Shown here one piece after another: positions 1 through 64,000 of a stretch of DNA of 64,000 bases (its first letter is position 1; each line of letters begins with the position of its first letter). The DNA is from Haladaptatus caseinilyticus (GTDB lineage Archaea > Halobacteriota > Halobacteria > Halobacteriales > Haladaptataceae), in assembly GCF_026248685.1 (NCBI RefSeq), contig NZ_CP111036.1, positions 1,302,001 to 1,366,000 of the forward strand. The letters are read 5' to 3'. The position numbers were made by a program, and so were the translations under genes. The notes beneath the pieces were generated by a model that saw nothing but the letters and a program-made list of their open reading frames with translations, made no database searches and was not told the DNA's origin.

Positions 1-60
1 GGCCTACGATCGCCGAACCTCAAACGCGGATATATCGAGACTCCCACCGTTGGATGCGGT

Positions 61-1251
61 ATGGTGACTGCAGACGAACGGACACGCAAATCGACGACGA
101 TTCCGTGGGAGTCTTCGACGGTTAGAGTTGTCCTCGCGAGTACGGCGCTCGCTCCCTTGGGTGTGCCACTCATCAGCCCTGCTCTCCCGGCCATTCGAAA
201 TTTTTTCGCGATCTCCGACGCGGAAGCGAGTTTACTCATTTCGGTCTATTTTATCACCGGTATCGTTCTCTCCCCTTTTCTCGGCATACTGGCCGACCGA
301 GTCGGTCGCCGGGTGGTGCTCGTTCCCTCTCTGTTCATCTTCAGTTTCAGCGGTGGGACACTCGCACTGTCGCCGGATTTTGGGGGTTTGCTCGCGATTC
401 GACTCGTCCAAGGGACTGCCGCCGCGGGAATCTTCATTACCACGGTAACGCTCATCGGTGATGCGTTCGACGGTGTCCAACGGAACACCGTTCTCGGTGT
501 GAATACGGCTGTGTTGTCGGCCGGGGCGGCGTTCTATCCGTTGGTCGGCGGTGTGCTGGTCGGCTACGGATGGAACGTTCCGTTCTTTGCCTATCTCGCT
601 GGCGTTCCAGTTGCGGTGTTCGCCCTGGTGACGCTCGAGGAACCGGAGACCGAGCACAGACCGCGAAGTATTGCGTATCTCAAAGGTGCACTCTCGGCAC
701 TCGTCGGTCGGCGGACGATCGCGTTCTATGGAACGGCCTTTTTTACCGAACTCCTGCTGTTCGGTTCGGTACTCACCGTGCTCCCGTTTTTGCTTACCGA
801 GCGGTTTGCTGTGTCCCCGCTGTTTATCGGTCTCGTCATCACGGTCGCGGAAGCAGTGTCGGTGGTTATTGCCTCTCAGAACGGTCGCTTCGCCCGGGTG
901 TTTTCAGATGGTGTGCTCGTGACACTCGGATTCGCTTGTTATGGTCTCGGACTGTTCGGCATCTGGATTGCATCGTCGGTCATTGTCGTCGGCTTAGGTG
1001 TCGCTCTCATCGGTGGGGGTGTTGGCCTGAGCATGCCGTCGGTGGACGCGGCTATCAGCGGACTCGTCGCGCCCCGGTTTCGAGCTGGTGCGTTGAGTGT
1101 ACGAAACAGTACGACGTTCCTCGGTCGCGCAGTCGGTCCCGTGCTGTTCGCCGGACTCGCTGTGAGCACTGGCTACCGACTCCTGCTGTTCGGTGCGGGC
1201 GTCGTCGCGTTCGCGTGGGGCTTGGTCGTCTTCATCACCACTCGTGGATAA
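61..1251 (+). CDS. MFS family transporter
   Basis: A 396-residue integral membrane protein with about 12 hydrophobic segments, the usual size for a major facilitator superfamily carrier. The cytoplasmic loop after helix 2 has the MFS motif A (GILADRVGRR, about residues 80-89), and the first helix carries a PLISPALP segment common in drug/H+ antiporters. It should exchange a small solute across the cytoplasmic membrane, but the substrate cannot be read from the sequence. A GTG codon directly after the ATG could also serve as start. It stands alone, with the next gene on this strand 257 bases on. Multidrug efflux is an inference from the family only. Confidence 0.85.
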   Translation: MVTADERTRKSTTIPWESSTVRVVLASTALAPLGVPLISPALPAIRNFFAISDAEASLLISVYFITGIVLSPFLGILADRVGRRVVLVPSLFIFSFSGGTLALSPDFGGLLAIRLVQGTAAAGIFITTVTLIGDAFDGVQRNTVLGVNTAVLSAGAAFYPLVGGVLVGYGWNVPFFAYLAGVPVAVFALVTLEEPETEHRPRSIAYLKGALSALVGRRTIAFYGTAFFTELLLFGSVLTVLPFLLTERFAVSPLFIGLVITVAEAVSVVIASQNGRFARVFSDGVLVTLGFACYGLGLFGIWIASSVIVVGLGVALIGGGVGLSMPSVDAAISGLVAPRFRAGALSVRNSTTFLGRAVGPVLFAGLAVSTGYRLLLFGAGVVAFAWGLVVFITTRG

Positions 1252-1475
1252 CGAGTAATACGAATAACATGATTGGGCGAGATGGGTCGTTCCTCGAGCG
1301 CGACGACTTCGTATTCCGCGTCTCGAATCACAGGAACCACGAGGCCCGTTCCGGTGTTCACGGTGCTAAAGACGCCGAATCTCATACCGTTGGTGTGCTT
1401 TTGAGCGTAAGGAAAGCGTCTGCGGTGAACAATGGGGAGGGGAGAACGGGTTTTGAACGGTGTCGCCAAAAAGTA

Positions 1476-1485
1476 ACCATTATAC
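1476..1485 (+). promoter_or_regulatory. Putative TATA box for the 1509 gene
   Basis: The stretch ACCATTATAC is an AT-rich island in GC-rich DNA, centred about 28 bases before the ATG at 1509. This is the spacing expected for an archaeal promoter driving a leaderless transcript. Confidence 0.4.
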
Positions 1486-1508
1486 CCAACGCGGACCGGG
1501 GCTAGGAT

Positions 1509-2330
1509 ATGCAACGAAGAGCAGCGGGCGTTTACATCGCCGTCTTTCTCGTTATCGCTGCCGGAGCGTACTCACTCATCGGAGTCGCTCAGGAGCCGAC
1601 GGTCTCGGTCGAGAATCCCGACAAGACCCTCTCGAAGCAAGGGCAGAAACTCAACGTGGACGGGCGACAGTACAACGTCACGTCTCTCAGCGACGGTTCC
1701 GCGGAGGTCGCGTGGACACAACAGTCAGCCACCTATTCGGCGGAGTTGACGAACAACTCCACGATAGAGCAGAACAACACCACGTTCCGACTCCTCATCC
1801 CGAACCAGTCGAACCCGAACCGAGCCACGCTCCGCGAGGTGCAGAACTTGACGAACGACACCCAGACGATCGAACAGGGCAACCAGACGTACGTCGTCGT
1901 CAACGGCAGCGACAACGGCTCCGCCAACAAATCGCTCGTCCCGGTCGATGAGTACAAACGCCAACAGTACGGCGAACCGGAGACGCGGACGCTGCGACAG
2001 GGGAACAACTTCCAGTACCAGAACAATACCACGACGATTCAGAACATCACAAAGGAGGCCGTAATGCTCCAGTGGAAGGCACCAAAGACGACGACGACCT
2101 CGCTTTCCGACGGCGGTACTGCGGACCTCGGTCCGAACAACAAAACGTTCGTGGCACACAGTGAAAGCGGGAAGGTACTCCTCTCGTCCGACGTCGAGGG
2201 TTACAACGAGCAAAAGGCGGAAATCAATCACTTCAACGAGCGAATCGCGGGTCTCTGGGGTGTGTCCATCCTGAGCTTCCTCGCGGCACTCCTGTTAGCC
2301 ATGCTGGCCTACATGCCGTTCAAAGGGTAA
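1509..2330 (+). CDS. Membrane-anchored, sequon-rich extracellular protein
   Basis: A 273-residue protein with an N-terminal hydrophobic segment (about residues 8-27), a long polar exterior domain and a C-terminal hydrophobic helix (about 250-269) ending in a short basic tail. The exterior part holds 16 N-x-S/T sequons, some overlapping, so heavy N-glycosylation by the archaeal Agl system is likely. Both ends are therefore membrane anchored, with the Asn/Gln/Thr-rich middle facing outside. No catalytic motif is visible and I do not recognise the family. It is transcribed alone from an AT-rich promoter and converges with the small membrane protein gene on the other strand. Confidence 0.7.
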   Translation: MQRRAAGVYIAVFLVIAAGAYSLIGVAQEPTVSVENPDKTLSKQGQKLNVDGRQYNVTSLSDGSAEVAWTQQSATYSAELTNNSTIEQNNTTFRLLIPNQSNPNRATLREVQNLTNDTQTIEQGNQTYVVVNGSDNGSANKSLVPVDEYKRQQYGEPETRTLRQGNNFQYQNNTTTIQNITKEAVMLQWKAPKTTTTSLSDGGTADLGPNNKTFVAHSESGKVLLSSDVEGYNEQKAEINHFNERIAGLWGVSILSFLAALLLAMLAYMPFKG

Positions 2331-2352
2331 CGAACGAAACGAAAATCGATTT

Positions 2353-2553
2353 TTACGTCCGGGACACCCACGCCAGAGCCCCGCCGATGCCGATTGCCGA
2401 GAGAGCGCCGAGTATTTGGCCGAGCATAACGAGGAAATTCCCGGATTTGTGTGCCCATGGGGTTCCGACGAGAGTTGCGATCCCGATGAGGACGAGGAGC
2501 ACCCCCATAGCGATGCCGAGCGGTTCGAGCGGATCCGAAACGAATCGGTTCAT
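2353..2553 (-). CDS. Small two-helix membrane protein
   Basis: A 66-residue protein starting MNRFVSDPLEPLG. It has two hydrophobic segments, about residues 14-31 and 40-62, separated by a short polar loop (TPWAHKSGN), so a hairpin in the membrane is likely. An upstream ATG at 2586 adds 11 non-conserved-looking polar residues; I prefer 2553 because the hydrophobic core follows directly. Function is unknown. It converges with the preceding sequon-rich protein, with only 22 bases between the stop codons. Confidence 0.6.
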   Translation of the reverse strand: MNRFVSDPLEPLGIAMGVLLVLIGIATLVGTPWAHKSGNFLVMLGQILGALSAIGIGGALAWVSRT

Positions 2554-2616
2554 GTCCGTGTTCTGTGTTCGGCTACCGTATAACACCTACTGAACGAAGC
2601 TACCCATTTTCGGACT

Positions 2617-2672
2617 CCTATAAAAAGCATGGATATCAGGTACGTATCAGTTATGCGAAATCGGTACGTACC
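2617..2672 (+). promoter_or_regulatory. Promoter with repeated GGTACGTA half sites before the DUF3267 gene
   Basis: A TATA-like CCTATAAAAAG lies at 2617-2627. It is followed by GGTACGTATC at 2639-2648 and the perfect palindrome GGTACGTACC at 2663-2672, just 8 bases before the ATG at 2681. The two GGTACGTA copies start 24 bases apart and fall around and after the expected transcription start. They could be operators or chance, and no regulator is encoded next to them. Confidence 0.35.
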
Positions 2673-2680
2673 CGGATTAG

Positions 2681-3316
2681 ATGGATCTGCTCGGAGAATC
2701 GCCCCCCGGATACACCAACTATCAACGATATACGTTCCGAGAGTGGATCAGCTTCGTCGTGCACGCGCTGGTCGGTTTCGTGCTAGCGAACGCCTTGTTT
2801 CCCGGGCTTTGGAGGGACGTTCTCGTCCTGTCGTCAGCGCCGACGGAAACGGCGATATTTCGGTTGCTCGCACTCGCGCCTGAAGTCGGGTTTGGCCTCC
2901 TCACGGTGGTGATACACGAAGCAGTCCATTACGCCGCCTGCGCTCGGCTCGACAAGGAACCGCAGTTCGGCTTCCGGTGGGGTTCGTTTTTCGGTATTCC
3001 TGAGCCGATGCCGTACGTCGTCTCACTCCATCATCATCTCAGTAGATGTGAGTGTTTCGTGACGTTTCTTGCGCAGCTCGTCGTCATCGACGCCGTCGCG
3101 CTCTCCGTGAGCTTAGTTCTCGCGCCGCTCTCCTCGGTTCCATCGTTCCTCGGCTATTTCGCGAGCGTTGCACTGCTCGTGAACACTGCGTCCGCGACAC
3201 GGGACGTTCATAATGCCGCCAACGTACTCCGCTTTCCGGGTGGGACCAAGTTTATCAACGTTTTGCGTGATGACATTGAGACGTTCTACTGCGTACCTAC
3301 CGTAGAGACCCAATAA
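2681..3316 (+). CDS. DUF3267-type membrane zinc metalloprotease-like protein
   Basis: A 211-residue membrane protein of the DUF3267 zincin-like family. The key feature is HEAVH (His79-Glu80-His83) inside a hydrophobic helix, the HExxH zinc-binding and catalytic signature. Hydrophobic segments lie at about 24-45, 62-82, 122-145 and 150-170. A possible further ligand lies in the HDVHNAAN-like region near residue 185. Members are presumed intramembrane or membrane-associated metallopeptidases, and the substrate is unknown. The ATG at 2681 lies about 55 bases after a TATA-like element, so a short leader is likely. Confidence 0.65.
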   Translation: MDLLGESPPGYTNYQRYTFREWISFVVHALVGFVLANALFPGLWRDVLVLSSAPTETAIFRLLALAPEVGFGLLTVVIHEAVHYAACARLDKEPQFGFRWGSFFGIPEPMPYVVSLHHHLSRCECFVTFLAQLVVIDAVALSVSLVLAPLSSVPSFLGYFASVALLVNTASATRDVHNAANVLRFPGGTKFINVLRDDIETFYCVPTVETQ

Positions 3317-3375
3317 CCGATAGTTTCGAAAAGCAGCGCTGTATTGTACTGTTCTCGCCGCAGAAAGTGCGGACG

Positions 3376-3666
3376 TTACTGGATGTGGCCTTCGCGACGG
3401 AGCTGGTCGGCGTCCTGGCTCGTATAGCGCCATTCGATGTTGGCTTTTTCATCCTGCCAATCCCACGGTTCGACGACGACGACGTCGCCCTCCTCGATCC
3501 ATGTTCGGTACTTCATTCGTCCTGGGATTCGCCCCATTCGCTCCTTACCGTCTTCACAACGGACGCGAACGTGGTTCCCGCCGTTGTGTTGTGTTACGAC
3601 GCCGAACATCTCGTCACTATTAGGCATCCGGAGATTTCGGCGTTCACTTTCTTCGCTCACATCCAT
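3376..3666 (-). CDS. eif1A: Translation initiation factor 1A (aIF1A)
   Basis: A 96-residue S1/OB-fold protein. It contains the family hallmark RRNLRMPN, then [21 protein letters not shown] and the [15 protein letters not shown] segment, ending in [16 protein letters not shown]. Length and order match archaeal aIF1A, which binds the A site of the small ribosomal subunit and supports initiation complex assembly. On the minus strand a GACTTAACC element lies about 22-30 bases before the ATG, consistent with a leaderless mRNA. It is followed in its own direction by a short intergenic stretch that converges with the DUF3267 gene. Confidence 0.95.
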
Positions 3667-3895
3667 AAATGGTGCCGGACATGGTTAAGTCATTGGATAC
3701 AATAGACACCGTTTACCACGCCGCCGGAAACGTCTTTTCGGCAGTTTGCGGGTCATCTGTGGCGCGATATCCGGTGAATTGATGTCACAATTGAGATGTT
3801 TCGTGTGTTCCCCAGAATCGCCCCTCCTGTCCGTCCACCGTCGCTCACGTTGAGTGAGCACACGCTTCGCTCCTCACCTTCGTTCCTCGCAAAAG

Positions 3896-3969
3896 CGGGC
3901 TGGAAGGGATTTGAACCCCTGGCCGTCTGGTTAAAAGCCAGACGCTCTGCCTAACTGAGCTACCAGCCC
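3896..3969 (-). tRNA. tRNA-Lys (anticodon UUU)
   Basis: The minus strand folds as a tRNA. The acceptor stem pairs GGGCTGG with CCAGCCC, the D arm reads TAGCTCAGTTAGGCAGAGC, the anticodon loop is CTTTTAA with anticodon TTT in a stem of GTCTGG/CCAGAC, and the T arm contains GGTTCAAATCC. The discriminator base is G at 3896. CCA is not encoded and no intron is present. It lies between aIF1A (same strand) and the divergent M20 peptidase. Confidence 0.97.
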
Positions 3970-4066
3970 TCATCCATTTGTGAGTGGTGCGACGGTTAAA
4001 CGTTTACCATTCTCTTCCGCCGGTGGTGTCGGCAACGTTTACCATCCCCGCTACGACTGTCGAACC

Positions 4067-5362
4067 ATGACAGGGTTTGCCGACTCGCAGAGCGACGAAC
4101 TGCGGGCACTTACCGAACGGCTCTGTTCGTTCGATACGACCGGTGGACGGGAAGGTCCAGCACAGAAATGGCTCGCCAACGAACTCGCCGAAATCGGGTT
4201 CGAAACCTACGAATGGACTGCCGATGCCGAGGCGTTGGCCGACCATCCATCGTTTCCCGACGACCCGACGGAGATCGAACAGACCGAAGCCAGCGCTTCC
4301 GGGCCACGTCTCGCGGATCGACCGAACATCGCGGGCGTACTGGAGTTCGGGAATCCGGACGACGGACCGACGCTCGTCCTGAACGGTCATATGGACGTGG
4401 TTCCGGTCGCGCGCGAGTCGTGGGATACCGACCCCTTCGAACCGACGTGGGACGACGCTGGACTCACGGCCCGCGGCTCAGTGGACATGAAATCCGGCGT
4501 GGCCGCCTGTATCTTCGCCGCGAAATATCTCGCGAAACGGGCGGAAGATGGCACCGAAACCGACCTCAACGGAAGAATCGCCGTCGAAAGCGTCGTTGGC
4601 GAGGAGGAGGGCGGACTTGGCGCGGCGGCGGCCGCGCTCTCCAATCCATACCCGTTCGAGCGCGATGCGGCCATCGTTGCCGAACCGACCGACCTCACGC
4701 CCGTCATCGCAACCGAGGGAAGCGTGATGAAGCGACTCCGCCTCGCAGGACGGTCGGCACACGCGGCCACGCGCTGGCGCGGCGAGAGCGTCCTGCCGCA
4801 TTTCGAGCGAATCCGAGAGGCGTTCTACGAACTCGAAGCCGAGCGAAGCGAATCGGTGACACATCCGTTGTATGAGGAGTTCCCCGTCCCATGGCCAATC
4901 GTCATCGGGACCGTCGAAGCGGGAACGTGGTCGTCTACCGTTCCAGCGAACTTGACCGCCGAAATGCGTCTCGGGGTCGCACCGGGTGAATCCGTCGAAG
5001 AAGTCGAATCAGCGTACGAGGCACGACTAGCTGAAGTAGTCGAGGACAGCGAATGGCTGTCCGAGCATCCACCGACGTTCGAGCGATTTTCTATCCAGTT
5101 CGAGGCTGCGGAGACGGACGCGGACGAACCCATCGTCGGCGCGCTCCAGTCGGCGATGGCCGACTTCGAACTCGACACGACCCTCCGCGGTGAAACCTAC
5201 GGCGCGGACTCACGCCACTACGCCAACGCGGGAATTCCGACCGCGATATTCGGCCCCGGAGCCATCGAACAGGCCCACTTCCCCAACGAGACGATTCACT
5301 GGCCGGACGTCGAGACTGCAGGAGCAGTCATTGCCGAGGCGGCCCGCGAGTTCCTCGGCTGA
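4067..5362 (+). CDS. M20 family metallopeptidase (ArgE/DapE-like)
   Basis: A 431-residue cytosolic dizinc hydrolase of the M20/ArgE-DapE family, acting on N-acyl amino acids or small peptides. The metal and catalytic motifs are in order: NGHMDVVPV with His108, the bridging Asp in GSVDMKSG, the catalytic EE pair in VVGEEEGGLG, and AEPTDL. A lid/dimerisation domain sits in the middle, and GADSRHYANAGIP near the C terminus supplies the last ligand region. The ATG at 4067 is chosen because the sequence upstream in frame (from 3980) runs over the tRNA promoter region and is not protein-like. Exact substrate is not predictable. Confidence 0.85.
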   Translation: MTGFADSQSDELRALTERLCSFDTTGGREGPAQKWLANELAEIGFETYEWTADAEALADHPSFPDDPTEIEQTEASASGPRLADRPNIAGVLEFGNPDDGPTLVLNGHMDVVPVARESWDTDPFEPTWDDAGLTARGSVDMKSGVAACIFAAKYLAKRAEDGTETDLNGRIAVESVVGEEEGGLGAAAAALSNPYPFERDAAIVAEPTDLTPVIATEGSVMKRLRLAGRSAHAATRWRGESVLPHFERIREAFYELEAERSESVTHPLYEEFPVPWPIVIGTVEAGTWSSTVPANLTAEMRLGVAPGESVEEVESAYEARLAEVVEDSEWLSEHPPTFERFSIQFEAAETDADEPIVGALQSAMADFELDTTLRGETYGADSRHYANAGIPTAIFGPGAIEQAHFPNETIHWPDVETAGAVIAEAAREFLG

Positions 5363-5390
5363 ACGATTCGGTTCGCTCTTCGTTTGCGTT

Positions 5391-6056
5391 TCACTCCAAC
5401 TCGCGCTTCAGTGCTCGAACGACGACCGCTTCCGGTTCCTCATCGGCCAATGCGGCCTCACGCCGCAGTTCCCGGTACACCTCCGGCGGAAGTGAGAGCG
5501 TCACCTCGCCGGACGTCACGCCGTGGTTGTACAGCGCGCGCTCGGCTGGAGTTCCGTCGTTGATCTCGCTGACGATGGATCGAACGTCGCGGACGGTCAG
5601 CGAATTGTCGAGGATGGCCCACGCCAAATAGAATCGAGCGTCGCCACCGACTCGCGCGATGTGTTTCGCCGCCGTCGGTGCGATCCGTCCTAACGCGACG
5701 TGGCGGCGAATCGACCGTGGGAGGTCGTGTACCCGCGCCCATTTGCGGATGAAGGCGACCGTCGTTTCGCCACCTGCCTCCTCCGCGGCACCTTTGTACG
5801 ACCCGACGCCGCGAACCAGCGCGGCGCAGGCCGCTGCTCCGCGGAGCATGTAGACGCTGTCTTCAGCCGCTCCGCTTCCGTCGGCGAACGCCCGGACGGT
5901 CTCTGCCGCCTCGGAAACGCTTTCGGGGTCGTTCGGGTCGAACGCTTTCGCTTGGTCCGCGTGCTCGCCGGTAATCGACTCGTCGCCGCGGATGACGGGT
6001 TCACCGACCGGTGATTCACGGTCTGCCGGCGGTTCCTCGCCGAGGCCGTCAGTCAT
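5391..6056 (-). CDS. Haloarchaeal protein with ParB-like helix-turn-helix region
   Basis: A 221-residue acidic protein with an extended N terminus. The middle (about residues 105-175) reads like the HTH domain of ParB/KorB proteins: a helix FIRKWARVHDLP, then IRRHVALGRIAPTAAKHIARV, then ILDNSLTVRDVRSIVSEI. The last ~40 residues (VTLSLPPEVYRELRREAALAD) resemble a ribbon-helix-helix or an antitoxin-like strand-helix-helix. DNA binding is therefore inferred. No ParA or CTPase-type ParB domain (GxxRxxA) is present. The ATG at 6056 is preferred over one nine codons upstream. It converges with the M20 gene, 28 bases away. I believe it belongs to a haloarchaeal DUF family. Confidence 0.6.
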   Translation of the reverse strand: MTDGLGEEPPADRESPVGEPVIRGDESITGEHADQAKAFDPNDPESVSEAAETVRAFADGSGAAEDSVYMLRGAAACAALVRGVGSYKGAAEEAGGETTVAFIRKWARVHDLPRSIRRHVALGRIAPTAAKHIARVGGDARFYLAWAILDNSLTVRDVRSIVSEINDGTPAERALYNHGVTSGEVTLSLPPEVYRELRREAALADEEPEAVVVRALKRELE

Positions 6057-6220
6057 TGTACGACGATTGTTCCGACGGGGCAAAAAGGAACTGTTCGTCC
6101 GGGTCTTTATCGCGCTGTTGATTCGGTGTCTTCGTGCACGTTCCGCTGACCTGCTTGCCTTGGTCTCATCGATATCAGCACCGTCTCGGAACCATCCTGT
6201 GCTCCGACTCCCTCCGCAAT

Positions 6221-6229
6221 TTTATAAGC
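6221..6229 (+). promoter_or_regulatory. TATA box for the 6252 gene
   Basis: TTTTATAAG ends about 23 bases before the GTG at 6252, giving the spacing of a leaderless archaeal promoter. This supports the GTG as the true start of the membrane protein gene. Confidence 0.5.
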
Positions 6230-6251
6230 GAAGGCGACGAAATTTCCGACA

Positions 6252-6710
6252 GTGACGGGTCATAGCACCGACCGGACGAACGACGAGCGTCAGCTTCGCC
6301 CTCGTGAGAAAAAAGGCGGTCTCGAACAGTGGGTAGAGTACGTTTTCTTCGCTGTCGGCGAGGTGACGTTTCTCGGTTTGCCCGCCTTTGCGCTGTTGAT
6401 GCTGGCCGAACCGAACGGCCCGCTGAAGTTCGCCGCGATATTCGTCTGGGCGACGCTCGCACTCATAACCGGAACGATGCGCTGTGAGTGGCACGACATT
6501 CGGTGGCCCCGGATGACGCCCGTGCTAGTCGTCGTTCGACTGTGCTACTACAATGCGGTCATCCTGACCGTATCCTATTTCGGTGCGATGGCCGACATCA
6601 CGCTTCACTCTCCCGCCGTGACCGCCGCGGTCGCCGTGGTGCTCTCGTTTGGCTGTGCGCTTGCCTTCCCTCGAGTTGCCGAATTCGTGACCGCCTCCGT
6701 CCCGAACTGA
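6252..6710 (+). CDS. Four-helix membrane protein, unknown function
   Basis: A 152-residue protein starting at a GTG. A charged N-terminal tail of about 28 residues precedes four hydrophobic segments at about residues 34-55, 58-77, 90-113 and 120-140. A conserved-looking RCEWHDIRWPRMTP loop sits between helices 2 and 3. It has no recognisable enzyme motif. The TATA element about 25 bases upstream fixes the GTG start. It is followed 54 bases later on the same strand by the zinc-finger-like gene, so the two may be co-transcribed. I do not recognise the family. Confidence 0.55.
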   Translation: MTGHSTDRTNDERQLRPREKKGGLEQWVEYVFFAVGEVTFLGLPAFALLMLAEPNGPLKFAAIFVWATLALITGTMRCEWHDIRWPRMTPVLVVVRLCYYNAVILTVSYFGAMADITLHSPAVTAAVAVVLSFGCALAFPRVAEFVTASVPN

Positions 6711-6764
6711 GATCGACACACGCATCCAACCACCTCGACGAAACAAAACGACCCGAACAGACAC

Positions 6765-7571
6765 ATGCGAGACGAAGATTACGACCCGACGACGTGCCCG
6801 GCCGCGGGCTGTGAGTACGAGGATTCCATTCGTTCCGTCGCCGCGCACATCAGCGGCACTGACGACGACCGTCACTCGTGGAAAAACCTCGCCTTCGACG
6901 GTGCCCGCGATTTCGTGATACAGCAAAAGCGACGACAGCAGGGGAGAACGAACTCCGACGGAACTGCAGTAGGGCGTGCAAAAAGCGACTCGGTGACCAG
7001 TTCAGCGGCCACTTCGACTACCGGTTCGAAGGCGTCCACTTCCGAAATGGCCGACGACATACGCGAACTGGATCTCGAATTCGCTCGGGATGCGCTCGTT
7101 TTGCTCGACCTCATACGTCGGTACGATACCGATTCGCTGGCTGAATTGGATACGTTCCGGCTGGCGAACCTCTATACGTTGCTGTCCGACGTGAGTAGGG
7201 GTGCTGACGACGCCAGAAAGCAGGTCCGTGACGTTCTCAGCGACGAACTGCAGGACGACCGAACGGTACCATCCGATTTCGGCACGGTCAGACGGTACAC
7301 TTCCCGACGACGGAACCAAAAGGACGAGGCAGTGATTCGCGCCGAGTTGGAGCGCGCTGGTATCGACCCTCGGGAGGCGATGAGTTTCGACACCACGAAG
7401 CTCAAACAGTTCGCCGAGGAGCGTGCCTTCGACGAATCAACCGTTTTCGATTTCGAGGAACGAACGTACGTCAAGAAGGCGGGCAATAAATCGGGCGACG
7501 ACGGAGATGGCCGCAGAGAAGCATTTGAAGCTCTCGACCCAGAAATCCGCTCGTTCATCGAAAAACGATAA
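6765..7571 (+). CDS. Protein with N-terminal C2H2-type zinc-binding motif
   Basis: A 268-residue acidic protein. Residues 10-40 contain C-x4-C-x11-H-x8-H (CPAAGC, then AAHISG, then DRHSW), a C2H2-like zinc site. A low-complexity Ser/Thr linker (about 65-95) separates it from a helical C-terminal part with several charged amphipathic helices, including an RRYTSRRRN basic patch. Nucleic acid or protein binding is plausible from the finger, but nothing shows the target. It follows the membrane protein gene with a 54-base gap and ends 99 bases before the VOC gene. Probably a haloarchaea-specific protein. Confidence 0.6.
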   Translation: MRDEDYDPTTCPAAGCEYEDSIRSVAAHISGTDDDRHSWKNLAFDGARDFVIQQKRRQQGRTNSDGTAVGRAKSDSVTSSAATSTTGSKASTSEMADDIRELDLEFARDALVLLDLIRRYDTDSLAELDTFRLANLYTLLSDVSRGADDARKQVRDVLSDELQDDRTVPSDFGTVRRYTSRRRNQKDEAVIRAELERAGIDPREAMSFDTTKLKQFAEERAFDESTVFDFEERTYVKKAGNKSGDDGDGRREAFEALDPEIRSFIEKR

Positions 7572-7670
7572 TACGAACCTCACAGACGAACTGACATCGG
7601 TGTTACGTGGTGTCGTCGCTGTCCGCGAGAGTATATTGCCGTTGGAGACCAACTTCTTCACGACGAAACC

Positions 7671-8294
7671 ATGTCCGATAACCCAGACACTGCCATTCCT
7701 GTCACGGCCGAGCGACCTGATAGTGCGTTCCACCTCAGTGGAACCGACCACATTACCCTCATCGGTAGTAACGAGGAAGATACGGTCGCGTTCTACCGCG
7801 ATATCCTCGGCATGCCGCTCATCCTCCGCCAACCGAACCTCGACGCGCCGAACGTCACACATCTCTTTTTCGACACCGGCGATGGACGCGTCATCACGTT
7901 CTTCGTCGAGGAGGGGCGACAATCGAACCCGTCCCCACAACGGACCGGAATCGGTGCGGTTCACCACCTCGCGTTCCGCTTCGAACCGGAGCGCTTGGAA
8001 GAAATCAGGGAGGGGCTCGAAGCGAACGGCCACCGGTACAACGTTTTCGACCGAAGTATCTTCTACTCGCTGTACACCCGCGACCACAACGGGCTAACCC
8101 TCGAACTGACGACAGACAAGTTCGATATTCCGGACGACAGACGGGCCGAAGTGCTCGCAACCGCTCAGAGACTGCGTGAGGAGGACGGTTCCGACTACGC
8201 CAAAGCGGAGCACCTCGAAGCCGCGCTGAAAGAACTCGGTATTGCTGCCGACCCCGTCGAACTTCCCGACGCACCGACGGGCGCTGGCGTGTAG
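7671..8294 (+). CDS. VOC superfamily (glyoxalase/ring-cleaving dioxygenase-like) protein
   Basis: A 207-residue protein with one vicinal-oxygen-chelate module. It opens with GTDHITLIGS (metal-binding His), followed by VAFYRDILGMPLI, then VHHLAFRFEPE (second His) and LYTRDHNGLTLELT (terminal Glu). This is the layout of glyoxalase I and extradiol dioxygenases. A helical C-terminal extension of about 55 residues follows and is typical of the haloarchaeal ring-cleaving-dioxygenase-like group. The reaction is probably lyase or dioxygenase chemistry on a small molecule. The next gene, a dehydrogenase, starts 92 bases later on the same strand, but a shared pathway is only a guess. Confidence 0.75.
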   Translation: MSDNPDTAIPVTAERPDSAFHLSGTDHITLIGSNEEDTVAFYRDILGMPLILRQPNLDAPNVTHLFFDTGDGRVITFFVEEGRQSNPSPQRTGIGAVHHLAFRFEPERLEEIREGLEANGHRYNVFDRSIFYSLYTRDHNGLTLELTTDKFDIPDDRRAEVLATAQRLREEDGSDYAKAEHLEAALKELGIAADPVELPDAPTGAGV

Positions 8295-8386
8295 GACGCG
8301 TTTGCAGTTCTGAACTGCTCTTCCGAACGCGGTTCCGAACTAGGTCGGGCAATGGCTTTCTGTACTGTGCAGTCGTAGACGGTTCC

Positions 8387-9352
8387 ATGGCGAACCCGGA
8401 ACGCTGGACGACGGAACGACTGCCGGATCTAACCGACAAAACGGTCATCGTCACGGGTGCGAACAGCGGCCTCGGCTACGAGGTGACCCGCGCGCTCGCT
8501 CGAAACGGGGCGTCCGTCGTCATGGCGTGCCGACGGACGAACCACGCGATGACGGTCAAAGGGCGGATTCTCACGGAACTCCCCGATGCGACACTCGACG
8601 TGCGCGAACTCGACCTCGCTGATAGCGAGTCGATTCGCTCCTTCGTGGACGACTTCGAGTCGGAGTACGACGACCTGCACGTCCTCTGCAACAACGCCGG
8701 TGTGATGGCGATTCCACGAACGGAAACCGAGGACGGCTTCGAGTTGCAGTTCGGCGTCAACCATCTCGGCCACTTCGCGCTGACCGGTCTGCTGTTCGAC
8801 TCGCTTCTCGAAACGCCGGGGGAGACACGTGTCGTCACCCAGAGCAGTGGCTTCCACGAACGTGGCGACATCGACTTCGACGACTTGCACGGCGAGCAGG
8901 AGTACGACAAGTGGGCGGCATACGCTCAAAGCAAACTGGCGAACGTGCTGTTTGCCTACGAACTCGACCGCCGACTCACGGATTCGGGTACCGAGGACGT
9001 CCTGAGCCTCGCCTGCCATCCGGGATACGCGAGCACCGATCTGCAACGACGTGGACCGGAACGGGAAGGCTCACTGATTCGACTGTGGGCGATGGGCCTC
9101 GCAAACGCGGTGTTCGCCCAGAGTGCGGAACGCGGTGCACTTCCGATGCTCTACGCCGCGACCGCGGACGAACTCATCGGCGGGGAGTACGTCGGCCCCA
9201 GCGGATTGATGAACATGCGCGGATCGCCAGACGTTCAACCGTCGAGTGAGCGATCCTACGACGAGAAACTGGCTCGCCGTCTCTGGGATGTTTCGGAGGG
9301 GCTGACGGGTGTGACGTACGGCTTTCCCCAATCGAAAGCCACGACGGAATAA
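8387..9352 (+). CDS. Short-chain dehydrogenase/reductase (retinol dehydrogenase-like)
   Basis: A 321-residue NAD(P)-dependent oxidoreductase with a Rossmann fold. It shows the cofactor motif TGANSGLG (about 23-30), the NNAG structural motif, the catalytic Ser in the TQSSG segment and the YxxxK pair (Tyr179, Lys183 in YAQSK). The C-terminal half resembles the retinol dehydrogenase/WW-oxidoreductase-like group, often annotated as such in haloarchaea. It acts in the cytosol on an alcohol or carbonyl substrate that cannot be specified. It lies between the VOC and Rieske genes, all on the plus strand. Confidence 0.85.
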   Translation: MANPERWTTERLPDLTDKTVIVTGANSGLGYEVTRALARNGASVVMACRRTNHAMTVKGRILTELPDATLDVRELDLADSESIRSFVDDFESEYDDLHVLCNNAGVMAIPRTETEDGFELQFGVNHLGHFALTGLLFDSLLETPGETRVVTQSSGFHERGDIDFDDLHGEQEYDKWAAYAQSKLANVLFAYELDRRLTDSGTEDVLSLACHPGYASTDLQRRGPEREGSLIRLWAMGLANAVFAQSAERGALPMLYAATADELIGGEYVGPSGLMNMRGSPDVQPSSERSYDEKLARRLWDVSEGLTGVTYGFPQSKATTE

Positions 9353-9401
9353 CCCCCTGCGAGAAGTACGGTTTAACTGTCGTGAATGCGATTGGTTTCC
9401 C

Positions 9402-9836
9402 ATGGTTGCCACGGACGCTACGCGGTTGACGACGGTCGACGAACTCCCCGAAAACGGCTCCTTTCTATTCACGATTCGCGAACGGGACGGCTCGGAGGTG
9501 GAGGTGATTCTCGTGAACGGCGGAGACTGCATCTCGGCGTGGCGCAACTTCTGCCAGCACGAAACCGATCAACGACTCGACAGAGGGTTCGGTGCCGTCA
9601 TGCGCGACGGAGAAATCGTCTGTCCCAAGCACGGGTCGATGTTCGACGCCTGCTCCGGGCACTGCGACAACGGAAAAGCGAAAGGATCGACCCTCCTGTC
9701 GGTGGATGTGACTGTCGAAGACGACGATATCTATCTCACGGATAGGACGTGTGATTTCCTTCACGAGGGCGGAATCGAGGACGAAGACGACGATGACGAC
9801 GGCATGCCGTCGTCATCGTCACACCTGACGTTTTGA
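9402..9836 (+). CDS. Rieske [2Fe-2S] domain protein
   Basis: A 144-residue soluble Rieske protein. The cluster ligands are clear: Cys51-x-His53 (CQH) and Cys74-x2-His77 (CPKH). It resembles the small ferredoxin-type subunits that pass electrons to oxygenases or reductases rather than the bc1 Rieske, since no membrane anchor is seen. The C terminus (residues 130-144) is a strange run of Asp then Ser, because a perfect 32-bp palindrome at 9789-9820 is translated as its last codons. The natural end of the protein may have been altered by this element. Confidence 0.85.
   Translation: MVATDATRLTTVDELPENGSFLFTIRERDGSEVEVILVNGGDCISAWRNFCQHETDQRLDRGFGAVMRDGEIVCPKHGSMFDACSGHCDNGKAKGSTLLSVDVTVEDDDIYLTDRTCDFLHEGGIEDEDDDDDGMPSSSSHLTF
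9789..9820 (+). terminator. Perfect 32-bp palindrome inside the 3' end of the Rieske gene
   Basis: Two 16-base arms (GACGATGACGACGGCA and its exact complement) meet without a spacer. The transcript would form a GC-rich hairpin followed ten bases later by a T run (9831-9834) that overlaps the TGA stop. This looks like an intrinsic terminator or a regulatory hairpin, although it is coding (Asp-rich then Ser-rich residues). Confidence 0.6.
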
Positions 9837-10051
9837 AAACCTCTGCGATCGTGCCTGTCGTCACGTCGGAACCGATCGAACTCCCGCCAGTGGTCGTGTG
9901 GTTTTTCGGTCGGGATTCATCCACTCGTCCGTCGCCGATGTTTCAGTGGGCGTATTCGTATGGAACAGGCGATGCCACGAGTAGGGGTAACGAGCCATCT
10001 CTCAGAAATGTTGTGCAGAGCCTTATCCGCTCGTCCGACGAACTGTTCAGT

Positions 10052-10573
10052 ATGCCAACTGTTGATGAACGCTTGGTCGAAGACATCGCCGAACACGACC
10101 GCTACTACCATATCGAGGATTTCGTGACGTATCTCGAACGCCACCTCGACGACGAACCGGGCGTCTCGATGGACCATCTTCACGCCTATGCCGATGCACT
10201 CGGCTACAGTCGAGAGCGGACTGAGGAGCTGCTCGACGAACGGCTAACCGATTCGATGACGTGGGTTTCCGACGACGTGTTCTATCGAATGGGTGACAAC
10301 ATCAGCATCTATCCACTTTCGTGGCACGAACGGTTGGCCGATACGCTCGACATCGCCGACTACGTGCGGGTGATGCTGGAGAGTCGGGAGCTTTCGGAGG
10401 GTGATGCGGGAATTCCACAACCAGACGTTCTGACCGCGCTCGAAATAATCGCCAATATCGACCGAAAGGAAGGCGAGGAACTGCTTCGAAAGCAACGCAA
10501 ACAGGGTGATATCGTCATCTACGCCTACCAAAATCCGGAGGACATCGTCCGCCTTCCGGAGACGAAGGAGTGA
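10052..10573 (+). CDS. Conserved-looking haloarchaeal protein, unknown function
   Basis: A 173-residue soluble acidic protein starting MPTVDERLVEDIAEHD. It is mostly helical by composition and has no signal peptide or membrane segment. The ATG at 10052 is chosen because the in-frame extension upstream to 9833 is not acidic and overlaps the Rieske stop region. A C-terminal GDIVIYAYQNPEDIVRLP segment reads like a strand-rich end. No domain is recognised. It converges with the RNA ligase gene across a short terminator-like hairpin. Confidence 0.6.
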   Translation: MPTVDERLVEDIAEHDRYYHIEDFVTYLERHLDDEPGVSMDHLHAYADALGYSRERTEELLDERLTDSMTWVSDDVFYRMGDNISIYPLSWHERLADTLDIADYVRVMLESRELSEGDAGIPQPDVLTALEIIANIDRKEGEELLRKQRKQGDIVIYAYQNPEDIVRLPETKE

Positions 10574-10577
10574 GTCC

Positions 10578-10594
10578 GGACGGCGAGACCGTCC
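10578..10594. terminator. Hairpin between convergent genes
   Basis: GGACGG and CCGTCC flank a five-base loop just after the stop codon of the plus-strand gene, with a GTATTTTA stretch a few bases later. It lies between the convergent 10052 and RNA ligase genes and could serve as a terminator for the plus-strand gene. Confidence 0.35.
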
Positions 10595-10609
10595 TCCGTC
10601 TCGGGTATT

Positions 10610-11449
10610 TTACGCTCGTTTCGAGACGAACTGCTGCGTGAGCGAGGCGAGTTCGGACCGAAACGCCTGCACGTCGACGTCCGCTGTCTCGTCGAACAGT
10701 CGAGCGTGATTCTCACGGACGACGGTCTCGAAGGTACGCTCGAACAATGAGTCGACGGTAACCGGCCGGCCGTCGGTTTCGAGTTTCGTCGCAACTCGCT
10801 CGAAACGTTTCTCGGTTGCGTACCGTCGGGCTATCTCGTCAGCAGGCGCGTCTATCGAGGTTCGTCGCTCTTCTTCGCCGAAATCGGCCGCCAGCAGTTT
10901 GGCATGGTCCCCCGTTTTGTTTCGGATGACGGCTCCCGCCGCCGTCCCATCGTACCATTTCGACTGCGGGATTTCGTACTCGTCGGGGTCGAAATCGACC
11001 GCTCGAACCTCCTTTTCGAACGTGTTTACGGGATGAAGGCCGAGACGGCCATACACCGCCTCGACCCGGTCGGGCGAGAGGAATCGCTCGTTCGTTTCGG
11101 ACCAAACGTCGAATCCCAGAAACGACGGCGTTCGGCTCCAGTCGTAGTCGATCGTGTGTTGGTGCATCGCTTCGCCGACGAAGACGATCGATTCGACGGT
11201 ATCGACTGCCGACCGAAGCGCCGACCGGTCTACGTTTTCACGGATATGCCGAACCGCGTGCTGGTACGGTGTCGGAATCGAGTCGGGTTCGTAGACGCGG
11301 TTCCGGTTGCCGAACCGGAGTACCCCGGTTTTTTGGAGTCGAAAACGGAGGTGTGCGCCGTCTACCTTTTCTTGAATCCAAAGGTGGCCACCTTCGAACA
11401 TGGATTCGGGTGCGTCGTCGGTGTTTGGAATCGGTGGATATGTTTTCAT
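10610..11449 (-). CDS. RNA ligase (Rnl2-like nucleotidyltransferase)
   Basis: A 279-residue covalent nucleotidyltransferase. Motif I is EKVDG with the presumed adenylated Lys28. FGNRNR (47-52) matches motif Ia/II, FLGFDVW (about 110-116) matches motif III/IIIa, and HAKLLAADF (about 182-190) provides the motif V lysine. The usual motif IV glutamate position reads GTAAGAVIRNK, with Ala where Glu is normally found. The size and layout fit RNA ligases that seal 3'-OH/5'-phosphate ends using ATP. The ATG at 11449 follows non-acidic upstream sequence and starts MKTYPPIPNT. It lies 76 bases behind the beta-CASP ribonuclease gene on the same strand, so cleavage and joining enzymes may be co-expressed. 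DNA ligase activity is less likely, as no OB-fold domain is visible. Confidence 0.75.
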   Translation of the reverse strand: MKTYPPIPNTDDAPESMFEGGHLWIQEKVDGAHLRFRLQKTGVLRFGNRNRVYEPDSIPTPYQHAVRHIRENVDRSALRSAVDTVESIVFVGEAMHQHTIDYDWSRTPSFLGFDVWSETNERFLSPDRVEAVYGRLGLHPVNTFEKEVRAVDFDPDEYEIPQSKWYDGTAAGAVIRNKTGDHAKLLAADFGEEERRTSIDAPADEIARRYATEKRFERVATKLETDGRPVTVDSLFERTFETVVRENHARLFDETADVDVQAFRSELASLTQQFVSKRA

Positions 11450-11525
11450 CTGTTGAAGTCGTTGCGGGTGTCGGAGTGACGGCATGTCACCACTGGTATC
11501 TGTCGATGCTTGCCTTCGTCCGTCC

Positions 11526-12764
11526 TCAGTGAGTGTCCACGTAGCTCTCCCCGAGTTCGGGTGCACTCGCGTCGAAGTCTTCTTCTCGCAGTTCCTCGGC
11601 GAACGCTTCGCATCTGTCGCCGTGATTCACGAGCACCGTCGAATCCCGGTAGGAATCCAAAAAGTCGAGCAGGCCGTTCCGGTCAGCGTGGGCCGAGAAG
11701 TCGTAGGACTCGACCTGCGCGCTGACGGGCATCACTCGGCCATCGATTTCGCCCCGCCCCGAATCCAGCAGTTCCCTCCCCGGCGTTCCCTCGACCTGAT
11801 ACCCTGTCATCGTGATTTTGTTGACGGGGTTGGTGCGGATTGCAGGTATGTAGGTCATCGCCGGCCCGCCGGAAAGCATCCCGGAAGTCGTCACGATGAC
11901 CGTGTTCTTCCTCGCGATTCGTTTTCGCTGGCCGTTCTTGCCCGTCACGAATCGCGCGTTGGAGATCGCTCGTTTGAGCGCATCACCATCGCGGACGAAC
12001 TCGGCATTCCGATGGAGCATTCGGGTCACCTCCTTGCCCATCCCATCAACGTAGCAATCGATATCGTGCGCCTCACAGACGAGCAACATCTCTTGTGTTC
12101 GTCCGATAGCGAAGGCCGGAACGACGACCGTCCCCCCTTCCCAGAGGGTCGTTTTCACGCTTTCGGCGAATCGTGCTTCGACTTCCTTCCTGTCGCCGTG
12201 TTCCACGTCCGAGTAGGTGCTCTCGCAGATGACGATATCGGCGTCCGGCCGCGCCGTCGTTCCCGATAGCAATTGTTGATTACCGGTGTGAAAGTCCGCG
12301 GTGTACAGTAGCTTCGTCTCGCCATCGTCGACGAGGACGTGCGCGCTTCCGGGGATGTGCCCCGCGTCGAAGAACGTGACTTCGTGGCCAGCGGCTTCGA
12401 ACGTCTCGCGATACCCGTGGGGAACGGATACCTGCCGGAGTCGCTTCAGGTCGGCTTCCGTAAACGGACAGTCGTAGCTCCCGCCGTGGAGTTTCAACGT
12501 GTCCCGCGCGAGCAGAAGGGCCAATTCGCGGGTCGGCGGTGTCCAGTGTATCGGTGGTCGGTCGTCGCCCGACAGAAGGGAAGGAAGTACGCCGACGTGA
12601 TCCAAGTGGCCATGCGAGACGACGACAGCATCCGGATTCACATCGCCAACCGGAAACTGCGGTGGATTCCCGGTCAGCATGCCATAATCGAGCAGGAGCG
12701 AGTCGTTGACGAGAATCGCGCTTCGCCCCACCTCGTGTGCGCCACCGAGAAACTGGATGTTCAT
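11526..12764 (-). CDS. Beta-CASP metallo-beta-lactamase ribonuclease (archaeal CPSF-like)
   Basis: A 412-residue nuclease of the metallo-beta-lactamase/beta-CASP family. Motif 2 is HGHLDH (His51 to His56), motif 3 lies in DAGHIPGSAH, motif 4 is the Asp of LLYTADFH, and SAHAD and VNHGD near the C terminus carry the beta-CASP histidines. It lacks N-terminal KH domains, so it is closer to the short archaeal aCPSF2/RNase J-like group than to full aCPSF1. It would cleave or trim RNA using two zinc ions. The ATG at 12764 begins MNIQFLGGAHEVG, the typical first strand. It is the upstream gene of a pair with the RNA ligase. Confidence 0.85.
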   Translation of the reverse strand: MNIQFLGGAHEVGRSAILVNDSLLLDYGMLTGNPPQFPVGDVNPDAVVVSHGHLDHVGVLPSLLSGDDRPPIHWTPPTRELALLLARDTLKLHGGSYDCPFTEADLKRLRQVSVPHGYRETFEAAGHEVTFFDAGHIPGSAHVLVDDGETKLLYTADFHTGNQQLLSGTTARPDADIVICESTYSDVEHGDRKEVEARFAESVKTTLWEGGTVVVPAFAIGRTQEMLLVCEAHDIDCYVDGMGKEVTRMLHRNAEFVRDGDALKRAISNARFVTGKNGQRKRIARKNTVIVTTSGMLSGGPAMTYIPAIRTNPVNKITMTGYQVEGTPGRELLDSGRGEIDGRVMPVSAQVESYDFSAHADRNGLLDFLDSYRDSTVLVNHGDRCEAFAEELREEDFDASAPELGESYVDTH

Positions 12765-12882
12765 TACTCCCAGTAGTGACCGACGTGGTTTTTCTTCGTC
12801 GGTTCGAGATGCACCCAAGAAAACACCACACGACCGCCGATTCCCCACTCTTTATCGGCGTCAAGACCGGACTCGAAAACGA

Positions 12883-14355
12883 ATGTCGGACAGAGACTTC
12901 ACCGCGGACGGAGACTGGAACGCGCTCTACATCGACGGCGAATGGGTCGAGGGTGGTGACCGCGACGAAATCGACGTAGCGAACCCGGCGACGCGTGAGC
13001 GAATCACGTCGGTTCCCGCGGGAACCGAAGAGGACGTAAACCGTGCCTACGAGGCTGCGGCGGCGGCACAATCCGACTGGGCAGACCAACCGCCACAGAA
13101 ACGGATCGGCGTTATCGAATCGGCACTCGACCTGTTGGACGAGCACCGAAACGATATCCTCCAGGCGCTGGCTGTCGAGTCAGGAAGCGCGAACATGAAG
13201 GCGTTCGCCGAATGGCAGACCGCCCGCGGGATCACTCAGCAGGCGGCTGAGTTCCCTTTCCGTGTCGGTGGCAACCTGAAGGATTCGATGATTCCTGGCA
13301 AGGAAAATCAGGTCAAACGTATCCCGATGGGCGTCGTCGGCGTAATCTCGCCGTGGAACTTCCCGTTCAACCTCTCGATTCGCGCCGTCGCCCCTGCACT
13401 CGCGCTCGGCAACGCGGTGGTGCTGAAGCCCGCATCCCCGACTCCCGTCACGGGTGGCCTGCTCATCGCCAAACTGTTCGAGAAAGCGGGACTGCCGGAG
13501 GGTGTCCTGAACGTCGTCACGGGAAAAGGCTCGGACATCGGCGACCGAATGGCCTCCCATCCTGAACTCGACGTGATGGCGTTCACCGGTTCGACCGACG
13601 TCGGAAAACGGGTTGCCAGTCTCGCGGCGGAGAACCTCGCACTACCGGCGATGGAGCTCGGCGGGAACAACCCCCACGTCGTCACCGAGGACGCCGACAT
13701 CGATGCCGCGATTGACAGCGCAGTCTTCGGTTCGTTCCTCCACCAGGGTCAGGTCTGTATTTCCATCAATCGCCACCTCGTCCACGAGAACGTATACGAC
13801 GAGTACGTCGAGAAACTGACCGAGCGCGCCGAGGAGCTGCCGATCGGCGACCCGACCGACCGCGACAACGTCATCGGTCCGATCATCGACGAGGGTCAGC
13901 GCGACCAGATCCTCGACTACATCGAATCGACGGTCGAAGAGGGTGCAACCCTCGAAACCGGCGGTCACCACGAGGGGCTGTTCGTCAAGCCGACCGTGCT
14001 CTCGGGCGCGACGAACGACATGGCCGCGGCGTGCAACGAAACCTTCGGACCGACCGCGCCGGTCATCCCGTTCTCCTCCGACGAGGAGGCGGTCGAACTC
14101 GCCAACGACACCGAATACGGCCTCGCCGCTTCGGTTCACGCTGGCGACCTCGGGAGGGCGCAGGACCTCGCGGACGCCATCGACGCCGGAATGGTTCACA
14201 TCAACGACCAACCCATCAACGAGGAGCCCCACGTTCCGTTCGGCGGCGTGAAAGGCTCCGGTATCGGTCGCTACGACGGCGACGCCATCGTGCAGGAACT
14301 CACGCAGGAAAAATGGATCTCGGTGCAGCGTAACCAGCGACAGTATCCGTTCTAA
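12883..14355 (+). CDS. Aldehyde dehydrogenase family protein
   Basis: A 490-residue NAD(P)+-dependent aldehyde dehydrogenase. It has the WNFPFN segment, the cofactor loop FTGSTDVGKR, the general base Glu258 in MELGGNNP and the catalytic Cys292 in GQVC, followed by the conserved C-terminal FGPTAPV and PFGGVKGSGIGRYDG segments. Full length for the family. It oxidises an aldehyde to the carboxylate in the cytosol. The sequence resembles vanillin/benzaldehyde and succinate-semialdehyde dehydrogenases, but substrate is not assigned. CTTTATCGG about 30 bases upstream of the ATG is a likely TATA element, and the gene diverges from the beta-CASP gene. Confidence 0.92.
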   Translation: MSDRDFTADGDWNALYIDGEWVEGGDRDEIDVANPATRERITSVPAGTEEDVNRAYEAAAAAQSDWADQPPQKRIGVIESALDLLDEHRNDILQALAVESGSANMKAFAEWQTARGITQQAAEFPFRVGGNLKDSMIPGKENQVKRIPMGVVGVISPWNFPFNLSIRAVAPALALGNAVVLKPASPTPVTGGLLIAKLFEKAGLPEGVLNVVTGKGSDIGDRMASHPELDVMAFTGSTDVGKRVASLAAENLALPAMELGGNNPHVVTEDADIDAAIDSAVFGSFLHQGQVCISINRHLVHENVYDEYVEKLTERAEELPIGDPTDRDNVIGPIIDEGQRDQILDYIESTVEEGATLETGGHHEGLFVKPTVLSGATNDMAAACNETFGPTAPVIPFSSDEEAVELANDTEYGLAASVHAGDLGRAQDLADAIDAGMVHINDQPINEEPHVPFGGVKGSGIGRYDGDAIVQELTQEKWISVQRNQRQYPF

Positions 14356-14577
14356 GGCGGCTCTTTTTCCGATTTTCACGGCTCTCGCTCGTCGATTGTG
14401 TAACGACCGTGTAGAAAGCCCTCGCATTCTCGACTCCCGCGACGCGTGCTGCGCGCTTCGAGCGCTCCCTCCGGTCGCTTTCTACCCAGTAACCCCTGCC
14501 GATCTCGGTTTTCTCCAATATCGATTTCAGTAGGAAGGACAGAAAACTTATCCCGACCAACTCCAGTGGTCAGGATA

Positions 14578-14988
14578 ATGCCAGAACCAGTCATGGGAAC
14601 ACAAGAAGACGTAATTCTGAGTCGTGTCCTCGCATTCATCATCGATCACGTCCTTTCGATCGTTGCGGCAGTCGTCCTCGGCATCGGACTCGCAGCCGTT
14701 CTCGGCAGGGCGGGAGTATGGCTCGGCATCATTCTCGGATTTACCGGCTACTTCATCGTTCTCGAAGGGTTGTTCGGACAGACGCTCGGGAAGCGACTCC
14801 TCGGTATCGTCGTCGTCAAACGAAGCGGGGAACCGATTTCGATGGGTTCGTCGCTCGCTCGCAACCTGCTTCGGGTCATCGACGGGATTCTGAGCTACGC
14901 GGTCGGTCTCGTGGTCATGCTCGTTTCCGACGACCGTCAGCGAATCGGTGACCACGTCGCCGACACCGTGGTCGTCCGGGCGCGGTAA
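14578..14988 (+). CDS. RDD family membrane protein
   Basis: A 136-residue membrane protein with the RDD layout: an early Arg in SRVLAFIIDHV, hydrophobic segments at about 16-38 and 44-62, GQTLGKRLLGI, and a third hydrophobic segment ending in SDDRQRIGDHVADTVVV. RDD proteins may transport small ions or organise membrane complexes, but this one has no assigned partner. AAAACTTATCC about 35 bases upstream resembles a TATA element. It converges with the metallophosphoesterase gene. Confidence 0.8.
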   Translation: MPEPVMGTQEDVILSRVLAFIIDHVLSIVAAVVLGIGLAAVLGRAGVWLGIILGFTGYFIVLEGLFGQTLGKRLLGIVVVKRSGEPISMGSSLARNLLRVIDGILSYAVGLVVMLVSDDRQRIGDHVADTVVVRAR

Positions 14989-15015
14989 CCCTTTCCGGAC
15001 GAAGTCACGGTCTAT

Positions 15016-16341
15016 TTACTCCTTCGACGCCGATTCGACGACTTCCCGTTTTGACCCCCCGATGACCGTTCGTTCCGGAATCTTTGGATCCGATTTCGGC
15101 TTGCGCGAAAGCAGTCGTTGCAGCAGCGTGAGCTCCTTCGGCGCCTCCTTTTGGATGGTGTGGTACTCGACGAGCACGTCGCCGTCTTCCTCACAGATCC
15201 GGAAGTAATTCAGCCGGAACGAGGGGTAGTAGACCGGTGGAAGCAACCCTATCCATGTCGGGGTTCGGTGCAGTCGCTTGAGCCACGTTCCTGTGTTGAT
15301 GATGACGCGCTCGCCGACGTTCGTGAGCGAGACGCGATGGGTGTGACCGTAAATGTACGCCGCAACGTCGGGACGTTCTCGGAACACGCGCTTGGCGGCT
15401 TCGACGTATGTCTTGTCGGGCGATTCGGTCGGCTTCTCCGACCTGACGAGGTCGAACCGTTCGAGCGTTTTCCGCACGTCGCGCGCGAAGAAGTACAGCG
15501 GAATCGAGATGACGAACAGGAGGCTGACGACGACGAGGTTGACCAAGAAGACGAACTCGATAAGGCTGCCGACGAATCCCAAGTCCCGGAGTATCTCGCC
15601 GGTCGCTTTCGTCGCCGCGTTCGCGCCGAACAGACCGCTATCCCCGACGATGAGGACGACCAGATAGAGCAGGCTCACGTTGAACAACAACAAAAACGGC
15701 AATGCGGCATACCGGAGGAAGGGACTCATCTCGCGGTAGAAGTAGTTCGACGCGATCCAGTCCGGAATCTCTTCGAGCGGCGTCAACGATTGGATATCCT
15801 TCAGCCAGTTGTATCTCCCTCGACCCGAAAGCTGTCCGGCCTTGCTCGTGATGTGGCGATTCACGAAGTAACCGAGCGGGTTCGCCCGCGGGTTGCCGAA
15901 CTCCGGCATTCGGTTGTGCGAATCCTGTTGCATCCCATGCTCTATCCAAATCGTCCGGTCGGCGACGGTTCGTTCCAGCGAGAGCGTTGGATCGAGTTCG
16001 ACGTTGAACTCCCGCAGTCGCTTGATGTATTCGGAGTATCCCGCGAGTTCGGCGTCGTGATTGCCGGGAATAAGCGTGATGGTGACGTTCTCGCCGGTTT
16101 TACGGAACTGCTCGAACAGCTTCGGGTGGTGGTCAACCAGTTCGTCGAACTTTTGTATCCCGTCCGTTTCAGTGAACTCCCACAGTCCGAACGCATCTCC
16201 GAGAATTATCAGTTCGGCGTCCTCGTCCGTCGATTCGAGCGTTTGCAGAAATCCGATGAACTCGGCTTCGAACTCGCACTCCTGTAACTGTTCGTCGCCC
16301 CCTACGTGCAGATCGCTGACGAAATAGTAAGCCTCGGCCAT
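15016..16341 (-). CDS. Membrane-inserted calcineurin-like metallophosphoesterase
   Basis: A 441-residue protein with an N-terminal metallophosphoesterase domain: SDLHVGGD (Asp10, His12), LGDAFGLWE (Asp49), PGNHDAEL and, after a long insertion, YGHTHR. The insertion (about residues 200-300) contains two strongly hydrophobic stretches, [16 protein letters not shown] and [17 protein letters not shown], so the catalytic domain is split by a membrane hairpin. It most resembles UDP-2,3-diacylglucosamine hydrolase-like and YgiK-type phosphoesterases in the N-terminal part. The substrate is unknown; archaea lack lipid A, so a lipid A role is excluded. It diverges from the S6e gene. Confidence 0.8.
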
Positions 16342-16520
16342 GCTCCCCCATCACTGGCACGACGCCCCGCTGGAAAGTGGTTTCGGCGATTCATTACCAC
16401 TCGACCGAATCGATGCCCGTCGGTTCACCATCGTCAGTTTTCACGTGGCCTGGGGTTACGGTGCGAAGATGATCCGATCGGAGTCGGCAATCGCTGGGGG
16501 TGCGGAGCCAAAATCGTATT

Positions 16521-16528
16521 CCTTTTAC
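16521..16528 (+). promoter_or_regulatory. TATA box for the S6e gene
   Basis: CCTTTTAC lies about 24-31 bases before the ATG at 16552, the spacing expected for a leaderless archaeal mRNA. Confidence 0.45.
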
Positions 16529-16551
16529 GGAACGGCCGATATCGTTTCCGT

Positions 16552-16959
16552 ATGGCAAACTTTCAGGTCGTCGTTGCGGACCCCGACTCCGGAGCGGCCT
16601 ATCAACGCGAAATCGACGGACAGGACGCAAACCGATTCCTCAACAAATCCATCGGCGAGGACGTAGACGGCGGTGCCGTCGGTCTTGACGGCTACACGGT
16701 GGAAATCACGGGCGGTTCGGACAACGCCGGCCGACCGATGCGCGGCGACGTCAACGGACCGAACCTCAAGGACGTGCTCCTCGAAGGCGGAACCGGTTAC
16801 AACCCGGAGCGAGACGGTGAGCGACGCCGTATCTCGGTTCGCGGCAAACAGATCAGCGAGGCGGTCGCTCAACTGAACGTCAAAATCGCCGAGCGCGGCG
16901 ACCAGTCCGTCGAGGAACTGTACGGCGAGGGCGGCGACGAAGAAGAAGCCGACGAATAA
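16552..16959 (+). CDS. rps6e: Small-subunit ribosomal protein S6e (eS6)
   Basis: A 135-residue archaeal eS6. It starts [14 protein letters not shown] and holds the conserved [15 protein letters not shown] segment, then [12 protein letters not shown] and an acidic C-terminal tail. It binds the 30S subunit. The first gene of a likely cluster with two haloarchaeal proteins that follow on the same strand. Start is fixed by the typical N terminus and the TATA element upstream. Confidence 0.95.
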
Positions 16960-17001
16960 TCCGTCGAAGTACTCAAACACCTACACTGTCTTTTCATCAC
17001 C

Positions 17002-17439
17002 ATGACCCAGCGGGTTTCGAGCGAAACGACCGATACTGTTCGGGCGACGATGGCACAAGCAGGCGCGACGAATCGTCCACGAATCGAAATTTCGGCGGAC
17101 GAAGCGGACGCGTTTCCGGAGGACGAAATCGTTCGATTCGTCATGGACGATTCCGAGTATCGGGCCCGAATCGAGCGTCCACTGACCGGTGACGGTCGCT
17201 TGATCCGCGGCCTCTACGACACGCCCCGGATCGCCAGAAACCCGGGTGACGGTGAGAACCGACTCACCGAGTGGTTCGCCGAGAGTAATCGTCAGTTCGG
17301 CGGGTCCGTCCTCGTCGATATTGTCGAGGAGGGGTTCAAATATGGGATTCGCCATCCGGGCGAACGTGCCGTATATGAGGCAACGGAAGCACCGAACGAG
17401 AGCCTCGCGGACATCGCAAAGCAGGTGGAAGACGAATGA
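17002..17439 (+). CDS. Haloarchaeal conserved protein (DUF7112-like)
   Basis: A 145-residue acidic soluble protein. The middle part (DEIVRFVMDDSEYRARIER) looks like a beta-barrel strand pair and the second half contains NRLTEWFAESN and GSVLVDIVEEGFKYGIRHPG. No enzyme motif is visible. It follows S6e by 42 bases, and its stop overlaps the next start by four bases (ATGA), so it is translationally coupled to the next gene. I believe it is the family annotated DUF7112 in haloarchaea; function unknown. Confidence 0.6.
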   Translation: MTQRVSSETTDTVRATMAQAGATNRPRIEISADEADAFPEDEIVRFVMDDSEYRARIERPLTGDGRLIRGLYDTPRIARNPGDGENRLTEWFAESNRQFGGSVLVDIVEEGFKYGIRHPGERAVYEATEAPNESLADIAKQVEDE

Positions 17440-17855
17440 GCGATGGAGCACGAGCCGAATTTTTAGCAGGTGAGCGCCCCGATGACGTGGCGCTCTTTCT
17501 CGCCGATTCGTTCGTCTCGGAGGATTCGGTCGCCGATTACGGCGAGTCGGTTCCCGATGGGACGCTCCTCATCGTTTCGGGCGAAACTGGCCGAAGCGTC
17601 TTTCAGAAAGCGACGGGAATGGAGGCGATGAACTTCGCCAAACAGGCGATGGGAACCGAGGGAGAGATCGCCGACGATCTCTCTGCCGGTGAGTGTCCGG
17701 ACGGTAGCCACGATGTGAAGTTCGTCTTCGCGTTCGCCGAGGAACAGAACGAGGATGTCGGAGGACTCTACGCCGAGGGTGACGTCATTCACGCATACGC
17801 CTACTGCGAGTGTGGAACTGCGTTCTCCGATAAGTGGGTCGCCGGTGAGCGATAG
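17436..17855 (+). CDS. Haloarchaeal conserved protein (DUF5807-like)
   Basis: A 139-residue acidic protein that overlaps the previous gene by ATGA. It has ARAEFLAGERPDDVALFLADSF near the start and a C-terminal AYAYCECGTAFSDKWVAG segment, with a CxC pair that could bind metal. I think it belongs to haloarchaeal DUF5807. It is the last gene of the S6e cluster; 106 bases later the histidine kinase starts under its own promoter. No function can be given. Confidence 0.6.
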   Translation: MSDGARAEFLAGERPDDVALFLADSFVSEDSVADYGESVPDGTLLIVSGETGRSVFQKATGMEAMNFAKQAMGTEGEIADDLSAGECPDGSHDVKFVFAFAEEQNEDVGGLYAEGDVIHAYAYCECGTAFSDKWVAGER

Positions 17856-17918
17856 GACCGTCTCAATATCTTCTCGACCGGTTCGGAATGGCCGTGAACT
17901 GTTGACTCGAAATCAATA

Positions 17919-17931
17919 AGATAAATATAAG
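17919..17931 (+). promoter_or_regulatory. Promoter of the histidine kinase gene
   Basis: An AT-rich GATAAATATAAG-like stretch stands out in GC-rich DNA about 31-43 bases before the ATG at 17962. It is the best TATA candidate and suggests a short leader of about ten bases. Confidence 0.5.
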
Positions 17932-17961
17932 TCTTCTGGCCGGTAACGAACAGAGAACCGC

Positions 17962-19395
17962 ATGCCGGATGTAGAACGGATTTCGACGGATAGGAACCTC
18001 CCCTCCGGCATTCGAGTTCTTCACGTCGATAGGGATGAGTTGGTGCTACGAGCATCCAAACTCTTCCTCGAACGCGAAGACGACATCGAGGACGTGATTC
18101 CCGTCACCACCAACGAGACGGCAATCGAGTACCTCTTCGAGTCTGACACGGATATCGACTGCGTGGTTAGTGACTACGACCCCGAACGGAACTCCGGTTT
18201 GGAACTCCTCGATGTCGTTCGGGAGTACTATCCCAACCTGCCGTTTATCCTCTTTACCGACAACGGGAGCGAGGATGTCGCCAGCCAGGCCATCTCCGCG
18301 GGTGCGACGAACTATCTCCGAAAAGGGAGGGACGACGTCGGGTTGCTCTCGCTTCGTTCCCAAATTCAGCACGCAGTCTCGCATCGTCGGACCGAAAAGG
18401 AGGTTCACCGTGGGTTCCGCGCGATAGAGATGACACACGAAGGAATCGCCCTTCTGACAAATGCGCTCGATTTTAACTACGTCAACGAGGCGTATGCGGA
18501 CTTGTTCGGATACGACCAAGAAACCCTCATCGGTCGCGATTGGACGGTAACGATGACAGCAGAATCGAGCGAGCGTCTCCAGTCCGATATCGTCCCAACC
18601 GTCGATTCGAAGGGCAAGTGGGCCGGTGAACTGACTGGCCGACACCACGACGGTGGATCGCTCACGTTGATTATTTCGGTTTCAGTCGTCGCGGAAGACG
18701 AGTACGTCTGTGCTGTCCGAGACGTAACCGAACGAAAGAAGCGAGAAAAAGAACTCCTCCAGGAGAACGAACGACTGGACGAGTTCGCAAGCAAGGTTTC
18801 ACACGACCTTCGCGGTCCACTGAGTATCATCTACGGCTATCTCGACGTTGCTCGAAAAACGGGTGACGAAAAGCACTTCGACAAGATCGAAGACGCTGCC
18901 GACCGCATCGAAGCTATCATCACCGATCTGTTGGAAGTCGCTCGCGAGGGTCAGAAGGAACTCGACCTCGAATCCGTTTCGCTCCCTGAGTTCACCGAAC
19001 GTGTCTGGGACGGCATCGAGAGTGACGAGGCGACACTTCGTCTCGAACTTCCCGAGATTCGAATCGTCGCCGACGGTGACCGACTGACCGAACTGTTCGC
19101 CAATCTCTTTCGAAACGCGGTCGAGCACGGTGGCGACGGTGTTATCATCTCGGTCGGAATCACCGAGGACGGGTTTTACATCGAGGACGATGGCCCTGGT
19201 ATTCCGGAGGCGGAGCGCAAAAAAGTGCTCGAATCGGGCTATTCGACCGCCAACAGCACCGGACTGGGTCTGAGCATCGTCAGGGAAATCGCCGATTCGC
19301 ACGACTGGACGATGCACATCGGAGAAAGCAACGATGGTGGTGTTCGTTTTCACTTTTCGGACGTCGAGTGTGTTCACGATACGTCGGACGAATAA
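17962..19395 (+). CDS. Receiver-PAS-histidine kinase signalling protein
   Basis: A 477-residue cytosolic sensor. Domains in order: receiver (about 17-140, phosphoacceptor Asp71 in VVSDYDPE, switch Thr99 in FTDNGSED, conserved Lys121), PAS (about 148-258, LFGYDQETLIGRDW), a short coiled linker, HisKA with His281 in SHDLRGPL, and a HATPase_c ATP-binding domain (NLFRNAVEHG, DDGPGIPE, GLGLSIVREI). No transmembrane helix or signal peptide is visible, so it probably senses a cytosolic cue. This receiver-first architecture is common in haloarchaea. It has no response regulator with an output domain next to it, so its partner is elsewhere. Confidence 0.88.
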   Translation: MPDVERISTDRNLPSGIRVLHVDRDELVLRASKLFLEREDDIEDVIPVTTNETAIEYLFESDTDIDCVVSDYDPERNSGLELLDVVREYYPNLPFILFTDNGSEDVASQAISAGATNYLRKGRDDVGLLSLRSQIQHAVSHRRTEKEVHRGFRAIEMTHEGIALLTNALDFNYVNEAYADLFGYDQETLIGRDWTVTMTAESSERLQSDIVPTVDSKGKWAGELTGRHHDGGSLTLIISVSVVAEDEYVCAVRDVTERKKREKELLQENERLDEFASKVSHDLRGPLSIIYGYLDVARKTGDEKHFDKIEDAADRIEAIITDLLEVAREGQKELDLESVSLPEFTERVWDGIESDEATLRLELPEIRIVADGDRLTELFANLFRNAVEHGGDGVIISVGITEDGFYIEDDGPGIPEAERKKVLESGYSTANSTGLGLSIVREIADSHDWTMHIGESNDGGVRFHFSDVECVHDTSDE

Positions 19396-19454
19396 ACGAC
19401 GCATTTTCCCTCCCCCGTCGATACCGATTTGACGTCTGCGAATGTCTATTCTCC

Positions 19455-19718
19455 ATGGCAACGCGCGTACCCGTTTCCGACTGGGACGCAATCGCGGACA
19501 ACCTCCACCGATTCGCCTCGAACGTCGATACGAACGATACGAGACTCATCGCTCGAATGGGGGTTGCTCGATTTACCATTACCCGTGATGGCCACGTCAC
19601 TGCGGGAATGCCACTGCACGATTTTGATGGGCGAGCGGACTCGCTCGTGTTTGACCATCGCGCCGGTACGATTCGAATCGAACGCGCAGGGATTACCTAC
19701 GTGTTTCGCAGACCGTAG
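19455..19718 (+). CDS. Small haloarchaeal protein, unknown function
   Basis: An 87-residue protein starting MATRVPVSDW. It has a helix DAIADNLHRFASNV followed by strands RLIARMGVARFTITRDGHVTAG and a C-terminal TIRIERAGITYVFRRP, a compact alpha-beta layout. No cysteine or catalytic motif is visible. It lies 59 bases after the histidine kinase gene on the same strand and could be co-transcribed. I recognise the type as a short haloarchaeal conserved protein but cannot name a function. Confidence 0.55.
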   Translation: MATRVPVSDWDAIADNLHRFASNVDTNDTRLIARMGVARFTITRDGHVTAGMPLHDFDGRADSLVFDHRAGTIRIERAGITYVFRRP

Positions 19719-20163
19719 AACTATCTCTACTTCGACGAAAAGCCCTCCGCTTGCCTGCGGTTTTACTTCGCTTTCACGATCCATGACGATGTCATTGGTA
19801 TTCTATAACACGGTCATGGCGGCAACGACGCGCAATCGATTCTATCACTGGTTTCTTGGCTGACCATTGTCGCTATATGCTCCTCGATACGGCCCGGATT
19901 TTCCACGATGTCCTCTTTCCGCCGACTGAAATATGCTCGTTACTATCCCCTGTTTTGTTCTTTCCGCTCCGAACTCGTACTATTGTCTGCCCTTTCCTAA
20001 TTTATGTTATGGTGAATTAACAAGTCCTCCGGTAAACATGTATTTTTCGTCATTCGAATAATAATTATTCGGTCTAAGACCGTTGTAGGTAGTGATTACT
20101 GTATTATTATTCCGTCAGGGGACTCATAACGAAGTAGGAATCCGTGTTCCACCATTTCGTAGC
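19719..20163. other. AT-rich intergenic region upstream of the repeat protein
   Basis: This 445-base gap is richer in A and T than its surroundings, most of all from about 19990 to 20110. I see no convincing gene: open frames here lack acidic residues and haloarchaeal codon use. It holds two adjacent palindromes (20055-20081) and TATA-like stretches, so it is probably an elaborate promoter region for the exported repeat protein. Confidence 0.5.
20055..20081. promoter_or_regulatory. Two abutting palindromes upstream of the repeat protein
   Basis: CGAATAAT-A-ATTATTCG (20055-20071) is an eight-base inverted repeat around one base. It is directly followed by, and shares a G with, GGTCT-A-AGACC (20071-20081). 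They lie about 83 bases before the ATG at 20164. Two odd-centred dyads side by side suggest binding sites for dimeric regulators, or an element near the transcription start. Confidence 0.45.
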
Positions 20164-21618
20164 ATGTCAAAAAACAACGGCAGTGAGAGCAAGCTCAAAC
20201 GCAGAGGCTATTTGAAAGGGATGGTAGCGGCCGGAATCGGTCTCGGTACGGCATTTTCGGCGTCGTCGAGCGCTGAGTCGTACACGGACGCAGACGGCGA
20301 CAGTGTCTACCTCGTCTTCGGTGCTGACACGTCGGAAAGCGACCTCGAATCGTGGTTGCAAGACCGAATGGGCGATATTCAATCGAGTTCGCAAGAGTCC
20401 TCCTCGGAGGTCGTCCAGTATCAGGACGTCGATCAACTGAACGTCAATCAGCAGGAGAACGCCGTCGCAATCGCCATCAACGGTGGCGAGGCGGACGCGA
20501 TTCAGCGTACCTACCAGTACAACACCAACACGCAGGAAGGGAACGCACAGTCGATAAACATCCAGAAGGAGGACAAGAAACACTCCTTCAAGAACATGGA
20601 GCACGTGTACATCGTCTTCGCGGACGAGGGCGGATCGCGTGAATTCTCCGGATGGGTCGTCGCTGACGATACGTACGAGAGCGAGCAGACCGCCGAAGCG
20701 GAAATCGACCAGGAACAAGAGGTCGAACAGCTCAACTACAACAGTCAGAGCACCGCCGTCGCAATCGCGGAGGGTGGCAGTTACTCCAGGTCGTTCCAGC
20801 GGAGCTACCAGAAGAACGCAAACGTTCAGCATGCCGAGGCCGTGGCAGCGAACATCGGCGACGGTGACGACCAAAGTGCCGACTCGTCGGTCGAACAGTC
20901 ACAGGAAGTCGATCAGGTGAACGTCAACGAGCAGGGTATCGCAGTGGCGATCGCGGTCGGCGACGGCAGTGTCGCCAAGGCGTGGCAGGTCAGCTGTCAG
21001 TACAACGTGAACCGACAGATCGCGGACGCGACGGCGATCAACTTCGAACCGAACTCCATCGCCGAAGTCTCTGCAAACGCCAGCATGCAGGGCGACTTCT
21101 CGAAATCGGACGTTAAGCGAGCGGACAACGGCGAGGGTCAGTCGAACACGCAGGGTGCCTCGGCGTCGATCGACCAGTTCCAGGACGTCAGCCAGCAGAA
21201 CATCAACCTGCAGAACGCCGCCGTCTCCGTCGCCCTCGACTACAGCGATGCGACGGCCACGCAGGCCAGCTACCAGGCGAACTTCAACGCACAGATCGCC
21301 GAGGCAGTTGCGGTGAACATCAACGAAGGTGCCGAGAAGGCAACTGCAGTGCTGAACGGCATGGACGCCAACGGCGACGGTTCGTGGGCGGTTAGCTACG
21401 ACAAGGGTGGCAAGCAGGTCAGCGAACAGACGGCCATCGCCAACATCGTCCAGGAACAGTACGTCGAGCAGTTGAACGTCAACGAGCAGTACAGCGCAAT
21501 CGCGTACGCCGAGGACGACGGTAGTGCGACGGCGGAACAGCTCAACTACCAGGTCAACCAGAACGCGCAGGTCGCGGAGTCGGAAGCGAGCAACGAAAAC
21601 GAACAGTGCGCAGCATAA
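20164..21618 (+). CDS. TAT-exported Gln/Asn-rich repeat protein (curlin-like repeats)
   Basis: A 484-residue acidic protein. The N terminus has twin arginines (KRRGYLKG, 12-19) and a hydrophobic stretch ending in Ala/Ser, a TAT export signal without lipobox. Five repeats of about 48 residues follow at roughly 85-133, 183-231, 246-294, 338-386 and 430-477. Each is two half-units: QxVxQxNxNxQxxAVAIA, then YQxNxNxQxAxAxAxNI. Alternating Gln/Asn and Ala/Val suggest strand-turn-strand stacking, as in curlin or other beta-solenoid repeats. Between repeats 0-1 and 1-2 lie related segments VYLVFGADTSES (49-60) and VYIVFADEGGSR (148-159). No anchor is visible at the C terminus. I infer a secreted structural or fibre protein; no secretion or nucleator partner is adjacent. 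The ATG at 20164 is preferred over 20092 because the TAT signal follows it directly. Confidence 0.75.
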   Translation: MSKNNGSESKLKRRGYLKGMVAAGIGLGTAFSASSSAESYTDADGDSVYLVFGADTSESDLESWLQDRMGDIQSSSQESSSEVVQYQDVDQLNVNQQENAVAIAINGGEADAIQRTYQYNTNTQEGNAQSINIQKEDKKHSFKNMEHVYIVFADEGGSREFSGWVVADDTYESEQTAEAEIDQEQEVEQLNYNSQSTAVAIAEGGSYSRSFQRSYQKNANVQHAEAVAANIGDGDDQSADSSVEQSQEVDQVNVNEQGIAVAIAVGDGSVAKAWQVSCQYNVNRQIADATAINFEPNSIAEVSANASMQGDFSKSDVKRADNGEGQSNTQGASASIDQFQDVSQQNINLQNAAVSVALDYSDATATQASYQANFNAQIAEAVAVNINEGAEKATAVLNGMDANGDGSWAVSYDKGGKQVSEQTAIANIVQEQYVEQLNVNEQYSAIAYAEDDGSATAEQLNYQVNQNAQVAESEASNENEQCAA

Positions 21619-21851
21619 CTGCGACAAATCGTTTCGAGACCTCGGAAATCGATTTCCCGTTGGTCTCGTGAATCCCGTCTCTGTCGCGAAACCTCGAACT
21701 CGCCAACGGTGCAGAATCTCCGCCGATGAATGGGTGGCATTCGGGGGATAACGGGGGTATTATTTTTGCCATCACCGAATCTGTGAGCGGTGTCTGAACG
21801 CTATCTACTCGTTGCACACCGTACCGAATGATGTCGATACGACCGGTGTGC

Positions 21852-22598
21852 TCATCGCCACTCCGACAGCCACTTGCTGATCGTCTTCGCGGGTGTCGCG
21901 GTAGCCATCGTAACCCGCTTTGGGTACGCGGTATAGACCGCTTCCGAACGGTTCGACCGCTCCGGACCGACTGCGTTCGGCGTCGTCCCGTTGATACATC
22001 CGACCACGTAACCGTCCATCGTCAGTAATGGTGAGCCGCTATCTCCATCTCCGGTCGGAATTGTAGCCAGTATCCAATCGGCGCGAGGGTTGTACGAATC
22101 GTACCTCCCTAAGCTGATCACCCAGTCGCCGACGGTTTTCGGATGTCCCACTGCGAGCACTTCGTCACCGTTCGAGGGTAGTGCGTTCGTCATCATCGGA
22201 AGTGGCGGTGGCGTTTCGAAGTCGGCTTCGAGGAGTGCGATATCGGGAAAGAAATCCTCGTGGAACCCTACGCGGGTAGCAGACGCCGTTCGCCCGCCGA
22301 ACGTTTCGATATCGACGACCTCCGATCCTCGAACGACGTGCGAATTGGTGAGCACGTATCCGTCTTCGACGATCCATCCCGTGCCCCCCGTGTCACCGTC
22401 CACTATCCGTACGACGGACCTTCGGACCGTGCGTCCGAGGTTTTTCGCCCGGTTTCTGGTTTTCGCGGTAAAGTCGGTGGCCGTCTCCCCGGACTCAGCG
22501 CCGGTCGAATCGGCGATTTGGGAGCATCCGACGAGAAGTGAAGCGGTGGCGAGACCGGCGGAGCGAAGGAATTTCCGTCGAGCTTGAACGGGAGTCAT
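21852..22598 (-). CDS. TAT-exported trypsin-like serine protease lipoprotein
   Basis: A 248-residue chymotrypsin-fold protease. The signal has twin arginines (ARRKFLRS, 6-13) and a lipobox LVGC (Cys25), so it is exported folded and lipid anchored. The catalytic triad is visible: His87 in TNSHVV, Asp119 in PDIALLEAD and Ser187 in GDGDSGSP. It resembles the protease domain of HtrA/DegP but has no PDZ domain. It probably cleaves or controls surface proteins. The ATG at 22598 is chosen so that the signal begins near the N terminus. It converges with the repeat protein gene, 233 bases away. Confidence 0.85.
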   Translation of the reverse strand: MTPVQARRKFLRSAGLATASLLVGCSQIADSTGAESGETATDFTAKTRNRAKNLGRTVRRSVVRIVDGDTGGTGWIVEDGYVLTNSHVVRGSEVVDIETFGGRTASATRVGFHEDFFPDIALLEADFETPPPLPMMTNALPSNGDEVLAVGHPKTVGDWVISLGRYDSYNPRADWILATIPTGDGDSGSPLLTMDGYVVGCINGTTPNAVGPERSNRSEAVYTAYPKRVTMATATPAKTISKWLSEWR

Positions 22599-22746
22599 TC
22601 GATCGATAAGTCCTGTCCCGTCCCGTGTAACCGGATTCGTTCGGGACGAACGTTCTCCCGTGTCTGTTCCGTTTTTCTCACCCACTATGTCTAGTGGTGG
22701 TCTGCCGAAACGATTGTGGCCACCACACTCCGTCGCTCGTGTTATG

Positions 22747-23760
22747 CTACTCCGGTTTCACCCCGTCACCTGTGATTCGAAACACGGCTTCACCGTCCGG
22801 GAGATTCGGTGCATCGACCAGTTTGATGATTCGCTTGTCTTTTTTCGAACGTCGCAGATATAACCTAAACGTGGATGCGTGTCCGAGCACGTTGCCGCCG
22901 ATCGGTCTCGTTGGGTCGCCGAAGAACGCGTCAGGGTTCGACTGGACTTGATTCGTGACGACGACGACGGCGTTGTGGAGGGTCGCGACCCGTACGAGGT
23001 CGTGGAGATGCTTGTTGAGCTTCTGTTGGCGCTCCGCGAGATTTCCCCGGCCGGGATATTCGGCACGAAAGAGACCGGTGAGTGAATCGACGCAGACGAG
23101 GCGGATTGGCCACCTCGTTTCGGCACTGCGGGTCGCCAAGTCAGTGATCTTCTCGGCGAGAAGCATCTGATGGTTCGCGTTGAATGCCTCGGCCACGTAG
23201 ATGGTGTCGAGGACCGCCTCGACCAAGTCGGTTTCCGTTTCAACACCGTGTCTGTCCATCATGGCGGTCTTCGCGGAACCGTCGAGTCCCCGAACCATAT
23301 CATCGATTCGACCCGGACGGAACGTGTTCTCGCTGTCGATGAAGACCGCGCTCCCTCCCAATCCTCCGTGTTCGCGCGGAAGCTGAGCGTTTACCACGAG
23401 TTGGTGGGTGATCTGTGATTTTCCCGTTCCGTACGCGCCATAGACCTCGGTGATCGATTGCGATTCGACGCCACCACCGAGAAGGACGTCCACTGCCGGG
23501 ACGAGCCATTGGAGCTTCTCGATTTTCGACCGTCGTTCGAGGAGATCGACACCGGTTTCGAACCCACCGAGTTCCGCTCGTTCGCGTGCTTCGTCGATGA
23601 TGTCTCCAGCGACCAACTCGCCGAGTTCGGCGGCAGTGGCGATTTCGGTCGGACTCGCGATTGCGAGTTGCCGATACGAGCCGAAGCCGGCCGCACGCAG
23701 TTTCTCGGCAGTCGTCGGGCCGACACCAGTGAGTGTTTCGAGTTCGTCTGTTGCGGCCAT
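22747..23760 (-). CDS. radA: RadA-family recombinase, possibly a second copy
   Basis: A 337-residue RecA/Rad51-type ATPase. Residues 5-60 form the helix-hairpin-helix domain (LTGVGPTTAEKL). The ATPase core has Walker A GAYGTGKS (Lys114), Walker B LVCVDSLTG and the FIDSENTFRP segment, and ends with LVDAPNLPDGEAVFRI. RadA forms filaments on single-stranded DNA for homologous repair. Several positions differ from the RadA sequences I know in haloarchaea (for example GAYGTGKS where GEFGAGKS is usual), so this may be a paralogue and not the main recombinase. Length is near the usual 343. Confidence 0.8.
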   Translation of the reverse strand: MAATDELETLTGVGPTTAEKLRAAGFGSYRQLAIASPTEIATAAELGELVAGDIIDEARERAELGGFETGVDLLERRSKIEKLQWLVPAVDVLLGGGVESQSITEVYGAYGTGKSQITHQLVVNAQLPREHGGLGGSAVFIDSENTFRPGRIDDMVRGLDGSAKTAMMDRHGVETETDLVEAVLDTIYVAEAFNANHQMLLAEKITDLATRSAETRWPIRLVCVDSLTGLFRAEYPGRGNLAERQQKLNKHLHDLVRVATLHNAVVVVTNQVQSNPDAFFGDPTRPIGGNVLGHASTFRLYLRRSKKDKRIIKLVDAPNLPDGEAVFRITGDGVKPE

Positions 23761-23901
23761 CGAGGGCTATACGGGTTGCATCGTGTTAAACAGGCGCAAA
23801 CAGGGGAGTGAAAGTGAACAGTGTCACATCCGCATCGAAGCACCTCTTCCCCGTCCACAACGATCATCGGCAAGCGACTCGTGCTCCGAAAGTGATCGAC
23901 A

Positions 23902-24048
23902 ATGATGGCTGACTGCCCCGTCTGGGGTATGGAAGTCGATGCGGACGACCCACCGGAGCAAGTCGAGTACGAAGGCACAATGGACGTTTTCTGCGAGGGA
24001 AGGGGGTGCACAGAAACGTTCGAAGCAAATCCCGAGCGATACGCCTGA
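23902..24048 (+). CDS. Mini YHS-domain protein with altered metal ligands
   Basis: A 48-residue protein, MMADCPVWGMEVD at the start and TFEANPERYA at the end. This is the YHS/TRASH-like layout (CPVCGM...YFCSEGC...F..NPERY) known to bind heavy metals or act as a copper-handling module. Here the second cysteine of CPxCGM is Trp, and the second pair is spaced FCEGRGC. Two starts (23902 and 23905) are possible. It is too short for routine gene calling but codon use and motif order are good. It diverges from RadA and converges with BtpA. Confidence 0.65.
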   Translation: MMADCPVWGMEVDADDPPEQVEYEGTMDVFCEGRGCTETFEANPERYA

Positions 24049-24109
24049 GGTGAGGCGACGTTCCATGTGTACCGCCCTTCGTCGCTCGAGATAGTACACG
24101 GATAAGGTG

Positions 24110-24919
24110 TTACGATTCGTTCCGGTCGTGAACTCGCGAAACGAGTTTTGCAACCCGTGACTCGTCCACCTCGTTCGTCGTTTTTCCGCCCGATTTCAGC
24201 GCCGTTCCGACGATTGCGCCGTCAGCAACGTCTAACAAGTCCGCCACGTTTTCCGTCGTCGTTCCACTGCCGACCAGCACGGGTGCACTCGAACCGGTTT
24301 TATCTCGAACCGCGACGACCGATTCGAGGAGGTCGGTATCCACTTCATGACCCGTTCCGACGCCGCTTACGACTACCCCGTCGGCCCGCCCACGTCCAAG
24401 GGTTTCGGCCACCAGTTCGTCCAGTGGTCGCTCCGCCAGTGGTGCGGAGTGTTTTACGTCGATATCGGCGAGGATTGTAACGCCCGAACCGATTTCCTCG
24501 CGGAGGCGAAGCGTCTCGTGTGCGTTCCCCTCGACGACGCCTTGATCGGTCAGCCGTGCGCCCGTATGGACGTTCACGCGGATGAAATCCGCACCGCTAG
24601 CAGTTGCAATCGACAGCGCGGATTCGGCATCGTTTCGCAGGACATTGACGCCGAGCGGGCAGCTAACGGCCTGCCGGAGTTCGGTCACGATTCGGGTCAT
24701 CGATGCGACGACGTGTTTCGGCACGTCGTCGCGATAGAACGGCGAATCGCCGAAGTTTTCCACCATGATGGCATCCACGCCGCCGGATTCGAGCGCGTGA
24801 GCGTCAGTGAGCGCGCGCGTTCGAATGGCATCGAAATTGCCGTCGTATCCGGGGGAACCTGGAAGAGCCGAGAGGTGAACCATGCCGATGATGGCGGTGT
24901 TAGTGCCGAAGATGGTCAT
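24110..24919 (-). CDS. BtpA/SgcQ family TIM-barrel protein
   Basis: A 269-residue protein of the BtpA family. It starts with IIGMVHLSALPGSPGYDG, followed by the GGVDAIMVENFGDSPF segment, ADFIRVNVHTGA, ILADIDVKHSAPLAERP and a phosphate-binding-like VLVGSGTTTENV and GAIVGTALKSGG end, all typical of the family. BtpA affects photosystem I assembly in cyanobacteria, but archaea have no photosystem, so the role here must differ; the fold suggests a TIM-barrel enzyme on a phosphorylated ligand. It stands alone between YHS and DHH genes. Confidence 0.85.
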   Translation of the reverse strand: MTIFGTNTAIIGMVHLSALPGSPGYDGNFDAIRTRALTDAHALESGGVDAIMVENFGDSPFYRDDVPKHVVASMTRIVTELRQAVSCPLGVNVLRNDAESALSIATASGADFIRVNVHTGARLTDQGVVEGNAHETLRLREEIGSGVTILADIDVKHSAPLAERPLDELVAETLGRGRADGVVVSGVGTGHEVDTDLLESVVAVRDKTGSSAPVLVGSGTTTENVADLLDVADGAIVGTALKSGGKTTNEVDESRVAKLVSRVHDRNES

Positions 24920-25000
24920 AGCGGACAGTCGTTGCGCCCCGAATTAAACGGCACGAGTCGGTTCCGTTGCTGTCGGCGATTCGTTACCCCGTCCTTCGTT

Positions 25001-26107
25001 CTATTCGTTCGATTCGCCTTTTTCCGCTTCCTGCTCGTCGTCTTCGTGTTTTAGGGTCCAAAACGCCTCGAGAATCACCTGCTTTGCCACCGCACCCTGA
25101 GTCGTCCAGTGGTGGGCATAATCGAGCATATCGTCGTAGATGCTCGGCTTGCACCCTGCGGCCTTCGGGTGGCCCCCGCCGTTGACTTGCCGGGCGACTT
25201 CGTGGCACCGTTGGAACTCGTCGGTGCCGCGGATGCTCGCGCTTCCGGCGGGTTTGACGACTACGGAGGCGTCCGCGCCCTGTTCACGCATCGCTTCTGC
25301 GACTTCGTTTTGTGAACAGCGACCGTACGTGACGCCGACGGTCCAGTTGCCGATCTCTTTCATATCGGCTCGTTCGACTGCCCGCTGGACGAGTGCGTCC
25401 TTCTCCACGCGCTGCTCGGCGAGGAACTCCTCTACTTCTTTGGGGAGGTCCGCACCGTGTTCTTGGATGACTTCCATGTACTCCTCGGGTTCCGACCAGT
25501 AGGAGTAGTCCGCGAGATCGTCGCTTCGTGGATCTTCACGGAGCCACAGGTCGTGGTCCCGCGTAACGATCGCGAGTTCGACCAAGTACTCCGGGAACTC
25601 GTAGTCGAGGGAGCGGGCGACGACGTCGGCGGTACACTCCTCCTCGGACTCGCCGACGACGAGTTCGACGCCTGCGGCGCGAACCGCGTCGGCGACGGCG
25701 TCGTCCCACTGGTGGTGGTCGTACCAGAACACTTCATCGGCCTCGTCCACGAGAACCTCTAACTCCGCCGCGATATCTTCGTACGCGTCGGGACAGAGGT
25801 CACAGACGAAGATGGTCGCACCCGGTTCGCTGTAGGCGACCACGCGTTCGAGTGCGTCGTCGAGGTCGTGCGGCCCCGCGTCGATGAGCGCGCCTTCACC
25901 ATACGCCTCGCGGACGAGCGCCGTGGCGGCCAGTCCATCGGCGTCCGGGTCTGCGACGACTGCTACGTCGGCACCGGACAGCGTTTCCTCTGCTTCCTGT
26001 TCTTCGCGGTGTTCTTCGACCGAATCGGGAATAAAAAAGCCCTCGCCCGGCAACATCGATTTCCGTTCGAGAGAGAGATTTTCGTCGTCGATAACCCAAT
26101 CTTTCAT
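25001..26107 (-). CDS. DHH family phosphoesterase
   Basis: A 368-residue DHH/DHHA1 protein. The DHH domain shows VADPDADGLAA (motif I) and FWYDHHQWDD (motif III), with CDLCPD as motif II, and the C-terminal DHHA1 domain ends with GGGHPKAAG. The family includes RecJ-like nucleases, nanoRNases and cyclic dinucleotide phosphodiesterases, all manganese or magnesium dependent. The length and lack of extra domains fit a small-nucleotide phosphoesterase or archaeal RecJ-like protein. No GINS subunit is adjacent. Another conserved motif is RDHDLW, in the linker domain. Confidence 0.85.
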   Translation of the reverse strand: MKDWVIDDENLSLERKSMLPGEGFFIPDSVEEHREEQEAEETLSGADVAVVADPDADGLAATALVREAYGEGALIDAGPHDLDDALERVVAYSEPGATIFVCDLCPDAYEDIAAELEVLVDEADEVFWYDHHQWDDAVADAVRAAGVELVVGESEEECTADVVARSLDYEFPEYLVELAIVTRDHDLWLREDPRSDDLADYSYWSEPEEYMEVIQEHGADLPKEVEEFLAEQRVEKDALVQRAVERADMKEIGNWTVGVTYGRCSQNEVAEAMREQGADASVVVKPAGSASIRGTDEFQRCHEVARQVNGGGHPKAAGCKPSIYDDMLDYAHHWTTQGAVAKQVILEAFWTLKHEDDEQEAEKGESNE

Positions 26108-26170
26108 ACCATCTCTCAGACGCGCGGCGCAAAGAGTTGCCGGTTCTGCGGACGAGCCGAAACGATTCGG

Positions 26171-27007
26171 CTATTCGTAGGTGCGGTCGATTCCGTTCCG
26201 ACGGAGAAGGTGGCGAACGATGTTCAACGTCCAGTTGACTCGCGTATCGAGTGACGTCCCGTATCGCGTCGTCTCCACGATATAACCGGGGATGTACAAG
26301 TCCGCACCGACTTTATGAATCAGTAGCGGGCTGTCGCCGTCGAGGGAATTGCCCTGTTTGAATTCGTAGTATTCAGGGAACGAATTGTCCAGATGGTACC
26401 GATTCATATACTCCGCAGCCATCGTCGCGTCCACGTCCGCTCCCGAAGAGAGCGTCGGATAGATGGCTTGCCCGTCGCCGTCCGGTCCTTCGGCTTCGCG
26501 GTAGATACCGTTCGAACTGTGGAGGCTGAGCACCGTCTTCGGGTTGTATCTCTCGATAGCGCTCCAAATCGACCTTGCGAGTGCGGTTCTCGGCTCTTTT
26601 CCGGGCGTGAACTTCCGGTTCAGGTTTCCATTATCGTTCGAGTACGTTCCACGTTCGATGGCGACCGGATTCGCGCGCGGAATTACCACGAGTTTCCCCT
26701 TGTCGATAGACCACGTCGCTACGTCGTCGGCCGCGAGGTATCCACTCGGTTCGTTACCGTGAAGCCCACCGACGACAACCGCCGTCGGCCCCGGCTTGCC
26801 GGTGTCAGTAACGTACACTTCGGTTTCCTCTTCAGTTCCGCTTCGGATCGTGTGTGATGGCTGCGTTTCGCTCGCCGCACTGGTTCCCACGAATCCTGCC
26901 GTCGCCGCCATGAGTGCCCCTCCAGATTTCAGTAGAAAACTCCGACGCGAACTCGTCGCTTCGATTTTCGAACCGTTCGATTTTTTGGTTTGATTGTCTC
27001 TCACCAT
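26171..27007 (-). CDS. TAT-exported succinylglutamate desuccinylase/aspartoacylase-like deacylase
   Basis: A 278-residue exported zinc hydrolase. The signal has SSRRSFLLKSGG (twin arginine) and a hydrophobic segment ending ASA, without lipobox. The AstE/AspA-type catalytic domain contains GGLHGNEPSG (zinc ligands His and Glu), PRANPVAIERG, NLNRKF and LSLHSSNG (third ligand His). This layout removes an acyl group or trims amino acids from peptides. The TAT signal places it outside, unlike cytosolic AstE. Its upstream region (27008-27248) is AT rich and holds its promoter. Confidence 0.8.
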   Translation of the reverse strand: MVRDNQTKKSNGSKIEATSSRRSFLLKSGGALMAATAGFVGTSAASETQPSHTIRSGTEEETEVYVTDTGKPGPTAVVVGGLHGNEPSGYLAADDVATWSIDKGKLVVIPRANPVAIERGTYSNDNGNLNRKFTPGKEPRTALARSIWSAIERYNPKTVLSLHSSNGIYREAEGPDGDGQAIYPTLSSGADVDATMAAEYMNRYHLDNSFPEYYEFKQGNSLDGDSPLLIHKVGADLYIPGYIVETTRYGTSLDTRVNWTLNIVRHLLRRNGIDRTYE

Positions 27008-27248
27008 CTATGAATTGTATAGTAACTAATCGTCTATTATTACTTTCTCAAGATTTTATAAATATATTATCAAACAGAATAGAATATTCCACGACGGACG
27101 GAATATTTGATAGACGTTGGTGTCTTCAATCCGTGGGAATGGTGTCGTTCTCGGCGGTTCTCCCCCACGAACTCTTGACGGTCACGTGTGACATGAACGA
27201 TGCTATCGATACTAGTCGATATGATATCGTGCATGTACTGAAGTTCGT

Positions 27249-27683
27249 TCAGGCTTCGCTAGGGTCGAGTTGCCGAACCGTCAGCACCGGGGTCGGACAG
27301 GTACGGACGACGCGTTCGGCGACGCTTCCGATGAGGAATCGGTTCTCGCCGTGGCGACCTCGGGTACCCGTTGCGACCACGTCCGCATCGTGGTCACGAG
27401 CGTACTCGCGGATTTCCGCGGCTGGGTCGCCTTCACGCACCGCTGTGACGATTTCGCGGTCGGCGTGTTTGCGTATCGATTCGAGTGCCCTCTCGCCCTG
27501 CGATTCGAGGGCGGTGTGGAGCTCCTCTCGAAGCGTTTCGGGTGACGACTCGACCTCACCGGTGTCTACGACGTACAGGGTGTGAACCTCCGCATCGAAC
27601 CGGCGCGCAAGGTCGAGCGCGACCGTAACCGCACGCTCGACACTCTCCGAGCCATCAGTGGCAATGACGACGGTATCTAGCAT
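27249..27683 (-). CDS. Universal stress protein (UspA family)
   Basis: A 144-residue Usp domain. It begins MLDTVVIATDGSES with the nucleotide-loop Asp, has VHTLYVVDTGE in the second strand, and ends with VATGTRGRHGENRFLIGSVAERVVRTCPTPVLTV, the G-x2-G-x9-G-[ST] ATP-binding signature. It is an ATP-binding stress protein of the cytosol. An ATG seven codons upstream is possible but 27683 is the better start. It diverges from a second Usp gene across a hairpin-rich spacer. Confidence 0.9.
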   Translation of the reverse strand: MLDTVVIATDGSESVERAVTVALDLARRFDAEVHTLYVVDTGEVESSPETLREELHTALESQGERALESIRKHADREIVTAVREGDPAAEIREYARDHDADVVATGTRGRHGENRFLIGSVAERVVRTCPTPVLTVRQLDPSEA

Positions 27684-27799
27684 TGTTTCCCCTTCCTTCT
27701 GCATCGCTCTTAAACGCTGAGGTAATATATTGCGCTAATCCAAATCACTAAATACTATGTTAGCAATTGGCAACATGCCCGACGGGGCAAGGTTGCACC

Positions 27800-27829
27800 C
27801 AAACCGCAATCACATCCGATTGCGGTTTG
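27800..27829. promoter_or_regulatory. 12-bp inverted repeat in the divergent Usp spacer
   Basis: CAAACCGCAATC pairs exactly with GATTGCGGTTTG around a six-base loop. It lies between the two divergent Usp genes, about 117 bases from one start and 130 from the other. A second, weaker dyad (GCAAC...GTTGC with TGCCC/GGGCA inside) lies just before it at about 27770-27795. It could be an operator or an RNA hairpin. Confidence 0.45.
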
Positions 27830-27958
27830 TTGGTATCACACGGCCAGTTCTACGCTATTGACGACCCCTACTCGGAAGCGATCAATTTCAGCCGTTAGTC
27901 CCCCCACCGAGACACTGTGAGAGAAGCTTTTTTGCCTACCTGCGTACCACCCACGCAT

Positions 27959-28414
27959 ATGACCGAGTCGCCAGTCGAAGTGAACACAGTGCTCGTTCCG
28001 GTTGACGGAAGCGACGAATCGGTGCGGGCTATCGAGTGCGCAGTCTCCATCGCCGAGAAGTACGGCGCGAGCGTCCACGCGCTTTACGTCCTCGGGGAAG
28101 AGATGACCCGTGCGGTCGAAACCGGTGCTATCGAGGAGGACGATGTGGTCGTCGAAACTGAATCGTTCATCGACAGCGCCCGCGCCGTCGCGGACGACGC
28201 GGGTATCCAACTCCGCAACTCCATCGCGCTCGGCTTCTCGACCCGGAGAAAACTCCAGCACCCCGGCAGTGCCGTCCTCGACTGTGCCGACGAAATCGAC
28301 GCTGACTTCCTCGTCATCCCGCGCGAACCCCTCTCCGGCGAACCCGGCGAAGTGTTGGAAAAGGCTGCCGAGTACGTGCTGTTGTACGCCAGTCAACCAG
28401 TTCTTTCGGTCTGA
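27959..28414 (+). CDS. Universal stress protein (UspA family, divergent)
   Basis: A 151-residue Usp-like protein starting MTESPVEVNTVLVPVDGSDES. The first strand and VHALYVL second strand are typical, but the ATP-binding glycine loop is replaced by FLVIPREPLSGEPGEVLEKA, so nucleotide binding is uncertain and it may belong to the UspFG-lacking type. It is divergent from the previous Usp gene and likely shares its control region. Confidence 0.8.
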   Translation: MTESPVEVNTVLVPVDGSDESVRAIECAVSIAEKYGASVHALYVLGEEMTRAVETGAIEEDDVVVETESFIDSARAVADDAGIQLRNSIALGFSTRRKLQHPGSAVLDCADEIDADFLVIPREPLSGEPGEVLEKAAEYVLLYASQPVLSV

Positions 28415-28486
28415 TGATTCTTCTCACCCGCGTTTCCGAACCGGAATGACACAACGTTTTTACGCGAAAAAACCGCCCATCGGTGT

Positions 28487-29014
28487 ATGGACGGGACGAC
28501 GCCGAACGTTACGGCACACTCACGAGCGATGCCATTTTGGGAGGATGTCATCGCAGACATGGAAGCGACGGCAGCGGAGTACGAGGAAATGGGGTGGAAC
28601 ACGTTGGAACTCCACCCGGGCGACGTGACGCCACTCTGGACGGAACAGGACGACGAGTTTGGGTTGGATGTGCTCGTGCCGGACAACGAGTTCGAAGCGG
28701 TCGAGAGGCTACTCGACGACGGTATCGAGTTCGACGCCTTCGAAGTCTATCGAGCGATGGGCGACCACCTCGTCTTCGTCGTGGTCGTCATGGAAGACCA
28801 CGACGAAGACGCTGCGGTCTGTTATCCGGCATACTACGACGTTCGTGGTGCGGAGAAGATGTTACGAGAAGCGATGGACGCGGGAACGATGTACACCTAC
28901 ATCCGAACGCTGAGCGAGGACCGCGTTCAGTTTACTCACGACGACCCAACGGTGTTCCAACCGCCGGACCCCGAAAAATCGGACGATGCGGAATCAACCG
29001 ACGCGGACGAGTAG
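28487..29014 (+). CDS. Haloarchaeal conserved protein, unknown function
   Basis: A 175-residue acidic protein. The N-terminal helix contains FWEDVIADMEATAAEYEEMGW, followed by an alpha/beta core with DHLVFVVVVMEDHDEDAAVCYPAYYD and a disordered acidic tail. It reads like haloarchaeal proteins annotated DUF7529, but I am not certain. No catalytic residues can be named. Its TAG stop directly abuts the stop of the convergent 29015 gene, leaving no spacer. Confidence 0.6.
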   Translation: MDGTTPNVTAHSRAMPFWEDVIADMEATAAEYEEMGWNTLELHPGDVTPLWTEQDDEFGLDVLVPDNEFEAVERLLDDGIEFDAFEVYRAMGDHLVFVVVVMEDHDEDAAVCYPAYYDVRGAEKMLREAMDAGTMYTYIRTLSEDRVQFTHDDPTVFQPPDPEKSDDAESTDADE

Positions 29015-29737
29015 TTACTCCTCCTCGCCGATTTCGTGCCCACAGTGGGGACACTCCATCTCGTCGTGACGCAACTGTTCGCTCGATTCGCGCACCTCGC
29101 GCATGACGCTCGAAATCCGGTCCTCGGCGGCGAGTTCATCGTCCACGGAGAGGTCGACACCCTCGACTTCGAGGAGGAACTTCGCGACTTCCGTTACTTC
29201 GTACATCACGTCGTCCAACTCTTCAGCGGTGAAGAATCCGGACATCGCACCGTAGAGGAAGGTCGCACCAGCTTTTCTGATTTTATCCTCGAACGCTGAC
29301 CGCGCCTGATTGACCGCTTGAGGCGTGTACGTGTCGGTCATGAACGGAATGAGGTACGGCAGGTTGTTGCCGATTTTCGTCATTTCGACGCCCGTTTCGG
29401 TTCGGAAGTCGGCACAGAGTCGGGCAATCGCCCACTCGCGCGCGGTGATGTACGTTCGGTCGCGCAGAAACTCGTTGACGCGGTCGTACTGTGCGCCGTC
29501 CATCTTCTTGAAACGCGCGTATTTTTGCACGTCCGGGGGAAGTTCGGATGTGGAATTCACTTCGGATTCCGCTTTATGCGCGCTCGAAGTGCTTGAACCG
29601 GAACTTTCTGACCTTGCATCTCCAACCGCCGTTTCGCCTCCTTCGTTCATTTCGTTCGCTTCGTCAACTTCGTCCGTCCCGTCCATCTTGCTCGTGTCCT
29701 CCGTCTCGGGTTCTGGCGGGGAGGGGTCGTTCGACAT
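29015..29737 (-). CDS. Haloarchaeal protein with C-terminal zinc knuckle (DUF5806-like)
   Basis: A 240-residue protein. The first 70 residues are low complexity (Glu, Ser, Thr). A helical core follows (KYARFKKMDGAQYDRVNEFLRDRTYITAREWAIARL) that resembles the haloarchaeal DUF5806 family, and the end reads CPHCGHEIGEEE, a half zinc ribbon. The core segment ITAREWAIARLCADF has a HTH-like feel, so a regulatory role is possible but not shown. It converges head to tail with the previous gene with zero spacing. Confidence 0.6.
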   Translation of the reverse strand: MSNDPSPPEPETEDTSKMDGTDEVDEANEMNEGGETAVGDARSESSGSSTSSAHKAESEVNSTSELPPDVQKYARFKKMDGAQYDRVNEFLRDRTYITAREWAIARLCADFRTETGVEMTKIGNNLPYLIPFMTDTYTPQAVNQARSAFEDKIRKAGATFLYGAMSGFFTAEELDDVMYEVTEVAKFLLEVEGVDLSVDDELAAEDRISSVMREVRESSEQLRHDEMECPHCGHEIGEEE

Positions 29738-29813
29738 ACGCCGTCGTTACCAAGCAGGGTGCAAAAGCGTATCGCACCCAATTGTTTTGGCACCTGGCGG
29801 GTATGGGGGTAGT

Positions 29814-30182
29814 ATGAACGTACTGCTGGGAATCGGTGGAAGCGACGATTCTTTCACTGCACTCGATCAAACCGTCTCGCGTGCGGTGCTCGCGGACGAT
29901 GACTTGACGGTTGCTATCCTCGACAACCCGGAAAGCGACCGGTCGAAAGACGAAATCGGCGAGAAGGTAGAAGCGGTGCTCTCGGATGCCGACCTCGACG
30001 CCACCGTTCGTGACGTCTCCGGCGACCCTGGGAGCAGACTGCTTGACATCGCCGAAAACGAAGGCTACGACCAAATCGTCCTCGGTGGCGGGCAACGCAG
30101 TCCGATGGGGAAAATTCGACTTGGACATATCGCCGAGTTCGTCCTGTTGAATTCCCACGTGTCGGTGAAACTGGTACGATGA
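29814..30182 (+). CDS. Universal stress protein (third copy, short)
   Basis: A 122-residue Usp protein: MNVLLGIGGSDDS at the start, LTVAILDNPES second strand and a C-terminal YDQIVLGGGQRSPMGKIRLGHIAEFVLLNSHVSVKLV that retains the glycine-rich ATP loop. It overlaps the following acetyltransferase gene by four bases (ATGA), so the two are translationally coupled. The coupling of a Usp to a GNAT enzyme suggests a shared regulatory function, but no direct evidence is available. Confidence 0.85.
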   Translation: MNVLLGIGGSDDSFTALDQTVSRAVLADDDLTVAILDNPESDRSKDEIGEKVEAVLSDADLDATVRDVSGDPGSRLLDIAENEGYDQIVLGGGQRSPMGKIRLGHIAEFVLLNSHVSVKLVR

Positions 30183-30706
30183 ACGAGAACCGACGATTTC
30201 CGGACGAGCCTGCCGGACCGTTTCCGGAGCCACCGCTCTCGTTTACCGACCGCGAGGACCGGGAAATCGAAATCCGACCGTTCGACGACGGGGACGAGGA
30301 ACCGCTCGTTCGAATGTACGTTGATTTCGACCCTGCCGACCGAGCACAGGGGATACCCCCGGCCACGGAACAGCGAGTCCGCGATTGGGTGGAGACGCTG
30401 ACCGACGGCGACGGACTGAATGTCATCGGGTGGCATGGCGACGAAGTCGCCGGCCACGCGACGCTCGTTCCCGACGGAAACTCCGCGTACGAACTCGCCA
30501 TCTTCGTTCACCAGGAGTACCAGCGCGCGGGTATCGGCTCGCACCTCATCCGTACCCTTCTCGGCCACGGAAAGGAAGCGGGGATCGAAAAGGTGTGGCT
30601 CACGGTCGAACGCTGGAACCGCGCCGCCGTGAACCTCTACAGAAACGTCGGATTCGAGACTGCCGACGCGGAGAGCTTCGAGTTGGAGATGGTACTGCGG
30701 TTGTAG
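30179..30706 (+). CDS. GNAT family N-acetyltransferase
   Basis: A 175-residue GNAT protein. Motif A, the acetyl-CoA pyrophosphate loop, is QRAGIGSHLI (about 117-126), and the C-terminal part has WNRAAVNLYRNVGFE, typical of motif B. An N-terminal extension of about 35 residues is Pro- and acid-rich. The substrate could be a protein N terminus, amine or antibiotic. It is translationally coupled to the preceding short Usp gene, an arrangement seen where acetylation regulates stress proteins, but no target is shown here. Confidence 0.85.
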   Translation: MNENRRFPDEPAGPFPEPPLSFTDREDREIEIRPFDDGDEEPLVRMYVDFDPADRAQGIPPATEQRVRDWVETLTDGDGLNVIGWHGDEVAGHATLVPDGNSAYELAIFVHQEYQRAGIGSHLIRTLLGHGKEAGIEKVWLTVERWNRAAVNLYRNVGFETADAESFELEMVLRL

Positions 30707-31000
30707 TTCATCGCCCACGACTTCTCGGTTCGACCGTCGTTCGAAATCGACGTTCAGGTGCGGACTCGAACTCGGATAGACGATCCATTGTCCTCTTAGG
30801 TATAGTTCTCGAAAGAAATTGTTCAGGGAGAAGCCACCGTGTTGTTTCCAGGAATTCAGCTCGGACGGTTTTTCATACCGTTTCGACTCGTCCGCCCGGA
30901 CGCCTATTTTCCACGCCGATACATGACCTCTCCCTCGAATATCGTGTGCTACACCCAACCGAACGATTTTTGCTCACCCGCCAAGGATACCCGCGTAACT

Positions 31001-33457
31001 GTGACCGATTTACTGTCCATCTCGAATTTGAAGACGCAGTTCCATACGGAGCGGGGAACGGTCAAGGCGGTGGACGATTTCGAACTATCCATCCGCGAGG
31101 GTGAGACGGTCGGGCTCGTCGGCGAATCAGGGTCCGGAAAGAGTGTTACCGCGCTTTCCGCGATGCAACTCATCGACGACCCGGGTGAAATCGTCGAAGG
31201 CGATATCAAATTCCAGCACGACGACATCGCTACCGAATTCGCCGACAAGTATCCACAGGGTGTCGGTGAGTACGTCTTCCCCGATGAGGGCTACATCGAC
31301 ATCATGTCTGCACCTGAATCCGTCATGCGGGACATCCGTGGCGGCGAAATGGGGATGATTTTCCAGGACCCGATGACGTCGCTCAACCCCGCGCTGACGG
31401 TTGGCGAACAAGTAGCGGAGAGCCTTCGTCTCCATCAGTACGACGGCAAGCGGAACGACAACTGGTGGAACGCGGTTCGTGAAATCGCGCCCAAACTCGG
31501 CAACAACGAGATGGACGAGGAGCTCCTTCAGGACACCATCGACATCTTGGAGGAAGTCGGGATTCCGGAACCCGCATCCCGCGTGGAGGAATACCCCCAC
31601 GAGTTCTCCGGTGGGATGCGCCAACGCGTCCTCATCGCCATTGCGCTCGCGTGCAGACCGAAACTGCTCATCGCGGACGAACCGACGACGGCATTGGACG
31701 TGACGATTCAAGCACAAATCCTCGACCTCATCAACGATTTGCAGGACGAACTGGGAATGTCCGTCTTCATGATCACACACGACCTCGGCGTCGTCGCGGA
31801 GACGTGCGACCGCGTTGCGGTCATGTACGCGGGCGACCTCGTCGAAGTCGGACCGGTTGACGAAATATTTCACAACCCGAGCCATCCCTACACGTACGCA
31901 CTCCTTGAATCCATCCCGCGCGAGGACAGGGAGCGCCTGACGCCCATCGACGGGAACGTTCCCGACCTCATCGACATGCCCGAAGGGTGTCACTTCGCAC
32001 CACGCTGCCCGTGGGCGAAACCGGAGTGCACGCAGGGCGACATCCCACACCTTCAGCATGGACCCGAGGAAGTCGACCACCGCGCCAAATGTGTTCTCGA
32101 AGACTTCGACACGGAGGAGTATATCGAGGAGTACGAGAGCGTCTCGGCTGGCGGACACGAAACCGGCGAGTCGCTGGTAACCGTTGACCAGTTGAAAAAA
32201 CACTACTCGCGCGCGGACGACTTCCTCGACAAATGGCTCGCCGAGGAGAACCGAAGCGTGAAAGCGGTCGATGGAATCTCGTTCGATATTTACGAGGGTG
32301 AGACGCTCGGACTCGTCGGCGAGTCCGGCTGTGGAAAATCGACTGCGGGTCGCTCGCTTCTCCGTCTCGAGGAGTTGACCGATGGGCGCATCGTTTTCGC
32401 CGGTACTGACCTCGGCGGATTGGATGACGATGGGCTTCGGGAGACGCGCAAGGACATGCAGATGATTTTCCAAGACCCGCTGTCCAGCCTCGACCCACGG
32501 ATGACTATCGGTCAGATCATCGCCGAACCGCTGAAGATTCACGGACTTGCGAAAGGGAACCGCAGCGAGCGCGTCAAAGAACTCATGCAAAACGTCGGCC
32601 TCGAACCGGGTCAGCGCGACCGCTACCCGCACGAAATTTCCGGCGGACAGCGCCAGCGTGTCGGCATCGCGCGTGCACTCGCTGTTGACCCCGATTTCAT
32701 CGTCGCTGACGAACCGGTGTCGGCATTGGACGTGTCCGTGCAGGCCCAGATCATCAACCTGCTCGAAGACTTGCAAGAGGAGTTCGGCCTGACGTACCTG
32801 TTCATCGCCCACGACCTATCGGTTGTACGACATATATCCGACCGTGTGGCAGTGATGTACCTCGGCGAAATCGTCGAAATCGCGGACACTGATGAGTTGT
32901 TCGACGATCCGAAACACCCCTACACGCAAGCACTGTTGTCGGCGATTCCGGAACCCGACCCACGGGTGGACACCGACGACCGTATCATCCTCGAGGGTGA
33001 CGTCCCGTCGCCCATCGATCCACCGAGTGGGTGTCACTTCCGAACGCGATGTCCACAGATCATCCCGCCGGGGGGGATGGATATCGACCAGCAGGCGTAT
33101 CGACAGGTGATGGATTATCGCGAACGAGTCGAAAACCGGGCCATCAACCTCGAATCCGTTCGTGAGGAAGCGATGGGGGAGAATGCTCCTGTACAGAAGG
33201 CGACTGCGACGGACGGTGGGACGCCGCCGAACGATTCCTTCCGTGCAGTGCTCTGGGACCGTCTGTTCGAAACCGAACCGACGGGGGAACCCCGAGAGAT
33301 CGTCGAACGGTCGTTCGACCACCTCGAAACGGGTGACTGGGAATCCGTCGAGTCACTCTTGCGTGATCGGTTCACGAGCGTTTGTGAGCGACAGCCCCCG
33401 GTTCTGCAAGACTCCGCACATCCGTCGGCATGCCACCTCTACGAACAACCTGAATAA
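31001..33457 (+). CDS. Fused peptide ABC transporter ATPase (DppD-DppF type)
   Basis: An 818-residue protein with two complete ABC ATPase halves. Half one has Walker A GESGSGKS, signature FSGGMRQ and Walker B LLIADEP. Half two has [15 protein letters not shown] and FIVADEP. Each half ends in an oligopeptide/dipeptide C-terminal domain with a Cys pair ([19 protein letters not shown]). The family normally has separate DppD and DppF or OppD and OppF; here they are fused. A ~75-residue acidic tail follows the second half. A GTG at 31001 is the likely start, as homologues begin near TDLLSI; an ATG at 30923 is the alternative. It powers the permeases and binding protein encoded downstream. Confidence 0.9.
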
Positions 33458-33692
33458 TATCGGTAGTATCCTGATTCCTTCGGCAGAGTGAATCTGCCCT
33501 GCCGAACTCGTATCCAACTCGTCTCGAATCTGATTCTATTGACAGGACAACAAGTTTCCATTATTTTCTATCTTTTCATCGAGTTGTGACTGAAAAATCG
33601 ATAATTGAAACTGATTTTATCCGTCGTTTCGTACGTACACTATCTATTATGGCTTCGGTATGTTTATATGGCACATGTGAGCACAGTGCCGT

Positions 33693-35366
33693 ATGGCGTC
33701 ACGCGATAACATAACGAACAGACGTAGTTTCTTGAAAGCGGCTGGTGGTGCTGCGGCAACGGCGGCACTTGCCGGTTGTCTCAGTGGAGACGGTAACAAT
33801 AATAACGGCAGTGGTGGCAGTGGTGGCGGTGGGACGCTCACCTACGCCCGCGGTGACAAATCCGGCTCGCTCGACTTCCAGAACACGACGAGCGGCGAGG
33901 CTGCGAAAGTCACGAACCAGATTTACGATACGCTCATCGCGTTCAAACCCGGCAAGACCTCTCTAACCGAGGGACTCGCAACGAACTGGAACGTCGACGG
34001 GAAAACGGTCACTCTCGACCTCCGAAAGAACGTCAAATTCCACAACGGTGAGAAGTTCACCGCCTCCGACTTCGTCGCCACGTACCGCCGATTCGTGGAC
34101 GAGAGCTACGAACACTACCCCGGTAAATCGTACGCATCGTCGTACGGTCCATATACGCTCGGCGTTATCGACAACGTCAAAGCCCCGAGCGATCACAAAC
34201 TGAAGATTACGATGAGCAAGAAGTACGCGCCTATTCTGCCGAACCTTGCGATGTTCGTCTCCGCGGTCCACTCCGAGAAGGCTATCAAAGACAAGGGTAA
34301 GGGTCTCAAATCCGACCCCGTCGGCACCGGTCCGTTCAAGCTGAAGAAGTGGGACAAGAGCAACAACCGCGTTCGCCTCGAAAAGAACAGCGACTACTGG
34401 GGCGAAGGACCGCACGTGGACGAAGTTGTGTTCACGGTCGTCGGCAACAACACGTCGCGCGCACAAACGCTCATCTCCGGCGATGCACAGATTATCGACG
34501 GACTCGGCGCGCAGTCTTCACAGCAAGTGGAAAAATCCGGCGACACCAAACTCGTCTCTGACGCCGGTATCAACGTCGGCTACATGGCGTTCAACATGTC
34601 CAAGGTCGAAGCCTTCCGAAAGAAGAAGGTACGAAAGGCCATCAGCCACGCCATCGACACGAAAGGTATCGTGGACACCATTTTCAACGGCATCGCGAAA
34701 CAGGCCAGCCAACCGATCCCGAGCAGCGTGATGGGCTACAACGACAGTCTAAGCCCATACGAACACAACCCGGAGAAGGCAAAGAAATTGCTCAAAGAAG
34801 CGGGCTACGGTGACGGCTTCTCGTTCGAACTGGCGACGTTCAAGAACCCACGTACCTACAACCCGAGTCCGATTCAGGCGGCGAACACCGTCAAATCGAA
34901 CCTGAAGAAGGTCGGTATCGACGTAACCATCAAGCAACAGGCGTTCGACCCGTTCCTGAGCTACACCGACTCGTACAAACACGACGCGTGTTTCCTCGGC
35001 TGGATGACGGACAACGCCGACCCGGACAACTTTTACTACGCGCTGCTCCACCCCGGCGTCTCCATCGACGAGGTGCCGAGCGGACAGGATTGGATCGACC
35101 CGAGCAAACACGACAACATCAACACGCTCGATGCCGCAGCGTGGGCGAACACGGAGTACATGAAACTCGTGGAGGACGCGCAGGCAACCTACGACGAGGC
35201 GACACGTAAAGAGAAGTACAAGAAAGCCGGTAAAATCGCTCACGACGAGGCACCGTGGGTGTTCATGGACCACGCGAAAGACCTTCGCGGCGTTCACAAG
35301 AATGTCAGCGGGTTCGAACTCGCACCTATCAGCGGTCCGTTCCTCCGTCTGGTGAAAATCAACTAA
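33693..35366 (+). CDS. TAT-exported solute-binding lipoprotein (family 5)
   Basis: A 557-residue extracellular binding protein. The signal has NRRSFLKAAGG (twin arginine) and LAGC lipobox with Cys29, then a Gly/Asn/Ser linker. The mature part has the family 5 signature TLDLRKNVKFHNGEKFTASDFV and later VRKAISHAIDTKGIV, SSVMGYND and the C-terminal EAPWVFMDH segment. It captures peptides or related solutes outside the cell and hands them to the permeases. It lies 235 bases after the ATPase gene, with a TATA-like stretch upstream, so it may be made in larger amounts than the other parts, as usual. Confidence 0.92.
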   Translation: MASRDNITNRRSFLKAAGGAAATAALAGCLSGDGNNNNGSGGSGGGGTLTYARGDKSGSLDFQNTTSGEAAKVTNQIYDTLIAFKPGKTSLTEGLATNWNVDGKTVTLDLRKNVKFHNGEKFTASDFVATYRRFVDESYEHYPGKSYASSYGPYTLGVIDNVKAPSDHKLKITMSKKYAPILPNLAMFVSAVHSEKAIKDKGKGLKSDPVGTGPFKLKKWDKSNNRVRLEKNSDYWGEGPHVDEVVFTVVGNNTSRAQTLISGDAQIIDGLGAQSSQQVEKSGDTKLVSDAGINVGYMAFNMSKVEAFRKKKVRKAISHAIDTKGIVDTIFNGIAKQASQPIPSSVMGYNDSLSPYEHNPEKAKKLLKEAGYGDGFSFELATFKNPRTYNPSPIQAANTVKSNLKKVGIDVTIKQQAFDPFLSYTDSYKHDACFLGWMTDNADPDNFYYALLHPGVSIDEVPSGQDWIDPSKHDNINTLDAAAWANTEYMKLVEDAQATYDEATRKEKYKKAGKIAHDEAPWVFMDHAKDLRGVHKNVSGFELAPISGPFLRLVKIN

Positions 35367-35422
35367 CGGGTTGTGATTCCCTAACGAGGCTTTTTTGACC
35401 CCACGCGTTTCAGTTTCGGCTG

Positions 35423-36436
35423 ATGATCTCCAAGCGGTTCGTTGTCAAACGACTGTTGCTACTCATACCCGTGCTATTCGGGGTAGCGACGTTCGTATTT
35501 GCCATTCTCCAGCTCGCACCGGGTGATCCTGCACGCGTGGTTGCAGGCCAACGTGCGTCGGAGGAGTTCGTTCGGCAGGTTCGCCACGAACTCGGGTTAG
35601 ATCGCCCCATCTGGGTGCAGTATGGACAGTTCCTCTGGGACGCGATTCAACTCGACCTCGGCGAATCCTATCAGATTCGGAAAGGCGTTGCGGTCTCCGA
35701 GATCCTTCGGAACCGACTGCCCGTGACGATCGAGATGGCGATATATGGCCAGTTCCTCGGTATCCTCTTCGGAATTCCACTCGGGATAATTTCCGCCATC
35801 AAGCAGGACTCCGCCACCGACCATCTCACTCGTATCGGTGCCCTGACCGGAATCAGCATCCCGATTTACTGGAGTGGACCACTGCTCATCCTGCTGTTTG
35901 CCCAGTACCTGAGTCTCGTGCCACCGAGTGGCCGTATCGGGTCTGCGTACAGTATCAACCAGGTAACCGGCCTCATCACATTGGACACACTGCTGTACTG
36001 GAACATTCCGGCGTTCAAGTCGGCGGTACTCCACCTCATTCTGCCGGCCGCGGTCATCGGCATCTACTCCATGGCGCTCATCTCGCGGATGATGCGCTCG
36101 TCGATGTTGGAAATCATTCGGCAGGATTACATGCGGACTGCCCGCGCGAAGGGACAAGGTGCGAAAATCACCGTGATGAAACATGGCTTCCGGAACGCGA
36201 TGATTCCGGTTGTCACCGTCATCGGTATCCAGTTTGGAACCCTGCTCGGTGGGGCCGTACTGACGGAAACCGTCTTCGGCATCCCGGGCATCGGAAGCAT
36301 GCTCGTGGACGCTATCGAAGTCGGTGACTTCCCAGTGATACAGGGAACCGTGTTGACTTTCGCGTTCCTGTTCACGGTCGTCAACCTGTTCGTGGACGTG
36401 ACGTACTCCTACCTCGACCCGAGGATTGAACAATGA
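35423..36436 (+). CDS. Peptide ABC transporter permease (DppB type)
   Basis: A 337-residue inner-membrane permease with about six helices. It starts KRLLLLIPVLFGVATFVFAI and has the BPD_transp_1 EAA loop MRTARAKGQGAKITVMKHGFRNAMIPV and LGGAVLTETVFGIPGIGSM. These match DppB/OppB. It pairs with the next gene to form the channel. The stop overlaps the DppC-type start by four bases (ATGA), so the two are coupled. Confidence 0.92.
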   Translation: MISKRFVVKRLLLLIPVLFGVATFVFAILQLAPGDPARVVAGQRASEEFVRQVRHELGLDRPIWVQYGQFLWDAIQLDLGESYQIRKGVAVSEILRNRLPVTIEMAIYGQFLGILFGIPLGIISAIKQDSATDHLTRIGALTGISIPIYWSGPLLILLFAQYLSLVPPSGRIGSAYSINQVTGLITLDTLLYWNIPAFKSAVLHLILPAAVIGIYSMALISRMMRSSMLEIIRQDYMRTARAKGQGAKITVMKHGFRNAMIPVVTVIGIQFGTLLGGAVLTETVFGIPGIGSMLVDAIEVGDFPVIQGTVLTFAFLFTVVNLFVDVTYSYLDPRIEQ

Positions 36437-37362
36437 GCACACAAACTGAATCAAGCGAAACGGCAACCTCCCGCGGCTTTGTAGAGCGTCTGCGGGCCTC
36501 GCCGTTCCTCTCTGAACTCCTGTCGAATCGCCTCGCAGTTACCGGATTAGCAATCATCCTGTTCATGCTCGTGGTCGCCGTCTACGCTCGGCTGACGATC
36601 GACCTTACCGCTATCAAGCAGACACAGATCGGTTCCCAACCGAGTTTGGCCGCCCCGAGTGGGCAGTTCCTCTTCGGAACGAACCTGCAAGCACAAGACC
36701 TCTTCCCCCGTGTCCTCTACGGTGCGTGGTACGCGATGCTGTTCGGAACGGTCACGGTCAGTGCCTCGACGTTCCTCGGCGTCGGACTCGGTGTCGTTGC
36801 GTCCTACTACAGCGATCTCACGGACAACGTCATCATGCGGACGATGGACGTTCTGCTCGCGTTCCCGGCACTCCTGCTGTCGCTGGCACTGGTCGCCATC
36901 TTCCCCGACAAGTGGGGTCTCTGGCGCGCAGTCGCCGCATTGACGCTCGTGTATACGCCACGGTTCGCGCGTGTCGTCCGCGGTGCGGCACTGAAAGTGC
37001 TCGAAGACGAGTACATCGATGCGACAGTGGCGCTCGGGGCGAAGAACCCTCGCGTGCTGATTCGCCACGTTCTGCCGAATTGCCTCGCGCCGATTACGGT
37101 ACAGAGCACGCTCAACTTCGGCCTCGCCATCATCGACCTCGCGGCGCTCTCGTTCCTCGGGTTCGGTGCGGAAGCCGGAACCCCATCGTGGGGGCTCATG
37201 CTCTCGAACGGCGTCAAAAACGGCCTCTTCAGCGTCCCGAGCGCGTGGTGGTGGTCGTTCTTCCCCGGCCTATTCCTCGCCGTGACGGTGTTGGGATTCA
37301 ACCTACTCGGTGATGGGATGCGGGACGCGCTCGACCCGCGAATGCGTGAAACGGTGGACTGA
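36433..37362 (+). CDS. Peptide ABC transporter permease (DppC type)
   Basis: A 309-residue permease with the extended N-terminal cytoplasmic part of DppC/OppC (FVERLRASPFLSELLSNRLAV). The EAA loop is YIDATVALGAKNPRVLIRHVLPN, followed by LGFGAEAGTPSWGLML. It forms the second half of the channel. Its stop overlaps the next gene's start by one base. Confidence 0.92.
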   Translation: MSTQTESSETATSRGFVERLRASPFLSELLSNRLAVTGLAIILFMLVVAVYARLTIDLTAIKQTQIGSQPSLAAPSGQFLFGTNLQAQDLFPRVLYGAWYAMLFGTVTVSASTFLGVGLGVVASYYSDLTDNVIMRTMDVLLAFPALLLSLALVAIFPDKWGLWRAVAALTLVYTPRFARVVRGAALKVLEDEYIDATVALGAKNPRVLIRHVLPNCLAPITVQSTLNFGLAIIDLAALSFLGFGAEAGTPSWGLMLSNGVKNGLFSVPSAWWWSFFPGLFLAVTVLGFNLLGDGMRDALDPRMRETVD

Positions 37363-37718
37363 TGAACCTGTCCGGCTATCTTTTCCCGCGCGTTCGCCTC
37401 GTCTCTCGGTTCGCTCTCCGAGGGATAGCGCTCGGCGCTATCGGTGTTTTGCTCGTCGTCTTGTCCGGTGAAACGGTGGCGTTCGCCAGTCGAAAGGTGT
37501 TTTCCGTCGCGGCGCTCGCGTTCGGATTCGCACTGTTGGGTTGGTCCGGTTCCGTCTTCGCCGGAGAAGCCGTCGAAAGCATGAACGAACGCCTCGGTTC
37601 GAAATCCAACTGGACGGAGGCGGATTCTCGACGCGCGATGACAGTCATCGGCAGTACCGGTGCCGGATGGATGATCGGTGCAAGCGTGATGACGCTCGTC
37701 TTGCGAGCGGCATATTAG
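37362..37718 (+). CDS. Membrane protein coupled to the peptide transporter
   Basis: A 118-residue protein with three hydrophobic segments, about 20-38, 46-66 and 98-115, joined by a charged loop (VESMNERLGSKSNWTEADSRRAM). The start overlaps the DppC-type stop by one base (TGATG), so it is translated with the transporter. I do not recognise the family. It could be an accessory protein, but position is the only evidence. The loop composition differs from permease folds. Confidence 0.55.
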   Translation: MNLSGYLFPRVRLVSRFALRGIALGAIGVLLVVLSGETVAFASRKVFSVAALAFGFALLGWSGSVFAGEAVESMNERLGSKSNWTEADSRRAMTVIGSTGAGWMIGASVMTLVLRAAY

Positions 37719-37758
37719 GCCGTAAAGTTTTTAGCCACATATCATAATTGGGAGTGAT

Positions 37759-37977
37759 ATGGTCGTTCTCGAATCGACGTTCGTGGGGCTTCTCATCGCC
37801 GCAATCGGCGTCGCGGTAGCGACAAGACCACAACAAACATTTGAAATCAGACATAAGGTTGCGATCGCGTCAACGGGCGAACTCAGCGAATTCGGAACTG
37901 CACGATATCAAGCGTACGGGCTATTCTGTACGCTCATCGGGGTAACGATCGCGGTTATCCCGTTTTTTCTTCCGTAA
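37759..37977 (+). CDS. Small two-helix membrane protein
   Basis: A 72-residue protein with hydrophobic segments at about 6-21 and 53-70 and a polar middle (QQTFEIRHKVAIASTGELSEFG). It lies 40 bases after the transporter operon on the same strand; TTTAGCCACATATCATAATT upstream could be its own promoter. Function unknown. It resembles other short haloarchaeal membrane proteins of the same length. Confidence 0.55.
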   Translation: MVVLESTFVGLLIAAIGVAVATRPQQTFEIRHKVAIASTGELSEFGTARYQAYGLFCTLIGVTIAVIPFFLP

Positions 37978-38178
37978 GAGAACCGTATTCAGCCTCACCG
38001 ATCGTACCTGTAGTGTGACCGTGTGTACATTCTGCCCGAGTGACATTGGGCACATCAGCCCGTCTTCGTAGAGGAGCGCGTCGGTGAAACGAGGACACTC
38101 ACCGGTCAGTTCTGTAACGACGCTCGCTCCTCGACGCCCATCGAGGGTGAGGACCCCCTTACTGGTGCTTGCCGTCGG

Positions 38179-38805
38179 CTATAAACGCGATGCGAACCAC
38201 TCACCCGTGAGGTCAGCAACGGTCTCCAGCGTTCCCGGTTCCTCGAAGAGGTGTCCCGCGCCAGCCACGATTTCGAGTTCCTTTTCGCAGGTCAATCGAT
38301 CGTAGGCTTCTCGATTCAGTTCGAGTACTTGCTCGTCGCGTTCGCCAACGATGAACAGGGTCGGCGAAGAAACGTCGTCCAGTACCGCCGTGGCGAGGTC
38401 AACGCGCCCACCGCGCGACACGACTGCCTCGGTCGCAGGGCGGCGTGCCGCCGCACGAAGCGCGGCGGCCGCACCCGTACTGGACCCGAAGTAACCGAGG
38501 CGATACTCATCCGACCCCGCCTGCGCTTCGATCCATTCCGTGACCGTGACGAGACGGTCGGTCAACAGTTCGATATCGAACCGATTCTCGTAGGCGGTGT
38601 CTTCCGTCTCGGTGAGCAAGTCGAACAGGAGGGTACCGAGGCCAAACTCCTGCAGTCGCTCGGCCACGAAGTTGTTTCGCGGGCTTTTTCGACTGCTTCC
38701 GCTTCCGTGTGCGAACAGCACGATTCCGGATGCCCCCGCTGGAATCCGCAGATTTCCTTCGAGCCGAACGGTATCGACTGGAATCGTTATCTCCCCCTGT
38801 TGCAT
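38179..38805 (-). CDS. Alpha/beta hydrolase, dienelactone hydrolase-like
   Basis: A 208-residue cytosolic hydrolase. It has LFAHGSGSSRKSPRN (oxyanion region), the nucleophile Ser in GYFGSSTGAA (GxSxG-like), Asp in VGERDEQV and the catalytic His in AGAGHLFEEPG. Size fits the dienelactone hydrolase/YqkD-like group. Such proteins cleave esters or lactones; the substrate is unknown. It is the downstream member of the minus-strand block that also includes the nucleotidyltransferase, 50 bases upstream. Confidence 0.85.
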   Translation of the reverse strand: MQQGEITIPVDTVRLEGNLRIPAGASGIVLFAHGSGSSRKSPRNNFVAERLQEFGLGTLLFDLLTETEDTAYENRFDIELLTDRLVTVTEWIEAQAGSDEYRLGYFGSSTGAAAALRAAARRPATEAVVSRGGRVDLATAVLDDVSSPTLFIVGERDEQVLELNREAYDRLTCEKELEIVAGAGHLFEEPGTLETVADLTGEWFASRL

Positions 38806-38855
38806 GGCACGTCATTATTCGACTCGCGAGCGAGTAATCGTGACGGCTCGATATC

Positions 38856-39563
38856 TCAGCGAAGTCGTTGCTCCGCCATCTCTCGCTCCTCGGGTGTATT
38901 GATGTTGACTGACCATCCGTCCGTCGTCATCGCTCGCATCGTCCTTTCATCCACGAACCGCTGAATCGCTTCGGCGAGTTCGTACTCGCCCCGGGAGGAT
39001 AGCTCCGTGTCCGCACAGGCGTCGAACATCGCTTGACTGTAAACGGCGAACCCCGCCGCGACGAGACTCGGATTTGGTGGGTCGTCCGGTTCCTTCTCGA
39101 TTCCGAGCAGTTCGCCGCCCTCGTTCACGTCACAGATCGCCTTTACGCGCGCTTCCTCCGTCGAGACGAACTCGACTTGCTGTACGGCATCGACTGCGTC
39201 CTCACGTTGCCGTTCGAGGAGTGGACGGAGGTCGGACTGAATCACGCAATCTCCGTCCATACACATGAAGTCGCCTTCGACACGGGGTTCGGCCTGTCGA
39301 AGTGCGTGTGCCATCCCCAACTGCTCATCCTGCCAGACGTAGGTTATCGGCACGCTGGCAAACGATTCTCCATAGTACTCCCGAATTTTCTCCCCCTCGT
39401 AGCCGATGACGACAACGAGTTCGTCGGCATCGAGTTCGACCAACGTCCCGAAACAGCGCGTGAGAATCGGTGCTCCGGCCACTTCGACTAACGCCTTCGG
39501 CTTTTCGTCGGTCAACGGTCGGAGGCGGGTCCCCTTTCCAGCAGCGAGGACGACTGCTTGCAT
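38856..39563 (-). CDS. Sugar-phosphate nucleotidylyltransferase
   Basis: A 235-residue single-domain nucleotidyltransferase. It starts QAVVLAAGKGTRLRPLTDEKPKALVEV, the GxGTRL nucleotide loop and the PKAL segment that define the family, then GDCVIQSDL for metal binding. It should couple a sugar-1-phosphate to a nucleoside triphosphate, giving an activated sugar for N-glycan, S-layer or exopolysaccharide synthesis. No hexapeptide acyltransferase domain follows. It is upstream of the hydrolase and downstream of dihydroorotase on the minus strand. Similar haloarchaeal enzymes include AglF. Confidence 0.88.
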   Translation of the reverse strand: MQAVVLAAGKGTRLRPLTDEKPKALVEVAGAPILTRCFGTLVELDADELVVVIGYEGEKIREYYGESFASVPITYVWQDEQLGMAHALRQAEPRVEGDFMCMDGDCVIQSDLRPLLERQREDAVDAVQQVEFVSTEEARVKAICDVNEGGELLGIEKEPDDPPNPSLVAAGFAVYSQAMFDACADTELSSRGEYELAEAIQRFVDERTMRAMTTDGWSVNINTPEEREMAEQRLR

Positions 39564-39633
39564 GATCGTGTATTTCGATTGAACAAACTTGAATTATGGT
39601 GCGATGGACGGGGTGCCCGTAAACGCGGGACTC

Positions 39634-40911
39634 TCAGGCGCGAACGTTCTCGCCGACCGCCTCCCCGAACTCACCGTCTTCGAACACGACGTTCCCGCGA
39701 ACCATCGTCAGTTCGGGAAACACGCCCATTCTCCCCTCGAACGGCGTCCAACCGCATTTCGAGTGCAGGCCGTCGCCCCGAATTTCGCGACTCTCGTCAG
39801 GGTCAACCAGTACGAGGTCGGCCATCCGTCCTTCTTCGATACGCCCCTTTCGCGGCAAACCGAACACCTTCGACGGATTTCGGGCGGTGAGGTCGGCCAC
39901 ACGGTCGTAACTCAGATTTCCGTTGCGGGCTTCTTCGAGCAGTAGCGGGAGCATCGTTTCGACGCCCGGGACGCCGCTCGGTGCGTCCCAGATACCCGCG
40001 TCCTTCTCGTCTCGGGTGTGGGGTGCATGGTCGGTCGCAATCATATCGACCGTTCCGTCCGCCACACGTGCGAACACTTCCTCGCGTCGCTTTTCGCTCC
40101 GAAGTGGTGGGTTCATCCGTCCGAACGTCCCGAGTTCGTCGAGGTCGTCACGCGAGAGGAACAGGTGGTGGGGTGTCACCTCACAGGTCGCCCCGATTTC
40201 GTGTGCCGCATCGATGCCCTCCGGCGTGCTGGTGTGGGCGATGTGTAGCCGCCCACCGAGTTCCTTACCGATTTCACAGGCACGCTCGACGGCGGCGGCC
40301 TCGGCCGTCGCCGTTCGGTAGGCACTCCACGCGTCGGCATCATCGTCGTCGCGCGATTTCGCGTCTTCGTCGAACAAGTCAGCGTCCTCGGCGTGAACCG
40401 TCACGACGACGTAATCGTCGGTGGCACGTTCGACCGCTTCGCGGAAGAGTTCCTCCTCGATACCCATCTTCCCGGTCGAATCGGCGAGAAATACCTCGCC
40501 CAACGCGAGAATCGGGCGGGCGAACAGCGACTCCGGCTCCCAGTCCGGTGTGACGCCACCGTTGATTCCGTAATCGACATATGATGCTGTCGCCAGTTCG
40601 GCTTTTTCGTCGAACGAGTCGCCGTCCACCGTCGGCGGGTTCGTGTTCGGCTGATCAACGACGGTCGTGACCCCACCTGCGGCGGCGCTCATACTCCCCG
40701 TCTCCCACGTCTCCTTGTGGGAGAAGCCGGGCTGTCGAAAGTGAACATGGGCGTCGATTGCCCCCGGTAAAAGCAACTTTCCGGTCGCGTCGATTTGTTC
40801 CCCGGACTCCGTCAGCGAGGACCCGATTGCGGAAATCCGTCCCGCCTCGGTGTCGATGCGAACGTCCCGCTTGTTCCCGTCCGCGAGCGTCGCGTTCCGA
40901 ATCGTAAGCAT
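39634..40911 (-). CDS. pyrC: Dihydroorotase
   Basis: A 425-residue amidohydrolase, the third enzyme of pyrimidine synthesis, closing N-carbamoyl-aspartate to dihydroorotate. Zinc ligands are the HxH in DAHVHFRQPGFSH, and ATDHAPHTRDEK supplies the final Asp. LPGAID and GVPGVETMLPLLL are also typical of the family. The start at 40911 (MLTIRNATLADG) is chosen because the in-frame extension beyond it runs into the antisense of the lipoate ligase gene. Next to the lipoate ligase-like gene on the same strand (25 bases). Confidence 0.93.
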   Translation of the reverse strand: MLTIRNATLADGNKRDVRIDTEAGRISAIGSSLTESGEQIDATGKLLLPGAIDAHVHFRQPGFSHKETWETGSMSAAAGGVTTVVDQPNTNPPTVDGDSFDEKAELATASYVDYGINGGVTPDWEPESLFARPILALGEVFLADSTGKMGIEEELFREAVERATDDYVVVTVHAEDADLFDEDAKSRDDDDADAWSAYRTATAEAAAVERACEIGKELGGRLHIAHTSTPEGIDAAHEIGATCEVTPHHLFLSRDDLDELGTFGRMNPPLRSEKRREEVFARVADGTVDMIATDHAPHTRDEKDAGIWDAPSGVPGVETMLPLLLEEARNGNLSYDRVADLTARNPSKVFGLPRKGRIEEGRMADLVLVDPDESREIRGDGLHSKCGWTPFEGRMGVFPELTMVRGNVVFEDGEFGEAVGENVRA

Positions 40912-40936
40912 ACTGGCCACTGTTTCGGGAAGCGTC

Positions 40937-41626
40937 CTAAGTCTCTCGGTCGCCAATGTGTTCGACCATCGTCTCCTCCTCGCCGACGAGCATGGCTTCG
41001 ATGGTTTGGATAACGCGGTCGGGGTCGGCATCCCCGTCAGCGTTTGCGATGCTACCGACGGAGTCCGAGTCGAACGGCACGCCGAGTGTCGCATAAATCG
41101 GGTCGAGCACTCCCGCGATTTCGTCGTGGTCGTCCACGACGACGACCCCGGAGACGAGCGCCGCCCCGGTTCGAACCCGCTGTGCGACGCCCGCGAGTTT
41201 TCCCTTCCACTGGAGCGAGTAGTCACCGGGACAGAACGACCGCGGCGGTTCGCCCCGTTGGGCAGGGACGCCGAGTCGCCAGAAGGCACGCTGAACCGCT
41301 TCGGTGGTCTCGGCGTACCGCTCCTCCATTCCTGTCCGAATATCGGACAGCGGGACGGTGTGAGCGAACGCGACCGTCGTACCAGTGTACGCGACGGCGC
41401 GTCCGCCGACGCTTCGTTCGACGGGTTCGAATCCACACGTTTCGGCGACGGATTTGGCTACGTCGAATTCGTCGGCGCGAGCATCCCGTCGTCCGAACGC
41501 GATCTGTCTATGTGGTGTCCACACTCGAACGGCAGCCTCGCCACTCTCTGCGGTCTCGGTGAGCATCGCGGCAGTGACCGCTCGGTCGTCGTCTCGTGTC
41601 TCGGCCCGGCCACGAAGCACGCGCAT
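40937..41626 (-). CDS. Lipoate-protein ligase A family protein
   Basis: A 229-residue BPL/LplA-type protein. The RSVGGRAVAYTGTTVAF segment is the lipoate-adenylate binding site (RRxxGGxxV). FCPGDYSLQWKGKLAGVAQR carries the conserved lysine that coordinates lipoyl-AMP. Only the catalytic domain is present, as in archaeal LplA that needs a separate partner. It joins lipoate, or a related acid, to enzymes such as the glycine cleavage H protein. The ATG at 41626 is chosen because the upstream extension is not acidic. Confidence 0.82.
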   Translation of the reverse strand: MRVLRGRAETRDDDRAVTAAMLTETAESGEAAVRVWTPHRQIAFGRRDARADEFDVAKSVAETCGFEPVERSVGGRAVAYTGTTVAFAHTVPLSDIRTGMEERYAETTEAVQRAFWRLGVPAQRGEPPRSFCPGDYSLQWKGKLAGVAQRVRTGAALVSGVVVVDDHDEIAGVLDPIYATLGVPFDSDSVGSIANADGDADPDRVIQTIEAMLVGEEETMVEHIGDRET

Positions 41627-41679
41627 AGCACCCCATTGTAACCCGATGTATGTAAACGCTCTCGGTCCGGAATGGATCC

Positions 41680-42537
41680 ATGGTCGGGCTTCCACCGGCG
41701 GTACTCGCGCGCTATCCACGTTTTTCGCTCTACAACTCGCCGTATACTGCCCACGATGAGGGCTGTGCCATCGACTTGTATCCTGGCAGTCAAACGGGAA
41801 GCGAAGCGTCCCGCGAGACATGCGCCCCGAGTCCTGTTGCTGGCGAGGTCGTCGATACCCGAACGGTGACTGCACCCCGAAAACCCTACGCCGTGGCACA
41901 CGACTACCTCATCGTCGTTGATACTGGTGAGTATCTGGCGCGGATGCTTCACGTCGAACCGACCGTCGAACCCGGTGACATCGTCGAAGTCGGTGACTCG
42001 TTGGGCGAGATGGTCCGGTCGGGATTCTTTGCGCCGTGGGTCGCAAACCACATCCATCTCGGATTTCGCCCTCGAGATTCGGACCCGGTCCGGGCCTCAG
42101 GGTCGCTTCCAATCGACCTGTCGGTCGAAATCGAACCCCTCGCGTGGGATGGTACGGGCCGCGTCGTCGAGACGGGCGAGACGTTCGTCGTTCTCGACTC
42201 ACCGGCGCACCCTGCACCCGGCGAACGATTCGCGGGAATTGCTGGCGTCGGGGGTCCCGATAGTACCGTGCTGGACGGCGGACTGCCACACTACGAGGGA
42301 GGAGGAGCGCTGTGCGTGAGTGATGACAGTCCGCAGAACGTCGTGTCGCTCGCCGGTTCACCCGTCGGTGTGGCTAACGGACGAACCGTGACGTGGAACG
42401 ACGTGGAGATTCGTGCAAACGGAACGTCAATCACCGGTCTCTCGTTGTTCGTCTCGCGCGAGCAGTTCGGCGCGAAACTCGTTCATCCGGGCCACGATTT
42501 CTCCGTCGGTGACTCGGTTTCGGTAAGTATCCGGTGA
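41680..42537 (+). CDS. M23-like (duplicated hybrid motif) protein, cytosolic
   Basis: A 285-residue protein with a hybrid-motif fold related to M23 peptidases. A first metal-site segment reads AHDEGCAIDLYPG, followed by the strand PVAGEVVDTR, MLHVEPTVEPGDIVEVGDSLG and the second site WVANHIHLGFRPR with HxH. No signal peptide or membrane anchor is visible, which is unusual for M23 peptidases, and archaea have no murein. The C-terminal ~100 residues form a second beta-rich part. It may be a catalytically different or regulatory relative. It diverges from the lipoate ligase gene. Confidence 0.6.
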   Translation: MVGLPPAVLARYPRFSLYNSPYTAHDEGCAIDLYPGSQTGSEASRETCAPSPVAGEVVDTRTVTAPRKPYAVAHDYLIVVDTGEYLARMLHVEPTVEPGDIVEVGDSLGEMVRSGFFAPWVANHIHLGFRPRDSDPVRASGSLPIDLSVEIEPLAWDGTGRVVETGETFVVLDSPAHPAPGERFAGIAGVGGPDSTVLDGGLPHYEGGGALCVSDDSPQNVVSLAGSPVGVANGRTVTWNDVEIRANGTSITGLSLFVSREQFGAKLVHPGHDFSVGDSVSVSIR

Positions 42538-42606
42538 AATTTGGCTTTCTCGGATAGAGAGCGCGTTCGCTACGCTCCCGATCCTGCATCTTCGGGTCGT
42601 TGCTGG

Positions 42607-43197
42607 CTACTGCGTCCGGTTTTGATACTCGCTTTTCAGCCGCTGGTATTTTTCATCGTGGCGGATCTGGTCCCACCTTCGCTTAAAAACCTTCGCTGCC
42701 GCTCTTTTTTTCGGGTCCGCCCACCGTTTCGGCTCGCGTTCGTCGCCATTGTCGTCGTATTTTTCCCCGCCGGGGTACTTCGCATAGCGCATCGCCCGCG
42801 TGAACCCCATCTGACAGTATTTCCGCGCCATATCCATCCCCACGAAATCATCGTTTTCCCGGTACGTTTCGTACTGCTCGAAGAGTTTCTCGGCGGATTC
42901 GCGCGCCGATTCCGGGTCGGCGTACGACCAGTGAGGGAGGAGTTCCGATTTGTACGGTTCGACTTTAAAAACGCCCTTCTCGGTTCGACCGATTTCGTAG
43001 TTTTCGCCGTACTTCTCGGGATGGTCGCGGTAGTTCACGTCGTCCTCGGGGTTGTCATCTTCCGTCACTGGTTCGGGTTCGGTTTGGAAAGGGTTGGTTC
43101 GTTCGGCTGTTTCGGCGGGGTCCTCCTTCGATCGTCGTGATACTTCCTGGCGAAAAAACACGCGCCTACTCGAACTCGATGTCCTCCAATTTCGCAC
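42607..43197 (-). CDS. DUF4385 family protein
   Basis: A 196-residue soluble protein. The core YEIGRTEKGVFKVEPYKSELLPHW, then ARESAEKLFEQY, FVGMDMARKYCQMGFTRAMRYA and the C-terminal AAAKVFKRRWDQIRHDEKY match DUF4385 as I know it, a family also found in bacteria and phages. Function unknown. The first ~40 residues (MRNWRTSSSS...) are atypical and overlap the nicotinamidase-like gene by 32 bases; a GTG at 43068 would give a shorter 153-residue form that begins just before the conserved part. Confidence 0.7.
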   Translation of the reverse strand: MRNWRTSSSSRRVFFRQEVSRRSKEDPAETAERTNPFQTEPEPVTEDDNPEDDVNYRDHPEKYGENYEIGRTEKGVFKVEPYKSELLPHWSYADPESARESAEKLFEQYETYRENDDFVGMDMARKYCQMGFTRAMRYAKYPGGEKYDDNGDEREPKRWADPKKRAAAKVFKRRWDQIRHDEKYQRLKSEYQNRTQ

Positions 43198-43738
43198 CCT
43201 CCCCGAACAACCACGCGGAGTGTTCGATGGCGTATTCCTTGTGTCCCTCTTCGATGTAGCCCACGGCGTCCTCTACGATGACGGGTTTGAAATCCCGTAG
43301 TCCGGCACTTCCGGCGGTGTGGAGGACGCAGACGTTAGCCAATGTTCCACAAATAAGCAAGTCGTTGATGCCGTGAGCATCCAAATACCCTTCGAGGTCG
43401 GTCTGATAGAAGGCGTCGTAGGTGTATTTCGTTACGATGTGGTCGTCCTCGTGCACGTCGAGTTCGTCCACGATTTCCGTCTCCCATGTTCCCTCAACGA
43501 CGTGTTCTCCCCAGCGTTCGAACTCGTCATAGTAATGGTTCCCCTCGAACTGATCCGGTGGGTGAACGTCACGGGTGAAGACGACTGCTGCACCCGCTTC
43601 GCGCGCGCGAGAAAGTAGTGCCTGAATCGTGTCGGTAACCTCCTCGCTGCCTGGTGCGTAGAGGCTTCCGTCCGGATGGCAGAACCCGTTTTGCATATCG
43701 ACGACGACGACTGCCGTCGAATCTGGGTCGAAGTTCAT
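43166..43738 (-). CDS. Isochorismatase-family hydrolase, nicotinamidase-like
   Basis: A 190-residue cysteine hydrolase. The catalytic triad is Asp in VVVDMQNGF, Lys in HIVTKYTYDAF and Cys in LANVCVLHTA. FTRDVHPPDQFEGNH contains the DxH and following His that bind zinc in nicotinamidases (PncA), which favours nicotinamide deamidation over isochorismate cleavage. The ATG at 43738 precedes the first strand. Nicotinate phosphoribosyltransferase is encoded 1.7 kb away, completing a salvage route. Confidence 0.78.
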   Translation of the reverse strand: MNFDPDSTAVVVVDMQNGFCHPDGSLYAPGSEEVTDTIQALLSRAREAGAAVVFTRDVHPPDQFEGNHYYDEFERWGEHVVEGTWETEIVDELDVHEDDHIVTKYTYDAFYQTDLEGYLDAHGINDLLICGTLANVCVLHTAGSAGLRDFKPVIVEDAVGYIEEGHKEYAIEHSAWLFGEGAKLEDIEFE

Positions 43739-43812
43739 ACTGGTTCTAGGGAATGTATGCACCAAACGATTTCGGAGGTCGCCGACTTGTCGTATCTCAT
43801 CACTTTCACGAC

Positions 43813-43821
43813 CTTTTTTAC
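43813..43821 (+). promoter_or_regulatory. TATA box for the Hvo_1808-like gene
   Basis: CTTTTTTAC lies about 29-37 bases before the ATG at 43850, consistent with a leaderless or near-leaderless transcript. Confidence 0.4.
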
Positions 43822-43849
43822 ACAGTAGTTCCAGGTGTCTGCTACAGGA

Positions 43850-45355
43850 ATGCGAACGATTACCGCTGTCGCGGTTGCTCTTATGCTCGTGCTAGCGGGG
43901 TGCTCATCGGCACCCGGTGACGATACGACCACGAGTGGACCCGACGTGACGAACACGACGCAGGACCCCGGAACCACAGCTCCACCGGGTGAAAAGAAGG
44001 CAATTCACCCGGCCGACCCCGACGACGACGTCTTGGGATGGGAGGAAGGCTACTGGTTCAACGAGACGATCTCCGTCACACGGGACGACGGGTTGAACGA
44101 GTCGGAACTAGACGCCGTCGTCAGTCGGTCAATGGCTCGCGTCGAAAAAATCCGAGATTTGGAATTCGAAAGGAAGGTTCCCGTGAAAGTCATTTCGCGC
44201 GACCAGTTCCGCAGTGAGCAAGACAACCAGACGACGCCGCCGAAGCGTAGGCTGTTCGATAACGTCAAGTTCGAGGCGTTGATGATGATCGACGAATCGA
44301 CCGACTCGATTGCGGTGCAGAGTCGGAACTCCGGATCGTCGGTCGGCGGCTACTACAGTCCTGGCAAGGAATCCATCGTCATCATCTCGAACAACCAGAC
44401 GTCGCCCAAGATGAACGAGATTACACTGTCTCAGGAGCTGTTCCACGCGCTTCAAGACCAGACGTTCGACCTCAAATCGTTCGACCAATCCACTCGAGAA
44501 CGCCACAACGCTATCGATGGCGTCATCGAGGGCGACGGTAACTATCTCGATTATCTCTACGAACAACGATGTAACAGCGAATGGAAAGGAACGTGCCTCA
44601 TGTCGGACAAAAGCGAGAGCAGTGGTGGCGGCCAACTCGCCAACATCGGCCCGTATCTCGTCAAATATCAACCGTACAGCGATGGCCCACCGTTCGTGAA
44701 GCGAATTCACGAAAAACAGGGCTGGAAGGGTGTCAACGACCTCTATAAAAACCCGCCAGCCAGTACGGAACAAGTCATCCATCCGAAAAAATACCCGAAC
44801 GACAAGCCCGCACAGATTACCGTGCGGGATACGACCAGCAACGGCTGGAAACGTCTGAAACCGAAGGGTCGTCCGAACTTCGGCGAAGTCGGCGAAGCGG
44901 GCATCTTCTCGATGCTCATGTACCCCTACTACGAGAGTCAGGGAAGTACCCAGATCCTTCCTGCCCGAAAGTTCTTCAACATGAACAACGAGGGAAAACT
45001 GAAAGAGTTCGACCCGCTGAACTATCGGAGCAAGGCAACGAACGGCTGGGATGGCGACAAAATAGTCGTATACACGAACGACGATACGGCTACAAACGAA
45101 ACCGGATACGTCTTCAAGACGAAGTGGGACTCGAAAAAAGACGCCACCGAATTCGTGGATGCGTATAAGAAACTGCTCAACTATCGGAATGCAAAGCAGG
45201 TCGATAGCAAACAAAACACGTGGCGGGTTCCCGATAGCACTGGATTCGGCGACGCCTTCTATATCCAGCAAAACGGCGACACCGTCGTCATCGTGAATGC
45301 GCCCACAGTGAGCGATCTCTCCGACGTTCGACACGGCTCCGCACCGAACGCATAG
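43850..45355 (+). CDS. Hvo_1808-like surface lipoprotein
   Basis: A 501-residue exported protein with a hydrophobic signal and an LAGC lipobox, followed by a Thr-rich linker and a long ectodomain. It resembles the family annotated Hvo_1808 surface protein: GWEEGYWFNETISV near the start, VVSRSMARVEKIRDLEF, and SQELFHALQDQTFDL, in which the latter aligns with metallopeptidase-like helices (E-x2-H-x-x-x-D) but lacks a full HExxH. Several sequons (NNQT, NETG) support surface location. Function unknown. It sits between the nicotinamidase-like and NAPRT genes, without clear metabolic link. Confidence 0.75.
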   Translation: MRTITAVAVALMLVLAGCSSAPGDDTTTSGPDVTNTTQDPGTTAPPGEKKAIHPADPDDDVLGWEEGYWFNETISVTRDDGLNESELDAVVSRSMARVEKIRDLEFERKVPVKVISRDQFRSEQDNQTTPPKRRLFDNVKFEALMMIDESTDSIAVQSRNSGSSVGGYYSPGKESIVIISNNQTSPKMNEITLSQELFHALQDQTFDLKSFDQSTRERHNAIDGVIEGDGNYLDYLYEQRCNSEWKGTCLMSDKSESSGGGQLANIGPYLVKYQPYSDGPPFVKRIHEKQGWKGVNDLYKNPPASTEQVIHPKKYPNDKPAQITVRDTTSNGWKRLKPKGRPNFGEVGEAGIFSMLMYPYYESQGSTQILPARKFFNMNNEGKLKEFDPLNYRSKATNGWDGDKIVVYTNDDTATNETGYVFKTKWDSKKDATEFVDAYKKLLNYRNAKQVDSKQNTWRVPDSTGFGDAFYIQQNGDTVVIVNAPTVSDLSDVRHGSAPNA

Positions 45356-45475
45356 TTCTCGCGTTCGTTTTTGATTGGCTGATTTCGTTCTCGATTCGAA
45401 GGTGTACTATCGACAAACCCGGTGCTTTTTCGCTGTCGCGGGGAAACTCCCCAGTATGAGCAACAGGTGGTTCGC

Positions 45476-46615
45476 GTGAGCGACCGATTCGACGTGGTTT
45501 CCGAGGATGCGATCCGCGACGGAACCGCGACGGACGCCTACTTCTTGCGCACCGAGACGACACTCGCATCCGCGGGAAAGAATCCACACGTCGTCGCCGA
45601 GGTAACTGCCGACCAGTTCCCGAGCGGCGAATTTGAACTTCTCTCCGGCATGAAAGATGCGGCCCACCTCCTCGAAGGATTACCGATCGACGTGGACGCG
45701 ATGGAAGAAGGGCGGCTATTCGACGGAGGACCTGTTTGTACCATCGAAGGACGGTACCTCGATTTTGCGCGGTACGAAACTTCGCTCCTCGGATTTCTCT
45801 CACACGCCTCGGGGATGGCCACGAACGCACTCGAAACACGTGTTTCAGCCCCGGACGCCCAGGTGGTGAGCTTCGGCGCGCGACACGTTCATCCGTCGAT
45901 CGCAGCAGTCGTCGAAAGGTCGGCCCTCGTCGCCGGGTTGGATGGATTTTCACACGTTGCCGCAGGAGAAATCCTCGGAACGGACCCGAGCGGAACCATG
46001 CCGCACGCACTCCTCATCTGCTTTGGAAGCGGAAAACAGGAGGAAGCGTGGCGGGCCTTCGACGAGGCAGTCGAGGAGGACGTCCCTCGTATCGCGCTCT
46101 GTGACACGTTTTCGGACGAAAAAGACGAGGTACTTCGCGCGGCAAACACGCTCGGAGATTCGCTCGACAGCGTTCGTATCGATACGACCGGTTCGCGTCG
46201 AGGAAACTTCCGACACATTCTGCGCGAACTGCGCTGGGAACTCGATTCACACGGTTTCGAGGACGTAGATATCTTCGCCAGCGGTGGACTCGGTCCGGAC
46301 GACCTTCTCGAACTGAGTGACGTCGCTGACGGATTTGGTGTCGGCAGTTACATCAGCAACGCTGAACCCGTGGATTTCGCCCTCGATATCGTGGAAATCG
46401 ACGGCGAACCGGTGGCAAAACGTGGAAAGCTCTCCGGAAGGAAACAAGTGTATCGAACGACCGACGGTGATCATCACATCGGCCTCGCGCGCCACGATGC
46501 GGACGGCGAACCGCTACTGCAACCGCTGATTCGTGACGGCACGATCGTCCGAGAATTCGACGTGGATACTGCGGCTCGTCGCGCGCGCGACGACTCATCG
46601 ATGGTCGGCTTTTAG
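45476..46615 (+). CDS. pncB: Nicotinate phosphoribosyltransferase
   Basis: A 379-residue enzyme of NAD salvage that joins nicotinate to PRPP. It has the archaeal features GARHVHPSIAAVVERSA, DTTGSRRGNFR and FASGGLGPDDLLELSDVADGFGVGSYIS, which are the phosphate-binding and barrel end motifs. A GTG at 45476 (encoding MSDRFDVVSE) is a better start than the ATG at 45422 because the added N terminus is not acidic. Its stop overlaps the stop of the convergent AMMECR1 gene by three bases. Acts in the cytosol with the nicotinamidase-like hydrolase upstream. Confidence 0.92.
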   Translation: MSDRFDVVSEDAIRDGTATDAYFLRTETTLASAGKNPHVVAEVTADQFPSGEFELLSGMKDAAHLLEGLPIDVDAMEEGRLFDGGPVCTIEGRYLDFARYETSLLGFLSHASGMATNALETRVSAPDAQVVSFGARHVHPSIAAVVERSALVAGLDGFSHVAAGEILGTDPSGTMPHALLICFGSGKQEEAWRAFDEAVEEDVPRIALCDTFSDEKDEVLRAANTLGDSLDSVRIDTTGSRRGNFRHILRELRWELDSHGFEDVDIFASGGLGPDDLLELSDVADGFGVGSYISNAEPVDFALDIVEIDGEPVAKRGKLSGRKQVYRTTDGDHHIGLARHDADGEPLLQPLIRDGTIVREFDVDTAARRARDDSSMVGF

Positions 46616-47214
46616 ATTCGCTCGATACTCCCTTCGGGTTCGCGCTCGCGGAACACTGGCCCTTCGATGAGTGTGACGAAGACGTCGTCGTCTTCCCACG
46701 CACCGTGGGGAAGGCCCGCTTTTCGACATGCGCGGTCGAGATATTCGAACTCGCTCCAGTTGTGTTCGACGGGGAGCGTCGGATACATCCATGCGTGCTG
46801 TCCGTTGCCTTCGACAGCGATGCCGTGACGACCCAATCGCATGTCGTTTACGGGGTCATCCGTCAACACGGTGTTCTCGACGATGAACACGGAGATGTTG
46901 AGATTCGACAGCTCAGCGGGTTCGATCTCGGAACCGCAGGAATCCCCGCTGGCGGCCGCGATGGCGGAGTCAACGATTTGATGCCCTAACTGTTCGCTCG
47001 TGTCGTAGGCACCAGCGCACCCGCGCAGGCTCCCGCGTCCACGAGTGGATTCTAGCCTGACGAAGACGCCAGTTCGGGCGTAAAATGCTTCTCGCATGCT
47101 GCCCGGTTGCTCTCGTTGTCCATTGATGACGTATGAGTTCACCGCCTCCCGTGCGAGTTCGACCGCGCGCGTGCCATCCTCGTAGGTGAGGGAAACTGCC
47201 TGTGCCTCAGACAT
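46612..47214 (-). CDS. AMMECR1 domain protein
   Basis: A 200-residue protein of the AMMECR1 (TIGR00296) family. The family signature LRGCAG appears in RGRGSLRGCAGAYDT, followed by DSAIAAASGD, LNISVFIVE and RLGRHGIAVEGNGQHAWMYPTLP. The family has an unknown biochemical role; in eukaryotes it is linked to a genetic syndrome. The gene converges on NAPRT with overlapping stops. Confidence 0.9.
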   Translation of the reverse strand: MSEAQAVSLTYEDGTRAVELAREAVNSYVINGQREQPGSMREAFYARTGVFVRLESTRGRGSLRGCAGAYDTSEQLGHQIVDSAIAAASGDSCGSEIEPAELSNLNISVFIVENTVLTDDPVNDMRLGRHGIAVEGNGQHAWMYPTLPVEHNWSEFEYLDRACRKAGLPHGAWEDDDVFVTLIEGPVFREREPEGSIERI

Positions 47215-47328
47215 ACAATCATCTTATGCACAGAAGCATCTTCAACGCTTCCCTTCAATCTGGCTGGTTTTAAGCCCCCATGACTAATCCGACCGAACGG
47301 CTTAAACACGAGCATGGGCTAGCTTACT

Positions 47329-47713
47329 TCGGCAGAGGGAGCTCGGTTCCCGCGGTTGACGGTGCTGATGATCAGCACTCACGTGAGGAAAGTCCCCCCA
47401 CCGTCCGAGCAGGCAACCGGGCGCAAGTCCGGAGTGGGAGACCACTGGCTCTGGAACAGAAACGAGACCACTTCGTGTGACCGATGCAGTGCGCGAACCG
47501 ACCCGAGAGGGGAGGGAGTTAACCCACTAAGGGTGCGTGACGTCTGTCACGCCACGTCGTGTTGACTCTGTCAACACGCGGATCACGAAGAATGGATGGA
47601 ACGGCGAATCCTTGCCGGTGCAAGTCCGCGCCACAATGGTAGCCCGGACACACGGTGCGGACGCTTAGCCGAATGCCGAGCCGAACAGAAGGGGGCTTAC
47701 TCCCCTCAGCCGA
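47329..47713 (+). ncRNA. rnpB: RNase P RNA
   Basis: The 385-base region has the two universal signatures: GAGGAAAGTCC (47385-47395) and ACAGAAGGGGGCTTA (47685-47699), which form P4 and flanking core. The ends pair as P1: TCGGC-AGAGGGAG at the 5' side with CTCCCCTC-AGCCGA at the 3' side. GCGTGAC-GTCT-GTCACGC and CGTGTTGAC-TCT-GTCAACACG in the middle form the P12-region hairpins. A TTAAA box at 47302-47306 lies 23-27 bases upstream, and a T run follows the 3' end. It is the catalytic RNA that trims the 5' leaders of pre-tRNAs. Short open frames across it are spurious. Confidence 0.95.
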
Positions 47714-47716
47714 TTT

Positions 47717-47809
47717 TCAGATGCCGAACGCGAGAGCCAGTATTGCAACCCCGGCGAGTAGTTCCATTACGACCATCGCCAAGGCGGCACTTGCTTTGAT
47801 GTACGTCAT
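47717..47809 (-). CDS. 30-residue hydrophobic peptide, convergent with RNase P RNA
   Basis: An open frame of 30 residues, MTYIKASAALAM followed by VVMELLAGVAILALAF-like hydrophobic residues and a Gly-Ile end, forming one membrane helix with a Lys near the start. The stop lies four bases after the end of the RNase P RNA, on the opposite strand. High GC at third positions supports coding. Too short for routine prediction. Function unknown, and chance is possible. Confidence 0.4.
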   Translation of the reverse strand: MTYIKASAALAMVVMELLAGVAILALAFGI

Positions 47810-47985
47810 GCTGCCCGGTTAGCGACTCGGTACCAAACCCAATAAGTGAGAACGATGGTTAAGCATCGTTTCCCGTTTCAACGACGTAATAACGGATTGA
47901 ACGGTCCTAAACAGTGCTTTTGATACGGAGGTCTATCACGAAGCGCCCATGAAACGGGGGACAACGAACGTCAGACGCGCGCCTT

Positions 47986-48016
47986 CTTATTAAATATTAA
48001 CTGTGTATTTAATAAG
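47986..48016. promoter_or_regulatory. 11-bp inverted repeat before the metal ATPase
   Basis: CTTATTAAATA and TATTTAATAAG are exact reverse complements separated by nine bases (TTAACTGTG). The AT-rich element stands alone in GC-rich DNA, 68 bases before the ATPase ATG, and includes TTAAATA/TATTTAA TATA-like cores, so it may be a promoter overlapped by an operator for a metal-responsive regulator. Confidence 0.5.
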
Positions 48017-48027
48017 GATGGCCTAAG

Positions 48028-48084
48028 ATGTGCCGGTTTTGTGGCAGTGCAATTAATAACTACTCGGCAACTACGGGTAGATAA
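48028..48084 (+). CDS. Possible 18-residue CxxC leader peptide
   Basis: ATG at 48028 opens a frame encoding MCRFCGSAINNYSATTGR. The stop TAA overlaps the ATPase start by one base (TAATG), the arrangement of translational coupling. The CxxC pair could sense thiol-binding metals. However third positions are not GC rich, and an AATTAATAAC box inside it could instead be the ATPase promoter for a leaderless mRNA. Confidence 0.3.
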   Translation: MCRFCGSAINNYSATTGR

Positions 48085-50567
48085 TGAGCAATACCGGGAC
48101 CGAGACGCTTCGTCTTTCCGTTCCGAGCATGGACTGCCCATCCTGTGCCGGAAAAGTGACGAAGAGCGTGAAATCGGTCGCTGGCGTCAGGGACATCGAC
48201 GCGCAAGTCGCCTCCGGCCGACTAGTGGTAACCTTCGACCCCGACCGGGCCGATACCGACGCGATCCGAACCGCGGTAACGAACGCAGGCTACGAGATAG
48301 ACGACACGGATGACGAGCGGACGGAGACACTGTCGGTTCCTAGCATGGATTGTCCGTCCTGCGCCGGAAAAGTCGAGAACGCACTTTCCGACGTTTCGGG
48401 TGTCAAGGAATACGATACGCAACCCGCATCAGGCCGTGTCGTCATCACGGCATCCGCGGGTACATCCCGTGAGACCCTCGTTGCGGCAGTCGAGAGCGCG
48501 GGATACGAAGTCGAAGAAGTGGCGAGCGACGACGGACCGGCGGTCGAATCGCCCCACGCGGTGTGGACGAGTACCCGTGCACTGAAGACGTGGGCCGGGG
48601 CCGCTTTCCTCGTCTTCGGCCTCGTTTTGGAGTTCATAACACCGTCTTTGAACCCGGAATTGGTCTCCGCAGTCGGTAACTCGCTAACTGTTGCCGGCGT
48701 TGGGTTCCTCGCCGCCACTGCAATCGGTGGACAAGAAATCGTCCGAAACGGCTACTACTCGGCGAAGAACCGAAGCCTCGATATCGACCTGCTGATGTCC
48801 GTCGGCATCCTCGGCGCGCTCGCAGTCGGCCTCTACTTCGAAGCCGCGACGCTCGCAGTGCTTTTCAGCGTCGCTGAACTGCTGGAACGGTTCTCGATGG
48901 ATCGTGCTCGTAACTCCCTTCGAGAACTGATGGATCTTTCCCCTGACACGGCGACCGTTCGCCGGGAAGACGGCGAGGAGACGGTTCCCGTCGAATCGGT
49001 TCACATCGGTGACGTCGTCATCGTCCGCCCGGGCGAGAAAATCCCGGTCGATGGTGAGGTCCACGAGGGAACGAGTTCGGTCAATCAGGCACCGATCACG
49101 GGTGAGAGCGTCCCCGTCGAGAAAGAAACGGGTGACGAAGTGTTCGCCGGAACGGTAAACGAGGAGGGCTATCTCGAAGTCGAAGCGACCGCGGAAGCGG
49201 ACGATTCGACCATCTCGCACATCGTGGAGATGGTCGAGGACGCACAGGGCAACCAGACCGACCACGAGCAGTTCGTCGACCGGTTCGCGCGCTACTACAC
49301 CCCTATCGTGGTCGTCGCAGCGATTCTCACCGCAGCAGTGCCGCCGCTCTTCTTCGGCGCACCTTTCGAACGGTGGTTCGTCCGCGGACTCACCCTCCTC
49401 GTCGTCGCGTGTCCTTGTGCATTCGTCATCAGTACGCCCGTCAGTATCGTCTCGGGGCTCACCAGCGCCGCACGAAACGGGGTTCTCGTCAAAGGTGGCG
49501 ATCATCTCGAAGCGATGGGCGAACTCGATGCGATCGCCTTCGACAAAACCGGCACGCTAACCAAGGGTGAACTGACCGTTACCGACGTGATCTCGCTCAA
49601 CGGCAACAGTGCGGACGACGTACTCCAGTGCGCGCACAGTATCGAACACCGGAGCGAACACCCCATCGCCGGTGCCATCATCGACCACGCCCACGAACAA
49701 GGCGTTGGCGAGCGCGAGGTATCCGATTTCGAGAGCCTAACCGGAAAGGGCGTTCGCGCGGATTTGGACGACGTGACACATTACGCCGGGAAACCGGCCC
49801 TGTTCGCCGAGTTGGGCTTCGACCTCGAACACACGCACATGACGACCGATGGCGGCGCGATCGCACAGCAAGGTGAGATGGTCGAACCGGAGAGCATCTG
49901 TGACGGTCGGGACGACTGCCTCGACCTGCTCGCGGAGGTCGTTCCACGACTCGAGCAAGAGGGCAAAACCATCGTCCTCGTCGGCACCGAGGACGAACTG
50001 GAGGGCGTCATCGCCGTCGCGGACGAAGTCCGCCCTGGCGCGAAAGAAGCCGTTCAACGTCTCCACGGCTTGGGCGTTTCCCGCGTGGTCATGCTCACCG
50101 GTGATAACGAAGGGACCGCCCGCGCAATCGCGGAGCAGGTCGGCGTGGACGAGTTCCGTGCCGAACTCCTTCCCGAGGAGAAGGTTTCAGCCGTCGAGGA
50201 ACTCACTGAGGGCGGTGTCGCAATGGTCGGCGACGGTATCAACGATGCACCTGCGATGGCCGCCGCAACCGTCGGGGTGGCCATGGGTGCGGCAGGCACC
50301 GACACCGCCATCGAGACCGCCGACGTGGCCCTGATGGGTGATGACCTTTCGAAACTCCCGTATCTCAGACGGCTCGCCCGAAAGGCAAACCGCGTCATCC
50401 GGCAGAACATCTGGACGAGCCTCGCCGTGAAAGCCGTCCTCGCGGTCGGCGCGCCGATCGGCCTCGTCACCGTCGCGCAAGCGATCGTCATCGGCGACAT
50501 GGGGATGAGCCTTGGCGTGACGAGCAACGCGATGCGACTAGCGGGGGTCACCCCCGACGACGAATAG
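48084..50567 (+). CDS. P1B-type heavy-metal ATPase, zinc/cadmium type
   Basis: An 827-residue efflux pump. Two N-terminal HMA domains carry MDCPSC (Cys18/21 and Cys90/93). The membrane motif CPC is Cys443-Pro-Cys445, followed by the phosphorylation motif DKTGT (Asp487) and GDGINDAPA. VISTPVSIVSGL after CPC and GDMGMSLGVTSNA in the last helix (conserved Asp) match the zinc/cadmium/lead P1B-2 group rather than copper pumps. A Cys-containing loop ICDGRDDC lies in the nucleotide-binding part. The CDF exporter gene follows 58 bases later. The pair would lower cytosolic zinc or cadmium. Confidence 0.92.
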   Translation: MSNTGTETLRLSVPSMDCPSCAGKVTKSVKSVAGVRDIDAQVASGRLVVTFDPDRADTDAIRTAVTNAGYEIDDTDDERTETLSVPSMDCPSCAGKVENALSDVSGVKEYDTQPASGRVVITASAGTSRETLVAAVESAGYEVEEVASDDGPAVESPHAVWTSTRALKTWAGAAFLVFGLVLEFITPSLNPELVSAVGNSLTVAGVGFLAATAIGGQEIVRNGYYSAKNRSLDIDLLMSVGILGALAVGLYFEAATLAVLFSVAELLERFSMDRARNSLRELMDLSPDTATVRREDGEETVPVESVHIGDVVIVRPGEKIPVDGEVHEGTSSVNQAPITGESVPVEKETGDEVFAGTVNEEGYLEVEATAEADDSTISHIVEMVEDAQGNQTDHEQFVDRFARYYTPIVVVAAILTAAVPPLFFGAPFERWFVRGLTLLVVACPCAFVISTPVSIVSGLTSAARNGVLVKGGDHLEAMGELDAIAFDKTGTLTKGELTVTDVISLNGNSADDVLQCAHSIEHRSEHPIAGAIIDHAHEQGVGEREVSDFESLTGKGVRADLDDVTHYAGKPALFAELGFDLEHTHMTTDGGAIAQQGEMVEPESICDGRDDCLDLLAEVVPRLEQEGKTIVLVGTEDELEGVIAVADEVRPGAKEAVQRLHGLGVSRVVMLTGDNEGTARAIAEQVGVDEFRAELLPEEKVSAVEELTEGGVAMVGDGINDAPAMAAATVGVAMGAAGTDTAIETADVALMGDDLSKLPYLRRLARKANRVIRQNIWTSLAVKAVLAVGAPIGLVTVAQAIVIGDMGMSLGVTSNAMRLAGVTPDDE

Positions 50568-50625
50568 CGTCGAGCGATTCGGTTTCCCCACAACGACTGA
50601 TAGCCTTCGGCACGTACGTCTCTCG

Positions 50626-51561
50626 ATGGCGCATGACCACGACGCCAGAACCGACACCGCTGCGAGCGACGATTCCAGCGATACCAGTTTTCGCGCGCTG
50701 ACCATCGCACTGGCTATCAACACCGTCTTCTTCGTCGTCGAACTGCTCGGCGCAGTATATTCCGGGTCGCTGACCCTCCTGGCGGATGCGGTTCACATGC
50801 TCACGGACAGCGCGAGTCTCGGACTCGCGCTCTTCGCGTCGTGGGTTTCCGCACGGCCACCCGACGCCCGCAGAACCTACGGCTACCAGCGCGCCGAGGT
50901 CCTCGGCGCGCTGGGTAACGGGCTCCTCTTGCTGGTTGCGGTCGGCTACGTCCTCTACGATTCACTTCGTCGGTTCGGGAATCCACAACCGGTCGATGCA
51001 CAACTCGTGATCGTCGTGGGCGTCCTCGGCCTCTTGGCGAATCTCGCTGGTGCATGGGTTCTCTCGGAGCACCGAGGCGTGCTGAACGTCGAAGGCGCAT
51101 TTTTGCACCTGCTCGCGGATGCGGCGGGAAGCGTAGCGGCAATCGTCGTCGGCGTGGCGCTCGTGTTCACCGACCTGTACGTGCTCGACCCGCTGTTTGC
51201 CGTCCTCGTCGCGTTTCTGGTGTTATACTCCGCGAAAGACCTCTTTGCGGAAAGTGTGAACATTCTTCTGCAGGGTACGCCGTCCGGTATTTCTGTGGAC
51301 GAGGTTCGAGCATATCTCGTCGGGTTGGAGGGCGTCAGGGACGTTCACCACGTTCACGTCTGGTCCCTGAGCTCGACGCAGTGTACGCTTTCGGCGCACG
51401 TCGTGGTCGATGATGGCGTCGACTCCGATTCGGTGCTCCGGCGTTGTCAACGGGAACTGGGCGATCAGTTCGGCATCGACCACGCCACGATACAGGTCGA
51501 ATCGGAGTCGTACAGCCACACGCTCGATTTCGACTGTAACTTCCGGAGTCGCAAGGTTTGA
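50626..51561 (+). CDS. Cation diffusion facilitator (zinc/cadmium exporter)
   Basis: A 311-residue CDF protein with six hydrophobic segments. The HxxxD zinc sites are in DAVHMLTDSASL (helix 2) and HLLADAAGSV (helix 5), and a His-rich N terminus (MAHDHDARTDT) and cytoplasmic C-terminal domain (VHHVHVWSLSS) are present. It exchanges Zn2+ or Cd2+ for H+ or other cation. It lies 58 bases after the P1B ATPase and likely shares its transcript. Confidence 0.93.
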   Translation: MAHDHDARTDTAASDDSSDTSFRALTIALAINTVFFVVELLGAVYSGSLTLLADAVHMLTDSASLGLALFASWVSARPPDARRTYGYQRAEVLGALGNGLLLLVAVGYVLYDSLRRFGNPQPVDAQLVIVVGVLGLLANLAGAWVLSEHRGVLNVEGAFLHLLADAAGSVAAIVVGVALVFTDLYVLDPLFAVLVAFLVLYSAKDLFAESVNILLQGTPSGISVDEVRAYLVGLEGVRDVHHVHVWSLSSTQCTLSAHVVVDDGVDSDSVLRRCQRELGDQFGIDHATIQVESESYSHTLDFDCNFRSRKV

Positions 51562-51587
51562 TATCACTTCGGCCCGTCTGTACGATA

Positions 51588-52634
51588 ATGACGCGGCGTG
51601 TCCTACTACTTGTACTCTGTCTCGTCATCTCCGGCTGTGCTGGCACACAGTTCGACGTGACGACCGATACGAATCAGGACGACAGAACCGAGGGGACGAC
51701 GAGCGAATCGATACGAGAGCCGACGAAAGGAACGATGGGGGCCGTTGCGGACCGATCGAACCCGTGGGGGGAGTCGGTGGTAACCGTGGCGATCAACGCG
51801 AGCTCGAACCCCTCACACGAGTACGCCGACGATGTTCGACAGGCGCTCGACTTCTGGGAGAAAAACAGCGAGCAGTACGCGGGCTACGACATCGAGTACG
51901 AACTCACCCCGGACGCAAACGACCCCGACCTCGTGGTCAACTTTGTTGAGAACGTCGAAAGCTGCCCCCGAGTCAAACACGCCGCCGGGTGTGCGCCCTA
52001 CATCACGAACGCCGCCCAGATTTCCCGCCCCATGCGCGTGGATATCGACGATTCGTTTTCGAGCGATTCGACCGTTCTCATCCTCAAACACGAACTCGGT
52101 CACACGCTCGGTCTGAACCACAGCTCTGCTCCGCAGTCGATTATGGCCGCCGAAGCCGCACTCTCGACACGGCCCTTTACGAACGCGAGCGACCGCGACC
52201 TGCCGTGGGCCGACGCAGACTTCACCGTCTATCTCGGCCAAACTGGCGACCGAGAGGACGTTCGAGCGCAAGTACAGCACGCGCTCGATTACTACGCTCG
52301 TGGAGCGAGCGGTACCGTCCCTTCGAACGTCTCGTTTTCGTTCACCGAAACCCGAGCGAATGCCGATATCGTGGTGACGTTTCCCGACGAACTGTCGTGT
52401 AATCCCGGTTCGAGCGGTTCCTGTGGCGGGGTCCGAGGGACGGACCCCGACCAAGACGGTGCGCTTGAGGAGTATCAAAAAATGACGATCTCGATTTCCG
52501 GCATCGATACCGACGCTATCGGCTGGTACACTGGCTACTGGTTGGGATACGGGTTCGGTCTCGAAGAGTCGGAACTGGCCTCGCCGTTCCGTGACGCATC
52601 GGAGCGGGAACGACGGAGTGAGTGGTGGAAATAG
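51588..52634 (+). CDS. Metzincin lipoprotein with a degenerate second copy of the fold
   Basis: A 348-residue exported lipoprotein (lipobox ISGC, Cys17). Residues 64-190 are a metzincin/matrixin-like protease: HELGHTLGLNH (His168, Glu169, His172, His178) and a Met-turn-like SIMAAE. Residues 211-335 repeat the same layout: VTVAIN...VRQALDFW...DLVVNF...C126/C135 aligns with FTVYLG...VQHALDYY...DIVVTF...C271/C279. In the second copy KHELGHTLGL becomes GYWLGYGFGL, so its zinc site is lost. It may be one active protease plus an inactive binding domain. Start at 51588 gives a signal at the N terminus. Zinc exporters are adjacent upstream. Confidence 0.72.
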   Translation: MTRRVLLLVLCLVISGCAGTQFDVTTDTNQDDRTEGTTSESIREPTKGTMGAVADRSNPWGESVVTVAINASSNPSHEYADDVRQALDFWEKNSEQYAGYDIEYELTPDANDPDLVVNFVENVESCPRVKHAAGCAPYITNAAQISRPMRVDIDDSFSSDSTVLILKHELGHTLGLNHSSAPQSIMAAEAALSTRPFTNASDRDLPWADADFTVYLGQTGDREDVRAQVQHALDYYARGASGTVPSNVSFSFTETRANADIVVTFPDELSCNPGSSGSCGGVRGTDPDQDGALEEYQKMTISISGIDTDAIGWYTGYWLGYGFGLEESELASPFRDASERERRSEWWK

Positions 52635-52686
52635 CGCACGGTCCGCGTTCAAATCGAACCTCACATTCGGGTGGGACTGCTCGTGA

Positions 52687-53784
52687 TTACGCTTCGAACC
52701 CGGTCTCCCACCTGAACGTCCCATTCCGTTGGACGACGTCTCCGTCGACTTCCATTCGTGAATTTTCGCTCATGTCGGTGATCATATCGATGTGAACCGC
52801 GCTGTCGTTGCCCTTTTCGTCCTCCGGGAGACAGGCGTCGTAAGCGCGTCCGACTGCGAGGTGAATCGTATCGCCCATCTTTTCGTCGAAGAGGATACTG
52901 TCGGTAAACCGGTCGATGCCGCGATTCATCCCGATACCGAGTTCACCCAGTCTGCGTGCACCTTCGTCCGTGTCGAGGATGTCGGCCAGCACGTCCTCGC
53001 CGGTTTCGGCGCTGAAATCGACCACGTCACCGCCTTCGAACGTGAGGTGGACGTTCTGAATTCGCTTGCCGCTGTGTGTCATCGGTACGTCGAAAAACAC
53101 CTCGCCCTCGGTTGCGTGGGGTGCGGTGAACACCTCTCCGCTTGGTAGGTTGTGCGAATCGTAGGCGACCGTCGCGCAACTGTTGACTGCGGTGCGTTCC
53201 TCGATGGACATCGTCAGGTCGGTGTCCTCCTTGACGATTCTGACCTCGGTCCCCTCGTCCAGAATCGTCTTCATCTTCGCCATTTCCTCCGCGAGCGATT
53301 CCCAGTCCTGCAGGACTGCATCGTAGACGAAGTCCTGAAACTCCTCGTAGGCCATCCCGGCCTGTTGTGCGTGGGCACGAGTCGGATGCAGCGTCGAAAC
53401 CCAATCGGTTCCAAGGCGAGTTTCGCGGATGCCCATTCGCGCTTTGTTGTACGCTTGTTCCGTTTCGCCCGGCACGTCGGCTTTCGCCGTCGTATTCGTG
53501 CTACCCGCGAGTCGAAGTACCACGTCGGCGTTTTCGTACATCGTCAGTTCGTGTCCGGGGCTTTCGTCGAACTCCCCGTGGTGACCGCGGAGGAATGCCC
53601 GTTCGACCTCGTCGGAATCGTACACCGTGAGTGGGTTCGCCCCTCGTTCCCCCAGTTTCTCACCGACTGCCACGGCAAGTTCGTGTGCGCCATCGTCAAC
53701 GAGAACGACGACGTCGTCTCCCTCCTCGACCCGTGCGCTCCAATCTACCAGTACTTCGGCGTGCTCGTGGATTCGCTCGTCCAT
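52687..53784 (-). CDS. M29 family aminopeptidase (AmpS-like)
   Basis: A 365-residue cytosolic aminopeptidase of the M29 family. Metal ligands lie in EVFTAPHATEGEVFFDVP, FAETGEDVLADILDTDEGARRLGELGIGMN and the C-terminal DKMGDTIHLAVGRAYD and HIDMI segments. It removes N-terminal residues from peptides with a dinuclear metal centre. An ATG at 53784 is chosen over an upstream TTG. It lies 70 bases downstream of the ValRS gene on the same strand, probably on one transcript. Confidence 0.9.
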   Translation of the reverse strand: MDERIHEHAEVLVDWSARVEEGDDVVVLVDDGAHELAVAVGEKLGERGANPLTVYDSDEVERAFLRGHHGEFDESPGHELTMYENADVVLRLAGSTNTTAKADVPGETEQAYNKARMGIRETRLGTDWVSTLHPTRAHAQQAGMAYEEFQDFVYDAVLQDWESLAEEMAKMKTILDEGTEVRIVKEDTDLTMSIEERTAVNSCATVAYDSHNLPSGEVFTAPHATEGEVFFDVPMTHSGKRIQNVHLTFEGGDVVDFSAETGEDVLADILDTDEGARRLGELGIGMNRGIDRFTDSILFDEKMGDTIHLAVGRAYDACLPEDEKGNDSAVHIDMITDMSENSRMEVDGDVVQRNGTFRWETGFEA

Positions 53785-53853
53785 ACTCGCCAATCGGGGA
53801 CCGGAAGAAAAGTTCCCGCGGTTTCGGGGGCGTGGCGATTGTCGTTGCCCTAT

Positions 53854-56472
53854 TCAGGGGAAGACGAGAACCGTCGCGTGCTCGGTTTCGAGCACTTCGA
53901 CTTCCTCACCGCTTTCGGCGCGGTACTCTTCTTCGATTTCGACCCAGTCGCCGTCGAGGGTGACTTCTTCGCCACCTGCGTCCAGCGTGATTTCTCCGTG
54001 GGTGTCCAACTGGGCTTTGAGTTCGGCGGGGTCGGTCGATTCCAGCGCGCCGACGACTGCGCCCGCTTTGTCGCGGAACTTCGGTCCGATGGACGAGTGG
54101 TCGGGCGAGACGCCAACCGGTGCGAGTTCGACGTTCGGCCTCCCTTCCTCCAGATAGACCGGGGCGTTCACGGCCTCGCTCAGGTCGTAGGTGTCGGGTT
54201 TGCGCTCGGCGTCGCTGTACAGTTCGATGCGGTCGAGTTCGGCGTTGAGCGCCATTCCCTCGTCCGATTTCCACGCCCTGACTTCGCTGGCAACTTCGGC
54301 GATGATTTCACCCGCGAGTTCAGCTTCCTCGTCGTGCATTTCGACGTCCGGCCACGACGACAGATTGACGCTACCGTCGGTTCCCGGGAGATGGCTGTAC
54401 ACCTCCTCGCTGAAGAAGGGCGAGAACGGCGAGAGCATTCGGACAACTGCGGAGAACGTGGTGTAGAGTGCGTGTCGCGCTGCGTTTCGCTCTCCGGGGC
54501 GGCCTTCGTACAGGCGGCCCTTGACGAGTTCGAGGTAGTCGTCCGCGAGGTCGTTCCAGACGAACTCACGAAGCGTGCGGAGCGCGCTGTCGTAGCGGTA
54601 CGCCTCCATATCCTCGCTGACCGAGTCGGCGGTCTGTGACAACCGTGAAAGAATCCAGCGGTCGGCGTCGCGGTAGGCCGGGTCGCTGATTTCCGGTGTA
54701 TTTTCGTCGAAGTGGTTGAGCGAGAACTGGAAGATGTTCCATATCTTCGTGAGGAATCGCGATGCGGAGGTCGCTTCTTTTGGCTGGAACTGAACGTCGC
54801 TTCCGGGTTGCCCGCCGAGCACCAACGCTTGTCGAAGCGAGTCGGCACCGTACTCGTCGATGGCCTCCCGTGGCGTGACGACGTTACCCCGTGACTTGCT
54901 CATTTTGTTGCCGTCGGGACCGAACACCATACCGTTGATGAGGGCGGTATCCCAGGGATGCTCGTCCGTGAGTTCGCCGACGCGAAGGAGCGTGTAGAAC
55001 GCCCACGTTCGAATGATGTCGTGTCCCTGCGGACGAAGCGAGACGGGTTCGAACTCGTCCAGTTCGAGGTTGTCCGGCCAGCCGCTGATGTGAAGCGGCG
55101 TGATGGAAGAATCCATCCACGTGTCCATCACGTCGGTTTCGCCCGTCCACGAGTCCGCACCACATTCCGGACAGTCGTCGACTGCCGGGCCGGTTTCGGT
55201 CGGGTCAACCGGCAGTTCGTCTATTTCCGCGAGCTGCCAGTGACCACACTCTTCACACTCCCACGCGGGAATCGGCGTGGCGAACACGCGCTGGCGGGAG
55301 ATAACCCAGTCCCAGTCCATACCTTCGGCCCACTCTTCGAGACGCGAGTGCATGTGCTCGGGAATCCATTCGACTTCCTCCGCCTTCTCGAGTATCTCGT
55401 CCGAACGAACCTTCACGAACCACTGCTCCTTCGAGAGGATCTCGATCGGCGTGTCACAGCGCCAGCATGCACCGACCGACTGCTCGGTCGGCTCGGAGTC
55501 GTTCAGATACCCCTCCTCGTCCAGCGTTTCGGCGATTTTCGTTTTCGCCTCGCTGATAGTTAGGCCTTCGAACTCGCCCGCGAGGTCGTTCAGATGCCCA
55601 TCCTCGGTGAACACCGGGCGCAGGTCCAAGTCGTGTTCTGCCCACCAGTCGACGTCTTGCTTGTCACCGAACGTACAAATCATCACCGCGCCGGTTCCGA
55701 AATCCCCATCGACGTCGTCGTCGGCGATGAGTTCAACTTCCTGCCCGAACAGTGGCACCTCGAACGTATCGCCGATTCGGTCGGTGTAGCGTTCGTCGTC
55801 GGGGTCCACCGCCATACCGACGCAGGCCGCGAGGAGTTCGGGACGGGTAGTTGCAATCTCTATGTCATCAGTATCGACACCGTCGAACGTGACGTAATAG
55901 AGCGTCCCAGTCCGTTCTTCCTTCTCGACTTCCGCGTCCGCGATGGCCGTCTCACAGCGCGGGCACCAGTTGACGGGGTGTTCATCGCGATAAACGTACT
56001 CTTCCATTTCGATGAACGATTGCTGGGTTTTCGCCCAGTACTCCTCGTCCATCGTTCGGAATTCGGCGCTCCAGTCGATGGAGAATCCGAGTTCGTTCAT
56101 CGTCTCCTTCATCGAGTCTATCTGCTCCTCGGTGTGCTCGATACAGAGGGTACGGAACTCATCACGGGAGACGTCGGTTCGGTGGATGTCGTGATTCTCC
56201 TCGACTTTCACCTCGGTCGGCAGACCGTGGCAGTCCCATCCCTGCGGGAACAACACTTGTTCGCCCTGCAGTCTGTGATAGCGTGCCGCAAAGTCGATGT
56301 AACTCCACTGGAGACCGTGTCCGATGTGGAGGTTACCGGTCGGATACGGTGGCGGTGTATCGATGACGTACTCCAAATCGCCATCCGGAGTATACACGTC
56401 GGAATCTTGCCACTCTTCCCGCCATCGTCGCTCTATACGCTCGGGTTCGTAGTCGCTTGGAACGTCGCTCAT
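53854..56472 (-). CDS. valS: Valyl-tRNA synthetase
   Basis: An 872-residue class I tRNA synthetase. The HIGH motif is at His49-Ile50-Gly51-His52 ([10 protein letters not shown]) and KMSKS appears near residue 524 (NKMSKSRGN). The editing domain lies between, including [11 protein letters not shown]. It charges tRNA-Val in the cytosol. The C-terminal part ends with short acidic strands rather than a long coiled coil, as in archaeal ValRS. It precedes the M29 aminopeptidase on the same strand. Confidence 0.96.
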
Positions 56473-56705
56473 GGATACAAATTCCTGTCGCTGAATGGTG
56501 GTTCGGTGAGAAACACGACCGGCTCTTCGTCTACACTATAGACGTACTACCGACACCATCGCGCTCATACCTGTGACTCTGCGCGTCTTCGCTGATAAAG
56601 GTTCCCGTCCAATGTCGCCTCGAATCAATCCTGAACCGTCCGATATCTTTGAATGAGGGCGAAAACGCGATCGTTCCGAAGGCGGCGACGACTGTCTGAA
56701 ATGCC

Positions 56706-56816
56706 TTAGTTAGATGCTCGAAAGCGAATAGAAAATAGGGCAGCGACGAGAATACCGATGACCGAAAGGAGGACGATGACGACGTTCAGTCGCCGGACGA
56801 TTCGGTCGTCGTTCAT
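56706..56816 (-). CDS. 36-residue single-helix membrane peptide
   Basis: An open frame on the minus strand encodes MNDDRIVRRLNVVIVLLSVI and a further hydrophobic run to a basic-polar end. The charged start and single membrane helix are typical of genuine small membrane proteins. It lies between ValRS and the exported nuclease gene. Too short for routine prediction; function unknown. Confidence 0.4.
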   Translation of the reverse strand: MNDDRIVRRLNVVIVLLSVIGILVAALFSIRFRASN

Positions 56817-57000
56817 GTTCGCTGTTCTATTCAGGTTAGTTATTTGATCATACCGAAAGACGAACCAAAACCAGCACCGTTCGGGCTCTGCACGTTCCGG
56901 CGAGTTTACTCGGGACGCCCCGCGTTTCCATCGATGTGTGTCTGTTCCTCATCGGTTTACTCATGCAAAATTCTAATATAGATAAAGTTGATTTTTATAT

Positions 57001-57900
57001 GTGGAAAATAGATTAAAAGCTCGCGGGGCGGTAGCGACAATCGCTTTCGCACTTACAATCGCCGGTATCGCGGGTTCGTTCGCGGTTGGGCCCGCTGGTG
57101 CATCCATCACTGGCAGTGAAGAAGTCACCGTCGTCGATGTCGTCGATGGCGACACAGTGGACGTTCGGTATCCTAACGGCACGACGGACACGGTTCGATT
57201 GCTCGGTGTCGATACGCCCGAAACGTACGGCGGAAATACGCCGGACGAGTTCGAAGGCGTTCCGACCTCCAGTGCGGGGGAGGACTGCCTCGCCGACGAG
57301 GGTGAGGATGCGAAGTCGTTCATAACGAACGAGCTCGAAGGAAAGCAGGTCACGCTGAAGTTCGATTCCGAGTCGGACAGACGTGGCTACTACGGGCGGC
57401 TGCTGGCCTACGTCTACTACGGTGGCGAGGACTACAACTACAAACTCGTGAACGCCGGACAGGCACGGGTGTACGATTCCACGTTCTCGAAAAGCGATAG
57501 CTACTACGGCGCCGAATCGGACGCTCAGAGCGAGCGCAGAGACCTGTGGCGGTGCCGGGACGCCGGCGGTGCGGGCGATATCGACATCGAGACCATTCAC
57601 GCCGACGCGTCGGGGAACGACAACTACAATCTGAATGATGAGTTCGTCGTGTTCGAAAACACCGGTTCCAATACGGTTTCCCTCTCCGGATGGACGATTT
57701 CGGACGCGGCGGGCAACGCTTATAGCTTCTCCGACGTGTCGCTTGCACCCGGCGAGACGGTCACGCTCCACACCGGAAGCGGGACCGATTCGAGCAGTGA
57801 CCTGTACTGGAATCGCGGGTCCGCCGTCTGGAACAACGCCGGTGACTCCGCCTTTCTCGACACGGGTTCGGGCAGTCGAGCTACCAGTCGTGTCTACTGA
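57001..57900 (+). CDS. Exported thermonuclease with C-terminal lamin-tail domain
   Basis: A 299-residue secreted protein starting with GTG. A signal segment (residues 10-35) is followed by an SNase/thermonuclease domain: VVDGDTVDV, VRLLGVDTPET (Arg and Glu of the active site) and DRRGYYGRLLAYVY (catalytic Arg). Residues ~200-299 form a lamin tail (LTD) domain: NDEFVVFENTGSNTVSLSGWTISDA and FLDTGSG. Such fusions degrade extracellular DNA/RNA. AT-rich TATA-like DNA precedes the start. Confidence 0.9.
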   Translation: MENRLKARGAVATIAFALTIAGIAGSFAVGPAGASITGSEEVTVVDVVDGDTVDVRYPNGTTDTVRLLGVDTPETYGGNTPDEFEGVPTSSAGEDCLADEGEDAKSFITNELEGKQVTLKFDSESDRRGYYGRLLAYVYYGGEDYNYKLVNAGQARVYDSTFSKSDSYYGAESDAQSERRDLWRCRDAGGAGDIDIETIHADASGNDNYNLNDEFVVFENTGSNTVSLSGWTISDAAGNAYSFSDVSLAPGETVTLHTGSGTDSSSDLYWNRGSAVWNNAGDSAFLDTGSGSRATSRVY

Positions 57901-58226
57901 GCACCCCGATAGCAGTCGATTTCGGTCCCATTTTTCGCGGCGTACCGAAACCTCTGAGACGACAGTTTGCTCTCGCATCCTTCCCTCTCTAATTTGAGCA
58001 TTTTGTTATTCGTTTCCGAAGAAAATTTTGTTTAGTGATCTCTCGTGCGTATTTCATTGGAAATTCATAATAAGCTCCCGTCTATGCGAAAAATTATGTT
58101 TCTTGCGTTGGGACACCTATCTGCGATGGCATGGCACGCTGATTTCCACGGTATTCGACAGTTACGACGCTCGACGGACTGCATCGATGCGTATCGACAG
58201 ACGACCTCCGAACCGGTGACGACGGA
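57901..58226. other. Intergenic region before the CAP protein
   Basis: A 326-base gap that is AT rich from about 58000 to 58110. A 61-codon frame (58045-58230) overlaps the CAP start by ATGA, but it lacks acidic residues and looks accidental. The region probably holds the CAP gene promoter. Confidence 0.4.
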
Positions 58227-59339
58227 ATGACACGCGAATCGCTTTCCGTCGGCCTCTCGGTGACGTTCGTCGTCCTCTTGCTTACCAGCACGGTTGCTGC
58301 CGGAGCGTTCGCTCCCGTCCCGGTGACACCGCACGACGGTCACGATGCGACCGTAAACGCTACTGAGCATCAAAGCAATGCACCCGAAACCGAAAGTTGG
58401 GAACGAGCGGTTTCCCTCGCTGTCCACGACGCATTCGAAGACGGTGATTTGGACGGCGACTTCTGGCGCTTCTTCCGGTTGGTGATTTCCGTGGCTGCCG
58501 ACGGACCGGATCGACCGACGCCCGAGCAACCGATGACTACCACGACTACGTCGGAGTCACGAAGAACCACGTCCACGACGATTTCAGCACCGGAGTCTAC
58601 CACGGAATCGCCGAAGCGGATGACGACCGGAAAAGCGACGACTGAACGACCGGCGACAACCTCTTCGGCAACGACTGCGCCGGAAATCACGACTCCTCCG
58701 GAGCAGACGGCCACGTCTACGACTTCGCCCCCCGAGTCCACGGCGACTCCGGAAACGACTACAACTCCTCAAGCAACGACCACCCCGCCGGAAACGACAA
58801 CGGCGCAACCGACTTCAACCACTACATCGGAAACGACGTCACCGACCACGACTTCGTCCGAGTCAGACGGATTCGACCGACGTGACGTCGAACGACTCGT
58901 TCACCAGTTCGTCAACGAAGAGCGTACGGAGCGCGGACTCGACCCGATCTCATTCGATACCGAACTGCGTGACATCGCCCGGTCACACAGTGCAGACATG
59001 GCGGCGCGAAGTTATTTCTCGCACACCTCTCCGGAGGGCGATAACTTCGTCGACCGTTACGAGCAAGCGGGCTACACTTGCCGCGCCCCGACTGGTGACG
59101 GTTCCTCTCTCCCTGGCGGCGAGAATATCGCTCAAACCTGGTACGACAGGTCCATCAACACCGACGATGGAACGGTTCGCTACACTACGGAGCGCGAATT
59201 GGCTCGCGGCCTCGTGAACCAGTGGATGAATTCGCAGGGTCATCGCGAAAACATCCTTACCGATGCATGGCAGAACGAAGGGATCGGCATCTACGTGACC
59301 GACGACGGCAAGGTCTACGCGACACAGAACTTCTGTTAG
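58227..59339 (+). CDS. Exported CAP/SCP domain protein with Thr-rich linker
   Basis: A 370-residue exported protein. A signal (LSVTFVVLLLTSTVAAG) is followed by a short helical part, a low-complexity Thr/Pro/Ser stretch (about 90-210) that is probably an O-glycosylated stalk, and a C-terminal CAP domain of about 145 residues. CAP residues include His in RSHSADMAARSYFSH, GENIAQTW and QGHRENILTDAWQNEGIGI. CAP proteins act in secretion, lipid binding or proteolysis; role here unknown. It follows the exported nuclease. Confidence 0.88.
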   Translation: MTRESLSVGLSVTFVVLLLTSTVAAGAFAPVPVTPHDGHDATVNATEHQSNAPETESWERAVSLAVHDAFEDGDLDGDFWRFFRLVISVAADGPDRPTPEQPMTTTTTSESRRTTSTTISAPESTTESPKRMTTGKATTERPATTSSATTAPEITTPPEQTATSTTSPPESTATPETTTTPQATTTPPETTTAQPTSTTTSETTSPTTTSSESDGFDRRDVERLVHQFVNEERTERGLDPISFDTELRDIARSHSADMAARSYFSHTSPEGDNFVDRYEQAGYTCRAPTGDGSSLPGGENIAQTWYDRSINTDDGTVRYTTERELARGLVNQWMNSQGHRENILTDAWQNEGIGIYVTDDGKVYATQNFC

Positions 59340-59409
59340 TCGCGATTCGCCGACGCGAATTTGCGGGGGAAAGGATTACCCTTCCCTCGTTCAATCTATT
59401 CCTACCGAG

Positions 59410-59688
59410 ATGAGCAGTTTCGAGCAAATCGACCTCCGAATCTCCCCCGACGAAGCCACGGACGTCATCCGTCGTCAACTCGGTGACCTTCGTGTCGTCC
59501 GGCGCGACGGCGTCATCGAATTTCGAACGTCCACAGGATTCGTTGTCGCCAGCCTCCGACCTCGCAACGAACCGACCGGTGCGAAGGCAAACCTTCGCTA
59601 CAGAACCGCCCCGCGACTCCCACTATACCTCCACAAAATGTCGAAGGGGAAGGAAATACGGGACGCCCTCGACGAGTATCGAGTGTAG
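59410..59688 (+). CDS. Small haloarchaeal protein, unknown function
   Basis: A 92-residue protein with alternating strands and helices: FEQIDLRISPDEATDVIRRQL, then DGVIEFRTSTGFVVASLRPRN and a C-terminal helix KGKEIRDALDEYRV. No cysteine, membrane segment or catalytic motif is visible. The gene lies between CAP and the antiporter system. I do not recognise the family. Confidence 0.55.
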   Translation: MSSFEQIDLRISPDEATDVIRRQLGDLRVVRRDGVIEFRTSTGFVVASLRPRNEPTGAKANLRYRTAPRLPLYLHKMSKGKEIRDALDEYRV

Positions 59689-59745
59689 TGAGAGGCTGGG
59701 TTCCTCCAGCGTGACGCTTATGCTCTTTCCGACACCCCTTTCGGT

Positions 59746-60237
59746 ATGACTATCTACGAATCGGAAATCCCCGGTGTCGGCCACAAATTCGAACTCGAAC
59801 TCGATGGCGAGGAGCGACTCGTCGTCATCATCCATCACGACGGAAAACGCGAACTGTATCGCCGTCCATCGCCGAACGAGGACAGCGTCAAGCTCGCCTC
59901 GCTGACGGGCAAGAAAGCCCGTCAGCTCGGTTCCATCCTCGAAGGGGCGTACTTTCAGCCGGTCGAAATGGACGAGCTGAACGTCCCGCTCGGGGAATCC
60001 ATCATCGAGTGGATCGAAGTGAAAGCCGAATCGCCACTGACCGGACAGACCCTCGAAGAGGCGGCCATTCGCCGACGAACCGGCGTCTCGGTCATCGCGA
60101 TTCAGCGCGGCGAGGAAACCATTGCGAACCCGAAACCGGACACGACCATCGAGTCGGGCGATATTCTCGTCGCCATCGGAACTCGCGAGGAGCAGGCTGA
60201 ACTCACGACCCTCCTTACCACCGACGAGGGAAACTGA
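59746..60237 (+). CDS. K+/H+ antiporter regulatory subunit (KhtT-like, TrkA-C)
   Basis: A 163-residue soluble protein. The N-terminal part (YESEIPGVGHKFELEL, VVIIHHDGKRELYRRP) is the KhtT-type domain, and residues ~90-160 form a TrkA-C domain with SPLTGQTLEEAAIRRRTGVSVIAI and PKPDTTIESGDILVAIG. KhtT binds nucleotides such as cyclic-di-AMP in bacteria and gates the antiporter. The start of the antiporter gene is seven bases after the stop, so they form one operon. Confidence 0.88.
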   Translation: MTIYESEIPGVGHKFELELDGEERLVVIIHHDGKRELYRRPSPNEDSVKLASLTGKKARQLGSILEGAYFQPVEMDELNVPLGESIIEWIEVKAESPLTGQTLEEAAIRRRTGVSVIAIQRGEETIANPKPDTTIESGDILVAIGTREEQAELTTLLTTDEGN

Positions 60238-60244
60238 AGCGCCG

Positions 60245-61438
60245 ATGGCAGACCCGCTCCTCGTCCAGTTCGGTATCGCAGTGACGGCTATCGCCCTCGT
60301 CGGAGCGCTTGCGTCCCGTATCGGTCTCTCAGTCATCCCCGCATACATCGTCGTCGGTATCCTCGTCGGCCCCAACCCACCGACCGCCATCGGCGATGTT
60401 TCGCTCAGACTCGTCCGGACTGGCGAGTTCATCGACCTCCTCGCGGAACTGGGAATCGTCTTCCTCCTCTTCTTCCTCGGACTGGAGTTCAGCCTTCAAC
60501 AACTCGTCTCGAACCGCGACAGACTCGTGAAAGTCGGCCTCGTAGACCTCGGAATCAACTTCCTTCTCGGTCTCGGACTCGGCGTCCTGTTCGGCTTCTC
60601 GTGGCTCGAATCGTTCTTCCTCGCCGGAATCGTCTACATCTCGTCGAGTGCAGTCATCACGAAATCGCTCATCGACCAGGGTTGGATCGCGAACGCCGAG
60701 AGCGAACCGATTCTCGGTACACTCGTCTTCGAGGACATCTTTATCGCTGTGTATCTTGCGCTCTTGTCGGCAGTCGCGCTGGGCGAAGGAACGCCGATGG
60801 ATGCGGCGATTTCGATCGGCACCTCCATCGCTTTCCTCGCGCTTCTCGTCGGGGTCGCGTGGTATGGTTCCGAGTACGTCGAACGACTGTTCCAAACCGA
60901 ATCGAACGAACTATTTTTGCTTCGCGTGACCGGCATCACCGTCCTCATCGCCGGAACCGCCTTAGCGATGGGTATCAGTGAAGCGGTTGCCGCCTTCTTC
61001 GTCGGGACGATGTTCAGCCAGACCGACCACGTCAGCCGAATCGAGCAGGTGTTGTCGCCGACCCGTGACCTCTTCGCCGCCGTCTTTTTCTTCTCGATCG
61101 GCTTGAGCACGGACATCACCCTGTTGGCAGACGTGCTTCTCCTGCTAGGCGTTGCGGTGCTGATTACGACGATCGGTAAGTTCGTGAGTGGGACACTCTC
61201 GGGTCGCTCCTACGGCCTCGACAGAACGCGCTCGTTTCGCGTCGGTCTCGGGATGGTTCCCCGCGGGGAGTTCTCCCTGGTGTTGTCCACCCTCGCCATG
61301 AGCGTCGGAACCGGCGCGCTCGGCGAGTTGATCCCAGCGTTTACCGTCGGCTACGTGCTTATCATGAGTATCCTCGGGACGCTGTTGATCCAACACGCGG
61401 ATAGAGTTACGAACACCTTGGAGACGGCCTTCACGTAG
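60245..61438 (+). CDS. Cation:proton antiporter (CPA2/KhtU-like)
   Basis: A 397-residue membrane antiporter with about 12 helices. It has the CPA2 features PAYIVVGILVGPNPP, ELGIVFLLFFLGLEFS, and later MVPRGEFSLVLS. It exchanges K+ (or another monovalent cation) for H+. The KhtT-like subunit is seven bases upstream. In a halophile with molar K+ inside, this pair would act in pH and K+ balance. Confidence 0.92.
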   Translation: MADPLLVQFGIAVTAIALVGALASRIGLSVIPAYIVVGILVGPNPPTAIGDVSLRLVRTGEFIDLLAELGIVFLLFFLGLEFSLQQLVSNRDRLVKVGLVDLGINFLLGLGLGVLFGFSWLESFFLAGIVYISSSAVITKSLIDQGWIANAESEPILGTLVFEDIFIAVYLALLSAVALGEGTPMDAAISIGTSIAFLALLVGVAWYGSEYVERLFQTESNELFLLRVTGITVLIAGTALAMGISEAVAAFFVGTMFSQTDHVSRIEQVLSPTRDLFAAVFFFSIGLSTDITLLADVLLLLGVAVLITTIGKFVSGTLSGRSYGLDRTRSFRVGLGMVPRGEFSLVLSTLAMSVGTGALGELIPAFTVGYVLIMSILGTLLIQHADRVTNTLETAFT

Positions 61439-61539
61439 TTCGGTGTTCGAAACGGTCCCGAAGGCGATACCCCTCTCCGATAAACCACCCCGCAATTGGA
61501 ATCGCAACCCCTACCTCTCCCCCACCTTCACCTACTGCC

Positions 61540-62433
61540 ATGCAACTGGGCGTCATCGGACTGGGACGCATGGGTCGAATCGTAGTGGACAGAACGCTCG
61601 ATGCGGGACACGACATCGTCGCATACGACGTGGCCGAGGAGGCCGTCGAATCCGCGGCGGAAGCCGGTGTGAAACCCGCCGACTCGGTCGCTGACCTCGC
61701 GGAAACGCTCGGCGACGAGAAGCGAATCTGGCTGATGGTACCCGCCGGGGAACCGGTGGACGCCGCGCTAGAGGATTTGGAACCGTTCCTCGACGAGGAT
61801 GACGTGGTCGTCGATGGTGGCAACTCCTACTTCGAGGATTCGGTTCGGCGCGCCGAAACTACGTCCGCGGCGTACCTCGACTGCGGAACCAGCGGCGGCC
61901 CGGCCGGTGCCGAACTCGGCTTCTCGCTGATGGTCGGCGGACCGCAATGGGCATACGACGAACTGACGCCCGTCTTCGACGCGGTCGCAACCGGGCCGGA
62001 CGGGCACGACCGAATGGGCGAAGCAGGGTCGGGCCACTACGTGAAGATGGTCCACAACGGCGTCGAGTACGCGCTAATGCAGACCTATGGTGAAGGGTTC
62101 GAACTCCTCCACGAAGGTCGCTACGACCTCGACCTGGAGGACGTCGCCAGAACGTGGAACAACGGCGCGGTCATTCGTTCGTGGCTCCTCGAACTCTGTG
62201 AAGAAGCGTTCCGCGAGGAGGGAACCGACCTGGGCGACGTGGCGGACCACGTCGCGGGCGGTTCGACCGGGACGTGGACGGTGCAGGAAGCGCTCGAACA
62301 GGAGGTTCCAGTCCCACTCATCTATCAGGCGCTCGGCGAACGGTTCGATAGTCGGTCCGACGGTCGGTTCTCACGGCGGCTCGCAAACCGCCTCCGGTAC
62401 GGTTTCGGTCGGCACGAAGTGAAACGCGAGTAA
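61540..62433 (+). CDS. gnd: 6-phosphogluconate dehydrogenase, decarboxylating (short type)
   Basis: A 297-residue enzyme with an N-terminal Rossmann fold (GLGRMGRIVVDR, AYDVAEEA), VVDGGNSYFEDSVRR, the CGTSGGPAGAELGFSLMVGG segment and the catalytic GSGHYVKMVHNGVEY loop. It converts 6-phosphogluconate to ribulose-5-phosphate with release of CO2. The short form, without the C-terminal tail of the long enzyme, is typical of haloarchaea, which use an oxidative pentose phosphate route. It stands alone. Confidence 0.93.
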   Translation: MQLGVIGLGRMGRIVVDRTLDAGHDIVAYDVAEEAVESAAEAGVKPADSVADLAETLGDEKRIWLMVPAGEPVDAALEDLEPFLDEDDVVVDGGNSYFEDSVRRAETTSAAYLDCGTSGGPAGAELGFSLMVGGPQWAYDELTPVFDAVATGPDGHDRMGEAGSGHYVKMVHNGVEYALMQTYGEGFELLHEGRYDLDLEDVARTWNNGAVIRSWLLELCEEAFREEGTDLGDVADHVAGGSTGTWTVQEALEQEVPVPLIYQALGERFDSRSDGRFSRRLANRLRYGFGRHEVKRE

Positions 62434-62496
62434 ATCGATTTGTTGATTCGGTTTTAGCAGTTTTTGCTGCCCGTTCGTCCCCTATCGAATACGAAA

Positions 62497-63066
62497 CTAC
62501 ACCTTCGCAAACGCACAGAAATCGTCCCCGCGGTCCCCGGTTCGAACCTCGTCGAATCCCGCGTCTGCGAGCAGTTTTGGCAGTTCGTCTTTCGATTGCC
62601 CGGAGTGATGCGTAAAGGCGACCGCAACGGTTCCGTCGGGTTTTACGACGCGACGCAACTCCCGCAGTCCGGCCACGGCGTCGGGCCATACCTGCATGGA
62701 GTTCATCGTCATCGCGGCGTCGAAAACGCAGTCTTCCGACGGTACGTCGTCCGCGAACCCGTAACGCAATTCAACCCGCCCATCTCCAATCGCCGCCGCG
62801 TTTCGTTTCCGCGCTTGTTCGACCATTTCCGGGGACGCGTCGATACCGGCGACGAAGCCGTCCGGGACTGCTTCGGCCAAGCGTTCTGCACCGACACCCG
62901 GGCCGAAACCGACCTCCAAAACGCGGTCATCCGGTTCGAGGTCGAGATCGGCGATAACCCACGCCGCGAACTCCCCTTTCGACCGAGACATCAGTTTTCC
63001 ACCGAGTCGTCCGAGCAGGCCGTTCGGGCGGCCGAATGTTCTGTGGAGGAGAGTGTCGAGGAACAT
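62497..63066 (-). CDS. Class I SAM-dependent methyltransferase
   Basis: A 189-residue methyltransferase with the SAM motif I VLEVGFGPGVGAE, motif II VAGIDASPEMVEQA and SEDCVFDAAMTMNSMQVW. These resemble UbiE/Mg-protoporphyrin type enzymes acting on small molecules. No targeting signal. The ATG at 63066 (MFLDTLLHRTFG) is preferred because the upstream in-frame extension is basic and unlike haloarchaeal proteins. Substrate unknown. It diverges from the ferredoxin gene. Confidence 0.85.
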   Translation of the reverse strand: MFLDTLLHRTFGRPNGLLGRLGGKLMSRSKGEFAAWVIADLDLEPDDRVLEVGFGPGVGAERLAEAVPDGFVAGIDASPEMVEQARKRNAAAIGDGRVELRYGFADDVPSEDCVFDAAMTMNSMQVWPDAVAGLRELRRVVKPDGTVAVAFTHHSGQSKDELPKLLADAGFDEVRTGDRGDDFCAFAKV

Positions 63067-63157
63067 ATGTTCCACGATGCAGTGGGCGACCCTAACTCCT
63101 CGCCTCACTCGCGTCAATCACAATGCTGTTAAACCACCGTTCCGTAGCTTCCGCCAT

Positions 63158-63733
63158 ATGGTAAACGAACTGGGTCTGGGACTCGGGCTACTGCTTACGC
63201 TCACCGCAGTGGCTCTGCACTTCGCCAAGGGAACCGAATGGCGCACTGCGGACGACATCTCCCAAGAAGTGCTCGACCGCCGTGCGGCGAGTGTCCCCGA
63301 AACCGACTTCCCCGAACCGATGAACCGCTCCATCGGTGGTGGCGGTGGGGTCGCCGTCGGTGCCGGTGCTGAAGGCGAACTCGAAGGCGAGGAAGGCGAG
63401 GAAGAAGACGCTGGCTTTGACCCCGAGGCGATTCCGGAGGACGAAGTCGAATACTTCGAAGTCGAATACGTCAAGGAAGGTTCGACCATCGAAGTCGCCA
63501 GCAACGAGACGATTCTCGAAGCGGGCGAAGAGGAAGGCTGGGACCTCCCGTACTCCTGTCGCGCAGGGTCGTGTCTCTCCTGTGGTGCGAAAATCGCCGA
63601 CGGAGAACCGGACGATATCGTCCACAGCAACAACGACACGCTCAGCGACGACGAACTGGAAAAGGGATACTTCCTCTCCTGTACCGCCTATCCGCAGGCA
63701 GATATCAGCGTCGAGACGAACGAAACGCCGTAA
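63158..63733 (+). CDS. Membrane-anchored plant-type [2Fe-2S] ferredoxin
   Basis: A 191-residue protein. Residues 3-22 form a hydrophobic membrane anchor (ELGLGLGLLLTLTAVALHF), followed by an acidic Gly/Glu linker of about 65 residues and a C-terminal plant-type ferredoxin. Cluster ligands are CRAGSCLSCG (C-x4-C-x2-C) and a final Cys in LSCTAYPQ. It would pass electrons near the membrane. Diverges from the methyltransferase gene, with 91 bases between starts. Confidence 0.88.
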   Translation: MVNELGLGLGLLLTLTAVALHFAKGTEWRTADDISQEVLDRRAASVPETDFPEPMNRSIGGGGGVAVGAGAEGELEGEEGEEEDAGFDPEAIPEDEVEYFEVEYVKEGSTIEVASNETILEAGEEEGWDLPYSCRAGSCLSCGAKIADGEPDDIVHSNNDTLSDDELEKGYFLSCTAYPQADISVETNETP

Positions 63734-63954
63734 TCCATTCACTGCGATTGTTTTCGCTTTTCAGCATCCGTTCTGTCAGCCGGAGTGATACCCTTGTTTC
63801 AAAAATAGTTGCTATCGCGCAATACGAATCATCCGGAACCGTGGCCCCGAACCTCCCTGCAACGAATCGGACCCGCGACGGCGTAACAATTCATCGCGTC
63901 CGCCGAATGATTTCCTGAGAAAGACGTATATCGCCGAATATGTAATAAAACATC

Positions 63955-64000
63955 ATGCCAGAAGGATACGTCTGTGACGAGTGCGGTGACTTTCTTACAG
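63955..64000 (+). CDS. Start of a zinc-ribbon-like gene, cut by the window end
   Basis: Only 15 codons are present: MPEGYVCDECGDFLT. The CxxC pair suggests a zinc-ribbon protein. AT-rich TATA-like sequence (ATATGTAATAAAAC) lies just upstream, supporting the start. The rest is outside the window, so no product can be named. Confidence 0.4.
   Translation, partial: MPEGYVCDECGDFLT

Follow-up and report, generated by a model that had tools for sequence, protein, structure and literature searches.

An exported haloarchaeal protein of five Gln/Asn-ladder repeats and its one-repeat partners: a candidate extracellular cross-beta system

Genomic context of the five-repeat gene

The window, a stretch of 64,000 nucleotides from the genome of Haladaptatus caseinilyticus (contig NZ_CP111036.1), contains an ORF of 484 codons on the forward strand (20164-21618, +) whose product, P0001, is an exported protein with five repeats. 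The coordinates and strand of this ORF, as given in a preliminary description made from the sequence alone, were confirmed. Gln and Asn account for 18.7% of its residues, against a median of 4.7% for the predicted genes of the window. Alignment of the upstream regions of the window and of loci L037, L126 and L007 reveals strong conservation only in the last ~90 bp, a putative promoter or leader block (20070-20163, +) that carries the box CATAACGAAGT. The start codon at 20164 (ATG) gains support from this block, since the ~90 bp directly upstream are kept in three Haladaptatus homologues. With one mismatch allowed, the box (CATAAC[AG]AAGT) is present upstream of seven of the eight close long homologues, the maximum in shuffled sequences being four. 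Compared with three Haladaptatus homologues, the long gene of the window has dN/dS ratios of 0.19-0.22 and therefore behaves as a functional gene under purifying selection.

The same protein is encoded at locus L005 of the same genus and at the H. litoreus locus L037. The gene order around the long gene, which includes a Response_reg-PAS-histidine kinase gene upstream of it (17962-19395), is common to the window, to L037 and to a second Haladaptatus genome (L126). On the opposite strand, genes for a Trypsin_2 lipoprotein-like protease and a Rad51/RadA protein (21852-23760, -) are located between the five-repeat gene and the BtpA gene; as no counterpart is seen there in the syntenic L037 and L126, a local insertion is suggested. 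Partial or broken copies of the long gene, with truncated ORFs or in-frame stops, accompany intact copies in other Haladaptatus genomes (L019, L027, L028, and L039). A phage origin of the long gene was rejected, as the gene is absent from the viral contigs and phage records searched.

Domain organization and repeat pattern

The protein starts with an export signal (20164-20265, +), read from the sequence and with an approximate end, that bears the Tat-like motif KRRGYLKG. The ensuing N-terminal module, SVYLVFGADTSESDLESWL (20299-20379, +), is conserved in alignment A1 and is found with a loose pattern in 99 of the 122 long homologues. Repeat 1, a 56-residue unit covering positions -7 to 48 of the repeat profile (20395-20559, +), is followed by a second module conserved in A1, HVYIVFADEGGSREFSGWVV (20593-20667, +), that resembles the N-terminal one by eye. 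Downstream are repeat 2 (20689-20853, +), repeat 3 (20875-21042, +), which has a one-residue insertion at its turn, and repeat 4 (21154-21318, +), all assigned with the profile. A further module conserved in A1, MDANGDGSWAVSYDKGG (21364-21414, +), separates repeat 4 from repeat 5 (21430-21594, +). The window protein ends 9 residues past the repeat 5 match, and in several sampled homologues the C-terminus is similarly 5-9 residues past it.

The repeat profile was built and iterated across all loci, and comprises 567 distinct repeats with an effective number of 189. Its matches start at residues 85, 183, 245, 338, and 430 of the window protein, with spacings of 98, 62, 93, and 92 residues that are uneven because the conserved non-repeat modules sit between repeats. 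Exactly five repeats are present in 121 long homologues. The five related repeats reported in the preliminary description are thus found at the positions it gave, all ten pairwise alignments scoring 12-17 SD above composition shuffles; its estimate of ~48 residues for the repeat has to be extended, the conserved unit across the 567 homologous repeats covering positions -7 to 48, that is ~56 residues starting 7 residues earlier. The regular Gln/Asn ladders that it described are borne out as well: QxNxNxQ occurs ten times in the protein, two per repeat, while 0.04 are expected from shuffles, and the Q/N autocorrelation at lag 2 reaches 0.38 (shuffle maximum 0.16).

Within the unit, alternate residues are nearly fixed and the intervening ones vary, the former reading Q-A-A-V-Q-Q-V-Q-N-N-Q..A-A-A-turn-A-A-Q-T-Q-N-N-Q-G/A-A-A-N with D-G-S/G as the consensus of the central turn. 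Judged from the sequence profile, this is the pattern of a one-sided β-ladder. The mean entropy amounts to 0.74 bits for the 26 positions assigned as inward and to 3.03 bits for the 24 outward ones, with a permutation p of 5e-5 that is descriptive only, since the parity classes were defined from that profile itself. The inward set consists mostly of Ala, Gln, Asn, and Val (Ala and Val together 39%), and the outward set is led by Glu, Val, Thr, Ile, and Ser. The central turn lies midway between the two Q-N-N-Q ladders, as in a β-arch or hairpin, but a good self-match of the inward ladder is obtained at an offset of 27 residues too, as two stacked rungs would give. Coupling analysis is dominated by the fixed columns and does not tell hairpin, arch, and solenoid apart, and no signal of outward pairing was found within repeats. 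Between adjacent repeats, the hydropathy of the same outward positions of arm B is correlated (r=0.16, p=0.0012, one of four tests), most strongly for repeats 2-3 and 4-5; no such correlation was found in non-adjacent repeats or in arm A. The arm B correlation is a weak hint in favour of neighbouring repeats lying in register.

Export, anchoring, and distribution

Signals and tails were counted heuristically over the 122 long homologues. An RR pair precedes the hydrophobic stretch in 66 of them, while 55 possess single basic residues only, and some close homologues, among them the protein of locus L033, which is 64% identical to that of the window, have a Sec-type signal. As far as such signals can be read from sequence, members of the family do not consistently use Tat export. 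The twin-arginine signal of the preliminary description is therefore valid for the window protein, with its KRRGYLKG motif, but is not conserved, and the argument that it built on Tat export of a folded solenoid is weakened by the same observations. A PGF-CTERM-like tail terminates about 11 of the 122 long homologues, the one at L015 matching Pfam PF18204; the window protein has no C-terminal PGF-CTERM segment.

Full-length homologues are encoded in all nine Haladaptatus genomes searched (that of the window and eight others), and the long protein recurs at ~42-45% identity in one further genus of the same family and in one other family. A long-protein match of any kind was obtained in 86 of the 394 sampled genomes of the class. 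In a family of our sample designated f8, the gene occurs in 99 of 125 sampled genomes and 26 of 29 genera. This family is almost certainly the haloarchaeal Natrialbaceae, an assignment inferred from members in Natronococcus, Saliphagus, Natronorubrum, and Haloterrigena found by other searches. A phylum-wide search, in whose sample few positive genera were drawn, recovered the family from no genomes other than the window's own and those of f8. Plasmid records annotate its members as hypothetical or merely as PGF-CTERM proteins.

Short one-repeat proteins

Searches with the long protein also retrieved short exported proteins that have hardly anything beyond a signal peptide and a single repeat unit. 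The genome of the window encodes four such one-repeat paralogues, two near C1:1535-1537 kb, one on C5, and one on C2; all four genes sit away from the window locus, where no short gene adjoins the long one. In another Haladaptatus genome (G008), five short genes for one-repeat exported proteins form a tandem array (L031:177-2130, +).

The arrangement is different in f8, where in 12 of 14 loci the long gene is accompanied by one or two divergently oriented genes for short exported proteins rich in Gln and Asn, the closest of them lying 0.3-1.1 kb away. Some of these neighbours are clear one-repeat homologues by profile, and others are divergent and were caught by a looser rule on composition and alternation. 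The count of 12 of 14 is therefore an upper bound on homology but represents the arrangement fairly, and is not unbiased for the family, since the 14 loci were partly picked for short matches seen beside the long gene. In L110, no plausible gene was found in the ~1.1 kb gap between the long and short genes. Housekeeping genes, RadB-like, CdcH-like, and LarC-like by inspection, flank the f8 pairs on the outside, and the long and short genes therefore form a local, specific module. These exported one-repeat proteins and their placement beside the long gene are new here. Upstream of the short genes, a different box, TTGAAATAC-like, is present in 7 of 14. After the short repeat genes, L110 (10044-10676, +) encodes an exported protein of ~210 residues with a Ser/Thr-rich tail, with counterparts in L109, L111, and L113, which is possibly a third component.

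Homology searches and structure prediction

The long protein found no match among Pfam or NCBIfam families or among PDB sequences, and family profiles compared with the PDB at E<=10 returned nothing beyond one weak match at chance level. This best PDB profile match, 26la_X (E=0.42), corresponds to an Ala-rich stretch and was taken as chance. PHROGs and weak Pfam matches of the short proteins were likewise set aside, as they look like signal-peptide or low-complexity matches. Clear homology to a known enzyme family, which the preliminary description had named as speaking against its reading, was found neither in Pfam and NCBIfam nor in the PDB. AlphaFold2 modelled the full protein from a nine-row alignment with a pLDDT of 29, placing low-confidence strands mainly in the repeats, and repeats 2-3 from a 28-row alignment with a pLDDT of 36; as models, these two runs speak neither for nor against a solenoid, be it the two-sheet left-handed β-solenoid of curli or another.

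The preliminary description had also called the repeats curlin-like; a sequence relation to curlin was not supported. The curlin unit has 23 residues with N-x-psi-x-psi-x-Q motifs (PMC10192328). With E. coli CsgA and CsgB as positive controls, the searches work, as CsgA matches PF07012 at 1.4e-27 as well as PDB 8ENQ and 8C50. In contrast, Curlin_rpt (PF07012) has no match in the window's genome at E<=10, while E. coli scores over the cut-off, and none in any member of alignments A1 and A2. The X6QX10Q and QxGxxN motifs, each occurring 5-10 times in CsgA and CsgB, do not exceed shuffle level in the window protein, N-x-psi-x-psi-x-Q is found four times against 2.1 expected, which is not significant, and conversely QxNxNxQ is absent from CsgA and CsgB. 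Alignment of the family profile with CsgA and CsgB by hhalign gives a probability of about 0. CsgG (PF03783) has no match in the window's genome, with positive controls, an absence that is weak on its own because archaea do not have an outer membrane of that type. No match to FapC, covered solely through the Pfam and PDB searches, was obtained. The family may thus work like curli, but it does not belong to it.

A putative extracellular cross-beta system

The explanation that we favour, at about even confidence, is that the long and short proteins constitute an extracellular cross-β structural system, forming a filament or matrix with a role in adhesion or biofilm. It draws on the anatomy of the repeats, their alternation, the selection on the gene, its distribution, and the partner genes beside the long gene in related loci. 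The fixed number of five repeats in 121 long homologues, the PGF-CTERM anchor of a subset of them, and the weak arm B correlation also count in its favour. Of the secreted fibre or adhesion protein proposed in the preliminary description, a structural role is retained as the best reading, given the export signal, the ladders, the β alternation, and the lack of similarity to enzymes, and the link to curlin is dropped. Fibre formation, fold, self-assembly, the division into template and subunit, and the biological role are what we infer beyond these observations. The exported protein would reside at the cell surface or outside the cell as a β-structural component, each repeat folding into two long β arms or two ~27-residue rungs. 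One face of the repeat would be an invariant surface of stacked Gln, Asn, and Ala, the opposite face being variable, acidic or hydrophobic, and the fixed faces would pack as cross-β ladders within the molecule. The long protein may then template the one-repeat partners or be extended by them into a filament or surface matrix, the short proteins supplying or accepting further units, and this assembly could serve adhesion or biofilm. Templating or extension by the short partners is probable because the short homologues are little more than one unit. Sec or Tat export alone would suffice, with no CsgG-like pore, since these archaea have one membrane.

Several points count against this explanation: the pLDDT values of 29 and 36, the lack of an in-register signal in arm A, and a long gene in the window that has no neighbouring short gene. 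A simple fibre subunit would not usually have such long modules between its repeats, and the constant repeat number would suit a monomer too. The main alternative, less probable although a serious contender, is a surface protein built as a β-solenoid or hairpin stack that does not polymerise, such as an adhesin, a cell-envelope spacer, or a ligand-binding array. The five repeats would then make up one rod carrying the inter-repeat modules, and the short proteins would be separate ligands or modulators. Such a monomer agrees with a repeat number fixed at five, with the conservation of the modules, with the PGF-CTERM membrane anchors of some members, and with an inward ladder that matches itself best when shifted by 27 residues, as stacked rungs would, but leaves unexplained why the neighbouring short genes encode barely more than one such unit.

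Two further explanations are improbable, to a similar degree. Repetitive antifreeze proteins are flat β arrays that bind a regular surface, and the invariant Gln/Asn/Ala face could likewise bind a mineral, salt, or other regular surface instead of packing. The perfect regularity of the face and the brine habitat of the organism fit this possibility; however, a face made of 39% Ala and Val suits burial. The protein could instead be a largely disordered, hydrophilic Gln/Asn-rich matrix protein with no defined fold, in keeping with the low AlphaFold confidence and the acidic, low-complexity composition, but the strict i,i+2 constraint, which covers 26 positions in each repeat, argues against disorder, and shallow alignments of 9 and 28 rows explain the low confidence as well. 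Lastly, a true archaeal member of the curli family, akin to CsgA and CsgB, is very improbable and was rejected by Pfam, regex, hmmsearch, and hhalign, the general resemblance (Gln/Asn ladders, alternating small residues, five repeats, and divergent genes in related loci) being outweighed by the missing Curlin_rpt and CsgG matches, curlin motifs at shuffle level, an hhalign probability of about 0, and a unit of 56 instead of 23 residues.

A more specific version of the cross-β system, which we put forward tentatively and with less confidence than the system itself, is an independently arisen haloarchaeal amyloid analogous to curli, with a five-repeat long protein and one-repeat subunits, often encoded by divergent genes, that would polymerise outside the single-membrane cell through a new Q-x-N-x-N-x-Q ladder and with no dedicated secretion pore. 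If true, it would mean that a principle resembling that of curli evolved convergently in a second domain of life, where both the ladder motif and the export route differ. The family is lineage-wide and strongly constrained, and matches neither Pfam nor NCBIfam. Because an obvious candidate partner accompanies the long protein, fibre formation is directly testable in culturable organisms.

Comparison with known systems

Neither literature on the family nor experiments on any member were found in the open-access literature searched, which is no proof of novelty. With a curlin repeat model, Dueholm et al. (2012) found one archaeal protein in which curli-like repeats are regularly spaced (PMC3521004); unlike that protein, the present family gives no curlin match. 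The haloarchaeal setting is shared with the putative biofilm amyloid of Haloferax volcanii, the extracellular material of whose biofilms stains with Congo red and thioflavin T, HVO_1403 having been suggested and the structural gene behind the staining not being established (PMC4180959). The family is probably not this amyloid, since nearly all of its sampled members come from f8 and Haladaptatus. Like the sheath protein SH of Methanospirillum hungatei, it would be an archaeal extracellular structural protein based on β-arches, whereas SH forms closed β-rings (PMC10593813); the two are set apart by this description and by the PDB profile searches of the family.

Curli differs from the family in its motifs (N-x-psi-x-psi-x-Q and QX10Q, as compared with Q-x-N-x-N-x-Q) and in its unit of 23 residues, as compared with 56 or with halves of 27. 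The family also has no sequence or profile match to curli and no CsgG, carries large conserved modules between its repeats, and is exported by Tat or Sec from a cell with one membrane. In common with CsgA and CsgB (PF07012, 8ENQ, and 8C50), it displays exported repeats with predicted inward Gln/Asn ladders and small residues, and the divergent orientation of the f8 long gene and the small repeat-protein genes loosely recalls that of the csgBAC and csgDEFG operons.
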